Assembly: GCA_001005265.1 (NCBI GenBank)
Contig: CP011392.1
Span: 930,001 to 994,000 of the forward strand
DNA: 64,000 bases
Reading direction: 5' to 3'
Origin: Dehalogenimonas sp. WBC-2
GTDB lineage: Bacteria > Chloroflexota > Dehalococcoidia > Dehalococcoidales > Dehalococcoidaceae
Positions 1 through 64,000 of the stretch are shown here, piece after piece; within the stretch, counting starts at the first letter, position 1; each line of letters starts with the position of its first letter. The notes below the pieces were generated by a model. It saw only the letters and a program-made list of their open reading frames with translations. It ran no database searches and had not been told where the DNA came from. The translations under genes were made by a program, and so were the position numbers.

Positions 1-232
1 ACCCATACACCCCTTTGGCATTCTCCATATCATATTGCCACCGCGGATTACCGGTTGCTATATCAAGGGAAATCAGACGTCCTGTGAGAGTAGCGTAGTA
101 CAAGTCATCACCAGATACGGTCGCACCGCTCCAGCCCAAAGGCTTACTACCGCCACCCAGACAACCACTGGTTACAACAATCAATAAACACAGCGAACCA
201 ACTAATGCCGCTGTTTTCTTAAGAACACTCAA
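1..232 (-). CDS. PQQ/beta-propeller-type lipoprotein, N-terminal part (cut by window edge)
   Basis: Translating the minus strand from a TTG at 230-232 gives an open frame to the window edge. It starts with a lysine pair and a hydrophobic stretch, then a lipobox-like VTSGC, so it should be a lipid-anchored exported protein. The mature part reads through TLTGRLISLDIATGNPRWQY, the pattern of a BamB/PQQ-type beta-propeller blade (name the act, then compare before and after). A good ribosome site (AAAGGAGA) lies 7-10 bases upstream and overlaps the end of yidD, so it is the last visible gene of the rpmH-rnpA-yidD operon. In many bacteria yidC follows here; this protein may be an accessory to membrane insertion, but that is inference. 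The family call rests on about 75 residues. Confidence 0.7.
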   Translation of the reverse strand, partial: MSVLKKTAALVGSLCLLIVVTSGCLGGGSKPLGWSGATVSGDDLYYATLTGRLISLDIATGNPRWQYDMENAKGVYG

Positions 233-244
233 GGGATTCTCCTT

Positions 245-463
245 TTATAGCCGTTCCGGCACAGGATCATAACCACCTTTATTTAGAGGGTGGCAACGTG
301 CTAAACGTTTAATACCGAGCCAAACGCCCCTCAGTACCCCAAACCGGCTAATTGCTTCATAGGTATAATGCGAACAGGTTGGTTGAAATCGGCAGGAAGG
401 CGGCAATACCCTAGAGATGGTGTGCTGATATAACCTAATTAACCAGAGCGCTGTCTTTTTCAT
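245..463 (-). CDS. yidD: Membrane protein insertion efficiency factor YidD
   Basis: This 72-residue protein has the hallmark YidD core: an N-terminal amphipathic helix ([20 protein letters not shown]), the [12 protein letters not shown] cysteine motif, and [24 protein letters not shown] at the C terminus. YidD is a small membrane-associated protein that assists YidC-dependent insertion of inner-membrane proteins. Its start overlaps the end of rnpA by 29 bases, the usual rpmH-rnpA-yidD arrangement, and the downstream lipoprotein follows within 12 bases. Length and motifs are normal for the family. Confidence 0.96.
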
Positions 464-812
464 TTTCTGTACTTAATATTCCAATGCGTCCAATTTGTTT
501 CAGGACACTTGCTCTCAGTTCCATGAATTGAGCATCACCAGCCGCATGCCGGGCTATCACCACTACATCCCAGCCGTTTCGCAGACTCACTTGTTGAAAG
601 ATCGCTCTGAGCCGCCGCCTGACCAGGTTGCGGTCAACCGCTCCCCCCACCTTTTTGCTTGTCACAATCCCAACCCTGCTCTTGATGCCACATCCGGCAG
701 CCACCTTCAGCACCAGATATTTATCCGAAACACTTTTCCCCAAACCCATTACCCTTTGGTAATCCTCACACCTGCGTAAGCATCCCTCTCTTTTTCCCGT
801 ATATACCTCCAA
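435..812 (-). CDS. rnpA: Ribonuclease P protein component
   Basis: The 125-residue product carries the RnpA signature: [11 protein letters not shown] near the N terminus, then [27 protein letters not shown], the basic RNR-type motif that contacts the catalytic RNA. It is the protein subunit of RNase P, which matures tRNA 5' ends. It follows rpmH by 13 bases and overlaps yidD. The start is not certain: homologues often begin close to the KREGCLRR segment, and the assigned ATG adds about six residues. The C-terminal tail is slightly long and polar. Confidence 0.93.
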
Positions 813-825
813 ACAGTAAGTCCGG

Positions 826-966
826 TTAAACGACAGTCAGACGCTTTCTTCCCTTAGCGCGACGTGCTTTTAGCACATCACGTCCGCCCCGCGTGGCCAT
901 GCGAGCCAAAAAACCATGTTCCCGCTTACGGGGAATCTTTTTAGGTTGGTACGTCCTTTTAGGCAC
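826..966 (-). CDS. rpmH: Large ribosomal subunit protein bL34
   Basis: A short reading frame of 46 codons starts at a GTG (964-966) and encodes a very basic protein beginning [19 protein letters not shown] and ending KGRKRLTVV, which is the bL34 pattern, including the central [25 protein letters not shown] ribosome site lies about 8 bases upstream. The gene sits 28 bases after rpsR and just before rnpA. Because there is so little space in front of it, it is probably cotranscribed with rpsF-ssb-rpsR rather than having its own promoter. Confidence 0.96.
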
Positions 967-994
967 TATAATACCTCATTCAAATCTAAGTAAT

Positions 995-1444
995 TTATTC
1001 CTGTGAAGGGTTTACTACAATATCCACTGTCTCTTCGACGGCAGTTTGCACTTGGTCTTGAACAGGCATTACTGTTGATTTATTTTCAATACCTGTTTCC
1101 GCCGCTTTTGGAACGGCAGGACTCATAGTCCAGAAACTACCGGCCAGCCGGATATGCTCAGGGACGAACGGTAAAAGTGCTATAGTACGTGCCTGTTTGA
1201 TGGCCGTAGCCAAAACACGCTGATGGCGGGCACACGTACCGCTGCGGCGTCGTGGATTGATTTTACCACGTTCGGAAATATAGCGGCTAAGCCGCGCCGT
1301 ATCTTTATAATCTATTGTAATATTCTTGTCAGCACAGAAAGCGCAAACCTTGCGTCGTGCCTGAAAACGCCCCCGGCCCCCACCGAAACGGCCAGCTGGG
1401 CGACCGCTTTGCGGCCTCGATCCAAAACTTCTCGCAACTACCAA
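995..1444 (-). CDS. rpsR: Small ribosomal subunit protein bS18 with long C-terminal tail
   Basis: The core of this 149-residue protein is bS18: a glycine/arginine-rich start, [57 protein letters not shown]. The paired cysteines in CAFC and the CARH motif are the zinc-binding type of S18. The core normally ends near LLPF; here about 55 further residues follow, acidic and rich in Val/Thr/Gln, which is unusual. Translation starts at TTG (1442-1444) with AGGAGA six bases upstream. It is third in the rpsF-ssb-rpsR operon. The function of the tail is unknown. Confidence 0.95.
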
Positions 1445-1482
1445 GTTCTATCTCCTGTATATTAAAGTATAATGTACTACCG

Positions 1483-1884
1483 TTAAAAAGGAAGGTCTTC
1501 GGGAGCTATCTCACCACTAACATCGCCACTGGAATTATCTCCTGCCGTAACCGGGGCTCGATCCAAAAACAACACCTTGTTTGCCACAATATCAATGCTA
1601 AAATGTTTTTGACCGTCCTGCCCGTCCCAGGTACGTGACTTCAATCGGCCTTCCACATAAACCAACTTGCCTTTTCCCAGCATTTGGTTACACTGTTCAG
1701 CTAATTTATCCCAGGCGGTCACATTGAACCACTCGGTTTCTTTCTTGCGTTCGCCTTCTGAAGTGTTGGTAATCCAGTTGGTGGCCACGCTGAAGGATGT
1801 TACCGGATGACCGCTGGGGGTGAAACGCATTTCTGGTTCACCACCCACATTACCTATAATAATGATTTTATTTAGACTGACCAT
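1483..1884 (-). CDS. ssb: Single-stranded DNA-binding protein
   Basis: A 133-residue OB-fold SSB: SLNKIIIIGNVGGEPEMRFT at the start, TSFSVATNW, TEWFNVTAWDKLAEQCNQML, GKLVYVEGRLKSRTW, and the conserved acidic tip PEDLPF that recruits partner repair and replication proteins. I chose the ATG at 1882-1884 because GGAG sits 7 bases upstream; an in-frame TTG at 1894-1896 overlaps that ribosome site and is less likely. The gene lies between rpsF and rpsR, the standard order. Confidence 0.97.
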   Translation of the reverse strand: MVSLNKIIIIGNVGGEPEMRFTPSGHPVTSFSVATNWITNTSEGERKKETEWFNVTAWDKLAEQCNQMLGKGKLVYVEGRLKSRTWDGQDGQKHFSIDIVANKVLFLDRAPVTAGDNSSGDVSGEIAPEDLPF

Positions 1885-1912
1885 GGATAACTCCAAAACA
1901 AATTTAGACAGT

Positions 1913-2233
1913 TCAGCTTTCCTGTAAGACCACCATATCTCTTAAAACATCTTCCGAAATACGCAGGTCCCCGGTAATCTTCTTAATCAGTGAAGAAGCG
2001 GCGCTGAATTTGAAAAGAACATAGATTCCTTCAAGTTGATGTTTTATTGGGTAAGCCAGCTTACGCTTGCCCCACATGTCTACAGCACCAACGGCTCCGC
2101 CACTAGCGTTTACCATGGAGGTTAAATGAGCAACACCTGCATCTATTTTATCCGGTGTCAACTCAGGGCGATAAATCACCACTAGTTCATAATTACGAAC
2201 CGGCTCCGTACGAGTACGCAGCAATTCGGTCAT
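1913..2233 (-). CDS. rpsF: Small ribosomal subunit protein bS6
   Basis: A 106-residue bS6: RNYELVVIYRPELTPDKID near the start, a GGAVGAVDMWGKRKLAYPIKH core strand, and a C-terminal ISEDVLRDMVVL that matches the RNA-binding end of the family. It is the first gene of the operon, with a promoter about 80 bases upstream on the same strand. bS6 pairs with bS18 on 16S rRNA, and the two genes flank ssb here. Confidence 0.96.
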   Translation of the reverse strand: MTELLRTRTEPVRNYELVVIYRPELTPDKIDAGVAHLTSMVNASGGAVGAVDMWGKRKLAYPIKHQLEGIYVLFKFSAASSLIKKITGDLRISEDVLRDMVVLQES

Positions 2234-2307
2234 TGCTTGATTCTTTTTTTCTTTGACAGCGATAGTAGTGTCCTCCCGTAAACGCTTGTTATCAAAAATA
2301 CCGAGGC

Positions 2308-2336
2308 ATTATAGCATAAGGCTAAGTGGCAAACAA
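2308..2336 (-). promoter_or_regulatory. Sigma70-type promoter of the rpsF operon
   Basis: Read on the minus strand: TTGTTT, 17-base spacer, perfect TATAAT (-10 at 2308-2313). The leader to the rpsF ATG is about 70 bases. It is the only good promoter seen upstream of the whole rpsF-to-yidD gene string. Confidence 0.7.
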
Positions 2337-2643
2337 TATTCAGTAAGCGTCTTTAACATATCCGGGCACTTTGATAAACTGATTGCAATGTCAGCTTTAT
2401 TTTGAAAACTCTTCAAAGTAGTCTTCAATTTCCCCATGGCAGAGCAGAAACGTTTTTTAGCAAAGGTTTTTTGTCGGCCAGAACCTGACCTGCAGGCTGA
2501 TCTCCGTCCCTTAAAGCAATTAAACCTCGACAGGAGTTTTTCCTGATTACCTGAACAAGCAATACACTTGCACCTGGCATGGACAAGTGTTATCATCAAA
2601 TTACAGTGCGGAATTCCCACACTGCGTTCTTGTCTTGGCTTGA
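2337..2643. other. Intergenic region without a recognised gene
   Basis: Between the divergent rpsF operon and the small membrane-protein genes. A minus-strand frame of 115 codons spans it but has no family resemblance, no ribosome site and would cover the rpsF promoter, so I do not call it. I found no strong hairpin. Confidence 0.4.
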
Positions 2644-2655
2644 CGGAGGCGGTCA

Positions 2656-2940
2656 ATGGAGATTGAGTGGGTTCGTGATCTGGTAATTATCATTGCCGGT
2701 ATTCTTATTATCTTAATAAGCCTGGTAGTGTTGCTCTTGGTTATTTACATTTATAGAAAAACCAATACGGTTTATGACAAGTTTCAAATAGTGCTGCAAT
2801 CCCTTGAAAAAACAACAAGCACTGTTGAGGGCTTTACCAGGTACGCCGCCCAGGAACTTATTAAACCTGTTATCGAAATAGCAGCCCTTTTTCAAGGTAT
2901 TAAAGCCGGTATGGATACCCTATTCCACAGGAGAAAATGA
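2656..2940 (+). CDS. Small single-span membrane protein, DUF948-like
   Basis: This 94-residue protein has one N-terminal membrane span of about 25 residues (VIIIAGILIILISLVVLLLV), then a basic stop and a helical cytoplasmic part (VYDKFQIVLQSLEKTTSTVEG) ending in HRRK. This layout resembles DUF948-type general stress proteins but I cannot confirm the family. A GGAGG ribosome site lies just upstream of the ATG. It is followed after 3 bases by a YtxH-like gene, a pairing typical of stress-linked envelope proteins. Confidence 0.75.
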   Translation: MEIEWVRDLVIIIAGILIILISLVVLLLVIYIYRKTNTVYDKFQIVLQSLEKTTSTVEGFTRYAAQELIKPVIEIAALFQGIKAGMDTLFHRRK

Positions 2941-2943
2941 ATT

Positions 2944-3174
2944 ATGAGCAATGATTCTGGAAACAATTTCGCCTTGGGCCTTATTTTAGGAACCGCCATT
3001 GGTATCGGTATCGGGTTGCTTTACGCTCCGTCAACCGGCTCTGAGACTAGAGCATTACTTAAAGAGAAAGCATCAGAGTTCAGCGACAGAGCTGATGAGT
3101 TCGCTGATAAAGTCAAAGAAGGCGTAACGGTGGCAAAAATCAATCTTGAATCCCGTTTGCCATCCACACAATAA
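2944..3174 (+). CDS. YtxH domain protein
   Basis: A 76-residue protein with a glycine-rich N-terminal hydrophobic segment (LGLILGTAIGIGIGLLYAPS) followed by TGSETRALLKEKASEF and an amphipathic helix. The GLLYAP.G.ETR pattern is diagnostic of YtxH/GvpP-like proteins, small stress-associated membrane proteins of unknown biochemical role. It is almost certainly cotranscribed with the preceding gene. Confidence 0.85.
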   Translation: MSNDSGNNFALGLILGTAIGIGIGLLYAPSTGSETRALLKEKASEFSDRADEFADKVKEGVTVAKINLESRLPSTQ

Positions 3175-3264
3175 AATCGTAAAAATTTAATCTACCCGGC
3201 AAAAGTGTTTTTCTGGATAGCCTTTCTTTATGAGTAGCCCCGAAAGACGAGAGGGGAATAACCA

Positions 3265-4395
3265 GTGCAGTTTCAGCACATAATCACACGCCATTGGCGG
3301 ATGATCGTATTCCTTATAGTCTTATTAACCTTTTTCGCGCTTGTTTACACTCTGAGAAGCGTGCTATTGCCCTTTTTACTGGGTCTTTTGTTAGCGTATA
3401 TCATTCACCCGTTGATACTACTGCTTGAGAAACATTCCACTTTCCCAAAAAGACTGGAAAAGCATAAAAGATTAATAATCGTTATTAGTGTTTTACTGGT
3501 TCTACTGACTCTTATCGTGTTGGTAGCCAGCTATATGGTCGCGACGCTGATCAACACCGTTAATGAACTCTTGAATAACGGATCCCAAATATTCGCAGCC
3601 GTCACTAATTATTTTTCCAATTTGCTAGACAGCGTCCGTTCCCAGTTTTCACCCGATATTCAAGCCCGTATCGATGAGTTTATTGCTAGCGCCGCTGGAG
3701 ATTTAGGCAACGCCATCCAGAATATATTTTCACGTAGTTTCGAATTAGTCCCGAACACCATTGGTTTTATTTTCGGTTTTGCCGCTTTGCCGATGTTTTT
3801 GTTCTACCTCTTGAAGGATTGGGAAAAACTAACTCAAGCTCTGTATCACGGATTACCCGGATTAGCTGCGGTGCACACTCGGAATGTACTTAGCATCATC
3901 GGTAACGTATTAGGTCGATATATTCGTGCCCAGTTGCTTCTTGGCAGCATCGTAGGCAGTCTATCATTCATCGGTCTTCTACTGATGAAAGTCAATTTCG
4001 GACTGGCCTTATTACTAGCTATTGTTGCAGGTCTATTTGAGATGGTGCCTACCATTGGTCCCTGGATCAGTGGCCTTTTTGCCGTGGTCATTATCCTGGC
4101 AACATATCCGGATTTACTGATTTGGGTTATCGGCCTCTTCCTAATGATCCAATTACTTGAAAACAACCTGCTGGTACCCCGCGTCCAGGGGCAACTGCTC
4201 CATATTCATCCTGCTATAGCACTGTTGCTCCTGGTGTTAGGCGCATATCTGGCAGGTTTCTGGGGTATTCTGCTAGCCATCCCGCTGATGGCCACAGTTG
4301 TCAGGTTATTCCAATACACTAACGATGTTGCCCGCCTGGAAGATCATAGACCACTTTTGCATTATGACGCTAAACAGTTTGAAACACACCCTTAA
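3265..4395 (+). CDS. AI-2E family transporter (PerM/YdiK type)
   Basis: A 376-residue polytopic membrane protein with about eight hydrophobic segments. An N-terminal pair (IVFLIVLLTFFALVYTL, LPFLLGLLLAYIIHPLI) is followed by an amphipathic soluble part at roughly residues 90-165. A helical bundle closes it with PTIGPWISGLFAVVI and the ENNLLVPRVQG motif typical of the COG0628 family. Members export small molecules (AI-2 in E. coli TqsA) or act in sodium/proton antiport; the substrate here is unknown. The last 32 bases overlap the following YihY gene, so translation is probably coupled. Confidence 0.9.
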   Translation: MQFQHIITRHWRMIVFLIVLLTFFALVYTLRSVLLPFLLGLLLAYIIHPLILLLEKHSTFPKRLEKHKRLIIVISVLLVLLTLIVLVASYMVATLINTVNELLNNGSQIFAAVTNYFSNLLDSVRSQFSPDIQARIDEFIASAAGDLGNAIQNIFSRSFELVPNTIGFIFGFAALPMFLFYLLKDWEKLTQALYHGLPGLAAVHTRNVLSIIGNVLGRYIRAQLLLGSIVGSLSFIGLLLMKVNFGLALLLAIVAGLFEMVPTIGPWISGLFAVVIILATYPDLLIWVIGLFLMIQLLENNLLVPRVQGQLLHIHPAIALLLLVLGAYLAGFWGILLAIPLMATVVRLFQYTNDVARLEDHRPLLHYDAKQFETHP

Positions 4396-5248
4396 TACTG
4401 CAAAGGACAAGGCGCTTTCTGTCAAGTATATCCGAGTAATTGTCGGGACGATTGAAGCTCTTGGGCGTGATGATGCCTCTCATTTGGCTGCAGGTGTTGC
4501 CTACTTCGCAGTATTATCCTTGTTTCCCCTGTTACTGGGATTCATTTCTCTGGCTGGGCTATTTTTACCATCGGCCACAGTACAACAAGCTATTTTTGAA
4601 TTTATGGAACAAAATCTGCCAATCGGCAGTGATATCATAGTAGGAAACATAGAAGACATTATTGCTTCCCGGGGAGTAGTGGGGTTAATCAGTTTAGTGG
4701 CTTTATTCTGGACAAGTGCCAACATGTTTACCGCCATCGGTGTGGCTTTAAACAGAAGCTGCGGTATATTTGAACGTCATCCTTTTTATCTCCGCAAGCC
4801 AAGGGATATTCTACTTTCTCTGGCCGCAGGGTTATTGTTTCTGGTTTCGGGAGTAATACCAACACTAATCAGTCTGTTGCCTGATATCAGTCTGCCAATA
4901 ATTGGCAGCACAAATAACATCTTTGTCCTTTTAATTGGTGCCGTTTTTGCCTGGGCAGTCTTTTTTGTGTTGTATACGTTCTTGCCCACCATACGTAATA
5001 AATGGAGCTATGTTTGGCCGGGGGTTTTTCTGGCGACAGTGTTATTCGAAGCTCTGCGTTATGTCTTTGTTCTTTATGTATCCAATTTCAATTATCAATT
5101 ACTATACGGCACCATCGGTTCAGCTATCGCGCTGATGATTTGGATTTATCTCTCCGCCTTTATCCTGTTAATAGGCAGCGAGTTCAATGGTCAATTACAA
5201 AGGTTGAAGGAAGGCACCCTAAAATTGGATGCCGACAAACCTATTTGA
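4364..5248 (+). CDS. YihY/BrkB-family inner-membrane protein
   Basis: About 294 residues from the ATG at 4364-4366, inside the 3' end of the AI-2E gene. Family marks are DDASHLAAGVAYFAVLSLFPLLLG near the start, LFWTSANMFTAI in the middle, and GSAIALMIWIYLSAFILLIGSEFN at the C-terminal side. Six membrane spans are expected. The family was once labelled RNase BN; its real role is not established. The stop region overlaps the end of the convergent ferredoxin gene by 8 bases. Confidence 0.92.
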   Translation: MTLNSLKHTLNTAKDKALSVKYIRVIVGTIEALGRDDASHLAAGVAYFAVLSLFPLLLGFISLAGLFLPSATVQQAIFEFMEQNLPIGSDIIVGNIEDIIASRGVVGLISLVALFWTSANMFTAIGVALNRSCGIFERHPFYLRKPRDILLSLAAGLLFLVSGVIPTLISLLPDISLPIIGSTNNIFVLLIGAVFAWAVFFVLYTFLPTIRNKWSYVWPGVFLATVLFEALRYVFVLYVSNFNYQLLYGTIGSAIALMIWIYLSAFILLIGSEFNGQLQRLKEGTLKLDADKPI

Positions 5249-5447
5249 CCTTTATATAAACGATTTCATAACACCATGAAATCGCACCTGAAGCACAAAT
5301 GTATTCACAATTATGACAGCCTCGGCAGTCACATCTCTCTGCCTTAACTACAGTATTCTGAATCAACAGCAGCCCGCCGCCTGGGCAGGCCGCTATACAT
5401 AAATGACAACCGCCGCATTTCTGCGTATCAATTACTATTTGATTCAT
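5241..5447 (-). CDS. Minimal two-cluster ferredoxin-like protein
   Basis: A 68-residue protein with two cysteine sets: CGGCHLCIAACPGG, a normal 4Fe-4S binding loop, and CRGCHNCEYIC, a second C-x2-C-x2-C-x3-C set that lacks the usual proline. It is probably a small low-potential electron carrier in the cytoplasm. It lies 51 bases downstream of a Crp-family regulator on the same strand. Its 3' end overlaps the convergent YihY gene. Confidence 0.8.
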   Translation of the reverse strand: MNQIVIDTQKCGGCHLCIAACPGGGLLLIQNTVVKAERCDCRGCHNCEYICASGAISWCYEIVYIKVK

Positions 5448-5498
5448 ATATCTAATGGTATTCTGTTAATTGCAGGTTGTATGTGATGAAAATCATTA

Positions 5499-6230
5499 TC
5501 AGACGGCTATTCTTTCCAATTCATCTTTGTCAATAACAACAATGCGCTGGCGTTCAATCCGGATTACGCCATCAGATTCCAGAGACTTCAGGGCTCTGGC
5601 GATTACTTCACGGACCGTACCAGCCATAGCTGCCAGATCTTTTTGTGTCAATTTCACTGATCCGGCATGGGACAGTTGTCCCAACAGGATTTTAGCAAGC
5701 CGCCCGGTCACCGGACGGAAAGACAGATCAGCCACAAGATCACCAAGTTCCCGGACCTTCTTTCCCAGGGTAACTATGATATTTGCTGCCAGTGGCCCGT
5801 AAAGGCAGGAACGCGCTAAAAGCTCGCGTCCGCTTAGACGGTAAACAATCAGCGGCGTCAACGCCTGCACGCCCGCTGTGGAGCTACCCCCATCAAATGC
5901 CGCAACATCGTTGAAACTGTCGCCAGGACGGGATATAGCCAATATTTGTTCTTTGCCCTCAATAGAAGTCCCGAAGACTTTAGCAGCCCCGCTGGACACC
6001 AGATACAAATATTGGTTCTCATCACCTTCGTTGAGAATTATGGCATCCCGTTCGTAGCCTTCTTTTGTGATTAGTCCTTCAACCTGTTCCAGGTCGTTTG
6101 TTGACAAGTCTGAAAAATAAGGACTGCCTTGCAATACTTCCCTTATACCGAGTAGCGGTAAGGACACGGGTAAACTTGGCGTCAATTCCATCATCTTCCG
6201 CATTATAGAATCATGCTTAGCGGCTGGCAA
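5499..6230 (-). CDS. Crp/Fnr-family transcription regulator
   Basis: 243 residues. The cyclic-nucleotide-binding-like domain covers about residues 30-150 (SPYFSDLSTNDLEQVEGLI, ILNEGDENQYLYLVSSGAAKV, ISRPGDSFNDVAAF). A Crp-type winged helix follows at about 165-235, with recognition segment LTQKDLAAMAGTVREVIARA. There is no cysteine cluster of the FNR type, so oxygen sensing through an iron-sulfur cluster is unlikely; the ligand is unknown. It is divergent from the GT2-GtrA gene and precedes a small ferredoxin gene, a hint that it may control redox functions. Confidence 0.92.
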   Translation of the reverse strand: MPAAKHDSIMRKMMELTPSLPVSLPLLGIREVLQGSPYFSDLSTNDLEQVEGLITKEGYERDAIILNEGDENQYLYLVSSGAAKVFGTSIEGKEQILAISRPGDSFNDVAAFDGGSSTAGVQALTPLIVYRLSGRELLARSCLYGPLAANIIVTLGKKVRELGDLVADLSFRPVTGRLAKILLGQLSHAGSVKLTQKDLAAMAGTVREVIARALKSLESDGVIRIERQRIVVIDKDELERIAV

Positions 6231-6289
6231 GGTTATGACTTCTTCTGTATTTATATCCCTTACCGCTTAGCGAAGCTGCTTTTTTGGGC

Positions 6290-6318
6290 TTGACGCAATT
6301 GCCCGGCTCAGCTAGCAT
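6290..6318 (+). promoter_or_regulatory. Promoter of the GT2-GtrA gene, near-leaderless
   Basis: TTGACG, 17-base spacer, TAGCAT (6313-6318), then only 9 bases to the ATG at 6328. The predicted transcript starts within about 3 bases of the start codon and there is no ribosome-binding sequence. Confidence 0.6.
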
Positions 6319-6327
6319 TAATCTCCT

Positions 6328-7410
6328 ATGAACAATGACAAACCACGCCTTAGCATCATCATCCCCACCTATAACGAAGCCGGCAATATCTTGCCTCTTA
6401 TTGAGGGCATTCATCAAACCCTCGGGGATTATCCTTATTATGTACTGATAGTTGATGATAATAGCCCTGACGGCACCGCAGAAATAGTTAGACAACTCAG
6501 TTCTCGTTTTCCGGTTGATGTTATAGTCCGCACCGATAAACGTGGCTTGGCATCCGCAGTCGTTGATGGCTTCCAGATTGCCAAAGGGGATTTATTGGCA
6601 GTAATGGACGCTGATTTACAGCATCCTCCGGGGGTTTTGAAATCGCTTTTGGATCATGCTCTAGCTGGCGCAGATTTAGTGATTGCCAGCCGTTATGTCA
6701 TTGGCGGCAGTGTCGGTAATTGGTCAGCATTTCGCCGCTTTATGTCCAAAGGGGCTGGCTGGCTGGCTCATATGGTACTTCCTTCTACCAGGGGCATTAA
6801 AGATCCGATGAGCGGTTGTTTCCTGTTTCACCGTGAGATATTGTCAGGCGTAACACTGAGTCCGGTAGGTTATAAGATATTGCTGGAGGTTCTTTGCCTA
6901 TCAAATGCCAGAAAAGTGGTTGAAGTACCATACCGTTTTGAGAACCGCCGCGCCGGACAAACAAAATTGTCCCTATTTACTCAAGGCGACTACATCCGCC
7001 ACCTGTTAAGTTTAATGCGGCGCTCCGGAGAACTAAAAAGGCTCATGAAATTCGTCCTGGTAGGCGGTAGCGGAACGGTTGTAAACCTTGGACTTCTGGC
7101 ACTGCTGAGAGAAGGCGCTGGCCTACATTACTTAATCTCAGGTGCCATAGCCTTTGAAGTATCTGTTATCTGGAATTTCTTACTCAATGACCACTTCACC
7201 TTTGGTGATCGGCGTCGTAAAAACACCGGTCTTTTAGGGCGGCTCAGCCGCTTTAACGTAACTAGTCTGGGAGGTTTTGCCATCTATATTGCTATCCTGG
7301 CATTCTTGACCGAGATAACGGGACTTCACTACCTGGCATCTGCGGCGATAGGTATCTTATCCGCCTTTGGTTGGAATTTCCTTATAAACAGTATGTGGAC
7401 GTGGCGTTAG
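6328..7410 (+). CDS. Polyprenyl-phosphate glycosyltransferase (GT2) fused to GtrA domain
   Basis: Residues 1-230 form a GT2 domain of the dolichol-phosphate mannosyltransferase type: LSIIIPTYNEAGNI, LIVDDNSPDGT, and the metal-binding DADLQHPP. Residues about 240-360 form a GtrA domain with four membrane spans, starting LMKFVLVGGSGTVVNLGLL and ending GWNFLINSMWTWR. The GT2 part should load a sugar onto a polyprenyl phosphate at the inner membrane face and the GtrA part may help flip it. This fusion is common in archaea and Chloroflexota and serves glycoprotein or glycolipid synthesis. The glycan target is unknown. Confidence 0.93.
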   Translation: MNNDKPRLSIIIPTYNEAGNILPLIEGIHQTLGDYPYYVLIVDDNSPDGTAEIVRQLSSRFPVDVIVRTDKRGLASAVVDGFQIAKGDLLAVMDADLQHPPGVLKSLLDHALAGADLVIASRYVIGGSVGNWSAFRRFMSKGAGWLAHMVLPSTRGIKDPMSGCFLFHREILSGVTLSPVGYKILLEVLCLSNARKVVEVPYRFENRRAGQTKLSLFTQGDYIRHLLSLMRRSGELKRLMKFVLVGGSGTVVNLGLLALLREGAGLHYLISGAIAFEVSVIWNFLLNDHFTFGDRRRKNTGLLGRLSRFNVTSLGGFAIYIAILAFLTEITGLHYLASAAIGILSAFGWNFLINSMWTWR

Positions 7411-7634
7411 TCACCAATAATCACCAGCACCATTCCTAACCACAGTCATTAATTTTTGAGGAAAACGGATTTTTGTTTCAATCATGGCAGGCTATCACAT
7501 GCCTTGTCTTAGATAGTAATCCTATCTATTACAGTACCATGGCAGCAGTGATAAATAAATTGCTTTTTTCTAATGCATTATGATAGTTTATTAATGAAAT
7601 TGAACTCTTAATTGAAACGTGGTGTATCGTTAGA

Positions 7635-8675
7635 ATGTTCAACGGAATTAAGCGCAACGAGACGATATTATTAGTAGATGATGAGCCAATTGTAAGACGG
7701 CTGCTCCATCAAAAACTTACTAATGAAGGCTATGAATGTCTTGAAGCTGGTTCGGCTGATGAAGCGTTAAATAAACTTAGCAATAATCCCGACATTGCAC
7801 TAATTATCTCTGATATGAAAATGCCCGGTAAAAGCGGGATGGAGCTTCTTTCCGAAGTTAAAATCATGTATCCGGATACTGCCGTAATCATGGCCACAGC
7901 CATTACAGAGACAGCTGTTGCCATTGAGTGCATGAAGCAAGGCGCTTATGATTATCTTCCCAAGCCTTTTAAGCTTGATGAAGTAGTATTTTCTGTTTGG
8001 CGGGCGCTGGAGAAACGTAGATTACAACTGGAAAACCGTGAGTATCGCCAGAGTCTGGAAGACAAAGTAGAAGTACAGGCAGAAAAAATCCGGGCATCAT
8101 TCTTCAATTCCATCACATCGTTAGCCTATGCTCTTGACGCCAAGGATGGTTATACAGCCGGGCACTCACAAAGAGTATCTGAAATGGCTGTCGGTATCGG
8201 TATAGAGATGGGATTACCCCAAACATTGATTGAACAGATACGTCTGGCTGGTTTGGTTCATGACATAGGGAAAATCGGCATTGATGGAAGCATTCTGCAT
8301 AAACCCGGGATACTTAATCCGTCTGAACGTGAAGAAATGGAAAAACACCCGGCCATCGGGGAGCATATACTGGCGCCCGTTATAGACGATGGTGAGATAC
8401 TGGCAATGGTGCGCAATCATCATGAACGATGGGATGGTACCGGTTATCCGGATCGGCTGGCTAGTGAAAGTATCCCTCTCGGCTCTCGTGTTCTTGCTCT
8501 GGCTGATACCTTTGATGCCATGACTTCCGAGCGGCCATACCGCACTGCCAGAGGCGCTGGTTATGCCCTTGATGAGATCCGACGCTGCTCGGGAACACAA
8601 TTTGATGTGGCCGTGGTGGACGCTTTCTTTCAAGCCCGCAACGTCATAACTGAGGTAATGGGGCTCAGTAGCTGA
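7635..8675 (+). CDS. Response regulator with HD-GYP output domain
   Basis: 346 residues. A receiver domain (about 10-125) has ETILLVDDEPIVRRLL, phospho-acceptor in LIISDMKMPGKSG, and the conserved Lys in YLPKPFKLDE. After a helical linker, an HD-GYP domain (about 155-340) carries LVHDIGKIGI, the HD metal site, and NHHERWDGTGYPD. HD-GYP domains degrade cyclic di-GMP or related dinucleotides. No histidine kinase is adjacent. No ribosome site is obvious; about 220 AT-rich bases precede the gene. Confidence 0.94.
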   Translation: MFNGIKRNETILLVDDEPIVRRLLHQKLTNEGYECLEAGSADEALNKLSNNPDIALIISDMKMPGKSGMELLSEVKIMYPDTAVIMATAITETAVAIECMKQGAYDYLPKPFKLDEVVFSVWRALEKRRLQLENREYRQSLEDKVEVQAEKIRASFFNSITSLAYALDAKDGYTAGHSQRVSEMAVGIGIEMGLPQTLIEQIRLAGLVHDIGKIGIDGSILHKPGILNPSEREEMEKHPAIGEHILAPVIDDGEILAMVRNHHERWDGTGYPDRLASESIPLGSRVLALADTFDAMTSERPYRTARGAGYALDEIRRCSGTQFDVAVVDAFFQARNVITEVMGLSS

Positions 8676-8841
8676 TAAGTTTCGTTACTGTTGATTCCAT
8701 ATATAAAAAAATCCAGTAATTCTGTTGGGTGCATTGTCGGCATTTTTTCACAAGCAACCACCAATTCCTACCCTGAATTATATTGGCCAGTGGTAGCCGT
8801 TTTTTGTACAATGAGTTCATAATATTTTTAATTGAGGTTCC

Positions 8842-9489
8842 ATGGAAAGAATTAATTACGCCGCCGTACTTGACCCCCATAAGTATCCCTTTCCTGTAAT
8901 GACTGTTGGCGTCATGGGTGCAGCTGGCGGTACAATTACTGAGGAATCAAAGGCTAAAATGCGTGAACTTGGTAAGTGCATTGCTCGCCGTGGTTACGTT
9001 CTGGTCACCGGCGCGTCCCCTGGTATTCCGCATGAAACGGTACTGGGCTCCTTTGAAGAAGGTGGCTTTACCGTGGGTATCTCTCCCGCTTTGAACTTAG
9101 AAGAACACGTTGTTAAGTACAAATCACCTACACAGGGTTATCGTTCTATTATCTATACCGGCAGTGGTTTAATGGGCAGAGAAATTGAAAATATCAGGTC
9201 CTGCGATGTGGTAATTTTTGCCGGAGGACGTTCTGGAACCCTCGGTGAATTCGCCATAGCATTCGACGAAGGCAAGATTATCGGTGTCCTTGAGGGTACC
9301 GGCGGCATCTCGGAACATTTGAAGGATATTATCAAAATGATTGATAAAAACACCGGTGCAATCATGAGTTATGATGCCGACCCGCTAAAACTGCTAACAA
9401 AGCTGGAAGACCTGTATAGGGAAACACTGTTGCCGCAGCACGTGCGTCTGATGGAAATCCATAATCCTGATGGTGTTCTCAGTGATTAA
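8842..9489 (+). CDS. LOG-like Rossmann protein (TIGR00725-type)
   Basis: 215 residues with a Rossmann-like start VGVMGAAGGTITEESK, ARRGYVLVTGASPGIPHETV, and GGRSGTLGEFAIAF, which corresponds to the PGGxGTxxE nucleotide-monophosphate binding motif of the LOG/lysine-decarboxylase-like superfamily. Relatives include cytokinin-riboside phosphoribohydrolases and nucleoside-5'-monophosphate hydrolases; here the first Pro of the motif is replaced, so activity is uncertain. A GAGG ribosome site precedes the ATG. It lies 65 bases upstream of tkt and may be cotranscribed. Confidence 0.82.
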   Translation: MERINYAAVLDPHKYPFPVMTVGVMGAAGGTITEESKAKMRELGKCIARRGYVLVTGASPGIPHETVLGSFEEGGFTVGISPALNLEEHVVKYKSPTQGYRSIIYTGSGLMGREIENIRSCDVVIFAGGRSGTLGEFAIAFDEGKIIGVLEGTGGISEHLKDIIKMIDKNTGAIMSYDADPLKLLTKLEDLYRETLLPQHVRLMEIHNPDGVLSD

Positions 9490-9554
9490 GAGCTACCAGG
9501 TTTTGATCATAAAGCTATCCGTAGCATGTATGATAGGACATCGAAAGGTTAAAC

Positions 9555-11591
9555 ATGAACGAAAAAGAACTTGAACACCTGTCTATCAACACTATCCGTT
9601 TTTTATCCGCGGATATGGTACAAAAAGCAGTCTCCGGACATCCCGGCGCCCCCATGGGCACCGCGGTCATCGCTTACGTTCTGTGGCAGAATTATTTAAA
9701 ACACAATCCTTCTGACCCCGGCTGGTTCGACCGGGACCGATTTGTACTCTCGGCTGGACATGCCTCTGCTTTATTGTATTCAATGCTTCATCTTACAGGT
9801 TATGACCTGACGATTGATGACATCAAGCTATTCCGGCAATGGGGGTCTAAGACACCGGGACACCCTGAATACAGACTGACACCTGGTGTCGAAGCCACCA
9901 CCGGGCCTCTGGGGCAGGGCTTTGGCAACGGTGTGGGAATGGCCATCGCAGAAAAATGGCTGGCATCGCATTTTAATAAACCCGGTCATGATATTATCAA
10001 CCATTTCACTTACGCCATCGTCTCCGATGGCGACCTGATGGAAGGTGTGTCCGCTGAAGCGGCTTCGCTGGCTGGCACTCTTAAACTGGGTAAACTCATA
10101 TACCTTTATGACGATAATAAAATTACCATTGAGGGCGATACCACCAACTACTTCAACGAGGATGTCCCTGCAAGGTTCCGCGCCTATGGCTGGCAGGTTA
10201 TTGGCCCCATTGACGGTATGGATGCAACGGCCGTCAACAACGCACTCGCTGAAGCTCATAAGAATCTGGATAAGCCTAAACTCATCGTATGCCGTACTAT
10301 CATAGGTTACGGTGCGCCCAATAAAGCAGGTACCAGTTCCGCCCACGGTGAAGCCCTGGGAGAAAAGGAACTTGCAGCAGCCAAAGAACGCCTGGGATGG
10401 TCTTCTAAAGACACCTTTTCAATCCCCGCTGAAGTAGCAGAGCATATGTCGGCAGTGACGACCGGGCACTCTTGCCAAAATGAATGGCAGCAACGCTTCG
10501 AGTCTTACATGAAGACGTACCCGCAGGAAGCTGCCCGGTTGAAATCATTTATTGCCGGCAAGTTACCTCTGGAATGGAAAAATGGATTAGACAAAACTTT
10601 TCAACCGGAAGATAAACCGCTGGCTACCAGGGAGGCATCGGGCAAAATTCTCAATCTCATCGGTAAAAAGATTGAAAATGTCATCGGTGGCTCAGGTGAT
10701 CTTACTCCGTCAACCAAGACGTTTTTAGAATTTGATGGCATTTTTAGTCCGGCTAATCCTTCCGGGCGTAACCTGCAATTTGGTGTCAGGGAACACGCTA
10801 TGGGCGCCATCTGTAACGGCCTGGCACTCCATGGCGGTATTATCCCCTATGCTGCCACCTTCCTGGTATTCTACGATTATATGAGACCCTCAGTTCGTCT
10901 GGCAGCCATAATGGGTCTCCACGTGATTTATATATTTACTCATGATTCCATCGGTTTAGGTGAAGATGGCCCTACCCATCAACCGGTTGAACATCTATTA
11001 GGCTTGCGTTCGGTGCCTCATATGGTGACAATACGTCCTGCCGATGCGGCTGAGACCGTAGTTGCCTGGGAGTCAGCCATTGAGCGTAATGACGGACCAA
11101 CTGCCCTTATCTTAACCCGGCAGAAATTACCAATACTGAACCGGGTTGCAATGGCACCGGCTTCACTTGCCCGTCATGGCGGCTACATTCTCTGGCAGGC
11201 TGACGCTGAACCCAAAGTCATCATTATAGCCACCGGCTCTGAGGTTCATTTGGCCCTTGAGTCCAGCCGCATTCTTCAGGCAAAAGGTATCTCCACCCGT
11301 GTCGTTTCGTTGCCATCCTGGGAGATTTTCGACGCTCAATCCGCGGAATACCGGCAGGAGGTGTTGCCTTGTCATATTTGGAGACGAGTAACTGTTGAAG
11401 CCGGACGAACTTTAGGCTGGGAACGCTACGCTGGAGATCGGGGCATTAAGATTGGCCTTGATCACTTCGGAGCCTCAGCCCCCGCCGATATCCTATTTGA
11501 ACAATTTGGCATTACCTCCGGCCATATTGTTAAAGCGGCAATAAAATTAGCAGGAGAGCCTGATGAAAAACGGAATTGTCATTGCATCTGA
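9555..11591 (+). CDS. tkt: Transketolase
   Basis: 678 residues, normal full length. The thiamine-diphosphate domain includes [11 protein letters not shown] and the metal motif [18 protein letters not shown]. The pyrimidine-binding domain has [20 protein letters not shown] and [20 protein letters not shown]. The C-terminal domain starts near [11 protein letters not shown]. It moves two-carbon units between pentose and other sugar phosphates. The 3' end overlaps rpiB by 29 bases, so the two are translationally linked. An AAAGG ribosome site precedes the ATG. Confidence 0.97.
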
Positions 11592-12030
11592 TCACGGCGG
11601 CTTTGCCTTAAAACAAATGCTGTTGCCTTTGCTGCAAAAAGATGGTTACAAGATCAATGATTTGGGTGCTTATGAATTCCTTCAGGATGATGATTATCCG
11701 GACTATGCTGAACATCTGGCCAGGGAGGTCAATAGCGGTAAGGCAAGCCGGGGCATACTGATTTGTGGTTCAGGAGCTGGCGCTGCCATGGCGGCTAACA
11801 AAGTGCCTGGCATCCGTGCCTCTGTCTGCCATGATACCTATTCCGCCCACCAGGCAGTAGAACATGATGATATGAATGTCCTTTGCCTCGGTGCCCGGGT
11901 ATTGGGGTTGTCGCTGGCCCAGGAACTGTGCACCGCATTTCTGTGCGCTTCTTTCAGAGATGAGCCTCGGTATCGCCGGCGTCTGGACAAACTCAATGAA
12001 ATAGAGCGCAGCGCACTTCTTAATCGTTAA
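11563..12030 (+). CDS. rpiB: Ribose-5-phosphate isomerase B
   Basis: 155 residues of the RpiB/LacAB family: [51 protein letters not shown], and [16 protein letters not shown]. The active-site cysteine in the ICGSG loop and the catalytic His region are present. It interconverts ribose-5-phosphate and ribulose-5-phosphate. A ribosome site AGGAGA sits inside the end of tkt. With tkt and the neighbouring rpe it makes a non-oxidative pentose-phosphate set. Confidence 0.95.
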
Positions 12031-12048
12031 GTAAATTGCCTGGTAGGT

Positions 12049-12699
12049 TTAACAGCTTCCGGCATCAACAATTGCTTGCAACCGCCGGTAACTGGCTGCA
12101 GGATCTACGGCACGAAAAATGCCGCTGCCGACACAAATGTCATCCACACCGCTGGCAGCCACTTCAAGGATATTATCAACCTTGATACCGCCGTCAATAG
12201 CTATTCTGATATCTGGTGCCAACGCTCTTAGCTCACCAATTTTATTGAGCACATCGGGAATATACTTCGCGCCATAAAATCCTGGGTCTACTGACAAAAT
12301 AAGTATCGCATCCAGCAGCGGCAGATATTCCGCAATTGCAGACACCTGCGTCTCGGGATTGATAGCCATACCAACTTCCAAATCCAGTTTTCTGGCTGAA
12401 GCAATTACGGCTAACGGTTCAGTCACAGCCTCAAAATGAAAAATAACCCGCTGCGCTCTGGCAGATTTAAAGCCGCTGAAATAAACCTCAGGGTTCTTTA
12501 CCATTAAATGGGCTTCCCAATTGAATGGTAACTTGGCGGCCTTTACCGCCTGCCAGTTGATGCTGCATGACGGGACAAATTCACCATCCATGATATCCAC
12601 TTGAACCCAGTCTGTTGCGCCTTTTATTGCTGCCGCCATCCTTTTAAACGCTTCAGCGTCATCAGTCAGGATGGCTGGTACTACTCTAACTTTTCTCAT
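12049..12699 (-). CDS. Ribulose-phosphate 3-epimerase-like protein, active-site variant
   Basis: 216 residues from the ATG at 12697-12699 (an in-frame ATG seven codons upstream is possible). The TIM-barrel pattern of RPE is clear: VPAILTDD, WVQVDIMDGEFVPS, WEAHLMVKNPE, LILSVDPGFYGAKYI, IAIDGGIKVDNI. However the usual PSILS serine is Ala9, and the metal-ligand His before V-D is Gln33, while Asp35, the AHLMV histidine and the DGG aspartate remain. Activity or metal use may therefore differ. It converges on rpiB with 18 bases between, which supports a pentose-phosphate role. Confidence 0.82.
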   Translation of the reverse strand: MRKVRVVPAILTDDAEAFKRMAAAIKGATDWVQVDIMDGEFVPSCSINWQAVKAAKLPFNWEAHLMVKNPEVYFSGFKSARAQRVIFHFEAVTEPLAVIASARKLDLEVGMAINPETQVSAIAEYLPLLDAILILSVDPGFYGAKYIPDVLNKIGELRALAPDIRIAIDGGIKVDNILEVAASGVDDICVGSGIFRAVDPAASYRRLQAIVDAGSC

Positions 12700-12778
12700 A
12701 CACTTGTCCCGTAAAAACATACTTACAATGAGCTGGAAGCAAATAATATATTAACTTCGATGTGTTAAATATAATGCT

Positions 12779-13630
12779 TTAATTTCGATCGTTGCCGCGC
12801 GCCAAAAGTACCGGCAGTTTTGTTGCCGCACCCACAGTGGTGGCAACACTGCCATAGACCCAGCGGTCAAGACCTGTGCGGCCATGAGTGGCCATTGCTA
12901 TTATGTCAACACCTTCGTCTTCTGAAACCTTGAGAATACTCTCAGCGATACCACCAAATACCACCTTTATTCTTGAAGTAACTCCGGCGTCCCTAAATAT
13001 GGTGGCCGTACGCTCAAGATAAACACTGGCTTGTTCACGGACTTCTTTCATCAAAATCAGAGCATACTCCTCCCAACTTGGCTTGGCGGACGGAGGACGG
13101 TCTGAGGGTATTTCAGGAAAACCACTGACAGACATCAGCACTATTTCAGCCTTGGTAACCTTTGCAAGCCGGATAACATGGGGCACAACGTTTTCGGAAA
13201 TGATGGATCCATCTAATGGTAATAATATCTTCGCCAGATTTGGCTTTACCGTGCCGGGTTTGACCAATAAAAGCGGACAGTTATCCGTAACCAGGTTCTG
13301 CAGCACTTTAGCCTCGTGGTTCAGGTCAGAGTAGCTCTGGCGGCAAACGACAACAAGTTCCACACCCTCTTTTGCCACATAATTCCTAATACGTTCAACC
13401 AAGTCACCTGGTTCGGTATGGCTCACCGCTCTGAACCCATCTACGCCAAGTATTCTACCTTGCACGTCAAGGTAGGCGCTGTTGAGGCGGCAAAGGCGCA
13501 ATTCATCCTCGGGACAGACGCTGAAAAGCACCATGGTAGTATCCGGCCCGGCTAGTTTCCGAGCCAACGGTAGTGCCTCTTCTGCTGACTCTGACCCATC
13601 TAATGGGATCAGTATCTTCCGGTAAACCAT
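12779..13630 (-). CDS. Tandem universal stress protein
   Basis: 283 residues made of two UspA domains. The first (about 1-130) begins YRKILIPLDGSESAEEALPLA; the second (about 135-283) begins AKILLPLDGSIISENVVPHV and ends with the nucleotide-binding MATHGRTGLDRWVYGSVA. The G-2x-G-9x-G(S/T) type motif suggests that only the second domain binds ATP. USPs are cytoplasmic stress-adaptation proteins. A GGGGGCGAG ribosome site and a promoter lie immediately upstream. Confidence 0.93.
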   Translation of the reverse strand: MVYRKILIPLDGSESAEEALPLARKLAGPDTTMVLFSVCPEDELRLCRLNSAYLDVQGRILGVDGFRAVSHTEPGDLVERIRNYVAKEGVELVVVCRQSYSDLNHEAKVLQNLVTDNCPLLLVKPGTVKPNLAKILLPLDGSIISENVVPHVIRLAKVTKAEIVLMSVSGFPEIPSDRPPSAKPSWEEYALILMKEVREQASVYLERTATIFRDAGVTSRIKVVFGGIAESILKVSEDEGVDIIAMATHGRTGLDRWVYGSVATTVGAATKLPVLLARGNDRN

Positions 13631-13661
13631 TTTGTCTCGCCCCCAAACTTAACTATCCCAA

Positions 13662-13690
13662 ATTATACCGGAATTATATCCGTCAGCCAA
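13662..13690 (-). promoter_or_regulatory. Promoter of the universal stress protein gene
   Basis: On the minus strand: TTGGCT, 17-base spacer, TATAAT (13662-13667), about 31 bases before the ATG at 13628-13630. Confidence 0.6.
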
Positions 13691-13702
13691 AGGTAGCAAA
13701 GC

Positions 13703-13960
13703 CCGTCGTCATTGCGAGGAACAAAGCAATCCAGGTAAACGTTCACCCTGCTTGCCCAGAGTCTGCACTCTGGGAGCTTGTCGAAGGGTCATCCTCTCAG
13801 AATCCTCCCCATCGTCATTGCGAGGCTACGCGCTTCTCCCTTTCGTAAAGGGAGATTGAGAGGGATTTCCTCCACCATTGCGCGTCTCGGGCAAAGCAAT
13901 CCCGGTAACCCTGCTTGTACTAAGCATAGCGTGAGTGAACTGTGGAAGGCTCCTCATTAA
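13703..13960. repeat. Dispersed intergenic repeat block (ATTGCGAGG ... GCAATCC type)
   Basis: The block holds CGTCATTGCGAGG near 13707 and again near 13814, each paired with AAAGCAATCC or CAAAGCAATCCC (near 13722 and 13891). These are short, partly complementary motifs that recur in intergenic DNA of several bacterial groups. Two frames across the block are low-complexity translations of the repeats and are not called as genes. Confidence 0.6.
13737..13790 (+). repeat. 54-bp direct repeat, copy 1, with 20-bp palindrome
   Basis: Matches 15136-15189 at 52 of 54 positions by eye. The centre (13755-13774) is a perfect hairpin with 8-base arms, CCCAGAGT and ACTCTGGG, around CTGC. Flanked by the ATTGCGAGG-type motifs. 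Confidence 0.9.
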
Positions 13961-13980
13961 AATCCCACCCCAATCCCCAA

Positions 13981-14033
13981 AAACGTTCGCTCTGTTTATC
14001 ACGAGTTAGCACTCAGGAGACTGTCAAAGAGTC
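13981..14033 (+). repeat. Degenerate copy of the 54-bp repeat
   Basis: Shares the opening AAACGTTCGC and the closing pattern (GCACTC, GGAG, CTGTC, AAGAGTC) with the 54-bp repeat, but the central palindrome is lost. A further weak copy follows CCCTGCTTG at about 13910-13952. Confidence 0.5.
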
Positions 14034-14049
14034 TTCTTCTGAAGCCCCC

Positions 14050-14523
14050 TCAGTCCCGTAACGGCATCCCTCGGGCATCCCTATTCAAAGAGCCTGTAAG
14101 AATAAGAATGCCTTCGATGAAACCCCAGATCGCACCAAAACCAAATGTGATAATGGTAACCGCTATCTGGGCAATGCCGATTCCAGTGTATCCGAGATAA
14201 AAGCGGTGGACGCCAAATCCGCCGAGGAAAATACCCAAAAGCCCCGCCGCGATCCTTGATCTCTGTGTCGGGTTATAACAAGGTACTGCGCCATTTACCG
14301 GAGCCCCGCAGCTTGCGCAAAAAGCGGCGCCATCCACCATTTCTTTGCCGCAGCGGCTACAAAAATGAGACCCACCGTTCGCGTCATGGGTGGAACCAGG
14401 TTGGTTAATCGGCTGGGTATTCACTGGTCTCCGGTTTGTCAGGGACACGATTAACACAATCGGTAATATGATTAGCGCTATTATCACTAAAATAATTAAG
14501 ATTTCCATAGGACCAATTCGCAT
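14050..14523 (-). CDS. TM2-domain protein with N-terminal membrane span and zinc ribbon
   Basis: 157 residues: an N-terminal hydrophobic span (ILIILVIIALIILPIVLIV), a linker, a zinc ribbon CSRCGKEMVDGAAFCASCG, and a TM2 domain (AAGLLGIFLGGFGVHRFYLG ... WGFIEGILILTGS). TM2 proteins are two-span membrane proteins of unknown function. The zinc ribbon plus TM2 part is a close copy of the neighbouring 105-residue gene, so this pair is a tandem duplication in which this copy gained an extra membrane span. A purine-rich region precedes the ATG. Confidence 0.88.
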   Translation of the reverse strand: MRIGPMEILIILVIIALIILPIVLIVSLTNRRPVNTQPINQPGSTHDANGGSHFCSRCGKEMVDGAAFCASCGAPVNGAVPCYNPTQRSRIAAGLLGIFLGGFGVHRFYLGYTGIGIAQIAVTIITFGFGAIWGFIEGILILTGSLNRDARGMPLRD

Positions 14524-14575
14524 AGTTTTTACCTGCCTTCTACGGTTTTATAATTCTTGTTTTTTCAAGGCAATC

Positions 14576-14893
14576 TCAGTCCCGTAACGGCCTCCCTCTG
14601 GCATCCCTGCTCATAGACCCGGTAAGAATAAGAATCCCTTCGATGAACCCCCAGATCGCGCCAAAACCTAGAGTAACGATGGTAACCACTATCTGGGCAA
14701 TCCCGATTCCAGTGTATCCGAGATAAAAGCGGTGGATGCCGAACGCTCCAAGGAAGATACCAAATAATCCCGCCGCAAGCTTTGATTTCTGTTCAGGGTT
14801 GTAACACGCCACCGGACTGTTGACCGGCGTCCCGCAACTACCGCAAAAAACCGCCCCTTCCACAACTTCTTTACCGCACTTACAACAAAACAC
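14576..14893 (-). CDS. Zinc-ribbon TM2-domain protein
   Basis: 105 residues: MFCCKCGKEVVEGAVFCGSCG zinc ribbon followed by a TM2 domain with GIFLGAFGIHRFYLGYTGI and WGFIEGILILTGSMSRD. Two membrane spans with short loops are expected and the zinc ribbon should face the cytoplasm. GAGGA lies just upstream. The sister gene 52 bases downstream shares the same domain order and both end in ...RDARG.PLRD. Confidence 0.9.
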   Translation of the reverse strand: MFCCKCGKEVVEGAVFCGSCGTPVNSPVACYNPEQKSKLAAGLFGIFLGAFGIHRFYLGYTGIGIAQIVVTIVTLGFGAIWGFIEGILILTGSMSRDARGRPLRD

Positions 14894-15135
14894 AGATGTC
14901 CTCCTCTTTACCAGAGTAATGGGATGATTATACGACGAAGTTAGGTTGATTTATAGAGTCTTTTTACAGAATAGATTGGTAGTCGTGGGGCGGTTTTGGC
15001 AGCGGGCATATCGGTGGTGGTGGTGGAGACAGCAAAGACTGATAGGTAAAAGCTCGATGCGAGGAGCGCAGCGACGTGGTTTATACTCTAGCGTTAGCGA
15101 GAGTATTTATACTTGGCAAAGCGGAGAATCCATAA
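14894..15135. other. Intergenic DNA with a short hairpin
   Basis: No gene found. It contains GAGGAGCGCAGCGACG, a remnant of the ATTGCGAGGAGCGNAGCGAC-type repeat, and a 7-bp inverted repeat ATACTCT/AGAGTAT at 15083-15106. Confidence 0.4.
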
Positions 15136-15189
15136 AAACGTTCGCCCTGCCTGCCCAGAGTCTGCACTCTGGGAGCTTGTCGAAGGGTC
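15136..15189 (+). repeat. 54-bp direct repeat, copy 2, with 20-bp palindrome
   Basis: Same 54-bp unit as at 13737-13790, in the same orientation, 1.4 kb away. The perfect hairpin is at 15154-15173. It ends about 58 bases before noncoding element A. Confidence 0.9.
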
Positions 15190-15247
15190 CTACTCATTGA
15201 ACCGTGCTGAACGCATCCCTCTCTTACCCAAAAATAAACCCTCAAAT

Positions 15248-15636
15248 AGTTCCAAAACCCATTGACAATCCCACGCTGATGCTATATCATCTGTTCTCTG
15301 TATATCTGGTAGTTAAGAAGAGTATATGAATTATTTGTTTCTTCAGAAAACAACCGGTTGTTTTCATCGGTTTTAATCGTAAAAAGGGAGGTTGTTTTGG
15401 TTGTTTTTGCTTTTTTGAGAAAAACAATTCACACTCCTCAGCCACAGCCGCCTGCGTGCCAAAAGTCGCACCTTGAAAACTGAAGAATTGAAACCTGCAA
15501 ATAGCTGAATTGTTGCTTTGAATCAAAACTCCAGGTCTCAAAAAACGGGTATTTGTGTCAAAACAATTCTCTATTCTTTCTGTTGCCCTCGGATATTTGA
15601 AATTTTTTTACTTTTTTCGCTTGTGACTTTGGAACT
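15248..15636 (+). ncRNA. Noncoding element A: transcribed structured RNA or MITE-like element
   Basis: This 389-bp stretch is homologous along its whole length to 61278-61664 on the other strand. It begins AGTTCCAAA and ends TTTGGAACT, a perfect 9-bp terminal inverted repeat. Blocks of perfect identity with element B include 34 bp (15498-15531) and 23 bp (15547-15569), which contain GAATTGTT and AACAATTC and can pair. A palindrome AACAACCGGTTGTT lies near 15349-15362, followed by more GGTTGTT copies. A sigma70-type promoter sits at 15262-15290. Frames inside it are not conserved between the copies. No target-site duplication is evident. Whether it is a non-autonomous mobile element or an RNA gene cannot be decided here. 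Confidence 0.7.
15262..15290 (+). promoter_or_regulatory. Conserved promoter inside element A
   Basis: TTGACA, 17-base spacer, TATCAT. Element B has TTGACA, 17 bases, TAACAT at the same place although the spacer sequence itself has diverged, which points to selection on the promoter. Confidence 0.7.
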
Positions 15637-15674
15637 CAGTGTTCAAACCATCTATCATAGACACAGACAGGTAA

Positions 15675-15704
15675 TTGACACTGCTGCGCGTTGGTACTTA
15701 GAAT
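15675..15704 (+). promoter_or_regulatory. Promoter of the ferritin-like gene
   Basis: TTGACA (15675-15680), 18-base spacer, TAGAAT (15699-15704), about 31 bases before the ATG at 15736. The tRNA-Gly gene after element B has the same boxes and spacing. Confidence 0.65.
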
Positions 15705-15735
15705 AACAAAGTGATGAGTGATCTGAAGAGGTTTG

Positions 15736-16191
15736 ATGAACGCTGAAATTACCGAGGTGTTGGATACAGCGATGCTCAAAGAGGTGGCCTCTGCCGCTCT
15801 CTACCATCAGGCCGCAAAAAAGACCGACGACCCGGCAGCTGCCGCCCTGCTGAAAGAACTGGCCGCCTCTGAGGAAAAACATCTCAGCGTTTTGAAAAAT
15901 CTACCCAAAGATATAGTTCTAGTTCCTACGTTAAAAATAGAAACCGTGACTGACCTTAAACTTTCAGATTACCTGAAAGGACCGGATGAACTTAACGGCG
16001 CTGATCTTACTGATACCCTGCTCTTTGCCATCAAGCGTGAGGCTGAATCCGCGGCTTTTTACGTCAATCTGATGGATATTTTCAGCGACCGGCAAGCCAA
16101 AGATTTTTGCCGGATTCTGGCAGACCAGGAACAGGATCACAAGAGACGGCTTGAATCGTTATACAGCCGGATTGCATATCTGGAAAATTAG
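15736..16191 (+). CDS. Ferritin-like diiron protein (rubrerythrin-type four-helix bundle)
   Basis: About 151 residues from the ATG at 15736 with AGAGG upstream (an in-frame TTG precedes it directly). The helices carry the ferritin-like ligand pattern: EVASAALYHQAAKK, then ELAASEEKHLSVL, and in the second half AIKREAESAAFYVNLMD and ADQEQDHKRRLESLY. The two ExxH-type motifs match a carboxylate-bridged diiron site. No rubredoxin domain is present. Such proteins are linked to peroxide reduction or iron handling in anaerobes. The next gene follows after 18 bases and is probably cotranscribed. Confidence 0.82.
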   Translation: MNAEITEVLDTAMLKEVASAALYHQAAKKTDDPAAAALLKELAASEEKHLSVLKNLPKDIVLVPTLKIETVTDLKLSDYLKGPDELNGADLTDTLLFAIKREAESAAFYVNLMDIFSDRQAKDFCRILADQEQDHKRRLESLYSRIAYLEN

Positions 16192-16209
16192 CTCCAAAGG
16201 AGAATATTC

Positions 16210-16914
16210 ATGTCTGAAGAACTCGGTAAAATTGAACGGCCTGAAGCTGCGGCTTTCAGTGGCAAGCGCAAACTATATCTAGTGCCTTTATTGTACAGAT
16301 GGCCTGAAGCTCCTGTGGAATATAACAATCTTTTCACCACCTATTGGCAGGAGATAGAAAACCAACTGCGCCACCTGGAAGACCGTATCGGCAAAATATC
16401 GCATGTTTACCATGAAGGTGTTGATAAAACCGGCGATGAAGCAATTCACCAGCTTGAACAGTTCGACACTCCCAGTCTTGATATCACTAAAAGAGCCATC
16501 AGCGCAGGAGCGGCTCTTAATCCCATTGAAGACAACTCTCTCCTGGCCGAAAGCATGGATTGGGAACGGTTCGTAATGTTAGGTTTCGCCTCCCAAAAAG
16601 TTGCCAAAACAGCAACTGATGCCTTAATGAGTGTCATGAAAAGCCGCTATGAGTTGATTACCCGCCGCATCTCGGAATCTTTAAAACCGGGAGAAGCTGG
16701 AGTCCTGTTCGTCCGTGAAGGACTGCCGATACAATTTCCCGGCGAGATAGAAGTTTTCAGCGTTTTCCCGCCTTCGCTAGATGCTATTCACCGCTACCTC
16801 CGGGATCGTCCCCAAGGCACGGATGAACCGGCGGAATCGGAAAAACCGGTGAAAAAGACAAGAACGAGAAAAAAATCTACACCTAAACAAAGTGAGAGTG
16901 CAACAGGCATCTAA
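16210..16914 (+). CDS. Conserved unknown protein with basic C-terminal tail
   Basis: 234 residues, soluble, no membrane span. The first 190 residues look mainly helical (YWQEIENQLRHLEDRIGKIS, DEAIHQLEQF, AKTATDALMSVMKSRYELI) with a short strand region VLFVREGLPIQFPGEIEVF. The last 35 residues are lysine/arginine-rich (EKPVKKTRTRKKSTPK), as in proteins that touch nucleic acid. I do not recognise the family. Its tight coupling to the ferritin-like gene suggests a shared role. The stop codon lies in the loop of a strong hairpin. Confidence 0.7.
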   Translation: MSEELGKIERPEAAAFSGKRKLYLVPLLYRWPEAPVEYNNLFTTYWQEIENQLRHLEDRIGKISHVYHEGVDKTGDEAIHQLEQFDTPSLDITKRAISAGAALNPIEDNSLLAESMDWERFVMLGFASQKVAKTATDALMSVMKSRYELITRRISESLKPGEAGVLFVREGLPIQFPGEIEVFSVFPPSLDAIHRYLRDRPQGTDEPAESEKPVKKTRTRKKSTPKQSESATGI

Positions 16915-16929
16915 TCCTGTTGCACTCTC
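16894..16929. terminator. Bidirectional terminator between the unknown gene and ileS
   Basis: A perfect 14-bp stem, GAGAGTGCAACAGG with CCTGTTGCACTCTC, around an 8-base loop. It includes the end of the plus-strand gene and serves the convergent pair. There is no strong T run directly after it on the plus strand. Confidence 0.8.
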
Positions 16930-16961
16930 TTACGGTCATTATCAAGGCTGAACTTTAAAAA

Positions 16962-19900
16962 TTAAGCTTTTTTCACGCCTAGATTAACAATGTGACCTTC
17001 GAGTTTATAGCTTTCAGAGGTCACGGTTCCGTCATCGGGAAACCCCTTCACTAAGTTTGTGGATAGTGTTTCCCGTTGTATGTAGTCCTGCCAGATGGAT
17101 ATTACTCGTTCCGCGTGCTCATCTGCTTCAAAGTAGGTGATGATGCTGTCAGCAATCTCGAAATTAGCGTTCCGGCGTAGTCCTTGAAGCCGGTGAGTGA
17201 TTTCCCGGACCAGTCCTTCGTCGGCAAGTTCTTGTGTCAAGGTTTTATCAATAGCCACTGAAAGAGTGCCCTCCGTAACAGTGGCGCTATTTTCAGGCAA
17301 ATCCGCTACATTTGAGACGAAACTCAGACGTTTAACGTTCAGTTCATCGATTACTGAATCAGCCAGTTTTTCCAGTCCAGCCTGTTCTGATGGTGCTACA
17401 CCTACGATAAAGGCTTCCGCCAACGGTTGGCGGACTTTGATACCTGCCTGCGCCCGAGCGGCCCTACCGATACTCGATACTTTCATCGCCAGTCGCATAG
17501 CAGATGATAGTTCGTTATCAATTAAAGACTCATCGGCTACGGGATAGTCGGTCAGATGAACGCTGTCCGGTGCTTGAGGATCGACCGAACAAATCATATT
17601 GCGGTAAATTTCTTCCGCCAGGAAAGGAAGGAAAGGAGCTAGTAGTTTCGATACCTTAACAAGGCATTCGTAAAGGGCGCTGTATGCCGACAGTTTATCC
17701 GCATCGCTTTCGGATTTCCAGAAGCGCCTGCGTGATCGTCTGACATACCAATTTGAGAGGTAGTCAACAAATATTTCGATAGCCCGCGCCGCTGCCACCG
17801 GATCGTAAGAATCAAGATCGGATGTCACTTCTTTAATGAGTTGGTTTAGTTCAGATAGTATCCAACGATCAAGTTCGGACACCGTGGGGTATTTTTCCAT
17901 TGATGGTTGATATTTGTCGATGTTGGCATAGAGTATGAAAAATGAATAGACATTCCATAAGGTGGACATGAAGGAGCGCGTCACTTCGCTCACCAGCTTC
18001 TCCGAGAACCTCCGTGCATTACCGGCCGGTGAAGCGGTGAATAAATACCACCTGACCGCATCAGCTCCATATTTACCGATGACGGTCTCTGGTAACACCA
18101 CATTACCCTTGGACTTACTCATCTTCTCGCCTTTTTCATCGAGGATGTGCCCTAGGCAGATTACGTTCTCGTAACTCGGACGGTTGAAAAGGAGCGTAGA
18201 TAACGCATGCAGGCTGTAAAACCAGCCGCGGGTCTGGTCCACTGCCTCACAGATATAGTCCGCTGGAAAGCGGCCGTCGGTAAAGATATTCAAGCTATCA
18301 GGATCGAATGGATAGTGATATTGAGCCACCGGCATGGCACCCGAGTCAAACCAGCAATCAATAACGTCGGTAACACGTTTCATCTCACCGTGACATTGGG
18401 TGCATTCATATGTTATGTCATCCACATACGGTCGATGAAGGTCAAGCGGATCCTTGAAGCCTGAAAATCCTGGCTTACCCTGGAGTTCTGCCAACCCTCC
18501 GATACAATCGGTAGACTGGCAAGTCTGACATCTCCATACTGGAATAGGTGTCCCCCAGTACCTTTCTCGGGAAAACGCCCAATCGACATTATTCTGTAGC
18601 CAGTCACCAAACCGCCCGTGTTTGATATGTTCGGGATACCAGTTGATACTCTCATTACCGCTTATGAGCGCCTCCCGGCAGGCGGTCGTCCTGATATACC
18701 AACTCTGCTTTGCAAAATACAGCAGCGGAGTTCCGCAACGCCAACAGAACGGATAAGTGTGATGGATGGTTTCGCTTTTGAACAACAGGCCCCTATGTTT
18801 CAACTCCTGTGTTATCAACGGGTCAGCCGTTTTTACAAACTTTCCCGCCCCAGGGTAGGTGCCGGTGATTTTGCCCTGCAAGTCGACATGATGAATGAAA
18901 TATAACCCGTATTTTTTGCCAGATTCATAATCGACTTCACCATAAGCCGGAGCCGTATGTACTATCCCTGTACCGTCATCCATGGAGACGTAATCAGTAG
19001 CGATCACGTGATAATCCAATGATGTCGTCGCCGGAACGACCACGAGTTCACCATTTTCAAGACGGGCAACGCTCATTTCATATTCGAAAGGATTAAACAG
19101 GGGCAGGTATTTCAGACCTACCAGATCACTTCCTTTCACCCTGCCCACTTCATGGGCTGCTTGCAGACCATTTGCTTCAAGTCTGGCCGCTGCCAGGACT
19201 AAATATTCTTCGCCCATGTCTAGTACAGCATATTCAGCCGAGTCACATATAGCCAGTGCGGTATTTGCCGGCAGGGTCCACGGTGTAGTGGTCCAGGCAA
19301 GCAATGAAAATGGTTTGTTCTTAAAAGCACTTAGCGTTCCCTGGAGCGAATTGGGCGATATCCTGAATTTAATGTAAACAGACGGATCTTCAGTATGTTC
19401 CTCATAGCCTAGTGCGACCTCATGAGATGATAAAGAGGTTCCGCAACGGGGGCAATGGGGGGTGACCTTATGACCTTGGTAGATCAGACCTTTGTCCCAC
19501 AGCTGTTTAACCACCCACCAACCGCTTTCGATGTAGCTATTATTCATGGTGACATAGGCATTATCCAGATCAACCCAGTAGCCGATGCGTTCAGTTAGAG
19601 CATTCCAGTCTTGAACATATTTAAATACGGATTCCCGGCATTTTTGATTGAATTCAGCAATACCGTATCGTTCTATATCTGTTTTGCTTTTAAAACCGAG
19701 GGCTTTCTCTACTTCGAGTTCGACCGGAAGACCATGTGTATCCCAACCGCCGATACGCGGAGCATAAAAACCTTTCATGACTTTATAACGTGGTATGACA
19801 TCTTTGAAAACACGTGAAAGTACGTGGTGAATGCCAGGCTTGCCGTTGGCCGTCGGAGGTCCTTCGTACATGGTAAAACGTCTGTTGTTTTTACGGTTTT

Positions 19901-19997
19901 CGACGCTTCGTTTGAAAACATCCTTTTCCGCCCATAGTGCCAGCGTCTTTTCTTCCAATTCTCCAAAGTTGACCCTACTACTGACTGGTTGAAACAT
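16962..19997 (-). CDS. ileS: Isoleucyl-tRNA synthetase, long (type 2-like) form
   Basis: 1011 residues. The class I signature is ANGKPGIHHVLSR (HIGH motif as GIHH) and the second is EKMSKSKGN. Other marks: GWDTHGLPVELEVEKALG, the editing-domain segments LLAWTTTPWTLPANTAL and GTGIVHTAPAYGEVDYE, and CWFDSGAMPVAQ. The GxPGIHH form and the long C-terminal domain (MRLAMKVSSIGRAARAQAGIKVRQPL) fit the type 2 (eukaryote-like) IleRS group; known members of that group often resist mupirocin, which is family knowledge and not shown here. Expression is controlled by the T-box leader directly upstream. Confidence 0.97.
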   Translation of the reverse strand: MFQPVSSRVNFGELEEKTLALWAEKDVFKRSVENRKNNRRFTMYEGPPTANGKPGIHHVLSRVFKDVIPRYKVMKGFYAPRIGGWDTHGLPVELEVEKALGFKSKTDIERYGIAEFNQKCRESVFKYVQDWNALTERIGYWVDLDNAYVTMNNSYIESGWWVVKQLWDKGLIYQGHKVTPHCPRCGTSLSSHEVALGYEEHTEDPSVYIKFRISPNSLQGTLSAFKNKPFSLLAWTTTPWTLPANTALAICDSAEYAVLDMGEEYLVLAAARLEANGLQAAHEVGRVKGSDLVGLKYLPLFNPFEYEMSVARLENGELVVVPATTSLDYHVIATDYVSMDDGTGIVHTAPAYGEVDYESGKKYGLYFIHHVDLQGKITGTYPGAGKFVKTADPLITQELKHRGLLFKSETIHHTYPFCWRCGTPLLYFAKQSWYIRTTACREALISGNESINWYPEHIKHGRFGDWLQNNVDWAFSRERYWGTPIPVWRCQTCQSTDCIGGLAELQGKPGFSGFKDPLDLHRPYVDDITYECTQCHGEMKRVTDVIDCWFDSGAMPVAQYHYPFDPDSLNIFTDGRFPADYICEAVDQTRGWFYSLHALSTLLFNRPSYENVICLGHILDEKGEKMSKSKGNVVLPETVIGKYGADAVRWYLFTASPAGNARRFSEKLVSEVTRSFMSTLWNVYSFFILYANIDKYQPSMEKYPTVSELDRWILSELNQLIKEVTSDLDSYDPVAAARAIEIFVDYLSNWYVRRSRRRFWKSESDADKLSAYSALYECLVKVSKLLAPFLPFLAEEIYRNMICSVDPQAPDSVHLTDYPVADESLIDNELSSAMRLAMKVSSIGRAARAQAGIKVRQPLAEAFIVGVAPSEQAGLEKLADSVIDELNVKRLSFVSNVADLPENSATVTEGTLSVAIDKTLTQELADEGLVREITHRLQGLRRNANFEIADSIITYFEADEHAERVISIWQDYIQRETLSTNLVKGFPDDGTVTSESYKLEGHIVNLGVKKA

Positions 19998-20011
19998 CTA
20001 TGAACCCCTTT

Positions 20012-20280
20012 AAAATAATAAATCCCGTCCCTATAAGGGACGGGATGAACCCGCGGTACCACCCTATTTCCTCTGGTATCTTATCCAGAGGCACTTTTAC
20101 GGGCACAAATATGCCCTGCCGCGATAACGGTCGGCATCCGTCACGGATTAATCCCTTCTTATGAAGGTTTCATCCAGAAGCTCGGGAGTGATTTTCAAAG
20201 GAATTTTCCCACCCGCTCTCACTATACCGGGTTCGCTGTGGGTCTGTACCCTCTACTCTTCTCCGTCGTTGCTGTTAACG
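20012..20280 (-). promoter_or_regulatory. T-box riboswitch (isoleucine) upstream of ileS
   Basis: On the minus strand the leader contains the canonical T-box AGGGTGGTACCGCGG (20051-20065). Next comes an intrinsic terminator with arms CCCGTCCC/GGGACGGG (20024-20044) and a T/A-rich tail reaching 20012. The stem I region holds AGAGTAGAGGG (S-turn-like) and GAAAATCACTCC, in which ATC (20190-20192), an Ile codon, is the likely specifier. Uncharged tRNA-Ile should pair with the T-box bulge and prevent termination, switching ileS on. A weak promoter-like TTGCTC with TATTCT 18 bases on lies near 20285-20315. Confidence 0.93.
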
Positions 20281-20321
20281 AAAAGAATATCACAGGTATT
20301 GAATATAGAGCAAGGAAAAGG

Positions 20322-20351
20322 CCGAAGTTGGCTTTTTTAGGCCAACTTCGG
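20322..20351 (-). terminator. Terminator of the pepA operon
   Basis: An 11-bp perfect stem, CCGAAGTTGGC with GCCAACTTCGG, around an 8-base T-rich loop, followed on the minus strand by CCTTTTCCTT. It sits 17 bases after the pepA stop and just before the ileS leader. Confidence 0.75.
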
Positions 20352-20367
20352 TACAATTCAAACTCGT

Positions 20368-21864
20368 CTATTCTTGTGCCAGCATCTCAGCCAGGTTCAC
20401 CAGAGTCGCCACAGGCACTCCGCTACCGCCCTTTGTAAGATGTCCTTTTTCTTTATCGCCCCATGCTGTCCCGGCAATATCGAGATGCACCCAAGGTGTT
20501 TCACCGATGAATTCGGATAAAAATAGCCCGGCTGTGATTGTTCCCGCGCCTCGTCCGCCGACATTCTTAATATCAGCATATTCACTTTTATATTGCTCTC
20601 TGTATTCATCCCAGGCGGGCAACTGCCATATCCGCTCTCCCGCCGCGGTACCAGCCTTAATTACCTTATCAACAAGGCTCTGATTATTGGTAACGGCAGC
20701 ACTTGTAATGCTTCCCAAGGCGATGACACAAGCACCAGTCAGTGTCGCCATGTCTACAATAGCTTTTGGATTTTCTTTGTTTATATAACCCAATGCATCA
20801 GCCAGAATAAGGCGGCCCTCGGCGTCTGTGGAAATAACTTCGACTGTTTTACCGGTGAACATTTTCAATACATCGCCGGGTTTGAACGCACCGCCATCCG
20901 GCATGTTCTCCGTGGCAGGCACCGCAGCAATAACGTTGATTTTAAGTTTCAACTTGCCAATAGCACCCATAGCGGCAATAGTAGCAGCACCGCCGCTCAT
21001 ATCAAATTTCATTTCCTCCATTTTGTCAGAAGGCTTTATTGATATACCACCACTGTCAAAAGTGAGCCCTTTGCCAACTAACGCCAGATCCCATCCGTCA
21101 TCACTACGACCTCTATAACGCATGATAATAAGCTTGGGAGGATGCACGTCCTTTGATGCTTGAGAAACCCCCAAGAGTCCACCCATACCCAATTTTTCCA
21201 TATCACGGCGTTCAAGTACCTCAATTTTAAACCCGGAATCACGGGAGACCCGCTGAGCAGTGGCGGCCATATCCTCGGGAGTCATATGATTTGAAGGTTC
21301 ATTGGCCATATCCCTTGCCAGAATAACTGCCTGTGATACGATCTCGCCTTTTTGAACACCTTTTTTAAACTCGTCATGGTCAAGTTTCCCCTCAGATATG
21401 ACCGTCAGAGACTTCAACTCGCCGTAGTCAGCTTCTTTGGTTAGGTGTTTGCGGAAGCCATAGGAGCCCAGAAGGGCCGCCTCAGTTATGGCCCTGCTGA
21501 TTTCGGTTGACCTGAGTTCCAGTTTGGGCAAGGCTAAAACTAAATTCAATGAATTCTTCTTCTGTAAGTTGCGGCATCCATCCGCCACCGCCGCCCGAAG
21601 TTTTGTGGCATCAAAATCCTTTTGCTTGCCTAATCCTAAAATCACCGCTTTGGTGGCAACAATTTTTCCCAGTGAGTGAAACAGCGTGAACTCACTGGCC
21701 TTACCCTTAATCTCCTGGCTTTTCCTCAAGAGAGCAATATTCCCCCCAAGTGCTTTGTCCAGTGCCTTTTCAGTATCCGATCCTTCGACATCTTCGAAGA
21801 TGGCCAAGATAACAGCATCGGCCTTGATTTTGGTGACTTCACCGGTTGCCAATTTGATTTCCAT
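20368..21864 (-). CDS. pepA: Leucyl aminopeptidase, M17 family
   Basis: 498 residues. The C-terminal catalytic half has VGKGLTFDSGGISIKPSDKM (metal-binding Lys and Asp), MSGGAATIAAMGAIG, VISTDAEGRLILADAL (metal ligands Asp and Glu, the family signature) and ATLTGACVIALGSI. The N-terminal half is the usual variable domain. It removes N-terminal residues from peptides in the cytoplasm, with two divalent metals. GGAG precedes the ATG. It lies 9 bases after the P-loop kinase gene on the same strand, so the two probably share a transcript. Confidence 0.95.
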   Translation of the reverse strand: MEIKLATGEVTKIKADAVILAIFEDVEGSDTEKALDKALGGNIALLRKSQEIKGKASEFTLFHSLGKIVATKAVILGLGKQKDFDATKLRAAVADGCRNLQKKNSLNLVLALPKLELRSTEISRAITEAALLGSYGFRKHLTKEADYGELKSLTVISEGKLDHDEFKKGVQKGEIVSQAVILARDMANEPSNHMTPEDMAATAQRVSRDSGFKIEVLERRDMEKLGMGGLLGVSQASKDVHPPKLIIMRYRGRSDDGWDLALVGKGLTFDSGGISIKPSDKMEEMKFDMSGGAATIAAMGAIGKLKLKINVIAAVPATENMPDGGAFKPGDVLKMFTGKTVEVISTDAEGRLILADALGYINKENPKAIVDMATLTGACVIALGSITSAAVTNNQSLVDKVIKAGTAAGERIWQLPAWDEYREQYKSEYADIKNVGGRGAGTITAGLFLSEFIGETPWVHLDIAGTAWGDKEKGHLTKGGSGVPVATLVNLAEMLAQE

Positions 21865-21873
21865 TTTACTCCT

Positions 21874-22467
21874 CTATTTCAGTCTGTTGACTTCAGATAC
21901 TATTCTATCAATTACAGGGGAAATGTCCATGTGGCTTTTCACGGTAAGGTGAGATGACTTGATCGGTTCATATTTTCCTTCAAGCATCTGGTACACTTCC
22001 CAATTGGCATCAGAATAACTTTCTCGCTCCGCAATTCGTTTCGTCAGACGATTTTGGGCTACTTCGCGAGGTGTTTCCATATAGATGATTATAGATTTGG
22101 CATCTGTTTCCTCTGCGATCTTCATCAGTGGTTGCCGGTACTCTTCGTTGAGATTAGTTGCGTCCAATATGACGCTATATTTCGCCTCCAAAAATTCGCG
22201 AGTTAATGCATGAATAGCTCTGAATACTCTGAAATGTTCCTTTGGGGAATAAATCGGACGCTTAACCAATGTTTTCCTCAAATAATCACTCTCAAGTATT
22301 ACAGCGGGAATTTGGAGAATAAGTTGAGAAGCAAAGTAACTTTTACCACTGCCTGGTAAACCGACCATGATGATTAATATAGGGTGAGCGATTTTTTGTG
22401 GCAACGAAGACGCCAGTGCAACACGTAGTTTGTACACATCCCGGGCACTTAGAGAGCCATGTTTCAT
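21874..22467 (-). CDS. P-loop kinase of the zeta-toxin/polynucleotide-kinase type
   Basis: 197 residues with a clear Walker A, IIMVGLPGSGKSYFASQLIL (about residues 30-48), then VILESDYLRKTLV and SVILDATNLNEEYRQPLM, the D-A-T-N motif of the AAA_33 group, and later TPREVAQNRLTKR as the lid. Substrates in this group range from nucleic-acid ends to small metabolites, so none can be named. Likely cotranscribed with pepA. Confidence 0.82.
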   Translation of the reverse strand: MKHGSLSARDVYKLRVALASSLPQKIAHPILIIMVGLPGSGKSYFASQLILQIPAVILESDYLRKTLVKRPIYSPKEHFRVFRAIHALTREFLEAKYSVILDATNLNEEYRQPLMKIAEETDAKSIIIYMETPREVAQNRLTKRIAERESYSDANWEVYQMLEGKYEPIKSSHLTVKSHMDISPVIDRIVSEVNRLK

Positions 22468-22526
22468 AATGGAATTATACGCTAGCCGCCCGGAAGTTCA
22501 AGAAACTCGACCATGGAAAGGTTAAA

Positions 22527-24032
22527 TTATTCCAACAATCCGAACATAGCCAATTGTCCGTTCGGCGACCGTGAGATATCCGAAACGAATAGCACTTTCT
22601 TGGGACATTTGTAATTTGCCAGCCGGTCAAGGCAGAACTTTTTCACTTCCTGTTCAGTCATCGTCGCGCTTTCTTTCAGTTTGACCACCGCTAAAACTAC
22701 CTCACCTCGCATTTCATCAGGGTCACTTATACCAGTCGCGGCTGCGTCTTCCACCAGAGGATGAGTAATCAACACGTCTGATATGTCGGAAAAGTATATA
22801 TTCTGACCTTTGGTAATTAGCATTGGCTTTTTCACACCTTTGATGAAAAGCTCTCCTTTTTCATCAATCACCCCGATATCATCGGTGTAAAGCCAGCCGT
22901 CGCGAATATATTTAGCTGTATCTTCCTTTCGGTTGTGATAAGCCTGCATAATCGGCCCGCGTATAATTACTTCACCCGGTTCACCCGCTGCCATGGAACC
23001 ACCGTCTTCATTGACTATTAGTATTTCAAATCCTGATATGGCAGTGCCGACTCCACCACTGATACCGGTCTTGGTAACGTCCTGACAGGTGACATGGGTA
23101 GTTGATTCAGTCAGGCCATAGTATTGAACCAGATGTTTGCCGGTAAGGTATTCGAAGTCCGTAATTACGCTTATCGGTATAGGAGCACCAGCACTGCCAC
23201 AAAATCGTAGAGAGCTGATATTATATTTAAGACCATTAGTTTTGATGTGGTTAACCACCATCGCGTGGATAAACGGCACGCCATGGAACATGGTTGCACG
23301 CTCTTTTTCGATAGCACACAATAATGCATCCATTGAAATTCCGTTAAGCATCACCACTCTGCTACCAGCATAAAGCGCCGTCATCATGATAATAGCAATG
23401 CCCATAGTATGGTGCAATGGCAAAGCAAACAATACCACGGTATCCAGTTCACTTTGCCCAAAACCTGCTGCCGACCCCTCAGCTGCTTTGATGAGACCAA
23501 CCTGAGTTATTTCGGCACCGTGCGGTCGCAGTGTCGGACCAGAGGTATAGGCGATATGCGCTAATTCCGGGTATTTATTGATCTGTGGCGCGACCTCAGC
23601 AGCGTTGAGCAGCGATATGTAAGAGTTATATTCAGATGTACCGTCACCCATGCTTATCACATTGACTAGTGAGGCAAACTGGGGTAATTCCGATCCAAGG
23701 GTTTTAAGTATAGATGCCTCAGCAATAAGAGCTTTAGGAAGGCAATCGTTGAGTACCGCCTTGATCTCTAACAGCTTATATTTAGTATCCAGCGGTATGG
23801 CAATTGCGCCCGCTTTTATAACACCAAAGTAAATGATTACAAAATCAGGTGTATTTTCTAAAAGCATGGCCACTTTATCACCGGTTTTAATACCAAGGTT
23901 GATCAAACTATTAGCCAGACCATTCGACAACCTATCCAATTCCTTAAAGGAGAGTCTCCGTTCTCCCATCTGAAAAGCGGTTCTATCCTGATGTTGCCGA
24001 CTTATGCCAGCTAAGAAAGAGATTAAATTCAT
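22527..24032 (-). CDS. AMP-forming acyl-CoA ligase homologue with degenerate catalytic motifs
   Basis: About 501 residues from the ATG at 24030-24032, which has GAGGAA 7 bases upstream; a longer frame has no ribosome site. The ANL fold is clear: RRLSFKELDRLSNGLANSL, VAMLLENTPDFVIIYFGVIKAGA, LRFCGSAGAPIPISV, YGLTESTTHVT, GEVIIRGPIMQAYHNR. But the phosphate loop, normally YTSGTTGxPKG, is YTSGPTLRPHGAE (near residue 160). The hinge GRxKD is GVKKP. The C-terminal SGKxxRR lysine is absent (SPNGQLAMFGLLE). It is either a pseudoenzyme or has changed chemistry. Confidence 0.85.
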   Translation of the reverse strand: MNLISFLAGISRQHQDRTAFQMGERRLSFKELDRLSNGLANSLINLGIKTGDKVAMLLENTPDFVIIYFGVIKAGAIAIPLDTKYKLLEIKAVLNDCLPKALIAEASILKTLGSELPQFASLVNVISMGDGTSEYNSYISLLNAAEVAPQINKYPELAHIAYTSGPTLRPHGAEITQVGLIKAAEGSAAGFGQSELDTVVLFALPLHHTMGIAIIMMTALYAGSRVVMLNGISMDALLCAIEKERATMFHGVPFIHAMVVNHIKTNGLKYNISSLRFCGSAGAPIPISVITDFEYLTGKHLVQYYGLTESTTHVTCQDVTKTGISGGVGTAISGFEILIVNEDGGSMAAGEPGEVIIRGPIMQAYHNRKEDTAKYIRDGWLYTDDIGVIDEKGELFIKGVKKPMLITKGQNIYFSDISDVLITHPLVEDAAATGISDPDEMRGEVVLAVVKLKESATMTEQEVKKFCLDRLANYKCPKKVLFVSDISRSPNGQLAMFGLLE

Positions 24033-24158
24033 ATAATTCCTCAGATATAAATCGTTCTGAAGTCTATCAAATCCTTGTCTCGTTGCCAATCAAACTAAAG
24101 GCTCTTCTACCCTGACCTACGTAAATATCTATTGCATGTGATATAGTGGCTCATAGAA

Positions 24159-24187
24159 TTGACAGCTACCAGTTAAAATTCTATTCT
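24159..24187 (+). promoter_or_regulatory. Promoter of rnc giving a leaderless transcript
   Basis: Perfect TTGACA, 17-base spacer, TATTCT (24182-24187), then 7 bases to the ATG at 24195. The start codon lies where transcription should begin, and no ribosome site precedes it. Confidence 0.7.
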
Positions 24188-24194
24188 ACTTTGT

Positions 24195-25085
24195 ATGGCA
24201 GATTTAAATAAACTACAAAGCAGAATTGGGGTTTCATTCAAGAAACCTGCGTTTTTGGAGTTGGCACTCATTCATAGCTCTTACATTAATGAAAAGCCTG
24301 GTATAAAAATTGAGTCTAATGAACGTTTGGAATTCCTTGGCGATGCAGTCTTAGGCCTTTGGATAGCCGAAAAACTATTTCATCTATTCCCAGAGGTTAG
24401 TGAAGGCGTTTTGACGCATTATCGCTCACTTCTTGTGCGACGGGGTACTTTGGCCCGGTTGGCTGAAACTATCGGCTTAGGAGAATATCTATACCTCGGC
24501 CGCGGAGAAGAATCGAGTGGTGGCCGAAATAAGCCTGCCAACTTGGCCCGGGTATTGGAGGCACTGATCGCTGCCATCTATCTGGATCAAGGTTACCTGG
24601 TCACTGGTCAGTTTGCCGAAAATCTTTTTCAAAATGATTTGAAAAATCTGGAATCACTAGGCACAGAAATAGATTATAAGAGCAAACTCCAAGAAATAAT
24701 TCAGGCTACTTATCATAGCACGCCTAATTACACTATCGTCGAAAGCACAGGGGTGGCTCATCACCGTCTTTTTACCGCTCAGGTTAGTGTTACAGATTTG
24801 CTTCTTGGCCAAGGCCAAGGCTACAGTAAAAAAGAAGCTGAATCCAAAGCTGCTCATAATGCGATCCTTATAATTAAGGATACTTTACACCTCGACGACT
24901 CTTTGTTAACATTAGAGAAAATCAGAAATGAGGCAATAAATATGGGTCAGCGTGATAAGGGCGGCCGTGAACAAAAAAAGACAAAAAAAGACTCTAAAAA
25001 ACCAGAGATCACCAGCCAGTTCATTCAGCCTCCACCTCCTGTGGAAGTTCTGAAGGTGAAAGGTAAAAAACCCAGGGGCGAGTAA
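24195..25085 (+). CDS. rnc: Ribonuclease III with extended C-terminal tail
   Basis: 296 residues. The catalytic domain (about 1-150) has the signature NERLEFLGDAVLGLWIAEKL and EALIAAIYLDQGY with the acidic metal-binding residues. A double-stranded-RNA-binding domain (about 160-230) includes DYKSKLQEIIQATYHSTPNY and KKEAESKAAHNAI. About 65 extra residues follow, first helical and then lysine/proline-rich (REQKKTKKDSKKPE). RNase III cleaves structured RNAs such as the rRNA precursor. Starts at the predicted transcription start, so probably a leaderless message. Confidence 0.96.
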   Translation: MADLNKLQSRIGVSFKKPAFLELALIHSSYINEKPGIKIESNERLEFLGDAVLGLWIAEKLFHLFPEVSEGVLTHYRSLLVRRGTLARLAETIGLGEYLYLGRGEESSGGRNKPANLARVLEALIAAIYLDQGYLVTGQFAENLFQNDLKNLESLGTEIDYKSKLQEIIQATYHSTPNYTIVESTGVAHHRLFTAQVSVTDLLLGQGQGYSKKEAESKAAHNAILIIKDTLHLDDSLLTLEKIRNEAINMGQRDKGGREQKKTKKDSKKPEITSQFIQPPPPVEVLKVKGKKPRGE

Positions 25086-25177
25086 TTGGAATAATCGGCT
25101 AGGCTTTTTTCCCATTGTGTAATTGGTACTAGGTACGCGGGTTTGGAAGCCAACCATAACAGAATCAACCGGTATGT

Positions 25178-25210
25178 AACCCATAATTAGTAGGTTCGAT
25201 TATGGTTTTT
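25178..25210 (+). terminator. Probable terminator of rnc
   Basis: AACCCATAAT with ATTATGGTT (one bulged base) around an 11-base loop, followed by TTTTTCT. About 95 bases after the rnc stop. Confidence 0.5.
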
Positions 25211-25236
25211 CTAGATAACGGACTGTTTGATGGTAG

Positions 25237-25287
25237 CGGAGATAAAACCGATGATTTAGTTTTCCGCACTCAGTTTATTTATCTCCG
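25237..25287 (-). terminator. Inverted repeat after the DUF362 gene
   Basis: CGGAGATAAA and TTTATCTCCG, 10-bp arms with a 31-base loop, starting 10 bases after the stop of the minus-strand DUF362 gene. It could be a weak terminator or an mRNA-protecting hairpin. Confidence 0.4.
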
Positions 25288-25296
25288 ATTCAAATG

Positions 25297-26025
25297 CTAT
25301 ATCTCAACCTCTTCACGCCCAAGCTTGATATTTTCCAAATAATCCGCTTTGATACCCAACGTCTCAGTTACTTCTAAATCAACATCAAAAGGCTTGCCTA
25401 TAAATATCTTGCCCACTTCTTCAGCGGTACCGTGGATAGAATCCTCATCAGTAATAAATTTCTGCCGCGCTTCAACTATCCCCATATCGAATGGCAAAGT
25501 AAAATAAAGGTCAGCCAAGACTTTATCCAGCCCTAATGCATGAAGATTTTTCCAACCATCTTTGTTGCCGCCATACTTTACAACCGGTAACAGCGACATC
25601 AGATTTGCTATAGTCATATGGCCTTGTCCTTTAATCACTTTAAGAGGTGCTACGCTGATTAAATAATCGCTGGAAAGTATGATATTTGGTACCCAGAAAG
25701 TAGGGATAATAAACGGTTTTTGCAGAGGGTTATCCACTTCTACCCAGGTTGAATCCTTGACATCAAGGGTTAATACCCTCGGGAAATCGTAACCCAGTGA
25801 CTGGTAAATTGAGGTAATCGGTGCCCCATTCGGTGTTCCGTCAAGAAGAATAATATCAGCGTCGCTGATCCAACGAATACCCTTAATTATGCGTGCAATA
25901 ATGTCCCTGCTGGCTGTCACGGGGTAACCAGCAGCAAAATGGGCGCATGGTTTAATAAGTACACGTCTTGCCCTTGAAATAGACTCAGGAGCTTTAAACA
26001 CGAATTGAGAGGCGTTGTGAATCAA
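25297..26025 (-). CDS. DUF362 family protein
   Basis: 242 residues. The start ARRVLIKPCAHFAAGYPVTAS matches the IKPN..........YPVTT pattern of DUF362 proteins, and DADIILLDGTPNGAPITSIY corresponds to their second conserved block. No 4Fe-4S cysteine motif is present, unlike many fused members. It follows the mobA-like gene by 44 bases on the same strand. The biochemical role of the family is unknown. Confidence 0.75.
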   Translation of the reverse strand: MIHNASQFVFKAPESISRARRVLIKPCAHFAAGYPVTASRDIIARIIKGIRWISDADIILLDGTPNGAPITSIYQSLGYDFPRVLTLDVKDSTWVEVDNPLQKPFIIPTFWVPNIILSSDYLISVAPLKVIKGQGHMTIANLMSLLPVVKYGGNKDGWKNLHALGLDKVLADLYFTLPFDMGIVEARQKFITDEDSIHGTAEEVGKIFIGKPFDVDLEVTETLGIKADYLENIKLGREEVEI

Positions 26026-26069
26026 GTTATATTCCTTCTATTATTAGTAAATTCCGATTTATTTTGGCC

Positions 26070-26717
26070 TCAACCCGCTCGAATAGCCTTGGCTGCTGTC
26101 AACTTACTTTTGTGAATTATCTTATGGGCAAGGTTTAGATCATTTTCATTATTAATGTTAAAAAAAGAAAGATGGTCCGGGTCAAATTTATTAATCTCAG
26201 GACTTTCCATATAACGCACTCTGACCCGCTTAAACAATTCACTTACACTATACATTCCCTCGTCTAAAAGATATTTGGTCTGAATGAGGCAATTCTTGTC
26301 GTATACCGCATGCAGTGGTTCGACATCCGTATCCAAGCGTGGCACTACGACATCAAATCCATCCGATACAACCGCCATGTGGCTTAACAGGTTTGGATTG
26401 AGAAAAGGCATATCACAAGCCACCACCAAGTTCTTCTCAGAACGCGAATTCAACAACCCCGTGTAGATACCAACCATCGGACCGCGCCCTGGAAAGGCAT
26501 CAATGACCATACGCGTATGCCTGAAACCATCAAGTCCCAATTCCGTGTTATGCGGACCGGTAACAACAATAATCTCAGTGCCTAAAAAAAGAAGACTTGA
26601 GACAGTACGTTGTATAAGTGTCTGATGGTCAACCATCTCAAGTACTTTATTACGTCCAAGCCTCAGCCCCCGGCCTCCGGCCAATACGATACAGCTTAAA
26701 TCCAATTCACGGTTCAA
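26070..26717 (-). CDS. mobA: MobA-like nucleotidyltransferase (molybdenum cofactor guanylyltransferase type)
   Basis: 215 residues. The NTP-binding loop CIVLAGGRGLRLGRNK fits the LAGGxSxRMGxxK motif of MobA; VVTGPHN, FPGRGPMVGIYTGLL and VVACDMPFLNPNLLSHM follow in the expected order. EPLHAVYDKNCL also fits. MobA attaches GMP to molybdopterin to make the guanine dinucleotide form used by DMSO-reductase-type enzymes such as formate dehydrogenase. In reductively dehalogenating Chloroflexota such enzymes are part of respiratory complexes. Other sugar or cofactor nucleotidyltransferases are possible. Confidence 0.8.
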   Translation of the reverse strand: MNRELDLSCIVLAGGRGLRLGRNKVLEMVDHQTLIQRTVSSLLFLGTEIIVVTGPHNTELGLDGFRHTRMVIDAFPGRGPMVGIYTGLLNSRSEKNLVVACDMPFLNPNLLSHMAVVSDGFDVVVPRLDTDVEPLHAVYDKNCLIQTKYLLDEGMYSVSELFKRVRVRYMESPEINKFDPDHLSFFNINNENDLNLAHKIIHKSKLTAAKAIRAG

Positions 26718-26844
26718 GCTTGAGTCAAGCCGCTCCTATAATTAATTCTACCATAAACGTCAATAGGTGAAGCTAAGATAAAACCTTTTGCTCGGATACT
26801 ATTAGATATCAAATCACAACAACAGTCGGCATAGCATTATTAGT

Positions 26845-26873
26845 TTGACATTGATCATCTCTTAACCTATCCT
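26845..26873 (+). promoter_or_regulatory. Promoter of iorAB
   Basis: Perfect TTGACA, 17-base spacer, TATCCT (26868-26873), 25 bases before the preferred TTG start. The divergent mobA gene starts about 130 bases away. Confidence 0.65.
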
Positions 26874-26898
26874 AATTTGATTCTCCATGGAGGTTAGT

Positions 26899-28695
26899 TT
26901 GAAGCGTCAATTACTCTCCGGCAATGAGTCTATTGCCATGGGCGCAGCCCACGCAGGCATCCGTTTGGCCGCCGCCTACCCAGGGACACCCAGCACTGAG
27001 ATACTTGAAGCGGTGGCCCGTTTACCACAGATCTACACCGAATGGTCGTCCAACGAAGCAGTAGCTGTTGAAGTCGGACTTGGAGCCAGTTATGCCGGTA
27101 TCCGGGCGTTGGTTTCAATGAAACACGTCGGGCTTAATGTGGCTGCGGATGCCTTTATGTCAGCCGCGACAACCGGCGTCCGTGGTGGCCTGGTTATTGT
27201 TTCCGCAGATGACCCTGGCATTCATAGCTCTCAAAATGAACAGGACAGCCGAAACTACGCCCGTTTGGGCAAAGTGCCGTGTCTAGAACCGTCTAATTCT
27301 CAGGAAGCGTATAATTTCACCAGGGCGGCCTTTCAGATCAGTGAAGATTTTGACACTCCGGTCTTACTTAGACCAACTACACGAGTGTGCCATTCAAAAA
27401 GTGTTGTTGAAACCAAAGAAACCATCAGCAACGATGCCAAAGCCACATTTAAACACGACCATGGTAAGTTGGTAATGTTGCCTGGCGCAGCACGAGAACG
27501 TGGCCCAAAACTTACTGAGAGATTGAAGAAACTGGCGGAATATGCCGAGACTTCACCATTAAATACAGTGATCAGTGGCTCAACGAAACTGGGTATTATT
27601 ACCAGCGGAATCTCTTTCCACTACGCCCGTGAGATTTTTCCTGAAGCTTCATACTTAAAATTGGGCATATCTTACCCATTACCAATCAAGCTGATAAATC
27701 AATTCTCGCAGCAGGTTGAAAAAATAGTGGTCATTGAAGAGCTTGAAGGTTTCCTTGAGTTACACATTAAGGCCATGGGGTTGTCCGTTCACGGTAAGGA
27801 TTATTTCCCTATTGAGGGTGAGTTTTCACCCGATGTCGTTTCTGCCGCCGCAATCCGAGCCGGATTGCTTGACGTACAACCTCATAAAAGCGTAGCGCCC
27901 GCAAGTAGTCTGGCTAAACGGCCTCCTTTGCTTTGCCCCGGTTGCCCTCATTCCGGCATCTTCTTCACATTGAGCACATTAGGACACCGCTCTACTCTTC
28001 CAGGTAAAATTACCCGAACCCCAAAGCTTACTATTTGCGGCGACATTGGCTGTTATACATTGGGTGCTTATCCGCCGCTTTCGGCCATTGATACTTGTGG
28101 ATGTATGGGTGCCGGTATTTCTCATGCTGCTGGCATGACCAAGGCCGGGCTGGAAGAAAAACCACTGGCTGTCATTGGCGACTCTACCTTTATGCACAGC
28201 GGTATAAACGGTCTTCTGAACGCCGTCTATAACCAGTCCAACATATGTATTCTCATTTTGGATAACAGTACTACTGCCATGACTGGACACCAGGGACATC
28301 CAGGCAGTGGTGCTTCATCTGCGGGGCAGCCAGTCACCAAGATAAGTATAGAGGAACTGGTGCGTGGTGCAGGAGTTAGGCAGGTAACCGTAGTTGATGC
28401 CTTTAATCTGAAGTCCATCCGAGCCGCATTAAAGCAGTCAATGGATTCACCGGAACTTGAGGTTATCATTATCCACGGTGATTGCCCGACCTTAACCCGA
28501 AAACGCGGCAAACCGCGTCAAATAAACACCCGTTGCGATGATTGTGGTGCGTGTCTTCTCATTGGCTGTTCAGCCATCCAGCGTGATGGCAGCAGCATCA
28601 TAATTGATCAGAGTGTCTGCGTTGGAGAATATTGTACTTTGTGCCAACAGATTTGCCCCAAAGACGCGATTACCGATTTGGAGTCCACGGTATGA
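26899..28695 (+). CDS. iorA: Indolepyruvate:ferredoxin oxidoreductase, alpha subunit
   Basis: About 598 residues. I prefer the TTG at 26899 because GGAGG lies 5 bases upstream and the product then begins KRQLLSGNESIAMGA, the usual IorA start; an ATG at 26887 is in frame. Blocks: AAYPGTPSTEILE, STKLGIITSGISFHYA, LCPGCPHSGIFF, CGDIGCYTLGAYPPLSAIDT and the thiamine-diphosphate motif VIGDSTFMHSGINGLLNAVYN. A C-terminal ferredoxin-like part has CDDCGACLLIGC and CVGEYCTLCQQICP; the second set has four residues in the first gap instead of two. The enzyme oxidises aryl pyruvates with ferredoxin reduction during amino-acid turnover. Confidence 0.95.
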   Translation: MKRQLLSGNESIAMGAAHAGIRLAAAYPGTPSTEILEAVARLPQIYTEWSSNEAVAVEVGLGASYAGIRALVSMKHVGLNVAADAFMSAATTGVRGGLVIVSADDPGIHSSQNEQDSRNYARLGKVPCLEPSNSQEAYNFTRAAFQISEDFDTPVLLRPTTRVCHSKSVVETKETISNDAKATFKHDHGKLVMLPGAARERGPKLTERLKKLAEYAETSPLNTVISGSTKLGIITSGISFHYAREIFPEASYLKLGISYPLPIKLINQFSQQVEKIVVIEELEGFLELHIKAMGLSVHGKDYFPIEGEFSPDVVSAAAIRAGLLDVQPHKSVAPASSLAKRPPLLCPGCPHSGIFFTLSTLGHRSTLPGKITRTPKLTICGDIGCYTLGAYPPLSAIDTCGCMGAGISHAAGMTKAGLEEKPLAVIGDSTFMHSGINGLLNAVYNQSNICILILDNSTTAMTGHQGHPGSGASSAGQPVTKISIEELVRGAGVRQVTVVDAFNLKSIRAALKQSMDSPELEVIIIHGDCPTLTRKRGKPRQINTRCDDCGACLLIGCSAIQRDGSSIIIDQSVCVGEYCTLCQQICPKDAITDLESTV

Positions 28696-29285
28696 AAGGA
28701 CTGAATATTATCATCGTCGGCGTCGGTGGACAAGGAGTGATACTGGCTTCTAATCTTCTGGCTGCAGCCGCGCTGACCGCGGGTTATGACGTTAAAAAAA
28801 CCGATACCCTAGGTATGGCGCAACGTGGCGGCAGCGTGATAAGCCATCTGCGTTACAGCAACGCCGTAGATTCCCCTTTGATACCCCAAGGAGAAGCCGA
28901 TGTACTGTTGGCTTTTGAAAAATTAGAGGCAGCACGTTGGGTGCATTTTCTCAAACCAGACGGTGTGGCCGTGGTGAATGAGCTTGCCCTTCCACCACTT
29001 TCAGTAACACTTGATATGGATGCTTACCCGACCGACAAGGAAATTGCGCAAATAATGGCACGGATTACTCCATCCTTTTTCCTGATCAATGGAACTGCTA
29101 CAGCAGCCAAATTGGGGAATCCTAAAATGGTCAACACGGTTATGTTAGGCTTCTCAGTCAAGTTCCTAGAAATAGACGCTGAACATTTACAGAAGACAAT
29201 TGAATCAGCCTTACCTCAAAAACTCCGCCAAGCCAACCTTGCCGCTTTCCAGGCCGGACAAAATTTAAGCCCACTGAAAATCTAG
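28692..29285 (+). CDS. iorB: Indolepyruvate:ferredoxin oxidoreductase, beta subunit
   Basis: About 197 residues from the ATG at 28692-28694, which forms an ATGA overlap with the iorA stop. The start LNIIIVGVGGQGVILASNLL and DTLGMAQRGGSVISHLRY are the gamma-domain motifs of the 2-oxoacid oxidoreductase family, and GEADVLLAFEKLEAARW is typical of IorB. It forms the catalytic complex with IorA. The coupled overlap supports equal production. Confidence 0.95.
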   Translation: MKGLNIIIVGVGGQGVILASNLLAAAALTAGYDVKKTDTLGMAQRGGSVISHLRYSNAVDSPLIPQGEADVLLAFEKLEAARWVHFLKPDGVAVVNELALPPLSVTLDMDAYPTDKEIAQIMARITPSFFLINGTATAAKLGNPKMVNTVMLGFSVKFLEIDAEHLQKTIESALPQKLRQANLAAFQAGQNLSPLKI

Positions 29286-29309
29286 CCGGCTTAATGTCTT
29301 GTAAATATC

Positions 29310-29801
29310 TTACAGTTGACAGGTTGGAGTTGTTTCCGTTGTCTTCTCCAGCAGTTTTGCCAGAAGTTGAGTAAGCCTTATTTCACCGGTCAATTTACCT
29401 GTATCATCTACCACTGGTAATTCCAGTAATTGTTCCTGCACCATTAAGTGTAATGCCTGTTCCATGGTATTATCACCTTTGACAGATACTGCGGGGGAGA
29501 TAATATCGCCAATGGTCTGTGACTGACAAAGCTTCATGATTTCAAAAGCGTGAAAGGTTCCAGCTACCCGCATATTGGAATGATCTACGACATTGATGCC
29601 CAGTTTAAGTTTCACCCAGTTTAAAATATAATGCAGTTTGACTAGACCTTTAAGTTTATTATGTTCATCAACGATGAATATGGTATGGACGTCCGGTTGT
29701 TTTACAAACTGTTTTATCACCGCCTCCACGGCATCACTTTCCTTCACCGCGAGTGTTCTTGAAGTAGGGACACTAATCGTATTGACCAGTGTTTTATTCA
29801 T
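29310..29801 (-). CDS. CBS-domain pair protein
   Basis: 163 residues consisting of two CBS motifs: VHTIFIVDEHNKLKGLVKL (about 38-56) and LLELPVVDDTGKLTGEIRL (about 124-142), each preceded by a helix. CBS pairs bind adenine nucleotides and usually regulate a partner. There is no enzymatic domain, so this is a stand-alone sensor or regulator. It converges on iorB with 24 bases between. Confidence 0.85.
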   Translation of the reverse strand: MNKTLVNTISVPTSRTLAVKESDAVEAVIKQFVKQPDVHTIFIVDEHNKLKGLVKLHYILNWVKLKLGINVVDHSNMRVAGTFHAFEIMKLCQSQTIGDIISPAVSVKGDNTMEQALHLMVQEQLLELPVVDDTGKLTGEIRLTQLLAKLLEKTTETTPTCQL

Positions 29802-30007
29802 TATTACTTCTCCAAGTTATAATAATTTCGCGTAATTAAAATGGTCCCAGTATCTATAGATGTCAGTTCATCCAAGAGTCGCCAATATCTGTGCTAGATA
29901 TTGTAGCATAACCACCTTTCCATGCTAAACTGGGGCTGCGTGTTTTTTCAACGTAAATAATCGTGACCTGTTTATAATATTCTTGATACTAATATCCCGG
30001 AGGTGGA

Positions 30008-30502
30008 ATGGCCGACATTCACGACTCTGAACATGAACCCGCCCCTGCACCGGTTTTGGTACTTGGTGTCGGTAATATCCTTCTTTCTGATGAAGGCGTC
30101 GGCATACGTGTAGTAGAAGAAATAATGAAATACCACCTACCTGAATGCGTAGAAGTTCTGGATGGTGGGACATCCCAACTGGTTATCGTGGATTTGATCA
30201 GAGGCCGAAAGAAAGTAATCGTGGTAGATGCTATACGCTCTGACGGACCGCCAGGCACTCTTTATAAATTTGGCGTTGAGGACCTTCAGGCTGTAGCTGG
30301 CCAACTTGGCTCGGCGCATGATCTGGGTGTGGTCGAAGCTATATTCTTTCTTGGCCTTACCGGAGAAATACCTGATGATATCACCTTCTTTGGTGTTGAG
30401 CCTGCAAGCTTTGAACCTTCACTGGATTTGACTCCTGCTGTGGCTGCCGCTCTGCCACGGTTGACACAACTGGTTATGGAAGCTGCCGGAATAGAGCAGT
30501 GA
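30008..30502 (+). CDS. Hydrogenase maturation protease (HycI/HupD family)
   Basis: 164 residues. VLVLGVGNILLSDEGVGIRVVEEI holds the conserved GxGN and metal-binding Glu/Asp; EVLDGGTSQLVIVDLI and VIVVDAIRSDGPPGTLYKF follow, then a conserved His in GSAHDLGVVEAIFFL. This enzyme removes a C-terminal extension from a NiFe-hydrogenase large subunit after nickel insertion. No hydrogenase genes are in the window, although a cysteine-rich protein at the far right edge may belong to one. GGAGGTGGA precedes the ATG. Confidence 0.93.
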   Translation: MADIHDSEHEPAPAPVLVLGVGNILLSDEGVGIRVVEEIMKYHLPECVEVLDGGTSQLVIVDLIRGRKKVIVVDAIRSDGPPGTLYKFGVEDLQAVAGQLGSAHDLGVVEAIFFLGLTGEIPDDITFFGVEPASFEPSLDLTPAVAAALPRLTQLVMEAAGIEQ

Positions 30503-30547
30503 CCTGCAAATTCGTCTCACAGACACCGATGAAATTACTATGACTGT

Positions 30548-30575
30548 TTGAACCATGCATTTTTTACGATATAAT
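30548..30575 (+). promoter_or_regulatory. Promoter of the superoxide dismutase gene
   Basis: TTGAAC, 16-base spacer, perfect TATAAT (30570-30575), 27 bases before the ATG, which also has a GGAGG ribosome site. Confidence 0.65.
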
Positions 30576-30602
30576 AAGATTTAGAACAATTTAGGAGGTA
30601 AT

Positions 30603-31187
30603 ATGAGCAGCAGCTATACAGCGCAGGATTTCGGCAAGCTTTTAGGTATGGAGGGCTTCTCAGACACTCTCCTCAACAATCATTTCACCTTATATCAAGG
30701 CTATGTCAAGAATACCAACAAACTAGTTGAACTGATTGGCAGTTTAGCCAAGGACATTAAATCAGATAGCCCCGAATACGCGGAGTTACAGCGGCGTTTT
30801 GCCTTTGAGTGGAATGGTATGCGTCTTCACGAGTACTATTTCGGCAATCTTGGTGGCGGTGGCACTCCTTCGCCCACAAGCAAACTTGTTAGTAAATTAG
30901 TTGATACTTTCGGCAGCTTTGAGGCATGGCAGAAAGACTTTCACGCCACCGGCGCACTGCGTGGTGTCGGTTGGGTCGTGCTTTTTGTGGACTTACAAAC
31001 GGGCCGTTTATTCAATAGCTGGATAAACCTGCATGAATCAGGTCATCTGATTGGCTGTCAACCAATCCTTGTTATGGACGTGTGGGAGCACGCTTATATG
31101 GTCGATTATGGTCTTAAGCGCGTTGATTATATGAATGCCTTCTTTAAAAATATAGACTGGCTGGTCTGCGAAGCCCGGTTGCAATAA
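30603..31187 (+). CDS. Superoxide dismutase, Fe/Mn family
   Basis: 194 residues. The four metal ligands are visible: His in NNHFTLYQGYV, His in MRLHEYYFGNL, and Asp and His in VMDVWEHAYMVDYG. GGGGTPSP and GVGWVVLFVD fit the family. The active-site region HLIGCQPILVMDVWEH replaces the usual residues before the metal loop, so Fe versus Mn cannot be told. It removes superoxide in the cytoplasm, useful to an anaerobe exposed to air. A ferritin-like gene follows 46 bases later. Confidence 0.93.
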   Translation: MSSSYTAQDFGKLLGMEGFSDTLLNNHFTLYQGYVKNTNKLVELIGSLAKDIKSDSPEYAELQRRFAFEWNGMRLHEYYFGNLGGGGTPSPTSKLVSKLVDTFGSFEAWQKDFHATGALRGVGWVVLFVDLQTGRLFNSWINLHESGHLIGCQPILVMDVWEHAYMVDYGLKRVDYMNAFFKNIDWLVCEARLQ

Positions 31188-31233
31188 CAAAGACCAATAC
31201 CATCTTTAATTAGCAATATACGGAGGGGCGTCT

Positions 31234-31716
31234 ATGACCATAGCTTTTACACCAGCTGAACTTTATAACATAGCGATTTCAGTCGAGCGCCGTGGTGCGG
31301 CTTTTTATGATACACTTGCCCGAACCTGCACCAATGAAGGCATGAAGCAGGCTTTCTTGGCACTAGCCGCTATGGAACACCAACATATTCAGACTTTTCA
31401 GAAATTACTGGCCGCCGCCCCTTCGGGTTTCGGTGAAGGCGTTAACGATGAGGAATATGGCGCTTATTTTCAGGCACTGGTGGAATCCTCTGTCTTCAAT
31501 GATGATTTGGCTACTTCAGAACTTGTCACCAAGATTGATACTGATAGTGAAGCAATTGAGATAGGCATGAGCGCCGAGAAAGATTCTATCCTCTTCTATG
31601 AACAGCTAAAGGCCATAGTCGCAGGCAATGCAGCAGATGATATCATCAGGATTATTCGTGAAGAGAAAACCCACCTGCGCAAGCTGGCTGAGATAAAAGC
31701 TGGTTTATCATCTTAA
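31234..31716 (+). CDS. Ferritin-like diiron protein (rubrerythrin-type)
   Basis: 160 residues forming a four-helix bundle: IAISVERRGAAFYDTLARTC and LAAMEHQHIQTFQKLLAA in the first half, GMSAEKDSILFYEQLKAIV and IREEKTHLRKLAEIKAG in the second. The E...ExxH pairs match a diiron site. No rubredoxin domain. The gene has a GGAGGGG ribosome site and lies directly after the superoxide dismutase gene, so peroxide removal after superoxide dismutation is a reasonable inference. Confidence 0.85.
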   Translation: MTIAFTPAELYNIAISVERRGAAFYDTLARTCTNEGMKQAFLALAAMEHQHIQTFQKLLAAAPSGFGEGVNDEEYGAYFQALVESSVFNDDLATSELVTKIDTDSEAIEIGMSAEKDSILFYEQLKAIVAGNAADDIIRIIREEKTHLRKLAEIKAGLSS

Positions 31717-31812
31717 CCGTAATAGGTCAATAGGCTATTCGACACTTGGAAATCTAGTTCCCTTCAGTGAGAGCCGAAAAAGTTTTGCACGTCCTCTTCA
31801 CTTGGTTCGCTG

Positions 31813-32823
31813 TTATCGTTTGACCGCATTACGGAAGGCCGTAAGACTCCGGTAATCCATAAGTCCGCTCATGGCGCGGTTGCGGGTTAGGATGCCAATT
31901 TCTGCCGCCGCGGCGACCGGATTAAGCCCGCCACATAACACTAGCCCCACTTTATTCAGGCCAACTGGCACTTCACACACCAGTTTAGCGCTTTCACCAA
32001 TAGCCACCAAGCCCCGAATACCCGCTATTTCCAGCTTCGCGATAAGCTCCCGCACAAGTGGCAGGCTCATAGCCGGCACTTCCCGAAAATTGGCTAATAT
32101 CTTACCGGCTCCACGTTGGGCGGTCTCTGTTACAGTGGTCATGTGGCTCGATATGAATATTTCCGATGGATCGAGAGAAGAGCCGGAATAATGGATAATG
32201 TCGGTGAAACGCCAGGGACGGTTTTGTCTATATTGTAGCGTTCCTCCAAAACGGGAATCCATAGGCACCCCGGCCTTTAACAACGTGGCATTAATAACTA
32301 TGCTGCACACCGTCGCCAAGCCTGTATAACCATCTGGCACCGCTACACCACCCAGATTACCACCGGATTCAGCTATGGCAATTCTATCCGAAACACAGAT
32401 GCCAGCTTTAAATATTGGGGACATTGCCTCAATGGCGCTAGAAAAATCATCATCATGGAAAAATGAGATATTGACCGGAATCAATCCGTCCTGTCGTTCA
32501 GCATCATAGGTGCTCTGATAAGCTAATAGCTCAATCTTGTCGGATACAAATCCCACCTTCTCAGTCACCATGGCGTTTGATAGTTCATCAAGTCCGGCAC
32601 TGGTTATGATCCGTCCACTGCGGCGGGAAACCTTGGCGGTTAAGCTCTGTTTATCCAACAAACCAAGGTGATATCGCACGGCCCGTTCTGAAAGCTCAAT
32701 GCCATATTCATCACGTAATCGCCGGGCGATTACCTGGCTGCCCAGCGCACCACAGGCGCTGCTCAGCACCCTCAATATCGCTAATTTCTCACGTTCCACT
32801 TCCCGGCTGTCAATCTTGGCCAT
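31813..32823 (-). CDS. NrpR-type transcriptional regulator, single sensor domain
   Basis: 336 residues. An N-terminal winged helix (about 8-70: LAILRVLSSACGALGSQVIA, ELSERAVRYHLGLLDKQSL) is followed by an NRD/DUF128 sensor domain. The domain has VGFVSDKIELLAYQSTYD, GGNLGGVAVPDGYTGLATVCS, GVPMDSRFGGTLQY and VPVGLNKVGLVLCGGLNPVAAAAE. NrpR represses nitrogen-assimilation genes in methanogens and responds to 2-oxoglutarate. Here only one NRD follows the winged helix, while many archaeal forms have two. The target genes are unknown. Confidence 0.9.
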   Translation of the reverse strand: MAKIDSREVEREKLAILRVLSSACGALGSQVIARRLRDEYGIELSERAVRYHLGLLDKQSLTAKVSRRSGRIITSAGLDELSNAMVTEKVGFVSDKIELLAYQSTYDAERQDGLIPVNISFFHDDDFSSAIEAMSPIFKAGICVSDRIAIAESGGNLGGVAVPDGYTGLATVCSIVINATLLKAGVPMDSRFGGTLQYRQNRPWRFTDIIHYSGSSLDPSEIFISSHMTTVTETAQRGAGKILANFREVPAMSLPLVRELIAKLEIAGIRGLVAIGESAKLVCEVPVGLNKVGLVLCGGLNPVAAAAEIGILTRNRAMSGLMDYRSLTAFRNAVKR

Positions 32824-32927
32824 ATGCTTTCCTCGTCTTTAATACGGCAATATAACGTTATTATTTGCCATTATATAAGTCAATAATTGCCCCGTCAATC
32901 AATCTCACCGTTAAGCATACGTCTTTT

Positions 32928-32936
32928 TGTTATAAT
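32928..32936 (+). promoter_or_regulatory. Extended -10 promoter of mtaB, leaderless
   Basis: TGTTATAAT, a perfect extended -10 with no good -35, ends 6 bases before the GTG start at 32943. The message should begin at or next to the start codon. Confidence 0.65.
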
Positions 32937-32942
32937 AGAATT

Positions 32943-34145
32943 GTGACTCGAGTTTTGATTGAAACCCTTGGTTGTAAATTAAATCAGTCCGAATCTGAAA
33001 CGATGTGGCGGGATCTTACAGCCGCCGGTTATTCAATGGTCAACCGGGGGGAATACTGCGATGTATTAATACTCAATAGCTGCACAGTTACTCAGATCGC
33101 TGACCGAAAGGCGCGCCAAACTATCCGTGCGGCAGCAATCTCCAATCCTGACATTAAAATCATAGTCACTGGCTGTTACGCCCAGCGGACAAAAGAATCA
33201 CTATACACTTTGCCAGGAGTTATAATGGTGGAGGGCAACGCAGCAAAAGCCAAGATGCCGGAAAGTCTTAGACGCCTCGGTTGTACACCAGATGATATTC
33301 ATTTCAGATCAACACTTTTTCCCCATAATCGCTCCTTGATCAAGATACAGGACGGTTGCGATCAACATTGTGCTTACTGCATCGTACCGCTGGTCAGACC
33401 AAAAAAGTCTTGTGTAAACCCCAAGAGCATTATCAACCAGATTAACCTTCGCCAAGCTGATGGCTGCCGGGAGGTGGTATTGACCGGAACAGAGATCGGG
33501 GAATACCAAAGTGATGGTCTTGATTTAACCGGGTTACTTGACCGCATCCTTACAGAAACATCAGTTGAAAGGATCAGAATTTCTTCCCTCCAGCCTAAGG
33601 AGCTTTCGGAGAAGCTTATAGATCTTTGGCGAAATACCCGTCTTTGCCGGCATTTTCATCTATCACTCCAAAGCGGTACAGACAATGTATTGCGGCGTAT
33701 GCGGCGGCGTTACACTACCAACGATTATAGGCGGACTGTGGATATGATCAGAGCGGTGGTTCCCAATGCCGGTATTACCACAGATATAATCACCGGTTTT
33801 CCTGGTGAAACAGATGAGGATTTTGAGGCCAGTTTCCAATTCATTGATAACATTGGGTTCGCTCGCCTGCACGTTTTTCCGTTCTCGCCCCGTCCCGGTA
33901 CTGCTGCCGCCACTATGCCGGGACGATTAAACGCTGAAGTCCTCAAAGCCCGGAGCGCACGTTTGAGACGGTTAGCTCAGCGATGCGAGACTGGCTTTAA
34001 GCAAAGTTGCAATGGACTGACATTAGAAGTGCTTATTGAAGAATATAAAGACAATAAATGGGTTGGTTACACAGATAACTATATCCGCGTGGCATTACAA
34101 AGCGACACTCCTCTTAATAACCAAATCATCTCTGTCCTTATGTAA
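32943..34145 (+). CDS. mtaB: tRNA t6A37 methylthiotransferase (MtaB-type)
   Basis: About 400 residues from the GTG at 32943. The UPF0004 domain starts VLIETLGCKLNQSESETMW with cysteines in GCKLNQ, LNSCTVT and TGCYAQ. The radical-SAM motif is IQDGCDQHCAYCIVPLVR (CxxxCxxC), and later TDIITGFPGETDEDF and RLHVFPFSPRPGT. A short C-terminal TRAM-like domain ends the protein. The GCKLNQ and CYAQ signatures match MtaB rather than MiaB. It adds a methylthio group to the t6A base at position 37 of some tRNAs. Upstream residues in a longer frame lie over the promoter and are not real. Confidence 0.93.
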   Translation: MTRVLIETLGCKLNQSESETMWRDLTAAGYSMVNRGEYCDVLILNSCTVTQIADRKARQTIRAAAISNPDIKIIVTGCYAQRTKESLYTLPGVIMVEGNAAKAKMPESLRRLGCTPDDIHFRSTLFPHNRSLIKIQDGCDQHCAYCIVPLVRPKKSCVNPKSIINQINLRQADGCREVVLTGTEIGEYQSDGLDLTGLLDRILTETSVERIRISSLQPKELSEKLIDLWRNTRLCRHFHLSLQSGTDNVLRRMRRRYTTNDYRRTVDMIRAVVPNAGITTDIITGFPGETDEDFEASFQFIDNIGFARLHVFPFSPRPGTAAATMPGRLNAEVLKARSARLRRLAQRCETGFKQSCNGLTLEVLIEEYKDNKWVGYTDNYIRVALQSDTPLNNQIISVLM

Positions 34146-34218
34146 ATCTACAAAATATATTTTTATTATGTCACCTATCACACGATTGGTGAGGCTTACT
34201 TTTAACCAAAAATCAGTT

Positions 34219-34224
34219 TATAAT
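34219..34224 (+). promoter_or_regulatory. -10 box for the alanine-rich small protein gene
   Basis: Perfect TATAAT about 40 bases before the ATG; the -35 region (TTACTT at 17 bases) is weak. Confidence 0.45.
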
Positions 34225-34265
34225 ATGTTGTAAGTAGCGTTAGAAAGAGTAAATGGAGGATATTT

Positions 34266-34571
34266 ATGGCCGACCAACCAATAGCCAGTAGAATCATGTC
34301 CAAACCGCTGCCACAGATTCTTGATGAGATTGATGACAGTATCAGATTGGCAGATGCAGCCGCCAAGTCAGCCCGTGAAGCCGCCGCTGCAGCACAGCAA
34401 GCTGGTGAAAAAGCAGCCGGTGAAGCCGCCAGAGTTGCCGCAGAACATATTGCCAGAGTACAAGCCGTCGCTGATGAAGCGCTGGCTCTGGCCAGACAGA
34501 TCCGCGCCGCCCTTCAGGATTCATCGCACACTCTCCAGGACAAACTGGTACCCCCCGTCGCCAAAAAATAA
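34266..34571 (+). CDS. Alanine-rich helical small protein
   Basis: 101 residues, no cysteine. The middle part, from about residue 25 to 85, is a long alanine-rich coiled coil (AAAKSAREAAAAAQQAGEKA, AARVAAEHIARVQAVADEAL). The tail ends LVPPVAKK. A GGAGG ribosome site precedes the ATG and a strong terminator follows the stop, so it is a single-gene unit. The composition resembles histone-like or LEA-type stress proteins, but no function can be assigned. Confidence 0.7.
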   Translation: MADQPIASRIMSKPLPQILDEIDDSIRLADAAAKSAREAAAAAQQAGEKAAGEAARVAAEHIARVQAVADEALALARQIRAALQDSSHTLQDKLVPPVAKK

Positions 34572-34595
34572 TACACACTCAAAGTGGCTAAAAGT

Positions 34596-34623
34596 AAAAC
34601 GCCCCGAATAATCGGGGCGTTTT
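34596..34623. terminator. Strong bidirectional terminator
   Basis: A 12-bp stem AAAACGCCCCGA with TCGGGGCGTTTT around a 4-base loop, between the alanine-rich gene (plus) and the zinc-ribbon gene (minus). Confidence 0.92.
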
Positions 34624-34641
34624 ACTTAACTGATTCTTAAA

Positions 34642-34950
34642 TTACCGGTTGGAACCGACTTTTCGGAAACAATCGCTGCAGTAGACGGGCTTGTCGCCGC
34701 GGGGTTGGAAAGGTACCTGGGTGTTCTGTCCGCAAGCGGCACAGACGGCCGGGTACATCTGGGATGAGCGACCGCCGCCGAAACCGCCGGTGTTACCGCC
34801 GCGCTCGTTCTTGCGAGCAGCACGGCAGGAAGCACAGCGCTTGGGTTCATTGGTGTAACCCTTAGACTGGAAAAATTCCTGGTCTGCGGCGCTGAACGTG
34901 AAGGTGGTTCCGCAATCGGAACACTGGATCTGCTTGTCCTGTAGAGCCAT
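34642..34950 (-). CDS. Double zinc-ribbon protein
   Basis: About 102 residues from the ATG at 34948-34950, which has GGAGGT 8 bases upstream. Three or four CxxC pairs are visible: IQCSDCGTTFTFS, RCASCRAARK, VCAACGQNTQVPF, VYCSDCFRKVG. A glycine/arginine-rich linker joins the halves. This layout matches the zinc-ribbon (CxxC...CxxC) proteins common in Dehalococcoidia and other anaerobes; probably nucleic-acid or protein binding. Function not established. Confidence 0.82.
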   Translation of the reverse strand: MALQDKQIQCSDCGTTFTFSAADQEFFQSKGYTNEPKRCASCRAARKNERGGNTGGFGGGRSSQMYPAVCAACGQNTQVPFQPRGDKPVYCSDCFRKVGSNR

Positions 34951-35183
34951 TGAATGACCTCCTCTCTTAATACTCGTTGTGAGAGTTGCGGTCATCCATA
35001 CTTGGGCTTATGGCGTGGTACTAATGACACGAACTGAACAACTATCAATCAGCATATATTATCGCAAATGCTTTGTCAATACCCATTTTAATAACAATGA
35101 TGCCTGATTTTTAAACTGCGGAGGCGTATGGCATAATGACTAACATCAGTTAATATGAATAACAACGCTTAAAAGGACTACCA

Positions 35184-35642
35184 ATGGCTATTATACCTGT
35201 TATCCGTCGCGCTAAAACTGCTGATATCCCCACTATTGTTTTATACAACATGGCTCTTGCCTTGGAAACCGAGGGTAAACAATTAGATGGGACAACCGTG
35301 ACCGCTGGTGTGAATCATTTTTTAAGCAACCAGAAATTCGGTTTTTATATCATCGCGGAGATTGATGGCAAGACCGCTGCGCAAACAATGATTACCTATG
35401 AATGGAGCGATTGGCGCAATGGCGTCATCTGGTGGATCCAGAGTGTTTATGTTGCCCCGGAGTATCGCCGCCGCGGTCTGTACCGCAGCCTGTATCAGTA
35501 CATAAAAGCTGCCTCTCAGGACGATGGAAGCGTACCCGAATTAAGACTTTATGTTGACCAGCACAATAAATCGGCACAGCGGACTTACCAGGCTTTAGGC
35601 ATGCAACAAAGTCACTATCTTTTGTTTGCAACCGACCTTTGA
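35184..35642 (+). CDS. GNAT-family N-acetyltransferase
   Basis: 152 residues with the GNAT pattern: IRRAKTADIPTIVLYNMALA at the start, a central strand IIAEIDGKTAAQTMITYEWSD, the acetyl-CoA loop SVYVAPEYRRRGLYRSLYQY (Q/RxxGxG/A type), and DQHNKSAQRTYQALGM near the end. The substrate is unknown. AAAGGA precedes the ATG. Confidence 0.88.
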   Translation: MAIIPVIRRAKTADIPTIVLYNMALALETEGKQLDGTTVTAGVNHFLSNQKFGFYIIAEIDGKTAAQTMITYEWSDWRNGVIWWIQSVYVAPEYRRRGLYRSLYQYIKAASQDDGSVPELRLYVDQHNKSAQRTYQALGMQQSHYLLFATDL

Positions 35643-35762
35643 ATTCGTAGCCTTCGATAGACGTATTCGATCGAACATATTGTGTTAGAAGCAGTACCTG
35701 TTTTCTATGACAAAAGCCACCATGTACGGCTTTTATGAAACCATAATTCCAATTATTCTATA

Positions 35763-36503
35763 CTAGTGGATATGCAGCACTTTGGAGAGGAACGCGCGCG
35801 ACCGCTCCTGCTTGGGATTGGCAAAGAAATCATGTGGCGTCGCCATCTCCACAATGAGTCCTTCATCCATGAAAACCATCCGGTTAGCCGCCGCTCTGGC
35901 GAACCCCATTTCATGAGATACCACCACCATAGTCATGCCTTCCGTAGCCAGTGCGCTCATCACATCCAGCACTTCTTTTATCATCTCGGGGTCAAGCGCC
36001 GATGTTGGTTCATCAAAAAGCATGATCTTGGGATTCATCGCCAGCGCCCTGGCAATAGCTACACGTTGTTGCTGCCCGCCTGAAAGTTGTCCAGGATAGG
36101 CGTTGGCTTTCTCGGGTATGCCAACCTTAACCAGCAGTTGTTTGGCCACCTCGCGCGCTTCTTCTTTATTGCGCTTACGTACCTGCCGTTGCGCTAGCAT
36201 GAGATTATCAATCACAGACAGGTGAGAGAAAAGATTAAACGACTGGAAAACCATCCCTACTTCGCGACGGACGGCATTGATATTTTGAGTACTGTCCAGT
36301 GAAATACCATCCACCACGATTCGGCCGGAATCATATTCCTCTAATCTATTGATACACCGTAGCAAAGTGGATTTTCCTGAGCCCGACGGGCCTATAATAA
36401 CAACAACTTCACCCTGTTCTACTTTCAGGCTTACACCTCGCAACGCCTGCACGTGCCCAAAATGCTTGTGGACATCCTCTATATTTATAATAGGTTCAGC
36501 CAT
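35763..36503 (-). CDS. Polar amino-acid ABC importer, ATP-binding protein (GlnQ-type)
   Basis: 246 residues. Walker [20 protein letters not shown]-loop [14 protein letters not shown], signature [15 protein letters not shown], Walker [15 protein letters not shown], and the switch His in [10 protein letters not shown]. The CINRLE and FNLFPH-like pattern is typical of the PAAT (GlnQ/HisP) group. Starts 2 bases after the permease stop in the same operon. Confidence 0.94.
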
Positions 36504-36505
36504 CG

Positions 36506-37336
36506 TTATCTTTCATACCGGGTCTTCTTCTCAATATAAGAGACCACGCGTGCCGCAAACAGAGTCATAATAAGATAAAGCAATGCCACCATCGCCCAGG
36601 TCTCAATAGGATTAAAATTGGCCGCCATGAACTCCCGGCCGCGGCGGGTAAGGTCAGCCACAGCAACCACGCTGACCAAAGAAGAGTCTTTTAGCAAGGC
36701 GATGAATTCATTACCCATCGGCGGCAGAATAACACGGAATGCCTGAGGTAGTATTACGAACTGCATGGCTTGAAAATGGCTCATACCCAGGCTGCGAGCT
36801 GCTTCCATCTGTCCCTTGGGTATACTTTGAATGCCCGCCCGGACTATCTCGCTCATATACGCGCCGTAACATACGGTGATGGCGAGAATTGCGGTAACAA
36901 TGGGATTAGCCCGATACTCGATCAATGGTTGATAACTCAACCATGTCCCGATTTTTTGGATTATCACCGGGGAGGCAAAATACCAACCAATAAGCTGAAC
37001 AAGCAGAGGTATCCCGCGAATGATCTCAACGTAAAGAGTAGAAATGCCGAATATTATTTTGTTTTTTGCCAGCCGCCCCAAACCACCGAACAGACCGGCT
37101 ATCAGCATCAGAAAATAGGACACCACGGTCACTAAAATGGTTACAAGTACGCCGTCGCGAGCAAAAACAACGATATTCTTGAAAGGGTCTGGTTGGACAA
37201 CCACCAGTAACAGTATCAACGCCGCCACCGCCGCCACCAGCCACCACCACGGATCCTGACGGATATTGACTTCTCCTCCGGTCACGAAACTCAGTTCCTT
37301 TTCCGGCGGAATTACTTTCTCAATTTCTTTCATCAA
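36506..37336 (-). CDS. Polar amino-acid ABC importer, permease
   Basis: 276 residues. A short soluble start with one membrane span ([18 protein letters not shown]) precedes the five-span PAAT permease domain, with [19 protein letters not shown] and the coupling loop [42 protein letters not shown] in pieces. It should work with the ATP-binding protein downstream and the lipoprotein upstream. Confidence 0.93.
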
Positions 37337-37344
37337 TGCACATT

Positions 37345-37376
37345 AAAGAAGGGGCTCAAATCTGAGCCCCTTCTTT
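37345..37376. terminator. Intra-operon hairpin between binding protein and permease genes
   Basis: A 14-bp perfect stem, AAAGAAGGGGCTCA with TGAGCCCCTTCTTT, loop of 4. It lies between the substrate-binding protein and the permease. It is likely an attenuating or mRNA-protecting hairpin that keeps the binding protein in excess. Confidence 0.8.
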
Positions 37377-37385
37377 GTGATTAAT

Positions 37386-38153
37386 CTAACCAACAAGCCA
37401 TTTCAAAACCAGTTGCTCAATGGTGCCATCGGCTTTGACCGCAGCCAATCCTTGATTTATCTTGGCCAGAATAGCTTCTTTGCTTTTGGGAACAGCAATT
37501 CCGTATTCCTCGGTAGTTAATACATTACCAACTGTTTTCAATTGAGTTGAATATTTAGTGGTATAACCGTCCGCTACCGGAGTATCGCAAACCACAGCAT
37601 CAATCTGATTACTCAGTAAAGCGGTAAATGCCAAAGTGATGTCGTCATACGATACTTTTTCAACACCGGTCATAGCACTGACTTCATCATCGCCGGTTGT
37701 TCCTGTCTGTACCCCGACCTTGCCGCTGATATTGGCAGCACCGGTAATAGTGTTGTTGCTTGCCCGGACCACTATGATCTGACCTGCAGTAAAATATGGA
37801 TCAGAGAAATTCATCTGTGCCAAACGGTCAGCCTTAATAGTAATGGAGGAAATAGCGGCATCATAGGTTCCTTGAGCCATCCCGGCAAGGAGAGGATCCC
37901 ATTCCACGTTTACATATTCAATCTCTAACCCGGCCTTCAACGCGATGGCATTCATCAGATCAATATCAAACCCGACAATCTTATTAGTTGCGGTGTCCAC
38001 ATATTCAAAAGGCGGCCAGGTCGCATCTGTCGCTACCCGAATCTTGGTGATACCTGTCGTTGGGGTTGGATCATCATTTTTGTCACTGCAACCCGGTAAT
38101 ATCAACCCGGCTACAAGCGCAAACATGACCAGCAGAATTGAGACTTTTTTCAT
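37386..38153 (-). CDS. Polar amino-acid ABC importer, substrate-binding lipoprotein
   Basis: 255 residues. A lipoprotein signal peptide ends in LILPGC (Cys at about 22), followed by a Thr/Pro linker and an SBP family 3 domain: IRVATDATWPPFEYVD, IVGFDIDLMNAIALKAG, GTYDAAISSITIKADRL, and NFSDPYFTAGQIIVV. The acidic and aromatic residues in WPPFEY and the ITIKADR arginine fit an amino-acid alpha-group binder, but the side-chain specificity is unclear. First gene of the three-gene operon. Confidence 0.94.
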   Translation of the reverse strand: MKKVSILLVMFALVAGLILPGCSDKNDDPTPTTGITKIRVATDATWPPFEYVDTATNKIVGFDIDLMNAIALKAGLEIEYVNVEWDPLLAGMAQGTYDAAISSITIKADRLAQMNFSDPYFTAGQIIVVRASNNTITGAANISGKVGVQTGTTGDDEVSAMTGVEKVSYDDITLAFTALLSNQIDAVVCDTPVADGYTTKYSTQLKTVGNVLTTEEYGIAVPKSKEAILAKINQGLAAVKADGTIEQLVLKWLVG

Positions 38154-38224
38154 GCTTGACTCCTCTCAAAAAGTATTGAATGTGGCAAGTTTACAGTAAG
38201 CGCCTAACTTCTGTCCATATTTTT

Positions 38225-40177
38225 TTACAGGATTTCGCCCGGCTTGCGCCTAAATTGTGTCTCGTACAACCTTGCGTAAAGCCCTTCAATCTTCATCAAT
38301 TCCTTGTGAGTACCCCGCTCCACTATCCGCCCCCGGTCCAGCACCAGTATCTGGTCTGCCGCCAGTATTGTTGATAGTCGGTGCGCGATTACAATACTGG
38401 TACGTCCCGCCATGACTCTTTTTAAAGCATCCTGGATCAGTGCCTCAGATTCCGAATCGAGGGAACTGGTAGCTTCATCCAGTACCAATATCCGGGGGTT
38501 TTTTAGAATCACCCGCGCCAGCGCCAGACGCTGTTTTTCACCGCCTGAGAGCCGGTACCCCCGCTCTCCTACCACCGTATCATATCCAGCCGACAACCCG
38601 GCGATAAAATCATGGATATTGGCCGCCTTAGCTGCTGTTTCTATCTCTTCCTGTGTAGCGTCAGGCCGGGCATAGAGCAGGTTCACCTTAACCGTATCGT
38701 GGAAAAGATATGTTTCCTGGGTTACCATACCTATTTGGGCAGCCAGGGAGTCCAGTGTCACGTCTTTGAGGTTTATTCCGTCGATACAGATTTTCCCCGA
38801 CATCGGATCGTAAAGACGCGGGATAAGATAAGTCACCGTTGTTTTTCCTGCACCGCTTGGACCGACCAATGCCACTAGGTGACCAGGCTCTGCCCGGAAA
38901 GTGATATGATCCAGCACTTGTTCCCGTGCTTGGGTCACCGGTTCGCCTTTGAGAGTTACGCCAGATTCACCATTGTCACCCTTAACCTCTCTGCCCCCGG
39001 ATAGTACCGCCGTCACATCTTGCATATGTCCAAAACGTTTAACGTCTTTGAGAAGCACGCGATCATCGATAGTGTAGCGGAAACTGACGTCATCAAATTC
39101 TAAGATGCCTTTAACATTCACAATTTCAATGGCATCCGGCTTTTCTATAATTTCGTGAGGCAAATCAATTACTTCAAATACCCGCTCAAAGCTGACCATT
39201 GATGTGGCAAAATCCACCGGAGCGTTAGTTAATGTTTGGAGTGCGTTATAGAGACTACCCAGTAAAGCCGCCAGCGCCACAATTGTACCTATTGAAAGTG
39301 AACCATGTATCACCATATAGCCGCCGACGCCGTACACCAGTGCCACACCGATGGAGCTTAACAAGCCGATACTGACAAAAAAGAGCATACCGGTGACAGC
39401 GCGGCGCACCCCGGCGTCCCGTACCTCAGCGGCCCTGCCTTTAAATCGTTCGTCTTCAATACTGGCGCGGCCAAACAGTTTCACCAGCAGAGCGCCAGAA
39501 ATATTCAGCAGCTCATGCATCACCGCATTCATTTTGGCATTAAAATCCATTTGCTCGCGGGCAATAATTTGCAGCCTTTTCCCAAGCCTCCGCCCCGCTA
39601 TCAGGAAGAAAGGCAGCACTGCCACACTGATTAGGGTTAGCCGCCATTCCAGCGTCGCCATAACGGTGAGCAATACAACCGACTGGATAAAGCTGGTGAA
39701 TATGGTCACAAAGGTGTTAGAAATGGCGTTCTGTGCCCCCACAACATCATTGTTAAGGCGACTCATCAATTCACCCACCTTGGTATTGGTGAAAAAGTTA
39801 AGCGCCATTCTCTGCAAATGAGCAAATAATGCCACTCTGAGGTCGTAGACTACCCCTTCACCAACGTTGGCGTTGAGGCGTCTGAGAATTACATTCAATA
39901 CGCTGGTAACTACCGGAACGGCCAGCAAAGCGACGATGAGGAAACCTAGTGTGCGCAGGTCTTTGTTCGGTAGCGTCTCGTCGATGAGATTCCTGAGGAT
40001 CAATGGTGTCGCCAGCGCAAGGCCGGTCGTTGCCAGTGTTACCAGCAACATGGCGACGATCAGCCACTTGTACGGCTTTGCATACCCCAGAATCCGTTTG
40101 ACCAAGTACCGCGTTACCCGGGGTTTCTCTTCCTCAGAGTTTGTTGGTGCCCATGGAAAACCGTGTACCATTGACAT
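38225..40177 (-). CDS. ABC exporter (half-transporter, MsbA/LmrA type) with an NBD insertion
   Basis: 650 residues. A six-span membrane domain (about 30-345) is followed by a nucleotide-binding domain with Walker A LVGPSGAGKTTVTYLIPRLY, signature LSGGEKQRLALARVIL and Walker B ILVLDEATSSLDS. The NBD is interrupted near its start: after EFDDVSFRYTIDDRVLLKD there are about 40 extra polar residues (including VLSGGREVKGDNGESG) before DHITFRAEPGHLVALVG. Homologues lack this. It should export lipids, peptides or drugs as a homodimer or with a partner. No second half-transporter is adjacent. Confidence 0.93.
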   Translation of the reverse strand: MSMVHGFPWAPTNSEEEKPRVTRYLVKRILGYAKPYKWLIVAMLLVTLATTGLALATPLILRNLIDETLPNKDLRTLGFLIVALLAVPVVTSVLNVILRRLNANVGEGVVYDLRVALFAHLQRMALNFFTNTKVGELMSRLNNDVVGAQNAISNTFVTIFTSFIQSVVLLTVMATLEWRLTLISVAVLPFFLIAGRRLGKRLQIIAREQMDFNAKMNAVMHELLNISGALLVKLFGRASIEDERFKGRAAEVRDAGVRRAVTGMLFFVSIGLLSSIGVALVYGVGGYMVIHGSLSIGTIVALAALLGSLYNALQTLTNAPVDFATSMVSFERVFEVIDLPHEIIEKPDAIEIVNVKGILEFDDVSFRYTIDDRVLLKDVKRFGHMQDVTAVLSGGREVKGDNGESGVTLKGEPVTQAREQVLDHITFRAEPGHLVALVGPSGAGKTTVTYLIPRLYDPMSGKICIDGINLKDVTLDSLAAQIGMVTQETYLFHDTVKVNLLYARPDATQEEIETAAKAANIHDFIAGLSAGYDTVVGERGYRLSGGEKQRLALARVILKNPRILVLDEATSSLDSESEALIQDALKRVMAGRTSIVIAHRLSTILAADQILVLDRGRIVERGTHKELMKIEGLYARLYETQFRRKPGEIL

Positions 40178-40391
40178 TGGTTAGAAGGGACTCCTTAGTT
40201 TCGGGTTATTGGCCGCTGAACACAGGCAGCATTATTATACATGCTAACACAATCTACTACCTGGATACAGCATCAGCGATAGTAAAACAAAACCAACCAC
40301 GGGCCGATGGGCAGCGGTGATTAGTGCAAAATGATAGGACAGCTATTATCCAGTTTTCGATTTTACATATCACCTCATTCATGGCTGAGGC

Positions 40392-40928
40392 TTATCCGCC
40401 ATCTAGTGATGGATGCTCTTGTTCTACAAACCACCCAGCCGGGTCAGTGAGATATTCCTGGTAATCCAGGAGCGCCAGTTCATGCTCCCATTCCTCATTA
40501 GCGATGGTAGTATAAAATTCTTTCTCAGTTGGATACACTGCTTTATTGGCATGTTCCTTGTAGAACATATAGCTCTCTTTTTCCTTTTGAATCGCCGATC
40601 TTAATGCTTCGAATTCTCCGTCAGTAACGACAACGGCTATTCCAAGAGCCTGGCAGGTATTAGCCATGGTATTTTTTATGTGATTAATACTACGAGAGGA
40701 TGGTTTAACCGCCGTCCACCCGTGACCTTTCGCAATAGTATCGTACAGTTCGGTAAACCTTTTCTTGTGATCTTCTTCTTCCTCTGCCAGGGATAATAGA
40801 AGTGTTTTCCCTGCATCGTTTTTGCTATTTTTACTAGCCGCTAAGTAGCACTTTTTGCCTTCTGTTTCCAACAAGATTGCGGCGTTTATCGCCTCAAGCA
40901 TTATATTTTGTTCTGCTGTAGGTTTCAT
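40392..40928 (-). CDS. Ferritin-like protein (rubrerythrin family)
   Basis: About 178 residues from the ATG at 40926-40928, which has AGGAGCG 7-8 bases upstream; the longer frame lacks one. Helices: NIMLEAINAAILLETEGKKC, SLAEEEEDHKKRFTELYDTI, then AIQKEKESYMFYKEHANKA and IANEEWEHELALLDYQ. ExxH patterns match a diiron centre. A long loop lies between the two helix pairs. It is the third ferritin-like gene in the window and seems to be transcribed alone. Confidence 0.82.
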   Translation of the reverse strand: MKPTAEQNIMLEAINAAILLETEGKKCYLAASKNSKNDAGKTLLLSLAEEEEDHKKRFTELYDTIAKGHGWTAVKPSSRSINHIKNTMANTCQALGIAVVVTDGEFEALRSAIQKEKESYMFYKEHANKAVYPTEKEFYTTIANEEWEHELALLDYQEYLTDPAGWFVEQEHPSLDGG

Positions 40929-41047
40929 AATTTCGCTCCTAACTCTCCATACATTTATATTTCTTCTATTCAAGATATTGGCTTGTTCTCTTATTGTCAA
41001 GCATACTATGTGCTTACAACCCAGGTTGAGTGTCCGTATAAAAAGGT

Positions 41048-41072
41048 AACCCCCTCGAATATCGAGGGGGTT
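41048..41072 (-). terminator. Terminator of the tRNA-His/tRNA-Arg unit
   Basis: An 11-bp perfect stem AACCCCCTCGA with TCGAGGGGGTT and a 3-base loop, followed on the minus strand by ACCTTTTTATA. It sits 24 bases after the CCA end of tRNA-Arg. Confidence 0.88.
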
Positions 41073-41095
41073 TATATATTATATATGATTAAAAC

Positions 41096-41171
41096 TGGTG
41101 CGCCTGGAGGGATTCGAACCCACGACCCTTGGTTTCGAAGACCAATGCTCTATCCCCTGAGCTACAGGCGC
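41096..41171 (-). tRNA. tRNA-Arg (anticodon TCG)
   Basis: Cloverleaf on the minus strand: acceptor GCGCCTG/CAGGCGC, anticodon stem TTGGT/ACCAA with loop CTTCGAA, T-arm GGTTCGAATCC. Discriminator A and an encoded CCA end (41096-41098). Confidence 0.96.
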
Positions 41172-41189
41172 TTGTTGTGAGAGACAGTT

Positions 41190-41266
41190 TGGGGTGGGTA
41201 GTGGGAGTCGAACCCACGGTCTTCAGGGCCACAACCTGACGCCTTAACCACTCGGCTATACCCACC
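41190..41266 (-). tRNA. tRNA-His (anticodon GTG)
   Basis: Acceptor GTGGGTA/TACCCAC with the extra 5' G (G-1) facing C73, the identity mark of tRNA-His. Anticodon stem TCAGG/CCTGA with loop TTGTGGC. CCA is encoded. It lies 18 bases upstream of tRNA-Arg on the same strand. Confidence 0.96.
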
Positions 41267-41339
41267 GCGCAAAGCACAATTATAGCCGTTTTATGGTTTG
41301 ATATTCAATCGGGCGGATTTTGGTCTGAATTACACGTTT

Positions 41340-43535
41340 CTATGGATTCGTTTTAACCACTCTCAATGCCGTTTTGTAGCGGTAGAACTGCGGGATGATC
41401 AGCAGCGCCGCCATTGATGAAATAACCATAGCCACCCACATCACTGCCGCCGCCTGGATGTGAATCAGCAGCGGTGATAAGAACAGGACGGACAGGCCGA
41501 TGCTTAGACCAAGAGCATTAGCCAATACCGGACGGGATACCGATCCCAGAGCCGCATCCACCGCTTCACTGCCATCCATGCCCTCACGGCGAAAATAATA
41601 GATGCCAGAGATCAGGTGGATGGAATAGTCCACGCCAACGCCAATGACGATTGCCGACAGGTTGGCTGTCAGTATATTCAGGTTGAAATTGCTGACCACT
41701 AGGAAGGTCATCACCGCACCTATGGTTAGAACAATAGGCAGCAGACCAACCAACGCCGCTTTAAGGCTGCGCAAGGTGAACAGCAGCATCAGAAACACCA
41801 GTGCCAGAGCCAGCCCCAAACTGCGGACCTGGCTCTGGACAACAATCTTATTGAATTCATCAAACAGGATTGGCATGCCAGTGATCACACGGATCGATGG
41901 CTGAGTGCTCGTCCACTGCCGCAGAGCTCCGATGTCATCGGCTTCCAGTCCAGCCGGACGGATCATTAGTCGGAAGCCTTCGTCGCTTAGCCAGCTTTCG
42001 GCTCCGTCATCACCCAATTGACTGAGAAACGCCTGAATAGTCGCTGGATTATCCGGATAGGCTTCAGCCCCGGTGGTCATCCGGCTGAAACCGATAATCA
42101 GGTCAAATATGGATGTGACGTTTTTGATGCCAGATTGCGCTTCAAGTTCCCGCTCGACGAAAAGCAGACGGCTGGCCTCGGTAGCGTCGTAGATAGCACT
42201 GGGGCCTTCATCAGAGGTCATCTCGCCGATCAGCGGCTGGGCGCTTCCGAAGTGTTCCTCGATCTGAGCCGACGCTTGGCGGATCTCTGAACTTTCTTTG
42301 AAAAACATCAACTGGTCAGAGACCACTTCAAGTTTGGGTATGTAGATACCGGCGGCGATAGCCATAGCCGTAAAGACCAGGATGACCGGCAACCGTTGGG
42401 CCGAAGCCCAGCTCACCAGTCGACCAAGACGCTGTGATTGGGCCGGCGGCGCACTCATATTCAGTTTTAGATGACTCAGCACAGCTGGGAGGAAAAAGAT
42501 GGCCAGCAGCCCAGCATAAGCAATGCCCAGTGTTACGAAGAGACCCATCTGCCGCATGGGCACAGCATCACCCCACATCAGAGAGGCGAAACCGGCCATG
42601 GTTGTCAGCGTCGCTAGTACCAGAGGAGTACCGACCATCTTCAGCGTCTGGCGAGTGGCCATTATGCTGTCGCCATATTTAACCAGGTTTTCTTGAAAAT
42701 GGCTTACATAGTGCAGCCCGTAAGCCGAACCGATAACAATAATGAAAATAGGAGTGATTACCGTGACCAAGCTAAGTTCGTTGCCGCTAAAAAAGATGGT
42801 GCCAAATGTCCACAGAGCGCCGAAGGCCGCTGGCAGCATAGCCAAGGGCGTCAGCTGTTTGTGGCGCAGGACAAAATAGAATACCAGCAGAATCAAACCG
42901 ACGGCAAATGGCAGAAGGATGAATAGAATACTTACCAGATAGCCAACGACCGTGTCCTTTATGATGGGATTGCCCGCTAACGTCAACTTGAGCTCCGGAT
43001 GACCGTCGATGATAGAGCGCAATTTATCGACTACCGGACTGGAATCGGCACCGACCTCAATGCCGACAACGATTATGGCGCTCAGTCGGTCGTCAGACAA
43101 AAACTGGTCCGTCAGAAAATATTGCTGGTCGATGAATTGGCCTAGCAATGCCGCGTTATGACGGATAAAATCGGCGGTCACAGGCACTACCATCCCGTTG
43201 GTAGCTATCTCCGCAGGGATATAGCTCTGTACCTGCTTTACATCAGTTACCGGAGTAATCTGGGTCTGCAATTGATAGACTGCCAGCAGATTATCGGTAG
43301 TCAGTAAGCTCTGTTGGCCTTCAAGCAGTACCGTCACCGCTTCGCCGGTGTCATATTTGGCGTTGATCTCGTGGTAGGCCACTACCTCGGCGTCATCTGC
43401 ATCGAAAAAATTGAGGAACTCGGTGTCCAGACTAAAACGGGAGAATGATACCAGAGCTGCTAGATTGGCCAGAATAACAATAGCAATAATTAATTTGGAG
43501 CGTCGTGTGACAAAGCTGGCGATTCTTTCCATCAT
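41340..43535 (-). CDS. MMPL/RND-superfamily exporter (COG1033 type)
   Basis: 731 residues in a duplicated layout. Each half has one N-terminal span (KLIIAIVILANLAALVSF; LPVILVFTAMAIAAGIYI), a soluble porter-like domain, and five more spans. Marks: IFIIVIGSAYGLHYVSHFQE and AIVIGVGVDYSIHLISGIYYF carry the G..(Y/D).h.H motif of the group. Such proteins move lipids or hydrophobic compounds using the proton gradient. Single-gene unit, with no membrane-fusion partner nearby; the substrate is unknown. Confidence 0.9.
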   Translation of the reverse strand: MMERIASFVTRRSKLIIAIVILANLAALVSFSRFSLDTEFLNFFDADDAEVVAYHEINAKYDTGEAVTVLLEGQQSLLTTDNLLAVYQLQTQITPVTDVKQVQSYIPAEIATNGMVVPVTADFIRHNAALLGQFIDQQYFLTDQFLSDDRLSAIIVVGIEVGADSSPVVDKLRSIIDGHPELKLTLAGNPIIKDTVVGYLVSILFILLPFAVGLILLVFYFVLRHKQLTPLAMLPAAFGALWTFGTIFFSGNELSLVTVITPIFIIVIGSAYGLHYVSHFQENLVKYGDSIMATRQTLKMVGTPLVLATLTTMAGFASLMWGDAVPMRQMGLFVTLGIAYAGLLAIFFLPAVLSHLKLNMSAPPAQSQRLGRLVSWASAQRLPVILVFTAMAIAAGIYIPKLEVVSDQLMFFKESSEIRQASAQIEEHFGSAQPLIGEMTSDEGPSAIYDATEASRLLFVERELEAQSGIKNVTSIFDLIIGFSRMTTGAEAYPDNPATIQAFLSQLGDDGAESWLSDEGFRLMIRPAGLEADDIGALRQWTSTQPSIRVITGMPILFDEFNKIVVQSQVRSLGLALALVFLMLLFTLRSLKAALVGLLPIVLTIGAVMTFLVVSNFNLNILTANLSAIVIGVGVDYSIHLISGIYYFRREGMDGSEAVDAALGSVSRPVLANALGLSIGLSVLFLSPLLIHIQAAAVMWVAMVISSMAALLIIPQFYRYKTALRVVKTNP

Positions 43536-43653
43536 TATTGATCCCAGCTCATTTCACATATAATTTCTGACTATCTTTTCACTAACATTTTATCATGTCA
43601 ATTATTTCTTATCATTACGTACCCAGATGGATTTCAAATATCAGACGTCACTA

Positions 43654-43690
43654 AAAGACCGGCCACATCTGGTAGATGCGGCCGGTCTTT
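43654..43690 (-). terminator. Terminator after the surface-protein gene
   Basis: An 11-bp outer stem AAAGACCGGCC with GGCCGGTCTTT, extended inside by ACATCT/AGATG(C). It lies 31-67 bases past the stop of the surface-protein gene, before the exporter gene. Confidence 0.88.
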
Positions 43691-43720
43691 CTTACGATAT
43701 CGCTACAGACAATCAGTCTA

Positions 43721-46700
43721 TTAGACACGTCTCCTGAACAATAGGAACCCGCCCACAATTACCAAGAGCCCCGCGGCCACAATAATCACTATCGTTAACG
43801 GGTCTATGCCCTCACCATCGTCCGGTGGCGGCTGGGTGGTCGTCGTTACCGCGGTGAAAGCTGCGGTAACGCTCTTATTACCGCTCATTGTTATCGTGGT
43901 TGTTGCCACGCCGGTATTGGCTACGTCGCCGCTCCAGCTGGTGAACTGATATCCAGACGCCGGGACGGCCGTCAAATTTACCACCGCGCCGTCCTGATAA
44001 GCAAAGGAGCCTTCACCCGGTATGGTCACTGCCCCACCGGTGCCACTGGATACAGTCAGAGTACGGTTTACCACCGCTGTAATGAAGTTGGCAGTTATAC
44101 TCTTATCACTGTCCATTATAACGGTGGTGGTCACTGATTGAGCATCAATCACATCGCCAGTCCAACCAGCAAACTCATAACCGGCCGCCATCGCCGCCGT
44201 CAGCGTCACTGCCGTACCTGCGCTATACTCAAATTGACCTTCACCGGGAGTCATTACCAAGCCGCCTGTGCCGCTGGTCACCGTCAGTGTGTAGATCTGA
44301 GGTGTCTCGATAAAGTTGGCGGTAACGCTCTTACTACCGTTCATGGTTACCGTGGTTGTTGCCGCGCCGGTACTGGCTACATCACCGGTCCAGCCGGTGA
44401 AGTGGTATCCGGACGCCGGGACGGCCGTCAAATTTACTACCGCGCCGTCCTGATAAGTAAAGGTGCCTTCACCCGGTATAGTCACCGCGCCGCCGGTAGT
44501 ACTGGATACACTAAGGGTGTAGTAGTTTTGCACTGTTGGTGCTACATATGTGAAGGTTCCGGCTACGGCGGCGTCCACATATGCCGTTTGGCCGTACCGG
44601 CTGGTCACTATAACAGCCCTAGCGCCAGCGATGCCAGCCGGTGTGGTCGCTGACATACTATTGGTGCTGAACACCGTCGAGCTGGTCACCGAGCCACCGC
44701 CAATGGTAGCCGTGGCACCTTCGAGGAAGCATTGGCCGCTGATGATGATGTTGGTACCACCGGCAGTTGAACCGGAACCCGGTGACACGCCGTTGACTAC
44801 GGGACCGGCGAAACTACTGTAATTCACGTGGTCGCTGACAGCATTACCCTGGCCGGTTACGTTGGTGTCGCTGTGATAAGGCCCTGTGATTTGCCCCCAC
44901 CAGTTACAGGTGGCATCGATGAAATCTATGCCGTCATTGTAATCATAGTACAGGCCATACTCAGTGTGACCAGAGATGTAGTTGTAGTTGATGGACACAT
45001 CGCCATACATCGCCCCACCAAGCTCAATGCCATAGTCTCCATTGTTCAGAATATCGTTATAGGTAACACTAAGGCTGCTGGTAGCATCCACCTGCTCTAC
45101 GGCGATAGCGGTCTTGTAGCTTTGCGCATTATTATTGATGATATTGCCTCTAATTGAGACCGTGCTATCAATTATGTTATCAATATGTATACCGCCAGCA
45201 TGACCGATTATTGTGTTGGTCTCGCCCACATCGCTACCGCCGATAGTGATGGTAGCCCCGTCAGATCCGACAATACTTATGCCGCGGCCTCCGTTGGCAC
45301 CATAATTAACAGTGCCGTCATCGAACTCACCGATGTTATTGCCACGGATATTGAGCGTGCCGCTGACGCTGTCGATATGGATGCCGTCGTCATCATTATC
45401 ATGGATAAAGCAGTTGACGATATTGAGCGTACCATCCATTGTCCCGACATTTATACCGTAACCGCCATTGTTATATATATTCGCATCTTCAATTGTGACA
45501 ACCGCGCCGTCACTAATGGTCGGTATATATATACCGTCGGTACCGGGATCGATCTCAAGGCCAATGATAGTGACCGAGTGATCGCCGATGGTTATTACCG
45601 GACTATCCGAAGTGCCTTCGAGTTTAGCTCCATCTGGTGCCGATAGGATCACATCGGTTTCGATTGTTAGGTTGCCGACGTAGGTACCGGCGCTCAGCAC
45701 GATAGTCTCACCCTCGGCAACATCATTGATGGCATCCTGAACGGAAGCGTATCCTGTTTCACCGATATAGACCGGGCAGAACGGCTCACCTTCAGTAGCA
45801 GCTCCCAGCCAAGGCGCGTAGTTGACATTATCACTGACCGCGTCACCTTGTGTATCAACATTATATGTGTTGCTGCTATGCGTCGGCCCGCTAGCCGAAC
45901 CCCACCAGTTATCGGTAGCGTCAACTGGGCCATTAGATATTCCGGCTCCCTCAACTAAAACCCCGTAAACAGTTACCGATTCAAAGATATTGTTATTAAT
46001 GGCCGTATCGGTAACATCCCCATCAAGTACTGCGACGCCTATGGAGAGACCAGTGAAGCTATTACCGGTTATATTTATATTCGCAGCTTCATTAGCATCA
46101 TTGGCTCTTGGAATGACAATGCCAACCCCGTAGTTGTCCCCTACTCCATCATATATATCAAAGAATTCATTTCCTTCCACCAGAGCGGCATATGTATCCC
46201 CGGCAGTCGTCCAATTAGCCAAATCTTCGAGCATGATACCAAAACCCTGAGTAACCCCCTGTTCTCCTAATTCGTAGAACTTATTAATCGTGATCTCAAT
46301 CCCTGTCACCGCACTGGTCCAACCTGACGGAAGATAAGAGTTAGCTCCCCAAAAATCAATGCCGCCAGTCATACCATGAAACCAATTGTCTCTGATAATA
46401 ACTTGTGCCGGAGTTATATCAAAACATCCCTGCATTGTGATAGCGATATCAGTAGTACTGTCACCCTTAATCTCAAAACCTTTGATAACTACCACACCGC
46501 CAGGCTGAAGGGCGGAAGGATGAATTTTAAACACTCCATCAAACCCTGACCCATCAATTATAGGACGAACACCCTCAGCTGCCTTTATGGTTATGGGTTT
46601 AGTGATTTTGATTAAACCTGAAGGTGCTGGGGATCCTTCACTCACATAGCTATAGATACCATCGTACACAACAAGCGTATCACCATCATCTGCAGCCGCA

Positions 46701-48637
46701 ACGGCTTGAGTGATGGTTTCATACGTAGTGTCTTGAGTTTCATTATGAATATTATAATTACGCGCCACTCCATCCGGTGCATCAAGCCATGGGGTGTAAT
46801 CCACATTATTAGAAACGGTATAACCGGGACCGTTAGGCAAACCCCACCAGTTCTCCGTCGCATCAATAACCAGATCATCATCATCTGTGTAACCGGCATT
46901 GTCTTCACATGCTATCCCATATGACGTGTTCCCTGTGATGATGTTATTGTGGATCTCATTGCCACTTGAAACCAGCACCACCCAGCCTGCACCATAGTTG
47001 ATATTACCACTCCGTATCAGAAACCCGTTCACACTGCCGCTGATAACATTTCCGGTGATGACATTGTTCTGGCTGCCCATCAAATGCAACCCGTTTACCC
47101 CATTATCACTGACCGTATTACCAGTCACCGTGTTGGTCCCCGATTTCCAGAAATAGATGCCTTCATTGCCGTTGAGTGTTATCTCATTGTCACTCAGCGT
47201 ATTACTGTCACAACGTTCACCCAAATAGACACCATCCTGTCCATTGAGAGTGATGATGTTATCGCTGATCTCATTGCCTGTCGAGAAAGTACCGCCAACT
47301 CCGTCCAGCACGATCCCGTAACCGTAATCGGTAGTCGGGTAAATAACTGTATTGCTTGAAGTGTTATTTGTCACCGTATTGTTGCTGGAGCCCATAAGGG
47401 CGATACCGGCAACATAATTAGCGTTCATCAGATTGTTCTGAACCGTATTGTCATCTGATAGTTGCAGCCCGATGCCCGCGCTGGCATTGCTGCTGACGAT
47501 ATTGTTCTCAATCATGCAGCCAGTTACGCTTGAGAGTATAATCCCAGCGTGGCTGGACGGGTTGTTGCCTGAGCCAGTCACCGTGAAACCGGAAAAGGTA
47601 ACGTTGTTTGCCGTAATCATCACCACGATGCCGCTACCACCGCCATCTATTATCGTGGCATCTCTGTCCTCACCGGTAATTGTAAGCCCCTCACTAGCGA
47701 CCGTAACATTCTCTGCATAAGTCCCCACCGCCACATGCACAGTGCCTCCACTAACAGTACCGTTTATGCCTCCCTGAATAGTATCAAATGCATCCTGCCC
47801 AAATATGTAGCCAGCCCCAACAATATCGCCGTTATCGCTACCTGCCCAGTTATCATCAACATAGCTGCTCTCAACGCCGACATAAGTCAAATCAGGTGTA
47901 GTTAATGAATCTGCCACTACAGGCGTCCAACCACCTGGAGTTTCATTTGCTGAATATGTATAACCTCGCGAACTGGTCAAGGGGTTGATAAGGGTTTCAC
48001 CCCGGTATATTTTTATCGCACGAGTCAACTGATATGACTGTCCGATTATATCTGAAAGATCATCAGCATTTTCTGCCAGGTTATACATCCCTGAACCGAC
48101 GACCAGTGTATACTCCCCACCACCATTGTTTTCAATATATATCAGCCAGTTATTGATCGTATCGCCTGTGCTATGGCTATAGTCGCCTATCTGAACCCAG
48201 TATGGGTCCTGATCCCAATATGAATCGTATCCGGAACCATCGTTGTAAAAGCTATTATTGTCCACTTCCACGATATCACCGACCTCAAGCCCGGTAATTA
48301 CCGTCTGTATATAAATGCATCCACCCCTATCGGTAACATATGTGGCCCCCCCGTCAAAGGATATCAGAGTAGCTTCCAAGGTTAGATAATCTGTATCAGA
48401 GACATAGCCACCCGCCGCGATGGTAGCAGCTTCGGCCTTATATGCGGCGACCGCATTGATATTATCCAGATCATACGGAGCACCACGGAAGATTCCGTAA
48501 TTAATCGCAGGGGTAGCTGCAGCTACCCCTGGAACCTCCGGTACCTGACTCAAACCGACCGCCAGAGCCAGCGCCACTACCGCCAGGCATTTAAAACAGG
48601 TGGTTTTACTCATAATTTTCATTTCATATTTCCCCAT
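43721..48637 (-). CDS. Giant membrane-anchored surface protein: beta-helix modules, IPT/TIG, InlB B-repeats
   Basis: 1638 residues. A signal peptide (CLAVVALALAVGLSQVP) is followed by a unique region. Three NosD-like right-handed beta-helix modules come next; each ends in NWWG(x)GP (near residues 592, 909, 1245), as in secreted archaeal and bacterial NosD/CASH proteins. An IPT/TIG-type Ig domain (VNGVSPGSGSTAGGTNIIIS) lies near 1280-1360. Three InlB B-repeats follow, each with GYxFTxWxGDV and SVTANF-like ends. A Thr/Pro linker and a C-terminal span ending LFRRRV anchor it in the membrane. There is no LPXTG. Probably carbohydrate or ligand binding at the surface. A start 5 codons later (48622) has a better ribosome site. 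Confidence 0.92.
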   Translation of the reverse strand: MGKYEMKIMSKTTCFKCLAVVALALAVGLSQVPEVPGVAAATPAINYGIFRGAPYDLDNINAVAAYKAEAATIAAGGYVSDTDYLTLEATLISFDGGATYVTDRGGCIYIQTVITGLEVGDIVEVDNNSFYNDGSGYDSYWDQDPYWVQIGDYSHSTGDTINNWLIYIENNGGGEYTLVVGSGMYNLAENADDLSDIIGQSYQLTRAIKIYRGETLINPLTSSRGYTYSANETPGGWTPVVADSLTTPDLTYVGVESSYVDDNWAGSDNGDIVGAGYIFGQDAFDTIQGGINGTVSGGTVHVAVGTYAENVTVASEGLTITGEDRDATIIDGGGSGIVVMITANNVTFSGFTVTGSGNNPSSHAGIILSSVTGCMIENNIVSSNASAGIGLQLSDDNTVQNNLMNANYVAGIALMGSSNNTVTNNTSSNTVIYPTTDYGYGIVLDGVGGTFSTGNEISDNIITLNGQDGVYLGERCDSNTLSDNEITLNGNEGIYFWKSGTNTVTGNTVSDNGVNGLHLMGSQNNVITGNVISGSVNGFLIRSGNINYGAGWVVLVSSGNEIHNNIITGNTSYGIACEDNAGYTDDDDLVIDATENWWGLPNGPGYTVSNNVDYTPWLDAPDGVARNYNIHNETQDTTYETITQAVAAADDGDTLVVYDGIYSYVSEGSPAPSGLIKITKPITIKAAEGVRPIIDGSGFDGVFKIHPSALQPGGVVVIKGFEIKGDSTTDIAITMQGCFDITPAQVIIRDNWFHGMTGGIDFWGANSYLPSGWTSAVTGIEITINKFYELGEQGVTQGFGIMLEDLANWTTAGDTYAALVEGNEFFDIYDGVGDNYGVGIVIPRANDANEAANINITGNSFTGLSIGVAVLDGDVTDTAINNNIFESVTVYGVLVEGAGISNGPVDATDNWWGSASGPTHSSNTYNVDTQGDAVSDNVNYAPWLGAATEGEPFCPVYIGETGYASVQDAINDVAEGETIVLSAGTYVGNLTIETDVILSAPDGAKLEGTSDSPVITIGDHSVTIIGLEIDPGTDGIYIPTISDGAVVTIEDANIYNNGGYGINVGTMDGTLNIVNCFIHDNDDDGIHIDSVSGTLNIRGNNIGEFDDGTVNYGANGGRGISIVGSDGATITIGGSDVGETNTIIGHAGGIHIDNIIDSTVSIRGNIINNNAQSYKTAIAVEQVDATSSLSVTYNDILNNGDYGIELGGAMYGDVSINYNYISGHTEYGLYYDYNDGIDFIDATCNWWGQITGPYHSDTNVTGQGNAVSDHVNYSSFAGPVVNGVSPGSGSTAGGTNIIISGQCFLEGATATIGGGSVTSSTVFSTNSMSATTPAGIAGARAVIVTSRYGQTAYVDAAVAGTFTYVAPTVQNYYTLSVSSTTGGAVTIPGEGTFTYQDGAVVNLTAVPASGYHFTGWTGDVASTGAATTTVTMNGSKSVTANFIETPQIYTLTVTSGTGGLVMTPGEGQFEYSAGTAVTLTAAMAAGYEFAGWTGDVIDAQSVTTTVIMDSDKSITANFITAVVNRTLTVSSGTGGAVTIPGEGSFAYQDGAVVNLTAVPASGYQFTSWSGDVANTGVATTTITMSGNKSVTAAFTAVTTTTQPPPDDGEGIDPLTIVIIVAAGLLVIVGGFLLFRRRV
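43850..44530 (-). repeat. Three tandem DNA repeats coding InlB B-repeats
   Basis: About 225 bp each. The outer two (near 43850-44070 and 44310-44530) are close to identical over long stretches, for example GACGCCGGGACGGCCGTCAA in both; the middle one is more diverged. This suggests recent duplication or gene conversion. Confidence 0.85.
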
Positions 48638-48768
48638 CTAGACTAATTTATCATGTTAGATCTAATCATCATCAATGCTTCAGGTGATTATAGCAACAAA
48701 TAACTCATAATTGGCTCATAGAAAATAGCAAGTGGGATATCTCAAATGAGATGTAGATGTAGAAGAGA

Positions 48769-49437
48769 TCAGCCCAGGAACTTATAACCTACTCCGTGGA
48801 TATTGGCTATCCAGGACTTGTGTCTGCCCAGCTTATTTCTCAGCCGGGTGATTACAACCTGAAGATAATGGTTATCGTAATAACCTTCACCCCAGACATG
48901 AGTAAGTAAAGTTTTTGTATTAACTATTTCACCCCGGCGGCTTACAAGTACCCTGAGAGTCTCAAATTCATGAGGATCCAGCTTGATCTCATTCCTAGAA
49001 ACGATAACCTGCCGCTCTTTGAAATCTACTATCAAATCGTCAGAATAGTAGCCATCCGGCTCTCTTTTATATTCAGGGTTTGTCCGGCGGATTACGGCAG
49101 CGATGCGGGCTTTCAGTTCATTAATATCGAATGGCTTAGCCAAATAATCATCAGCGCCCAGTTGCAGCAGGCTAATCCTGCTGTCGACTTTGGCACGACC
49201 GCTGACCACTATCACCGGTACATCTGACCACTGCCGCAACCGCTTTAAAAACTCATCGCCATGGATACCCGGCAAGATTAAATCTAACAAAATCAGGTGC
49301 GGTTCGACTGTCTTTACCTTTTCAAGAGCTTCGATGCCATTGGCTACAGTATCAATTTGCCAGCCATCTGCTTTCAGACATCGCTCCAGCAAATGTCGTA
49401 CTGCTTCATCATCTTCAATAATCAAGATTTTTTTCAT
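48769..49437 (-). CDS. Orphan response regulator, OmpR/KdpE type
   Basis: 222 residues. The receiver domain has KKILIIEDDEAVRHLLERCL, phospho-acceptor in LILLDLILPGIHGD and Lys in DYLAKPFDINEL. The OmpR-type winged helix spans about 125-222, with LDPHEFETLRVLVSRRGEIV and ending WIANIHGVGYKFLG. No histidine kinase is next to it. Only 131 bases separate it from the surface-protein gene on the same strand, so that gene is a possible target. Confidence 0.94.
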   Translation of the reverse strand: MKKILIIEDDEAVRHLLERCLKADGWQIDTVANGIEALEKVKTVEPHLILLDLILPGIHGDEFLKRLRQWSDVPVIVVSGRAKVDSRISLLQLGADDYLAKPFDINELKARIAAVIRRTNPEYKREPDGYYSDDLIVDFKERQVIVSRNEIKLDPHEFETLRVLVSRRGEIVNTKTLLTHVWGEGYYDNHYLQVVITRLRNKLGRHKSWIANIHGVGYKFLG

Positions 49438-49751
49438 AGCATCATTAATTAAGGAAACATTGTTATCTTGATACCATTGATATATATCATAATTTGAGTC
49501 CGTTAATTCATAAAGCTCAAATATAGAAGCAATATATCCCTCAACAACGAGTTTATCACTTGGAGTTTGTTTGTCAAAAAGCGGCAGAGCAACACCTTAT
49601 TATCCCAACCATCTATTCCGCCGAAAAGAGCTTCTGCATATGAAAAATACATTAGATTAGATTGGCTATTTCTAGTTTATTTGCACACAAGTAAATATAT
49701 AAGCCGGTTCCCGATAATTAATCGAAACCTAGAAAGTGTCCTGTAAAATCG
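49438..49751. other. AT-rich intergenic region
   Basis: Between the divergent response regulator and fabF. It is clearly AT-rich and holds a perfect 12-bp palindrome TGATATATATCA (49478-49489), about 40 bases upstream of the regulator start, which could be a regulator binding site. No gene or stronger hairpin found. Confidence 0.45.
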
Positions 49752-49781
49752 TTGAATTATCATTCAATAATATGCTATAAC
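49752..49781 (+). promoter_or_regulatory. Promoter of fabF-recJ-plsY
   Basis: TTGAAT, 18-base spacer, TATAAC (49776-49781), about 30 bases before the ATG, with GAGGTG as ribosome site. Confidence 0.55.
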
Positions 49782-49810
49782 TAACCAGTTTAGCTTGAGG
49801 TGTGCTTTAA

Positions 49811-51079
49811 ATGTCCAATACTTATATTCCTTCCAAAAGTTCCCGCCGCGTAGTCATCACCGGTATCGGCATGGTCAGCCCGCTCGGTCTCGACACCGCA
49901 ACCACGTGGGACGGACTTGTCAATGGCCGTAACGGTATTGAATTTTTAACACTTTTCGACGCTTCTCCTTTGGAGACAAAGTTTGGCGGTGAGGTCAAGA
50001 ACTTCGAGCCTGCCAATTACATTAGCAAAAAGGACGTTCGGCGTATGGACCGATTCGCTCAACTCGCCGTAGCCGCCGCCCGCATCGCCGCCGATGACTC
50101 CAAGCTCGACATCGCAACCAAGGGTGACGACATTGGCGTTATCGTCGGCTCCGGCATCGGCGGCTTGACCACCCTATTTGACCAGGCGCGAGTCTATATT
50201 GAAAAAGGCCCCTCCAAGATCACTCCATTCCTCATTCCGATGATGATCTCAGATATCGCTGCAGCTCAGATCGCCATTTCCATGAGCCTCAAGGGCCCAA
50301 ATTTCTGCACCACCTCGGCCTGCGCGTCCGGTTCCGACGCCATCGGCACCGCCTATGAGTTCATCCGTGCCGGCCGCGCCGATATCATGCTGGCTGGCGG
50401 CACCGAGTCCGGCATGAATCCACTAGCCTTCGCCGCCTTCAATGCCCTCAACGCTCTTTCGACCAATAACGACGACCCCCACCACGCCTCACGACCGTTC
50501 GACGCCGCCCGTGGCGGATTTGTTATGAGTGAAGGTGCCACCGTGGTCGTCCTCGAAGAGCTGTCAGTGGCTCTTTTGCGCGGCGCTGATATTTATGCAG
50601 AGGTTATAGGATACGGCTCCTCTTGCGATGCTTATCATATCGTACAGCCTATTGAAACCGGTGATGGTGCTGCCCGGGCCATCCAGATGGCGATCAACCG
50701 CGCGGATATTTCCCCCACTGAGATCGATTACATCAATGCCCATGGTACTTCGACTCAACTCAACGATAAGATGGAAACAGCGGCCATAAAGACCGTCCTC
50801 GGCGATCATGCCTACAAGGTAGCTATCAGTTCCACCAAGTCAATGCTGGGACACCTCATCGGCGGCGCTGGCGCCATTGAGGCTGCCATCTGCGCTCTGG
50901 TCATCAAAAATGGTATAATTCCACCGACAATTAATTATGAAACACCGGACCCGGATTGTGACTTAGATTATGTACCTAATACCGCCAGAAAAGCCAAGGT
51001 TCGCACCACCCTGTCCAACTCTTTTGGATTCGGAGGCCACAACTCCGTGCTCATTTTGCGGAAATTCAGCGAGGAATAG
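49811..51079 (+). CDS. fabF: 3-oxoacyl-ACP synthase II
   Basis: 422 residues of the KAS II family. The start VVITGIGMVSPLGLDTATTW is typical. The catalytic triad is visible: Cys in TTSACASGSDAIGTA, His in INAHGTSTQLNDKME and His in STKSMLGHLIGGAGAIEA. It elongates fatty acyl-ACP. The 5' 750 bases are strongly C-ending in third position and GC-rich, unlike the later part of the same gene. Its stop overlaps the ribosome site of recJ. FabF in this clade suggests normal ester-linked fatty acids. Confidence 0.95.
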   Translation: MSNTYIPSKSSRRVVITGIGMVSPLGLDTATTWDGLVNGRNGIEFLTLFDASPLETKFGGEVKNFEPANYISKKDVRRMDRFAQLAVAAARIAADDSKLDIATKGDDIGVIVGSGIGGLTTLFDQARVYIEKGPSKITPFLIPMMISDIAAAQIAISMSLKGPNFCTTSACASGSDAIGTAYEFIRAGRADIMLAGGTESGMNPLAFAAFNALNALSTNNDDPHHASRPFDAARGGFVMSEGATVVVLEELSVALLRGADIYAEVIGYGSSCDAYHIVQPIETGDGAARAIQMAINRADISPTEIDYINAHGTSTQLNDKMETAAIKTVLGDHAYKVAISSTKSMLGHLIGGAGAIEAAICALVIKNGIIPPTINYETPDPDCDLDYVPNTARKAKVRTTLSNSFGFGGHNSVLILRKFSEE

Positions 51080-51082
51080 CGT

Positions 51083-52762
51083 TTGCGCGGCGCCCGCTGG
51101 CAGGTAGCTTCCGGCTCGGTTCCAGAGGAACTCGACCGGCGGTATCCTACGGTTATTGCGCGTATTCTGGCCAATCGCGGTATCGCCACAACAGAACAGG
51201 CTGAACTCTTTATCACTGGCGACACCCGGCTCTCCGGCGACCCAATGCTCCTGCCGGATATAGAGCAGGCCATGACTCGCATTTACCAGGCCATCCTCCG
51301 CGGCGAGCACATAGCCGTCTACGGGGACTTTGACACTGATGGTATCACCGCCACTGCCATAATGGTCACCGGCTTGATCAGCCTTGGTGCCAATGCGATC
51401 CCATATATCCCTCATCGCATCACTGAGGGCTACGGTCTAAAGACCGTAGCCCTCAGGAAGCTTGCCAACAATGGTGTCAGCTTGGTAGTCAGTGTAGACT
51501 GCGGCGTCACCGCCGTGGCCGAGGTAAAGGAAGCTCGGAAGTTCGGCCTCGACATCATTATTACCGATCATCACGCGGCTCTCTTAGAATTACCCCCAGC
51601 AGTGGCTGTAGTCAATCCACGGCGTACAGACTCACGCTACCCGTATTCAGATCTGGCTGGTGCCGGTGTCGCCTATAAAGTCATTGAGGCTCTCTTTAGC
51701 GGTATGGGCAAACCGTTACCTCAGGAACATTTCCTAGAATTGGCTGCTTTGGGTACCATCGCCGATATCATGCCACTTACCGGTGAGAACCGTTACCTGG
51801 TCAAAGAAGGATTGAAACACCTCAACGATCACCCCTCGCTGGGGCTGCTGGAGATCATCAACCTGTCTCGCCTCAAACCGGGTCAACTGGAAGCCGAAAG
51901 CATTTCATGGACAGTGGCACCGCGCCTTAATGCCGCAGGGCGGCTTGACCATGCCATGACCAGCTACAACCTGCTCACCGCCACCACCGCTGGCGAAGCC
52001 AAAGACCTGGCGGCGGTACTGGAAGAGCACAATGCCGAACGCCAGCGCCTGACCACGATGTATGTCACCAAGGCGCGGCAATTGGTGCTCTCCGGTCCGC
52101 TGAATCCGCTGCTGGTCATTGAAGACGAGGCGTGTCCACTGGGCATTCTCGGGCTGGTAGCCGGACGGTTGACCGACGAGTTTTACCGGCCGAGTGTCGT
52201 CATCCGCCGCGACCCCGACACCGCCATCGCCAGCTGCCGCTCCATCCCCGGCTTCAATATCACCGCCGCCATCGACCGCTGCGGCCACTTGCTTACCCAT
52301 TACGGCGGCCACTCCCAAGCGGCCGGATTCAGTCTGAAGACCACCGAACTATCACAACTGTCGTCTCTGCTGACCGAAATCACCGCCCATGAACTGGCCT
52401 CACTTGATCTCCAACCCATTCTAAGCATAGACGCCGAAGCCACTTTACAGGAATTGGGCGGCGGGTTGTTCCAAATGCTGCAGGACTTGGCGCCCTTCGG
52501 CGAAGGTAACCGGCCGCCACTGTTCGTCTCCCGCTGTGTCAGCGTTATCGACTATCGCACCATGGGTTCCAGCGGCGAGCACTTGAAACTGCGGTTGAGT
52601 CAGGGAAACGTCTGCTGGGAGGCGGTGGCCTTCCGCCAGGCTGAAGAGATCAAAAAAATACTGCCCGACCCGCTGGATGTGGTGTATAATCTGGAACTGG
52701 ATCGCTACAACGGCCGCGAAACACTGCGCCTTAATATTGTGGACTTCGCGCCGTCAGTCTAA
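51083..52762 (+). CDS. recJ: Single-stranded-DNA-specific exonuclease RecJ
   Basis: 559 residues. It begins at TTG (51083-51085) with GAGGAA 6 bases upstream, lying over the fabF stop. The DHH phosphoesterase motifs are VYGDFDTDGITATAIM, VSVDCGVTAVAEV, IITDHHAAL and ALGTIADIMPL; the DHHA1 motif is YGGHSQAAGFSL near residue 405. The C-terminal OB-like domain covers about 455-559. RecJ degrades single-stranded DNA 5' to 3' in repair. The gene contains a perfect inverted repeat at 51423-51456. Confidence 0.95.
   Translation: MRGARWQVASGSVPEELDRRYPTVIARILANRGIATTEQAELFITGDTRLSGDPMLLPDIEQAMTRIYQAILRGEHIAVYGDFDTDGITATAIMVTGLISLGANAIPYIPHRITEGYGLKTVALRKLANNGVSLVVSVDCGVTAVAEVKEARKFGLDIIITDHHAALLELPPAVAVVNPRRTDSRYPYSDLAGAGVAYKVIEALFSGMGKPLPQEHFLELAALGTIADIMPLTGENRYLVKEGLKHLNDHPSLGLLEIINLSRLKPGQLEAESISWTVAPRLNAAGRLDHAMTSYNLLTATTAGEAKDLAAVLEEHNAERQRLTTMYVTKARQLVLSGPLNPLLVIEDEACPLGILGLVAGRLTDEFYRPSVVIRRDPDTAIASCRSIPGFNITAAIDRCGHLLTHYGGHSQAAGFSLKTTELSQLSSLLTEITAHELASLDLQPILSIDAEATLQELGGGLFQMLQDLAPFGEGNRPPLFVSRCVSVIDYRTMGSSGEHLKLRLSQGNVCWEAVAFRQAEEIKKILPDPLDVVYNLELDRYNGRETLRLNIVDFAPSV
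51423..51456. repeat. Perfect inverted repeat inside recJ
   Basis: 16-bp arms, CTGAGGGCTACGGTCT and AGACCGTAGCCCTCAG, with a 2-base loop, in frame within recJ (coding for TEGYGLKTVALRKL). No other coding region in the window has so long a perfect hairpin. Confidence 0.95.
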
Positions 52763-52779
52763 ATTTTACCGAGGTTGTA

Positions 52780-53406
52780 ATGAACCAGACCTTAGCTATA
52801 ATTCTGGCCCTGCTGGCCGCCTATATAGTAGGCAGTTTTCCGCTGGCTTATCTCATAGGCCGCTGGATTAAGGGCTTTGATATTCGCAAGGTCGGCAGCC
52901 ACAACATGGGCACCATGAATACCTTCTACCAGGTTGGTTTCTGGCCAGGGATGCTGGTACTGGCGGCCGACATCGGTAAAGGGGCGCTGGCCGTAGCCAT
53001 AGCCCGTGCGCTGGAAACACCACAACTGGTCGAACTGGCGGCTGGCCTGGTAGCGGTACTTGGCCACGTATTTCCGGTGTGGCTTAAATTCAAAGGCGGC
53101 AAAGGCGGGGCCACATGCATCGGCATTCTGGCCTTTCTCATGCCCTGGGGGATACCGTTTTATGTCGCTGCTTTCGGCATCTTTTTACTGATTACCCGCT
53201 TCCCCACCCTAAGTTACAGTGTGGCTTTCGTAAGCTTCGGTTTTATCGCCTGGTTAGTCTATCACTCACCGCTTTATATCATCTACACTGTCGTGCTGCT
53301 GCTCATCCCCGGCCTACAATATATTATGAGGGCAAAGCAGATCGGCGAACGTTCAACGAGTTTCAGGGATGCGGTATTCAGAAAAAGTATCCGGGACCGA
53401 CGGTAA
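52780..53406 (+). CDS. plsY: Acyl-phosphate:glycerol-3-phosphate acyltransferase
   Basis: 208 residues, polytopic (about five to seven spans). PlsY motifs: AYIVGSFPLAYLIGRW, KVGSHNMGTMNTFYQVGFWP and VWLKFKGGKGGATCIGIL, where GGKG is the glycerol-phosphate binding loop. It starts fatty-acid transfer to glycerol-3-phosphate in phospholipid synthesis. It ends the fabF-recJ-plsY operon. Confidence 0.96.
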   Translation: MNQTLAIILALLAAYIVGSFPLAYLIGRWIKGFDIRKVGSHNMGTMNTFYQVGFWPGMLVLAADIGKGALAVAIARALETPQLVELAAGLVAVLGHVFPVWLKFKGGKGGATCIGILAFLMPWGIPFYVAAFGIFLLITRFPTLSYSVAFVSFGFIAWLVYHSPLYIIYTVVLLLIPGLQYIMRAKQIGERSTSFRDAVFRKSIRDRR

Positions 53407-53471
53407 TTACGTGAGCGATCCGGAGACTGTAGATTCAGATGGTAAACAGGCTTGGCCGCCGGTCTCGGAAA

Positions 53472-54236
53472 CTAAACCGAACCGGTTTCTTTATCGCCCG
53501 CCAGCGGTAGCTTGCCTGAAATCCTTTTTTTGCCTGGCCCATAGTAACTGGGATAGAGTTTTTCCAGGCAGTCTGGGCAGATGCCGTGAGTAAACTCCGC
53601 CTCAGAATGGGTACTGATATATTTTTCGACGCTGCTCCAGTAACCTTTATCATCGCGAATCTTTTTGCAGTTAGCGCAGATAGGCAGCAATCCGGTCAAG
53701 GTTTTGACCTGGTTTAGGGCATCCCGTAATTCACTCTCGACCTGACGGCGCTCAACGATATCCTTTTCCAAAGCCAGATTGGCTTTGGTAAGGTCCATGG
53801 TCCGCACTTTCACCCGGTCTTCCAGCAGGCGCTGATTTTCCATGAGACGCTCCCGACCCTGTTCATAAGCGTTGATCAGTACCACCTCGGCCATACCAAT
53901 AAAGCCGATGATGAGCATTTCCAGCAATAGATGCGGTTGCCAATTGTCAGTAAGGAAAATGGCGGCATAGGGGATGGTGACCAGACCGAGGGCAACCCAG
54001 AACAGGAAGCCAACTCTGAAACTGAAACGCCAGGTAGCTAGTGCCACCACAGATAGAAAGACCACTTGCTGCAGGGCGAATAGCATCAGTTGCAACTCGT
54101 TGCCCACCGGAGATTCGCCCCTAAGGAGGTCAGCATAGACTACAAGGCCAAAAAACAGGCCTAATCCAACAACCAGCCAGAACTGGCGATTACGCAACAA
54201 ATTCACCGGCACTCCTGAACGGATATAGTTCAGCAT
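53472..54236 (-). CDS. Membrane protein with coiled coil and C-terminal zinc-type motif
   Basis: 254 residues. Five or six membrane spans fill residues 1-135 (FWLVVGLGLFFGLVVYA, LVTIPYAAIFL, LLEMLIIGFIGMAEVVL). A coiled coil follows (ERLMENQRLLEDRVKVRTMD). The end, LLPICANCKKIRDDKGYW...EFTHGICPDCLEKLYP, has CxxC...CxxC plus His; this C-terminal module is seen at the end of many PAS-type sensors and response regulators. It should be a signalling protein, but there is no kinase domain. Convergent with plsY. Confidence 0.72.
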   Translation of the reverse strand: MLNYIRSGVPVNLLRNRQFWLVVGLGLFFGLVVYADLLRGESPVGNELQLMLFALQQVVFLSVVALATWRFSFRVGFLFWVALGLVTIPYAAIFLTDNWQPHLLLEMLIIGFIGMAEVVLINAYEQGRERLMENQRLLEDRVKVRTMDLTKANLALEKDIVERRQVESELRDALNQVKTLTGLLPICANCKKIRDDKGYWSSVEKYISTHSEAEFTHGICPDCLEKLYPSYYGPGKKRISGKLPLAGDKETGSV

Positions 54237-54374
54237 TTAATCACACTGTTTCGGAAATAAGCAATGAAATATTGCACTTCTGGAAGAATCAAACTTCTTG
54301 GTTTCAAATCTATGATTATATCAGTAGAATTAATAACTTGTACTTAACTAAATTATACCACACCCCAAGTCGAT

Positions 54375-56690
54375 CTACTCAATGTCGCTTCCCGAACGCC
54401 GTACTCCCAACAATCCCCGCAGCAGCACTTGGGCCGCCGCTTTATCCAGCGGTTCGTTGTTATTACCGCACTTGGGCGACTGGATACAGGCTGGACAGCC
54501 CGACTCGCAGGGACATTCGGCGACCGCCATGAGGGTAGCTTCCCATAGCTGTACTATTATCTCGAAGCCTTTTTCTGCAATACCCACACCACCAGCGTGA
54601 GCGTCATAAATGAACACCGTAGGGGCGTCAGTGTCCGGGTGCAGCGGCGTTGACAGTCCGCCGATATCGTTACGGTCGCACATGGCATACAGCGGCAGAA
54701 TTCCGATAGCTGCATGCTCCACCGCATGCAGTCCGCCTGCGAAATCCAACCCCGCTGCCGGGTCCATCACCTCCTGAGCCAATCCCTCTGGTATCTCGAA
54801 CCACAGGGCAACTGTCTCAACCTGCTGCGGTGGCAGGCACAACGCCTCTTCACCCAGCACTTCCTCGGTGAACTGGGCCTTGCGCTTAAAGCCGATGACT
54901 GTAACCGTAACCTGAACCTCGCCCAGGTGCACAGCCGCGCCGCGGATAAAGGCCGAGCGCAGCACTTTTTTCACCGCCAGGTCGGTGATATCCTTAGATT
55001 CGGTGTAATAGGTATCATCGGTGGCCTCGACGCGGGCGACGCGGCTGTCCAGGTCCAGGACGCGGACTATATAACTCTCGCCCTGATGCAGGTAAATGGC
55101 ACCGGGAAACAACTGGAAGATGGCAGTTGCCGAATCCAGCACCTCAAGCAGCGCCCCGGTGGCACCGTTAACGACGGTGTATTCGTTGCCTCCCATACCC
55201 CGGATGCTGACCCCAGCAGCAGGATAAGACGTTTCGGCAGTCAGGTAGTAGCGGCCACGCCTCTCCTTGAGCAGCCCGCGGCAGACCAGTTCCGCCAGGC
55301 GTTCTCGGAAACCCGGACCGAAATAATTCTCCTCGCCCGGCGCCAGCGGCATCTCCCAGGCGGCGCACAGCAGGTGAGCGCCAGCGATATAGCGGTTGGC
55401 CGGGTTGACCAGTGCCGCTTCGCTCGGACGGCCAAAGAAGAAATCGGGGTGGCGCATAAAATACTGGTCCAGCGGGTCGTTACGGGCCACCATGATTGAC
55501 AACGAGCGCTGTCGCCGCCGCCCCGACCTTCCTGCCTGCTGCCATGCCGAAGCCACCGATCCCGGATAACCGGTCAGTACTGTGGCATCAAGCGAACCGA
55601 TATCCACCCCCAGCTCCAGCGCCGAAGTGGTCACCACACCGTCAAGTTGGCCGCCGAACAGCTCCTTCTCGATCCGCCGCCGGTCTTCCGGCAGATAACC
55701 GGCACGGTAGGCCCGGATGCGCCCGGCCTTTTCCGGCGCCATTTTCAGCAGCCGCTCCCGGGCATGGACATAGATCACCTCGGCCAGCCGCCGGGTTCGG
55801 GCGAAGACCAGACTGCGGATATCCCGAACAATAAGGTCGGTGAACAACACCGTCGCCTCTGCCGAGGCGCTGCGGCGCTGGTTCTTAGTCGGATCGGTCA
55901 ACGGCGGGTTCCACAGGATAAAATCCTTGCCGCCGTAAGGTGAGCCGTCGGCGTCTATAACTGTAAATTCCAGCCCGGTCAGCGCCGTGGCGAATTCGGC
56001 CGGATTGGCCAGCGTCGCCGAGGCCAGGATGAACTGCGGCTGTGCTCCGTAGCGGTTGCAGACCCTCCTCAAGCGGCGCAACAGCAGCGCCAGGTGGGAG
56101 CCGAAAACGCCGCGGTACAGGTGCGCCTCGTCGATAACAACGTATTTCAGGTTAGCAAGGAAACGCCGCCAGTTGTGGTGGTTGGGTAAAATACCGGCGT
56201 GGAGCATATCGGGGTTAGACAAGATGAACCGGGCCTCGCGGCGGATGGCGGCACGGTCGGCTCCTGGGGTATCGCCATCGAAAGTGTCGAATTCACGGCG
56301 GCTGATGACCTCGGGTGAAAACAACTCGGCGATATGCCGCCGTTGATCCTGCTCCAGGGCCTTTGTCGGCGCCATGTACAGTACTGTTGCCCGGGGGTCG
56401 GCCAGCAGCGCCTGAAGCGCAGGCAGGTAGTAACCCAAGCTCTTACCGGAGGCCGCCGGAGTAGTCATGAAAACATGCTCGCCGCGCCGGGCAGCATTGA
56501 CTGCCGCCGCCTGGTGGTGGTACAGCGGCCACATCTTATGGGTTCTAATGCAGCTTTCCAGCCGCGGCTCCAGCAGATTTTCCAGTTCACCATACTCTGC
56601 TTCACGCGGCGGGATAGTTTGCAGGTGCGCCAGCTGCGATGCCAGATCGGCAGTGGCTTGCAGGTAGGCGACAAACTCTTGTTCGTTCAC
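54375..56690 (-). CDS. DEAD/DEAH-box helicase with DUF1998 (MrfA/YprA type)
   Basis: 771 residues. Motif I TPAASGKSLGYYLPALQAL, motif II VIDEAHLYRGVFGSH, motif III LASATLANP and motif VI QQAGRSGRRRQ define a superfamily 2 helicase. The C-terminal DUF1998-type region holds a four-cysteine cluster CPCESGCPACIQSPKCG near residue 735. This architecture matches B. subtilis MrfA and Hrq1-like helicases, which act in repair of DNA damage such as mitomycin lesions. Starts at the base after the DUF503 stop in the same transcript. Confidence 0.88.
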   Translation of the reverse strand: MNEQEFVAYLQATADLASQLAHLQTIPPREAEYGELENLLEPRLESCIRTHKMWPLYHHQAAAVNAARRGEHVFMTTPAASGKSLGYYLPALQALLADPRATVLYMAPTKALEQDQRRHIAELFSPEVISRREFDTFDGDTPGADRAAIRREARFILSNPDMLHAGILPNHHNWRRFLANLKYVVIDEAHLYRGVFGSHLALLLRRLRRVCNRYGAQPQFILASATLANPAEFATALTGLEFTVIDADGSPYGGKDFILWNPPLTDPTKNQRRSASAEATVLFTDLIVRDIRSLVFARTRRLAEVIYVHARERLLKMAPEKAGRIRAYRAGYLPEDRRRIEKELFGGQLDGVVTTSALELGVDIGSLDATVLTGYPGSVASAWQQAGRSGRRRQRSLSIMVARNDPLDQYFMRHPDFFFGRPSEAALVNPANRYIAGAHLLCAAWEMPLAPGEENYFGPGFRERLAELVCRGLLKERRGRYYLTAETSYPAAGVSIRGMGGNEYTVVNGATGALLEVLDSATAIFQLFPGAIYLHQGESYIVRVLDLDSRVARVEATDDTYYTESKDITDLAVKKVLRSAFIRGAAVHLGEVQVTVTVIGFKRKAQFTEEVLGEEALCLPPQQVETVALWFEIPEGLAQEVMDPAAGLDFAGGLHAVEHAAIGILPLYAMCDRNDIGGLSTPLHPDTDAPTVFIYDAHAGGVGIAEKGFEIIVQLWEATLMAVAECPCESGCPACIQSPKCGNNNEPLDKAAAQVLLRGLLGVRRSGSDIE

Positions 56691-56987
56691 TCAGATGTCG
56701 ATAATTTCGATATCGGCCTCGACCACTTCCAGGTCGTAAGTCGCAGCAAAGGCTCTGGCCTTGTTGAGCACTTCATTGGTATGCGTTTTATCGTTAGACA
56801 GGCAGGCTACGGCGATGCCCGCCAGTTGCCACAGGTCATTGTCCGCCACTTCCGCCGCCGAGACGTTGTAACGGTTGTGAAGCTGAGCGGTCAGCGACTT
56901 CACCACCTGCCTCTTTTCCTTCAGCGAGTGGCTTTCCGGCAGTCTGAGGTTCATTTGCAGTATGCCAACGTTCATTTCCACGCTCAC
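56691..56987 (-). CDS. DUF503 family protein (YlxP-like)
   Basis: 98 residues. MNVGILQMNLRLPESHSLKEKRQVVKSL and AEVADNDLWQLAGIAVACLSND are the DUF503 signature. The family is often found in the nusA-infB-rbfA region and is of unknown function, possibly ribosome-linked; here it lies between DUF1015 and a helicase. It starts with a methionine-rich leader; the ATG five codons in (GMNVGIL-type) is possible. Confidence 0.85.
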   Translation of the reverse strand: MSVEMNVGILQMNLRLPESHSLKEKRQVVKSLTAQLHNRYNVSAAEVADNDLWQLAGIAVACLSNDKTHTNEVLNKARAFAATYDLEVVEADIEIIDI

Positions 56988-57077
56988 CTCTGCTTAAATC
57001 CAGTCCAAAGTTTAAGGCGGATCAATTAATCTCAAAATCAAACGGCTGCCACAGGTTCAACGATGCTCAATTGCGTA

Positions 57078-58379
57078 TTAATCCTTCAACCGATATAAAA
57101 TAATTCCGGACGGCAATTTGGGGTAAAAATAGGTGCTTTTACGAGGCATGCGGTCGCGAGCATCAGAAATGGCCTCTATGGTCTGCGGACGCACCGGCTT
57201 TAGAATAAAGGCAAACTGAAACTCACCGGACTGCACCCGTGATACTGTTGAATCTCTGTCATGATCATAAGCAACGCGCTCTTCATCCATGGGGTCCATG
57301 GCGATCATCTTCTCCAGCACCACATGATCAACAACGCTGACATCCATACCCCGGTAGGTTGCAGTATGCCCTTGGGGCATGAGTCTTTCGATCTGCGCCT
57401 GATCCTTAACCCGTAAACTTAGTAACTCATCACCATGCAAACCATAGATAAAAAAGCGCGAACTGTCCTCAGCCATCAGCGGTTCAATTTGCCGCCAATC
57501 ACCATGAGCCAAATCGAAGTGTTCTATGTTGAAGTATTCGCCCATCTTAGCAGGAAGTGCCATTAAACTCTCGGATGAAATACCTTTGATCAACCGGTGC
57601 GTCGGCAGAATCAGCAGACCAGGGTCGGCGGTATCTACCAGAGACATCATTACGAAATTGAGCGCCGCACTCCGCGATATTTCAGGCCTGGCGGCATAAC
57701 ACTCATTGCGATAGGCCAAAGCGCTTTCATAGCGGTGGTGACCATCAGCGATATACAGCGGCTTAGCGGCAAATGCTTTCTCTATGGCAGCGACGGCGAT
57801 AGCATCGTCCACCAGCCACAGCTTATGATACTCACCGCTTTCACCAGTGAACTCAAGCGTCACCGGCCAGCTGGAGACCTGGTCGATAATAGCCGCCACT
57901 GTTTTATCCGCATCTTCATAAAGACCAAAAACCGGGCTGGTATTGGCCTCCAGAGTACTAATAAGTTTAATCCGGTCACGCTTAGGCCCGGCCAGAGTTC
58001 GTTCATGAGGACGGACGATCATCCTGTCCCATTCTTCCAGCCTGACACGGGCAAAAATACCGCGCCGTTTGGCAGTCATACTGCCATAGCAAAACGACTG
58101 CTCGTGCAAGTAGTAGGCCGGTTTATGATCCTGCCGCAGCACACCTGCATTCAACCAGTCTTCCAAATAGCTAAGAGCCCGACTGTAGCGGTTGTTGGTA
58201 TCATCATCACCAATAAGCGCTTTTGAGTACTCAATGCGAATAAAATTATGCGGACTGCTCTTCAACAGCGCTTCTTCCTGCCGTAAACCGATAACATCAT
58301 AAGGCGGGCAAACCACCGATACCATATCCTCAGCGGCGGCGTTGTAGCGGATAGCATTAAAAGGACGAACTTCGGCCAT
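57078..58379 (-). CDS. DUF1015 family protein
   Basis: 433 residues. Starts VRPFNAIRYN and contains VVCPPYDVIG near residue 24, PHERTLAGPKRDRI near 130, IADGHHRYESALAYRNE near 210, and PRKSTYFYPKLPSGIILYRL at the end: all DUF1015 hallmarks. The DGHHRY block suggests an enzymatic phosphate or metal site, but the reaction is unknown to me. A strong AGGAAAGGGA ribosome site. Positioned between pth and DUF503 in a same-strand series. Confidence 0.88.
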   Translation of the reverse strand: MAEVRPFNAIRYNAAAEDMVSVVCPPYDVIGLRQEEALLKSSPHNFIRIEYSKALIGDDDTNNRYSRALSYLEDWLNAGVLRQDHKPAYYLHEQSFCYGSMTAKRRGIFARVRLEEWDRMIVRPHERTLAGPKRDRIKLISTLEANTSPVFGLYEDADKTVAAIIDQVSSWPVTLEFTGESGEYHKLWLVDDAIAVAAIEKAFAAKPLYIADGHHRYESALAYRNECYAARPEISRSAALNFVMMSLVDTADPGLLILPTHRLIKGISSESLMALPAKMGEYFNIEHFDLAHGDWRQIEPLMAEDSSRFFIYGLHGDELLSLRVKDQAQIERLMPQGHTATYRGMDVSVVDHVVLEKMIAMDPMDEERVAYDHDRDSTVSRVQSGEFQFAFILKPVRPQTIEAISDARDRMPRKSTYFYPKLPSGIILYRLKD

Positions 58380-58422
58380 TAATTTCCCTTTCCTGATACT
58401 CTTCTATAATGTGCCCGCCAGT

Positions 58423-61203
<2,781 letters not shown>

Positions 61204-61213
61204 ATGGAATGCA

Positions 61214-61243
61214 ATTCTATCTAAAGACATACTAAACTGTCAA
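61214..61243 (-). promoter_or_regulatory. Promoter of tRNA-Gly (and probably ligA)
   Basis: TTGACA (61238-61243), 18-base spacer, TAGAAT (61214-61219), 10 bases before the tRNA 5' end. Identical boxes and spacing occur in front of the ferritin-like gene after element A. Confidence 0.7.
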
Positions 61244-61277
61244 AGTCATGTAAGCGTCCATATCATACTGAATTGTG

Positions 61278-61664
61278 AGTTCCAAATCACAAGAAAATAA
61301 ATTGTAAAAAATTTCAATTCCCAAAAGGCAAACGGAAAGTGGCGAATTGTTTTGACACAAATACCCATTTTCTTTGACCCAGAGTTTTGATTCAAAGCAA
61401 CAATTCAGCTATTTGAGGATTTCAATTATTCAGTTTTAAAGGTGCGATTTTTGCATTCGAGGTATTCTGGTTGAGTAGCCGGGGGTTGTTTCCCCTGAAA
61501 ATGAAAAATACTGAAACAACCTCCTTTTTATGATTGAAAACGGCGCAAATAACCGGTTGTTTGCCTAAAACAACCTCTAATTCAAATACTCTTTTTAATT
61601 ACCTAGTGAATAGAGAACAGATGTTAACATAGAGTAGTTGGTGTGTCAATGGGGTTTTGGAACT
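61278..61664 (-). ncRNA. Noncoding element B: transcribed structured RNA or MITE-like element
   Basis: Read on the minus strand this 387-bp stretch mirrors element A (15248-15636): AGTTCCAAA at the left end, TTTGGAACT at the right end, a conserved promoter, CATCTGTTCTCT, a GGTTGTTTT...AAACAACCGGTT cluster, then the 34-bp (61382-61415) and 23-bp (61344-61366) blocks identical to A. Compared with A it has an extra GGTTGTT at the front and an AACAACC in the variable middle, so the paired motifs are kept while the sequence between changes. It lies 74 bases upstream of tRNA-Gly. Confidence 0.7.
61621..61649 (-). promoter_or_regulatory. Conserved promoter inside element B
   Basis: TTGACA (61644-61649), 17-base spacer, TAACAT (61621-61626), in the same place as in element A. 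Confidence 0.65.
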
Positions 61665-61870
61665 TTTTGAGGTTAATTTTAGAAATACGGCCGATGGACG
61701 AGGTGATAAATACTCTTCAATATGAACCGATGCAAACTTAGCAACACACCCCTATCTCTGGTTTTATCGGGATAAACGGTAGGACTGAACTAGCAAAGTG
61801 CAATAGAGCCATATTGCTTATGTTATGATATATTACTGGGATCAAGATTCAATAAAGAATTGGTTTTTTA
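61665..61870. other. Intergenic DNA between element B and degV
   Basis: No gene found. The stretch should hold the degV promoter; TATGATATATTA near 61833 is a possible -10 region. Confidence 0.35.
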
Positions 61871-61882
61871 GGGAGAGTGAAA

Positions 61883-62752
61883 ATGAAAATTGTAACCGAC
61901 AGCGGAACCGATGTAGGTCTATCTGCGCAACAACTCACAGAATTTGGTGTCAGCGTTGTCCCTCTTGTTGTTTCACTTGAAGGAAAAAGCTATTACGAGG
62001 GGATAGACATCAAACCAGGTGAGTTTTATCGCCAGTTAGCAGCAACGAAATCCTTACCAAAAACCTCTCAGCCCTCAGTGGGCGCTATTTCTGAAGTTTA
62101 TAAACGTATCGCTGCCACTGACCCGGAAATTTTATCCATACACATGTCATCGGGTTTAAGCGGCACATTCAACGCTGCTCAAGCAGCCGCAAAACTCGTA
62201 CCAGAGGCAAATGTTACCCATATTGATACCAAAACCTTATCTGCTGCGTCCGGTTGGCAGGTTGAGGCAGCAGCAAGAACGGCAAAAGCAGGATGGGCCA
62301 AAGATCGGATTTTGTCATTACTGAAACGCATCGGAGAAGCCAGCGAGAGCCTTTACACTTTGAAAGAACTTAAATATCTGATTCACGGCGGGCGAATAAG
62401 CCATTTTACAGGCACAATAGCATCTATACTGGATATAAAACCACTTATTGGAGTAGAGAAGAAGGGCGGCACATATGTACAACTTGGACGTGTACGTACC
62501 TTTAATAAGGCTTTAGAAGGACTTGTTGACCTGATCTCACGTAAGCATCCTGACGGTAGCTCCCTACGTGTTCAGGTGCTTCATGCACACAATCCTGAAG
62601 GTGCTGAAGGACTGCATGATATGGTCAATAAACGATTTAATTGTACGTGGCTGCCGGTTGGCCCCTTATCCCTGGTACTTGGTGCTCATACAGGACCAAG
62701 TATGGTAGGAGTTGCTTATGCTCCCAACGAAATTTTTGCTGAAATACCATAG
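61883..62752 (+). CDS. DegV family fatty-acid-binding protein
   Basis: About 289 residues from the ATG at 61883, with GGGAG 7 bases upstream. DegV marks: KIVTDSGTDVGLSAQQL at the start, KTSQPSVGAI, the lipid-contact block IHMSSGLSGTFNAAQAAAK, and a C-terminal domain with LKELKYLIHGGRISHFTG and LGAHTGPSMVGVAY. DegV/FakB proteins carry fatty acids for phosphorylation by a FakA-type kinase; that kinase is not in the window. Single-gene unit. Confidence 0.93.
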   Translation: MKIVTDSGTDVGLSAQQLTEFGVSVVPLVVSLEGKSYYEGIDIKPGEFYRQLAATKSLPKTSQPSVGAISEVYKRIAATDPEILSIHMSSGLSGTFNAAQAAAKLVPEANVTHIDTKTLSAASGWQVEAAARTAKAGWAKDRILSLLKRIGEASESLYTLKELKYLIHGGRISHFTGTIASILDIKPLIGVEKKGGTYVQLGRVRTFNKALEGLVDLISRKHPDGSSLRVQVLHAHNPEGAEGLHDMVNKRFNCTWLPVGPLSLVLGAHTGPSMVGVAYAPNEIFAEIP

Positions 62753-62827
62753 AGCGAAACCAGTCACTATATCTAGTCTTTGATGTTACTGGTCAGAAAA
62801 TGAACTGTTTTCCGAGAGTATTAGACA

Positions 62828-63475
62828 ATGAATGATAACTCTTCACAGCCAGATTCAGTTGAATGGGAAACAGCCCTGGTGCTAATTAATCGACAGCGCC
62901 AAATATTAGGGTCTAAGTTTGTTCTCCTGTTTTATGAACCATATATACAAAGAGTCACTGATATTCTTCGCAAAGAGTTTCCGTTGGAACTCCAGACTAT
63001 AGCCGATGAAAATCTGCATAATTTAGTCTCATTTATTCATCTATCATGCAACCCATCGCGTGGATTAATGAAACGTTTGGAAGCCACCTGTGATGGCTGC
63101 GGTTGGTGTTGTTCCCAAACCAGCAAGATCGTAATTTCACAAAATGACGCTGAACAAATTAGCGCAAAATTACACCAAAAGACAGAAGAGCTGTTTTCAT
63201 ACAATGAGAATGAGTGGACGATCAAACGTGGTCAACCATGCCAATGGTGGAATCCTAGAAACGGACGCTGTATGATCTACAAAATACGTCCACAAACTTG
63301 CCGAACATGGCCTCAATGGACCAATGAAAAAGGACAACACGGGCTTCAAGCAAGGCCCGATTGCCGTTATTCAATTATGGTAATGGTATATCTAACAATA
63401 GAGTCAATCCGGGATGCTTCGTATCGAGCGAAGTTAAACCCAAATGCATCTGTTTATCCCACTACCGCGAAGTAA
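62828..63475 (+). CDS. YkgJ-type cysteine cluster protein
   Basis: 215 residues. The metal-binding centre is ATCDGCGWCCSQTSKIVI (CxxCxxCC, near residue 88), then QPCQWWNPRNGRCMIYKIRP and QTCRTWPQW further on; these match the YkgJ/UPF0153 family (Fe-S or zinc binding). The helical N-terminal 80 residues are less conserved. Role unknown. No ribosome site is clear. Confidence 0.85.
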   Translation: MNDNSSQPDSVEWETALVLINRQRQILGSKFVLLFYEPYIQRVTDILRKEFPLELQTIADENLHNLVSFIHLSCNPSRGLMKRLEATCDGCGWCCSQTSKIVISQNDAEQISAKLHQKTEELFSYNENEWTIKRGQPCQWWNPRNGRCMIYKIRPQTCRTWPQWTNEKGQHGLQARPDCRYSIMVMVYLTIESIRDASYRAKLNPNASVYPTTAK

Positions 63476-63594
63476 ACATAGACTGGCAAACAGCCCATGA
63501 TTGTTCAGATTTAATCAAAAATCGACATTTATTAAGCAACCAGCTTGTATAGGACGGTAGCTGCAGATGTTCAAAATCTCTCATTCAGATAAAA

Positions 63595-63670
63595 TGGTCG
63601 GGGTGAGAGGATTTGAACCTCCGGCCTCAGCGTCCCAAACGCTGCGCGCTGCCAACTGCGCCACACCCCG
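63595..63670 (-). tRNA. tRNA-Pro (anticodon TGG)
   Basis: Acceptor CGGGGTG/CACCCCG, anticodon stem CAGCG/CGCTG with loop TTTGGGA, T-arm GGTTCAAATCC. Discriminator A and encoded CCA (63595-63597). Confidence 0.96.
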
Positions 63671-63837
63671 CTACCGAAACACTAAATATAAAATACCTAA
63701 ATCCTAAACAAATTCAAATATTCAAGCTCGAATATAAAAACAGTACCAATTATCTGAAAATCAGTATTCCGATATTATCTGGATTTAGGATATTACCAAG
63801 TTAAAGACAGAGTATTATATCACCAACCGGCTACGGG

Positions 63838-64000
63838 TCAATTCATGCGGCGGCAATCAGGACAAAGCTCAAATTCAGTTGGCGAAAGCTGTGATTTAGC
63901 CGCCATGAATTCCAGCTGTTTCACCGGAGCAAAATGGATACCGCAGCGGCCACAGGCCTTAAGCGCGAAATCTGCAGTGCCTTTAGGCCAACTGATAATT
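63838..64000 (-). CDS. C-terminal end of a CxxC zinc-ribbon/iron-sulfur protein (cut by window edge)
   Basis: The minus strand from the edge is open to a TGA at 63838-63840, giving 54 residues. They include ACGRCGIHFAPVKQLEFM and ELCPDCRRMN, a CxxC...CxxC pair with an intervening helix. This ending resembles the C termini of polyferredoxin-type subunits of hydrogenase or NADH-dehydrogenase-like complexes (C.xCGxxFaP...L....LCPDCRR). The main part lies outside the window, so the identity is only a suggestion. It agrees with the hydrogenase protease elsewhere. Confidence 0.6.
   Translation of the reverse strand, partial: IISWPKGTADFALKACGRCGIHFAPVKQLEFMAAKSQLSPTEFELCPDCRRMN

Follow-up and report, generated by a model that had tools for sequence, protein, structure and literature searches.

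Dispersed noncoding repeats in Dehalogenimonas sp. WBC-2 share a predicted promoter with a split set of phage-head genes

Two noncoding stretches of the Dehalogenimonas sp. WBC-2 chromosome, lying in opposite orientations, raise the question of whether they represent a mobile element, an RNA gene, or something else. The window in which they lie, meaning the whole 64,000-nucleotide stretch of DNA analyzed here, comprises positions 930001–994000 of the 1,725,728-bp chromosome (genome G000). Copy A has 389 bp (15248–15636, plus strand) and copy B 387 bp (61278–61664, minus strand). The initial annotation, which took them for a MITE-like non-autonomous element, an RNA gene, or both, described their whole-length homology correctly: the copies are 75% identical across the full alignment, the longest perfect blocks measure exactly 34 bp and 23 bp, with AGTTCCAAA at the start and TTTGGAACT at the end of each copy. 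Their parts, together with the genes behind them, are as follows (window coordinates).

15231–15267, plus: copy A, A-tract and box ending in the predicted -35 (TTGACA at 15262–15267); the same box is found at the terS and capsid promoters
15285–15297, plus: copy A, predicted -10 TATCAT (15285–15290) and a TGTTCT half-site, by its motif a possible GAAC-N4-GTTC operator
15347–15364, plus: copy A, 18-bp perfect palindrome AAAACAACCGGTTGTTTT
15390–15430, plus: copy A, second potential hairpin in the sequence (arms 15390–15400 and 15420–15430), to which the covariation test lends no support
15468–15486, plus: copy A, boxA-like GCACCTTGAAAACTGAAGA, resembling (and no more than resembling) GCACCTTAACAACTGGATA in the 16S leader of the same genome
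15507–15569, plus: copy A, 3' module GAATTGTTGCTTTGAATCAAAACTC...GTGTCAAAACAATTC from a 30-copy alignment (covariance-model match 15503–15577)
15628–15636, plus: copy A, TTTGGAACT, within the homology and not a conserved end
15736–16191, plus: rubrerythrin-like gene 3' of copy A, co-directional (PF02915, 4.7e-11)
61644–61680, minus: copy B, A-tract and box ending in the predicted -35 (61649–61644)
61614–61626, minus: copy B, predicted -10 TAACAT (61626–61621) overlapping AACATCTGTTCT
61484–61521, minus: copy B, second potential hairpin, arms GGTTGTTTC and GAAACAACC
61427–61445, minus: copy B, boxA-like GCACCTTTAAAACTGAATA
61344–61406, minus: copy B, 3' module by alignment and covariance model
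61249–61259, minus: copy B, GGACGCTTACA, the right homology limit common to several other copies
61129–61203, minus: tRNA-Gly(TCC) 3' of copy B, co-directional, followed by ligA (61085–59022)

The similarity of the two copies far exceeds chance, since a blastn search of their own genome yields 57 matching stretches at about 40 loci, with E values down to 1e-140 apart from the self-match. Beyond the presence of two copies in the window, nothing favored a one-off segmental duplication or a chance similarity, and the approximately 44 copies refute it, leaving it a probability of practically nil. In the chromosome, 44 dispersed elements were tabulated, their loci being compared with 3-kb flanks, and 29 of them carry both modules described below; the count is approximate, since copies consisting of the promoter only may have escaped detection. 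With a covariance model, the 3' module is found in 36 strong copies, some of them beyond those obtained with blastn. The 5' module consists of an A-rich box and the -35, a 16–19-nt spacer, the -10, GTTCTCT, and two hairpin-like repeats around AAACAACCGGTTGTTT. The predicted promoter of the family thus reads as the A-rich box AAAATAAACCCTCAAAAAGTTCCAAAACCCCATTGACA, about 17 variable bases, and TAWCAT, with AAAAAGTTCCAAAACCCC as the sequence of the box. The 3' module (AATTGTTGCTTTGAATCAAAAC ... TTGTGTCAAAACAATTC) is nearly invariant in an alignment of 30 copies, and the middle region is swapped for unrelated repeats in many copies. The homology passes the 5' end of the two copies by approximately 17 bp (AAAATAAACCCTCAAA) and, in several copies, the 3' end by approximately 30 bp, up to GGACGCTTACA. 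An exact 9-bp start AGTTCCAAA is found in 20 of 38 copies and an exact 9-bp end TTTGGAACT in six of 30, so the shared terminal inverted repeats proposed earlier lie inside the homology and are not kept family-wide.

Some individual loci show further rearrangements. A dispersed repeat of another kind (TCATTGCGAGGAGCGAAGCGACGTGG-like), present in the window at 15045–15080, replaces the middle of L034, L037, L047, and L033. The 3' module of L075 (genome 415674–415601) has an inverted inner part, by which GGCGAATTGTTTTGACACAATTCGCC becomes a near-perfect palindrome, and tandem partial duplications of the 5' module are found in L041 (genome 1426048–1425731) and L026 (genome 1493389–1492817). The window also includes a T-box leader at 20033–20278 on the minus strand (Rfam RF00230, 118.9 bits).

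Among the 38 5' modules, the columns of the -35 and -10 are 0.89–1.0 identical, save one -10 column, compared with a mean of 0.59 in the 17-nt spacer; the 15 bp ending in the -35 have a mean identity of 0.93, and the -10 is invariant at five of its six positions. Such a pattern, low in the spacer and high in the hexamers, is as expected if selection keeps a promoter in each copy, and the 5' part common to the copies is, judging from its sequence, a promoter. Neither the 5' nor the 3' module has a single pair changed on both sides (A1, A2), and the folding z-scores are weak, with means of -0.9 for the 5' leader and -1.75 for the 3' module; an RNA gene or a conserved RNA fold is therefore not supported. 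An Rfam search returned no match above the gathering score at copy A or copy B. The RNA-gene half of the initial annotation, for which compensatory changes were to serve as proof, is thus left unsupported. A conserved promoter is confirmed, as are many further copies, with different flanks and with some sites empty in relatives.

The elements have a marked direction. At 33 of the 38 elements with a 5' module the downstream gene is co-directional by ORF calls (34 if the tRNA-Sec gene is counted), and the upstream neighbors of all 44 elements are balanced, 23 having the same direction and 21 the opposite one. Between tandem genes, 13 elements are co-oriented and one is anti-oriented (p=0.002); the bias is replicated in the congener G005 (12 vs. 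2, p=0.013), and the ratio of 11 to 5 found in the congener G004 is not significant. The genes behind the elements, as named from sequence, include leuS, valS, tuf, gatB, nusA, uvrB, ligA, mutL, and lysA, a set that forms no obvious regulon. Only at ychF, valS, leuS, and miaB are the elements common to WBC-2 and G005/G004.

Comparison with relatives reveals that the elements are old and slow-moving, yet not fixed, because most G005 insertions are common to G004 but some sites are filled in one genome and empty in another. Thus, at L219/L288 and L235/L291, G004 has an element where G005 has an empty site, and the nusA and gatB sites have no same-orientation element in seven congeners, where the native gene start region is conserved. 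No clean empty site was found for the G005 sites L169 and L190 when compared with G004, and no target-site duplication is readable, the empty sites L288 and L291 being too diverged. A species-specific family, as suggested when blastn of copy A in 40 relatives matched only its own genome, was overturned by diverged versions upstream of leuS, each with its own box, in G006, G004, and G005; with congener elements as queries, the matches number 30 in G006, 44 in G005, and 36 in G004. The covariance model did not convincingly find the 3' module in 20 relatives, its single weak match, in G008, resembling coding noise. Searches of plasmids, phages, and viral contigs with the element gave no match, and neither did the exact core pattern in 85k GTDB genomes, from which records near the source genome may be excluded.

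The initial annotation overlooked that genes for a phage head are preceded by this same conserved promoter. Some boxes, in WBC-2 as well as in congeners, lead directly into the gene of a small protein with the motif GAPKGNxNARxHGFYS, followed by that of a terminase large subunit of 440–460 residues. The terS product matches a terminase small subunit PHROG (1e-5); for TerL, the matches are to a large subunit PHROG (1e-5) and, short of the Pfam cut-off, to Terminase_6C (3e-4). Since sequence searches of the PDB with TerL and the capsid protein gave no match, fold comparison was used for TerL; its AlphaFold model, built from 27 relatives and weak overall (pLDDT 61), with a good nuclease domain, matches the nuclease of the G20c large terminase (E 7e-9) and, at E 3e-5, the HK97 large terminase. 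Within the order, TerL is present in 38 of 61 genomes and in 26 of the 32 good ones, mostly in one copy, and 144 GTDB contig stretches encode a relative, 79 of the 80 kept being titled Dehalococcoidia, Dehalococcoidales, or Chloroflexi. At 77 of 99 loci the terS gene adjoins that of TerL, and 33 have a Zn-ribbon-like gene upstream; these recurring neighbors suggest an ancestral location of the pair. The contexts of terS-terL differ between Dehalogenimonas species, and some TerL loci also carry portal, scaffold, and capsid genes.

In WBC-2, two terS-terL pairs and one capsid operon occupy separate loci. The operon (L426:4860–10723, genome 303860–309723) encodes a helix-turn-helix protein, portal (PF05133, 4e-10), a scaffold-like protein, capsid (PHROG, 8e-70), an SU10-type adaptor (PF24175, 3e-6), and finally a 586-aa protein with no assigned function; the 101-aa helix-turn-helix protein that opens it is a candidate regulator. 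The capsid gene occurs in 20 of the 32 good genomes of the order and is single-copy in seven of eight Dehalogenimonas genomes, WBC-2 among them. Its product has 306 residues in six species, and a dN/dS of 0.07–0.10 indicates strong purifying selection on the gene, a feature also of gene transfer agents (GTAs). The head genes are order-wide and mostly single-copy, and thus exhibit both the vertical keeping and the purifying selection by which GTAs are recognized. No integrase was found near the head genes examined, and no tail genes were seen among the head operon and the neighbors read. In genus g2, which is probably Dehalococcoides, terS-terL is kept with a GAACATTTGTGC promoter (L376 in G008 and L392 in G010, of the same family), and the capsid gene is absent from all three genomes searched.

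The capsid operon of WBC-2 carries the box AAAAAAATAAATCCTCAAAAAGTTCCAAAAGCCTATTGACA. A weight matrix built from the noncoding copies only, with a training median of 52.2 bits, gives scores of 61.0 and 59.2 to the two terS promoters and of 55.5 to that of the capsid operon. In four congeners, terS-terL and the capsid operon also share a box, its sequence being particular to each species: in a comparison of the 22 nt that end at the -35, the box of terS and that of the capsid operon have 19–22 positions in common within each of the five species but 11–17 between species. A common trans-acting factor would be the simplest reason for boxes that are alike within species and different between them, and the separate loci, like the dispersed loci of GTAs, would then be switched together. 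Upstream of terS, an order-wide TAGAACATATGTGCTATTAT-like sequence (GAAC-N4-GT[GT]C) is present in 21 of 32 loci, with 0.2 expected. Since this motif resembles the Gram-positive LexA box, DNA-damage control seems likely. In the WBC-2 copies the GAAC-N4-GTTC operator is only partial, with TAACATNTGTTCT-like versions.

As the terS-terL pairs and the capsid operon share the promoter of the copies, we read the family, with a probability of about 0.6, as directional promoter cassettes of a domesticated phage-head system that would bring neighboring host genes under its switch. The 5' part of each cassette would be the promoter of the split head gene set (two terS-terL pairs and the portal–scaffold–capsid–adaptor operon), and its box, beside a good -35 and -10, the putative recognition site of a lineage-specific trans-acting factor. 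A hairpin-rich leader of about 200 nt would follow, and then the 3' palindromic module, with the cassette pointing into the next gene. Activation of the phage-head system, for which DNA damage acting through SOS control is the probable trigger, would make the cassettes fire too and add transcription to the gene behind each; we infer that they spread through the chromosome by a copying process. A model of pure promoter copying fails for the leader and the 3' module, because the capsid promoter has neither. We can speculate further, although rather doubtfully, that the phage-head switch reached about 40 host genes on mobile cassettes linked to the terminase, that particle production would also raise translation, repair, and tRNA genes, and that box and factor would co-evolve separately in each species.

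The best rival, possible although the odds are against it, makes the elements MITE-like, as non-autonomous relatives, with internal deletions, of a mobile terS-terL cassette. They would be moved by the two terminase proteins or by some enzyme in trans, and the direction bias would reflect tolerated insertions. Its key support comes from 352.9–351.2 kb, where the order is 5' box, terS, terL, and 3' module, the last approximately 20 bp past the terL stop. The differing contexts of terS-terL across Dehalogenimonas, the presence or absence of elements at nusA and gatB (seven congeners), L219/L288, and L235/L291, and the RNase H fold predicted for the TerL nuclease are consistent with it as well. 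However, the 3' module accompanies only one of the terS-terL loci examined, and the insertions shared by G004 and G005 mean that movement is slow. Of the earlier MITE-like claim, the differing flanks and empty sites stand, but there is no conserved terminal inverted repeat and no target-site duplication is readable at the diverged empty sites, and the bracketed genes are a terminase pair rather than a known transposase; we know of no case of transposition by a terminase. This rival is compatible with the promoter-cassette reading, and both can hold.

Small RNA genes or cis-acting RNA leaders, acting in antitermination or attenuation with the RNA fold as their functional part, would agree with the strong predicted promoter, the conserved palindromes, the nearly invariant 3' module, and the boxA-like motif resembling the 16S leader; they are unlikely in view of the missing compensatory pairs, weak z-scores, and lack of an Rfam match, as well as the replacement of the middle region by unrelated repeats in many copies. 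Upstream regions of terS often contain the phage pac site, and the common box lies directly upstream of terS, with about 40 copies around the chromosome, as might be imagined for dispersed pac-like packaging-entry sites used by the terminase of a GTA-like particle. That the box also occurs at the capsid promoter and ends exactly at the -35, that the promoter elements are the conserved part, and that a pac site could face either way relative to genes make this explanation very improbable.

Returning to the promoter cassettes, the closest comparison is with GTAs. RcGTA and CcGTA have domesticated, vertically kept head genes over several loci, all switched on together by a dedicated activator whose action extends to distal promoters (PMC9632790, PMC11150451); in Caulobacter, this activator works at the cluster and at distal loci, with antitermination via NusA, NusG, and NusE (PMC9632790, PMC11150451). 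By analogy, the regulation of the Caulobacter GTA may be the nearest working model for the cassettes, and the boxA-like motif in the leader, a resemblance only, would fit the idea of antitermination. The Dehalogenimonas system, known from genes alone, likewise has domesticated, vertically kept head genes at several loci but differs in its approximately 40 noncoding promoter copies beside housekeeping genes, which, to our knowledge, have no counterpart in GTAs. Elements of the cfPICI type encode a terminase, portal, and capsid of their own but lack tail genes. The same applies to the Dehalogenimonas set, in which no tail genes were seen among the genes read, but its loci are split, order-wide, and mostly single-copy, with no integrase near the genes examined. 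MITEs, Correia, and BOX elements are dispersed short noncoding repeats with promoters near genes, like the cassettes, which in turn have no conserved terminal inverted repeat, share their promoter with phage-head operons, and are strongly directional. RAYT/REPIN systems combine an enzyme gene that is widely retained at low copy number with numerous short, scattered sequences related to the flanks of that gene, an arrangement also seen here, although the enzyme is a terminase pair and not a Y1 transposase. No literature linking GTAs to Dehalococcoidia was found in a search outside of which most subscription journals lie, and a 2026 paper on Dehalogenimonas comparative genomics makes no mention of terminase or capsid. 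The head genes seem to be a new example of the GTA or cfPICI kind, and the dozens of noncoding promoter copies by housekeeping genes also appear to be new.

An anonymous repeat is in this way tied to a previously unremarked, order-wide set of phage-head genes in organohalide-respiring bacteria. Being near-constant within species and different between species at both head loci, the box, a putative binding site, offers a clean case of concerted binding-site turnover at many sites. Two questions become testable: do these bacteria produce particles that carry DNA, and are the host genes adjacent to cassettes co-induced with them? The mobile promoter copies also suggest that a regulon may be built around a GTA-like system.

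Follow-up and report, generated by a model that had tools for sequence, protein, structure and literature searches.

An acyl-CoA ligase-like protein of Dehalogenimonas, apparently unable to adenylate, and its conserved clade in the Dehalococcoidales

The loss of catalytic motifs in an acyl-CoA ligase-like protein of Dehalogenimonas sp. WBC-2 is real, and it is the visible end of a process that runs through a whole clade. The protein belongs to a clade of ANL homologues centred on the Dehalococcoidales. Judging from published mutants of homologous enzymes, it is likely to be incapable of making an acyl-adenylate at a useful rate, and it probably has a different job from fatty-acid activation, because the relatives keep the gene under strong selection despite the lost residues. 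We give a probability of roughly one half to the reading that it is a non-adenylating pseudo-ligase, whose ligands would be an acyl group, an AMP- or CoA-type molecule, or both, and which would act in acyl or lipid metabolism. The gene lies in a stretch of 64,000 nucleotides (contig CP011392.1, positions 930,001 to 994,000; hereafter the window), taken from a genome of 1.73 Mb in a single contig. Positions below are those of the window.

22527..24032, minus strand: acyl-CoA ligase-like protein of the ANL fold, 501 aa, apparently unable to adenylate

Loss of the adenylation motifs

The reading frame runs on the minus strand from an ATG at 24032 to a stop codon at 22527-22529 without any internal stop, in agreement with the first-pass annotation, which had seen no frameshift. 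The 501-residue product scored 246.4 bits with Pfam AMP-binding (PF00501) and 56.6 bits with AMP-binding_C (PF13193), both above the cut-off, and these domains together with the two-domain fold place it in the ANL superfamily. Among the best 25 NCBIfam models none scored above its own cut-off; the nearest, NF004837 (long-chain-fatty-acid--CoA ligase), gave 352 bits against a cut-off of 476. Automatic annotation is expected to name the product a fatty-acid--CoA ligase, and such a label is probably wrong.

Three motifs are altered in this protein:

23517..23549, minus strand: A3/P-loop, codons 162-172, YTSGPTLRPHG (canonical TSGTTGxPKG)
22824..22838, minus strand: A8/linker, codons 399-403, GVKKP (canonical GRxK[DE]), with V400 replacing the class I-invariant arginine
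22554..22556, minus strand: codon 493, Gln replacing the A10 catalytic lysine, in the context SPNGQLAMFGLLE

The first-pass annotation had read the P-loop as TSGPTLRPHGAE, GRxKD as GVKKP and the C-terminal (A10) lysine as absent, and all three readings proved exact. Compared with the ligase consensus [TS]SG[TS]TGxPKG (PMC6122825, Table 3), the segment TSGPTLRPHG deviates at three conserved positions, with Thr replaced by Pro166, Gly by Leu168 and Lys by His171; in a set of 374 class I sequences these positions are conserved at 72 %, 93 % and 97 %, respectively (PMC6122825). Five positions are reported as invariant across the same set, including the linker arginine, the A10 lysine, the A5 glutamate and the A7 aspartate (PMC6122825). 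Two of these five are gone here, the linker arginine of GRx[KD] having become V400 and the A10 lysine Q493, while the A5 glutamate (E309) and the A7 aspartate (D385) are in place.

In published work, the linker arginine of DltA touches the ATP beta-phosphate (PMC4176424), and the A10 lysine is the residue for the adenylation half-reaction (PMC11253843). The counterparts of these two residues in 4-chlorobenzoate:CoA ligase (CBL) have been mutated, R400A and K492A showing a roughly 100- to 600-fold loss (PMC6122825). However, some single P-loop mutants listed in Table 2 of the same source are mild, K169M of CBL costing 4-fold and G219A of FadD 42 % of Vmax (PMC6122825), which counts against a protein unable to adenylate.

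Retained residues and structure model

The following segments are conserved among the relatives:

22800..22811, minus strand: codons 408-411, KGQN, predicted to belong to the pantetheine tunnel (A8 loop) and the same in all 49 clade members whose P-loop is altered
22530..22544, minus strand: C-terminal tail, codons 497-501, with the pattern F-x-L-L-[DE] in 8 of 8 genus orthologues

In the numbering of the window protein (P0001), onto which we mapped the residues from our own alignments, H208, E309, D385, K408, G409, Q410, N411 and K475 are each present in all 49 members with an altered P-loop, and T308 in 48 of them. The A10 lysine is found in just 16 of the 49. The counterparts of E309, D385 and T308 bind Mg, ribose and the alpha-phosphate, respectively; the A8 glycine is part of the lining of the pantetheine tunnel (PMC6122825). 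With these positions fixed and the P-loop, arginine and lysine residues lost, the pattern indicates that the AMP and CoA side of the site has been retained and the ATP-cleaving side lost. We also considered K408 of the KGQN loop as a unique new catalytic residue and rejected this candidate, because a lysine occupies the same position in the outgroup rows L063 and L064_115.

The AlphaFold2 model of the protein is confident (pLDDT 89.5, pTM 0.90) and can be superposed along its whole length on solved ANL enzymes, with a TM of about 0.90 (5bsr, 3a9v), which bears out the earlier description of a fold intact over 501 residues. The model fits thioester-state structures (5bsr 2.9 Å, 5x8f 2.8-3.0 Å, 3rg2 2.6 Å) and is far from ATP-bound structures in the adenylation state (4fut 11.1 Å, 5bsm 10.7 Å). 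A canonical ligase, L117, was modelled as a control from an alignment that combined five other distant rows with 36 clade rows and the window protein, and gave the same pattern (5x8f 3.9 Å, 3cw9 5.1 Å; 4fut 12.0 Å, 5bsm 11.7 Å). Since the control adopts the same thioester-like pose, the pose is uninformative and we dropped it from the argument. A hinge locked by P403 was likewise rejected, as P403 lies one residue past the hinge position K402 (DltA numbering, PMC4176424).

Distribution and phylogeny of the clade

We surveyed 61 genomes, namely the source genome and 60 relatives. Some match was present in 58 of them, at 390 bits or more in 30, and six further genomes held family fragments at contig ends, which we excluded from the count of family members; the remaining genomes had more distant paralogues or no match. 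The gene occurs in all eight genomes of the genus, the other seven copies being 64-74 % identical. The same P-loop and a GxKKP linker are found in all eight and the A10 lysine in none, so the alterations are not due to chance or to an error in one genome.

A scan of GTDB contigs yielded 52 loci, 45 of them (L067-L111) at 39 % identity or more and the other seven at 23-28 %. The records of the 45 are mostly labelled Dehalococcoidales, Dehalococcoidia, Chloroflexi or Chloroflexota, with a few Deltaproteobacteria MAGs. Three contigs with Deltaproteobacteria titles (L075, L077 and L092) carry gene copies and neighbours of the Dehalococcoidales type, and these MAGs are likely to be mislabelled or mixed. 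Across the class, in a scan of 294 genomes, the matches listed fell into two groups, one at 662 bits or more and one at 429 bits or less.

De-duplication left 54 family rows, of which 51 were placed on a tree built from 69 of 75 rows, leaving out the fragments L061, L062 and L092 and the rows L112, L114 and L115. This was a quick tree without bootstrap, in which L134 branches first and L060 second, ahead of the 49 rows whose P-loop is altered (support 98, 99 and, for the 49-member node, only 85). L134, from genome G157 of the same class, is a canonical distant sister with TSGTTGNPKG, GRKKE and the A10 lysine; L060 has TSGSTAHPKG, also with the A10 lysine. In the 49 altered rows the fourth position of the loop is P in 45, A in 3 and Q in 1, and the position of the loop lysine is R in 23, H in 14, K in 6, Q in 5 and T in 1.

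The first-pass annotation had described three independent active-site changes. The losses are indeed real and shared among relatives, but they do not go back to one event. On the 51-row tree the T/S of the P-loop underwent a single state change, which is old and spans nearly the whole clade, the linker (A8) arginine was lost in 22 of 51 rows with at least 3 state changes, and the A10 lysine in 33 of 51 with at least 12, counted without inferring direction. The replacements at A10 are many and varied, and some members end just before the site. Taken together, 17 of the 51 rows have lost all three features, 16 the P-loop and the lysine, 11 the P-loop alone and 5 the P-loop and the arginine, and 2 have lost none. 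The 11 relatives that combine an altered P-loop with both the arginine and the lysine indicate that a P-loop change alone need not abolish activity; these members may be active, which counts against our preferred reading.

A tree and a search for shared substitutions had been proposed as a check, and the outcome was positive: besides the P-loop that is identical throughout the genus, all three losses occur in 13 of 13 sampled members of the window's family and its sister family (8 + 3 + 2), with residues that sometimes differ. The three members of the sister genus, for example, have TSAAQLRPQG and a Leu at A10. As a control within the same genomes, an AMP-binding paralogue of 638-640 aa retains TSGTTG in four genomes of the genus. 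At these four loci (L033, L034, L035 and L036) it sits after a gene that we take to be PepA and before what are presumably branched-chain ABC transporter genes.

A second, separate ANL clade was observed in the same class (L135, L138, L141, L144 and L065; five rows, support 100). Its P-loop reads TSGVLG in four rows and VAGMSG in L135, the A8 region is altered, the A10 lysine is present in four of the five, and L065 has a DegV gene nearby.

Purifying selection

Nei-Gojobori dN/dS was 0.078-0.081 in the two least saturated pairs within the genus and 0.10-0.14 in the sister genus, compared with 0.05-0.13 for PepA and 0.03-0.14 for IleRS; dS was saturated in most pairs, and the values given here come from unsaturated pairs only. 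A ratio of about 0.08 indicates that the gene is not decaying. The eight orthologues of the genus share 245 of 501 identical residues, of which 228 show synonymous codon variation. All 11 P-loop residues are identical in the eight, with at least two codons in use at 10 of the 11 sites, and the A10 site holds four different residues. Both the window's genus and the sister genus sit on long stem branches (0.53 and 0.86 changes per site), which fits an early burst of change and later constraint.

A decaying copy among orthologues with intact motifs would have spoken against the first-pass annotation; we found no close orthologue with intact motifs, and the dN/dS points the other way. Of the proposed selection for a new non-ligase role, the purifying selection holds, whereas the role is something we can only infer, among operon partners that vary.

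Gene neighbourhood

The next gene downstream is a small kinase-like gene:

21874..22467, minus strand: small P-loop kinase-like protein (AAA_33), 59-bp gap

It is followed after a 9-bp gap by a gene at 20368..21864 (minus strand), which from its sequence we take to be a leucyl aminopeptidase-like gene (PepA). The fullest row seen in the relatives comprises an ATP-grasp_5 gene, the ANL gene, a FabF-like ketosynthase (KS), a PadR regulator, a membrane protein, DegV, PlsY, the AAA_33 kinase and PepA. We placed 53 of the 54 rows, the window's own row not being included, and counted downstream genes in the 37 members whose available sequence extends 4 kb or more on that side: PepA in 26, the kinase in 21, DegV in 14, PadR in 9, the FabF-like KS in 8 and PlsY in 5. 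The ATP-grasp_5 gene is immediately upstream in 12 of 46 members, and at L147, the locus of the canonical sister, a ketosynthase is directly downstream. However, an acyl-type neighbour is absent in 17 of the 37 members, and in the window's genus only the kinase and PepA are left, the DegV, KS, PlsY and ATP-grasp genes having gone; both facts count against a role in acyl or lipid metabolism. The AAA_33 kinase gene evolves fast (dN/dS 0.16-0.38 in computable pairs), yet it is kept downstream in the 21 relatives counted above.

The source genome contains one FakA, four DegV, one PlsX and three other AMP-binding matches above the cut-off, so fatty-acid activation may have other routes. Of the four DegV (FakB-like) genes, one is located in the window itself, at 61880-62725 on the plus strand and far from the ANL gene; it is a paralogue, 33 % identical to the DegV encoded in the operon of the sister genus. 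Two candidate partners were rejected. DegV is not an obligatory partner in the genus: identity to the operon DegV reaches no more than 35 % in the eight genomes, compared with 53 % in the sister family. An ATP-grasp partner providing ATP in trans was dropped as well, since the stand-alone gene has no match in two genomes of the genus, and the six others yield matches of only 39-43 %, most of them within long open frames.

Interpretation

In our preferred reading, the ancestor would have been an ordinary acyl-activating enzyme with its gene beside a ketosynthase, and a lineage-specific ANL subfamily would have dropped the adenylation half-reaction but kept its acyl pocket and pantetheine tunnel, together with the AMP side of the nucleotide site. 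The resulting protein would most likely work without catalysis: it would bind a fatty-acyl group, an AMP- or CoA-type molecule, or both, and act as a sensor, chaperone or carrier of acyl groups bound for membrane-lipid synthesis. Both the binding of a ligand and the connection with lipid synthesis are our inference.

It is unlikely, in our judgement, that the protein still functions as an acyl-CoA (or acyl-ACP) ligase, with a changed phosphate loop and a different residue standing in for the A10 lysine. Such an enzyme would fit the retention of E309, D385, T308 and H208, and K408, invariant in 49 of 49, could serve as a relocated lysine; the 11 members with arginine and lysine both present favour it too, and fatty acyl-AMP ligases, which tolerate a different loop, offer a precedent. 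Mutants in which P-loop substitutions are tolerated point in the same direction (PMC6122825). The loss of two of the five superfamily-invariant residues weighs against it, and the A10 site, being variable within the genus (four residues in eight orthologues) and cut off in some members, argues against any required chemistry there.

Less likely again is a protein that carries out the second half-reaction only, as an ATP-free acyltransferase taking acyl-phosphate (from FakA/DegV) or acyl-AMP to acyl-CoA or acyl-ACP. With acyl groups activated elsewhere, the ATP-handling residues would be dispensable, and this would explain the repeated loss of the A10 lysine with KGQN, E309, D385 and H208 unchanged in the 49 rows. 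The invariant KGQN loop and AMP side are in line with it, as are the DegV genes alongside 14 of 37 members and the FakA, several DegV and PlsX of the genome. However, we know of no ANL enzyme that uses acyl-phosphate, the adjacent DegV is gone from the genus, and the thioester-like pose is also seen in the canonical control. The lost linker arginine, moreover, also aids the thioester step in homologues, R400A of CBL showing a 600-fold loss with CoA (PMC6122825). Decay of the gene, or its retention merely through operon position, would account for the missing catalytic residues and for the partner genes lost in the genus, but it is highly improbable in view of a dN/dS similar to that of PepA, a frame intact in all eight genomes of the genus, with 64-74 % identity in the other seven, and the many residues kept identical through synonymous codon change.

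Comparison with known systems

Pseudoenzymes have been well studied in kinases and, to our knowledge, hardly in the large ANL superfamily. Our literature search found no paper on this protein and, in the parts of the ANL pseudoenzyme literature that it covered, no report of this family. The clade forms a natural series within one lineage, from the intact L134 through the serine P-loop of L060 and the members with an altered P-loop that keep arginine and lysine to those that have lost both. Along this series one can examine which half-reaction is abolished by which loss, and what function the remaining protein has. It would also bear on fatty-acid handling in the Dehalococcoidales, which include organohalide-respiring bacteria.

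The class I ANL acyl-CoA ligases (PF00501 + PF13193; 4-coumarate:CoA ligase, MatB, FadD13) share with the window protein the two-domain fold over its full length, the key A4, A5 and A7 residues and the tunnel glycine. Unlike them, the window protein has Thr, Gly and Lys of the P-loop replaced and lacks the linker arginine and the A10 lysine. In the FakA/FakB(DegV)-PlsX-PlsY system we know of no described ANL protein. The likeness to this system (PMC9136124) lies in the DegV and PlsY genes that some relatives carry in the row of the ANL gene and in the FakA, DegV and PlsX of the genome, whereas the adjacent DegV is missing in the window's genus.

The closest published parallel that we found is the degenerate FAAL-like domain 2 (FLD2) of DIP2 in fungi and animals (PMC9342972), and this was the one paper to which a literature search on fatty acyl-AMP ligase loops pointed. 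Compared by its description there, FLD2 is likewise a conserved ANL domain in which both adenylation motifs are degenerate and which is tied to lipid homeostasis, and its authors regard it as having diverged toward a function yet to be found (PMC9342972). FLD2 is fused to the active domain FLD1 (PMC9342972), whereas the window protein is encoded by a stand-alone bacterial gene.

Follow-up and report, generated by a model that had tools for sequence, protein, structure and literature searches.

Two copies of an intergenic repeat, here called element B, lie in the window, which is the whole 64-kb stretch of DNA analysed (G000:930001-994000; G+C content of 48.0%). Copy 1 is on the plus strand and has a rubrerythrin-like gene downstream (15733-16191), and copy 2 is on the minus strand and reads towards a tRNA-Gly gene (61129-61203, minus). 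The two copies can be aligned over around 450 nt, and their parts are the following:

15232-15690, plus: element B copy 1, with modules P, G, variable M, core C and tail T
15232-15261, plus: box 5' of the -35 hexamer in copy 1, species-specific and also present in the promoters of terS, terS-like and portal-capsid genes at other places of the genome
15262-15267, plus: -35 hexamer TTGACA of copy 1
15285-15290, plus: -10 hexamer TATCAT of copy 1, after a 17-nt spacer
15293-15298, plus: GTTCTC of copy 1, nearly invariant, in the region where the transcript is predicted to start
15349-15362, plus: AACAACCGGTTGTT palindrome in module G of copy 1
15390-15431, plus: inverted-repeat region GGTTGTTTT ... 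AAAAACAATTC in module G of copy 1
15507-15569, plus: 63-nt core C of copy 1, GAATTGTT...AACAATTC
61265-61680, minus: element B copy 2
61644-61649, minus: -35 hexamer TTGACA of copy 2
61621-61626, minus: -10 hexamer TAACAT of copy 2, after a 17-nt spacer
61613-61618, minus: GTTCTC of copy 2, which together with the -10 hexamer makes TAACATCTGTTC
61549-61562, minus: AAACAACCGGTTAT palindrome region in module G of copy 2
61344-61406, minus: 63-nt core C of copy 2

The original prediction held that both copies keep a promoter, palindromes and a stem, and much of this anatomy was found as described. The TTGACA box and a -10 box 17 nt apart were read directly in both copies and checked by script, AACAACCGGTT is present in both (15349-15362, plus; about 61549-61562, minus), and so are the GGTTGTT/AACAACC motifs, in different number and place. 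The GAATTGTT...AACAATTC pair is also kept in the two copies, but instead of the long-range stem that had been proposed it makes a local hairpin with a 47-nt loop, bounding the strongly conserved 63-nt core. Judging from its letters, the GTTCTC motif may possibly be half of a LexA-like operator. Elsewhere in the window, a T-box leader (20033-20278, minus) was located upstream of an ORF of 1011 aa (16962-19997, minus), a size that is usual for an aminoacyl-tRNA synthetase.

A genome-wide repeat family

The two window copies are real, but the family is not limited to the pair originally described, as it comprises about 50 intergenic loci in the 1,725,728-bp genome (G000), where 44 long matches to P, 39 matches to G and 36 to full-length C were detected. 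The order of the modules in these copies is always P-G-C on a single strand, in such a way that a full copy begins with P (an upstream box, TTGACA, 17-18 nt, TA[AT]CAT and GTTCTC), continues with AACAACC/GGTTGTT inverted repeats and a variable middle, and finishes with the 63-nt core. The variable middle is often swapped for other intergenic repeats; in several copies (L050, L062 and L063) its place is taken by a GTCATTGCGAGGAGCGAAGCGACGTGGCAATCTC-type repeat. No regular spacing of the copies was found along the chromosome, the gaps between them being near random. Protein coding was discarded because no conserved frame runs through the copies, as judged by eye, and mechanically called ORFs vary in strand and frame; integron attC sites were discarded as well, because the ends of the core do not match the attC core-site pattern (by eye). 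One gene, which its sequence identifies as queH-like (L058, G000:1374161-1375029), is flanked by a module P and by a core C that begins 3 nt past its stop codon, and the two modules may therefore delimit transcription units, P at the start and C at the end.

Constraint was measured on 43 copies anchored on the promoter. The hexamers hold 1.80 bits per column compared with 1.16 overall and 0.5-0.7 in the spacer, a value that was not equalled in any of 100,000 permutations, and the -35/-10 spacing is of 17-18 nt in 41 of the 43 copies. When each copy was compared with its nearest relative, the divergence was 3.5% in the hexamers, 26% in the spacer and 20% both upstream and downstream, in agreement with the earlier claim that the hexamers were held while the spacer drifted. 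This low hexamer divergence supports that constraint acts on the copies individually, or has done so in the very recent past.

Inverted repeats with arms of at least 8 nt are also enriched, with 3.6 per copy versus 0.6 in shuffles. Local folding is somewhat above that of shuffled sequences on both strands (mean z of -1.4 forward and -2.2 reverse for G, and of -2.1 forward and -1.2 reverse for C), so both DNA sites and RNA hairpins are possible. The pairs of the GAATTGTT/AACAATTC stem are almost invariant among copies, and because they almost never vary the stem has no support from covariation. Selection on the promoter and the inverted repeats, as had been proposed, is thus supported by the comparison of around 45 copies, as well as by the related families of other species; by contrast, a single RNA with a stable global fold was abandoned, since the folds of the two window copies disagree and are no better than those of shuffles (whole-transcript z of 0.59 and -0.34).

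The promoter constraint, the enriched inverted repeats and the conserved core would all be expected of a multi-copy family of regulatory RNAs, in which every copy would encode a small RNA from its own promoter, with local hairpins and a 3' core, and would be linked to the phage-type genes described below only by a shared regulator. Nevertheless, such a family seems doubtful to us: there is no stable common fold, no Rfam family matched element B, no intrinsic terminator is evident directly 3' of C, and the inverted repeats of module G are at least as strong when the opposite strand is read, a behaviour to be expected of DNA sites.

The genes neighbouring the B copies include tRNA genes and, named from their sequence, leuS, valS, alaS and uvrB. 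Where the surrounding genes are in tandem, 25 copies have the same direction as the genes and 5 the opposite one, and at 44 of 55 loci the gene downstream runs in the direction of the element, according to mechanical gene calls. The bias in tandem contexts, together with the orthology of some sites (see below), would fit upstream operator-promoter modules that bring neighbouring housekeeping genes (uvrB and those for tRNAs and aminoacyl-tRNA synthetases, among others) into a damage-type response. We consider this unlikely, because several downstream genes appear by eye to have a promoter of their own after the element, the gene set has no evident common theme, and co-orientation can also be explained by selection against antisense promoters.

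Terminase and capsid genes behind module P

Module P is located directly 5' of two terS genes (188727 and 353011 in G000) and of two terS-like genes (1125327 and 1669817), and a P box at 303616 opens an operon encoding portal, capsid (306012-306929) and head-tail adaptor-like proteins. The small protein encoded after P carries the motif GAPxGNxNARxHGFYS and matches terminase small subunits, and the adjacent gene matches terminase large subunits, with ATPase and nuclease motifs that are invariant among the three examples compared. Family matches were obtained to Pfam Terminase_6C and to the terminase, portal and major head families of PHROG, and neither TerL nor TerS had a convincing match among the defence systems of PADLOC. 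The two terS-like genes (L407 and L408) are near-identical and have no adjacent terL, which suggests a recent duplication.

Core C is shared with these genes too. At 353047-351178 of G000, terS and terL are placed exactly between P and C, and a P-terS-terL-C' unit was found in the genome G006 (C19:5326-3354). Against a derivation of element B from the terminase operon, the copy of terS-terL at 188-190 kb in G000 lacks C, C adjoins terL in two genomes only, and most B copies are far from terminase genes. In G006, a second, decaying copy of terL with an in-frame TGA was observed beside a double P (C2:114547-115872).

The terL gene was detected in 64 of 101 relatives, nearly always in single copy, and the capsid gene in 54 of them, mostly in single copy and including seven of the eight Dehalogenimonas. 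In Dehalococcoides as well as in a distant family, terS-terL has the same coiled-coil/zinc-ribbon gene as its neighbour, which, together with the single-copy state of terL, indicates that terL is inherited vertically. As the phage-type genes are mostly single-copy across the order and appear to sit among host genes, they look domesticated, in the manner of a gene transfer agent. Some of the genes around the G000 portal-capsid operon were scanned; they include a glycosyltransferase and a tRNA synthetase gene, and none of them was seen to be an integrase. The three Dehalococcoides (L186, L187 and L188) retain terS-terL with a LexA-like promoter; the search for a capsid gene gave no match in them, so terS-terL may serve a separate function. 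In contigs from IMG/VR, relatives of this terminase are followed by portal and capsid genes. Many contigs filed there as viral (L311-L390) carry the same terminase, with a terminase-portal-capsid cluster in two of those examined, and some of them may be host gene-transfer-agent-like clusters of Dehalococcoidia and not viruses.

Related families in other Dehalogenimonas genomes

The element B family was found by blastn in no other genome, but a profile model (R2) of P and G revealed diverged families in G001, G002 and G006. There are 29 P sites in G006 and 12 in G001; G002 has the box at terS and at an element, with only one clear extra element and hence little dispersal, which speaks against the general pattern. 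The terS box and the element box agree in G001 as they do in G002, and in both genomes the hairpin-arm motif of the element, TTCGTTTCATTCG, is also present between terS and terL. For G003, G004, G005 and G007 we predicted that the box 5' of terS, CACCAAAAACGACA-N5-CGCTTGAC, should be dispersed, and 25, 38, 37 and 23 sites were found, respectively, versus none for the reversed control pattern. The terS box also precedes the capsid operon in G001, G003, G005, G006 and G007, at around 2.4-2.6 kb 5' of the capsid gene in G003, G005 and G007.

Each species has its own version of the box and element. Even the inverted repeats differ in their letters while keeping the pairing, with GGTTGTTTC in G000, GGATTGTTT in G006 and ATTCGTTT in G004, G005 and G007. 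At 7 of approximately 18 non-terminase sites the same host gene lies downstream in G000 and G006, for which a binomial estimate with assumed gene numbers gave a p of about 5e-7. Outside the hexamers, these orthologous copies are 0.37-0.53 alike, compared with an average of 0.60-0.69 among the G000 copies, supporting that positions persist between species while the sequence is homogenised within each of them.

These comparisons bear on whether the family could have spread as a MITE-like element, with the terS-terL unit bounded by P and C as the autonomous form, the terminase nuclease acting like a transposase, and the B copies as non-autonomous forms moved in trans. As with MITEs, the B copies are short and non-coding and have the same ends as a longer related unit that bears genes, and this unit occurs in two species; the copy number of about 50, the terS-like copies with truncated genes in G006 and the few sites common to G000 and G001 point the same way. 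Unlike MITEs, however, element B has no terminal inverted repeats, its left end (AAATAAACCC...) and right end (...AAAACAATTC) not being inverted repeats of each other in alignments, and its partner genes are terminase-like and not transposases. Moreover, terL is mostly single-copy beside the same host gene in distant families, the promoter hexamers are constrained in each copy, and many sites are common to different species. We keep this account as a real possibility, although we lean against it.

With respect to regulation, a GAAC-N4-GTGC motif, or a close variant of it, abuts the -10 box of terS across families, and the P model also matches the promoters of lexA in G001 and G002. On these motif likenesses, control of P by LexA in response to damage is likely. 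At terS and in P, the -10 box is adjoined or overlapped by GAAC-N4-GTGC or AAC-N4-GTT, an arrangement that resembles that of SOS (LexA) regulon promoters, whereas many B copies have a half site only.

Origin of the elements and comparison with known systems

Taken together, element B is probably a non-coding, promoter-bearing dispersed repeat that derives from, or was built on, regulatory parts of a domesticated terS-terL operon, and that belongs to the same regulon as this operon and the single-copy portal-capsid operon. Module P would be the promoter of the regulon, with a box read by a species-specific regulator, a -35 box and a -10 box overlapped by a LexA-like half operator; transcription from it would yield a short RNA, with hairpins of the GTTTC/GAAAC type, that extends as far as core C, the putative 3' boundary common to one terS-terL copy. 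We infer that P is active and induced by DNA damage, and that the B copies arose from the terS-terL operon by duplication with gene loss; their hairpins, as RNA or DNA, would be used by the terminase or its regulator. In the simplest account that the sequences offer, B elements would be non-coding derivatives of the terminase operon, or parasites on it, that have retained the promoter and the right boundary of the operon and share its regulation. They appear to be more than debris, because of the promoter constraint, the shared sites and the homogenisation within species. That every promoter is constrained and that there are orthologous positions suggests that each copy has some use and is not just a dead derivative. 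The direction could also be the reverse, with the phage genes having captured P from a host regulon.

A further reading, which we hold to be quite improbable, takes the B elements as dispersed sites of the domesticated terminase, where a damage-type promoter would co-activate capsid, terminase and around 50 hairpin loci, and these loci would be the starts of packaging or processing by an undescribed gene transfer agent of Chloroflexota. As in agents of the RcGTA type, the terminase, portal and capsid genes are mostly inherited as single copies and appear, from the genes scanned, to lie among host genes with no evident prophage; unlike in them, the terminase and head operons of G000 are split. 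Promoter-sharing dispersed repeats are not known as a feature of gene transfer agents.

No description of terminase-linked repeats, of a Dehalococcoidia gene transfer agent or of a related regulon was found in open-licence papers, and the main text of a 2026 comparative genomics paper on Dehalogenimonas mentions no prophage, terminase or gene transfer agent (PMC13390414). The present data tie an apparently anonymous repeat to inherited phage-type genes through a common promoter across the Dehalogenimonas genomes examined, a link that points to an undescribed regulon or mobile repeat around tamed virus genes. This bears on the question of whether gene transfer particles are produced by these organohalide-respiring bacteria, in which case dehalogenase genes might be spread by them. 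The family also shows clearly that dispersed elements of bacteria can stay at some of their sites from one species to the next even though, inside a species, their sequences become homogenised.

Among known repeats, the Correia elements of Neisseria, which carry promoters, and the BOX elements of pneumococcus are, like element B, short modular intergenic repeats. Element B differs from both in sharing its promoter with terminase and capsid genes, and in having species-own versions at partly orthologous sites.
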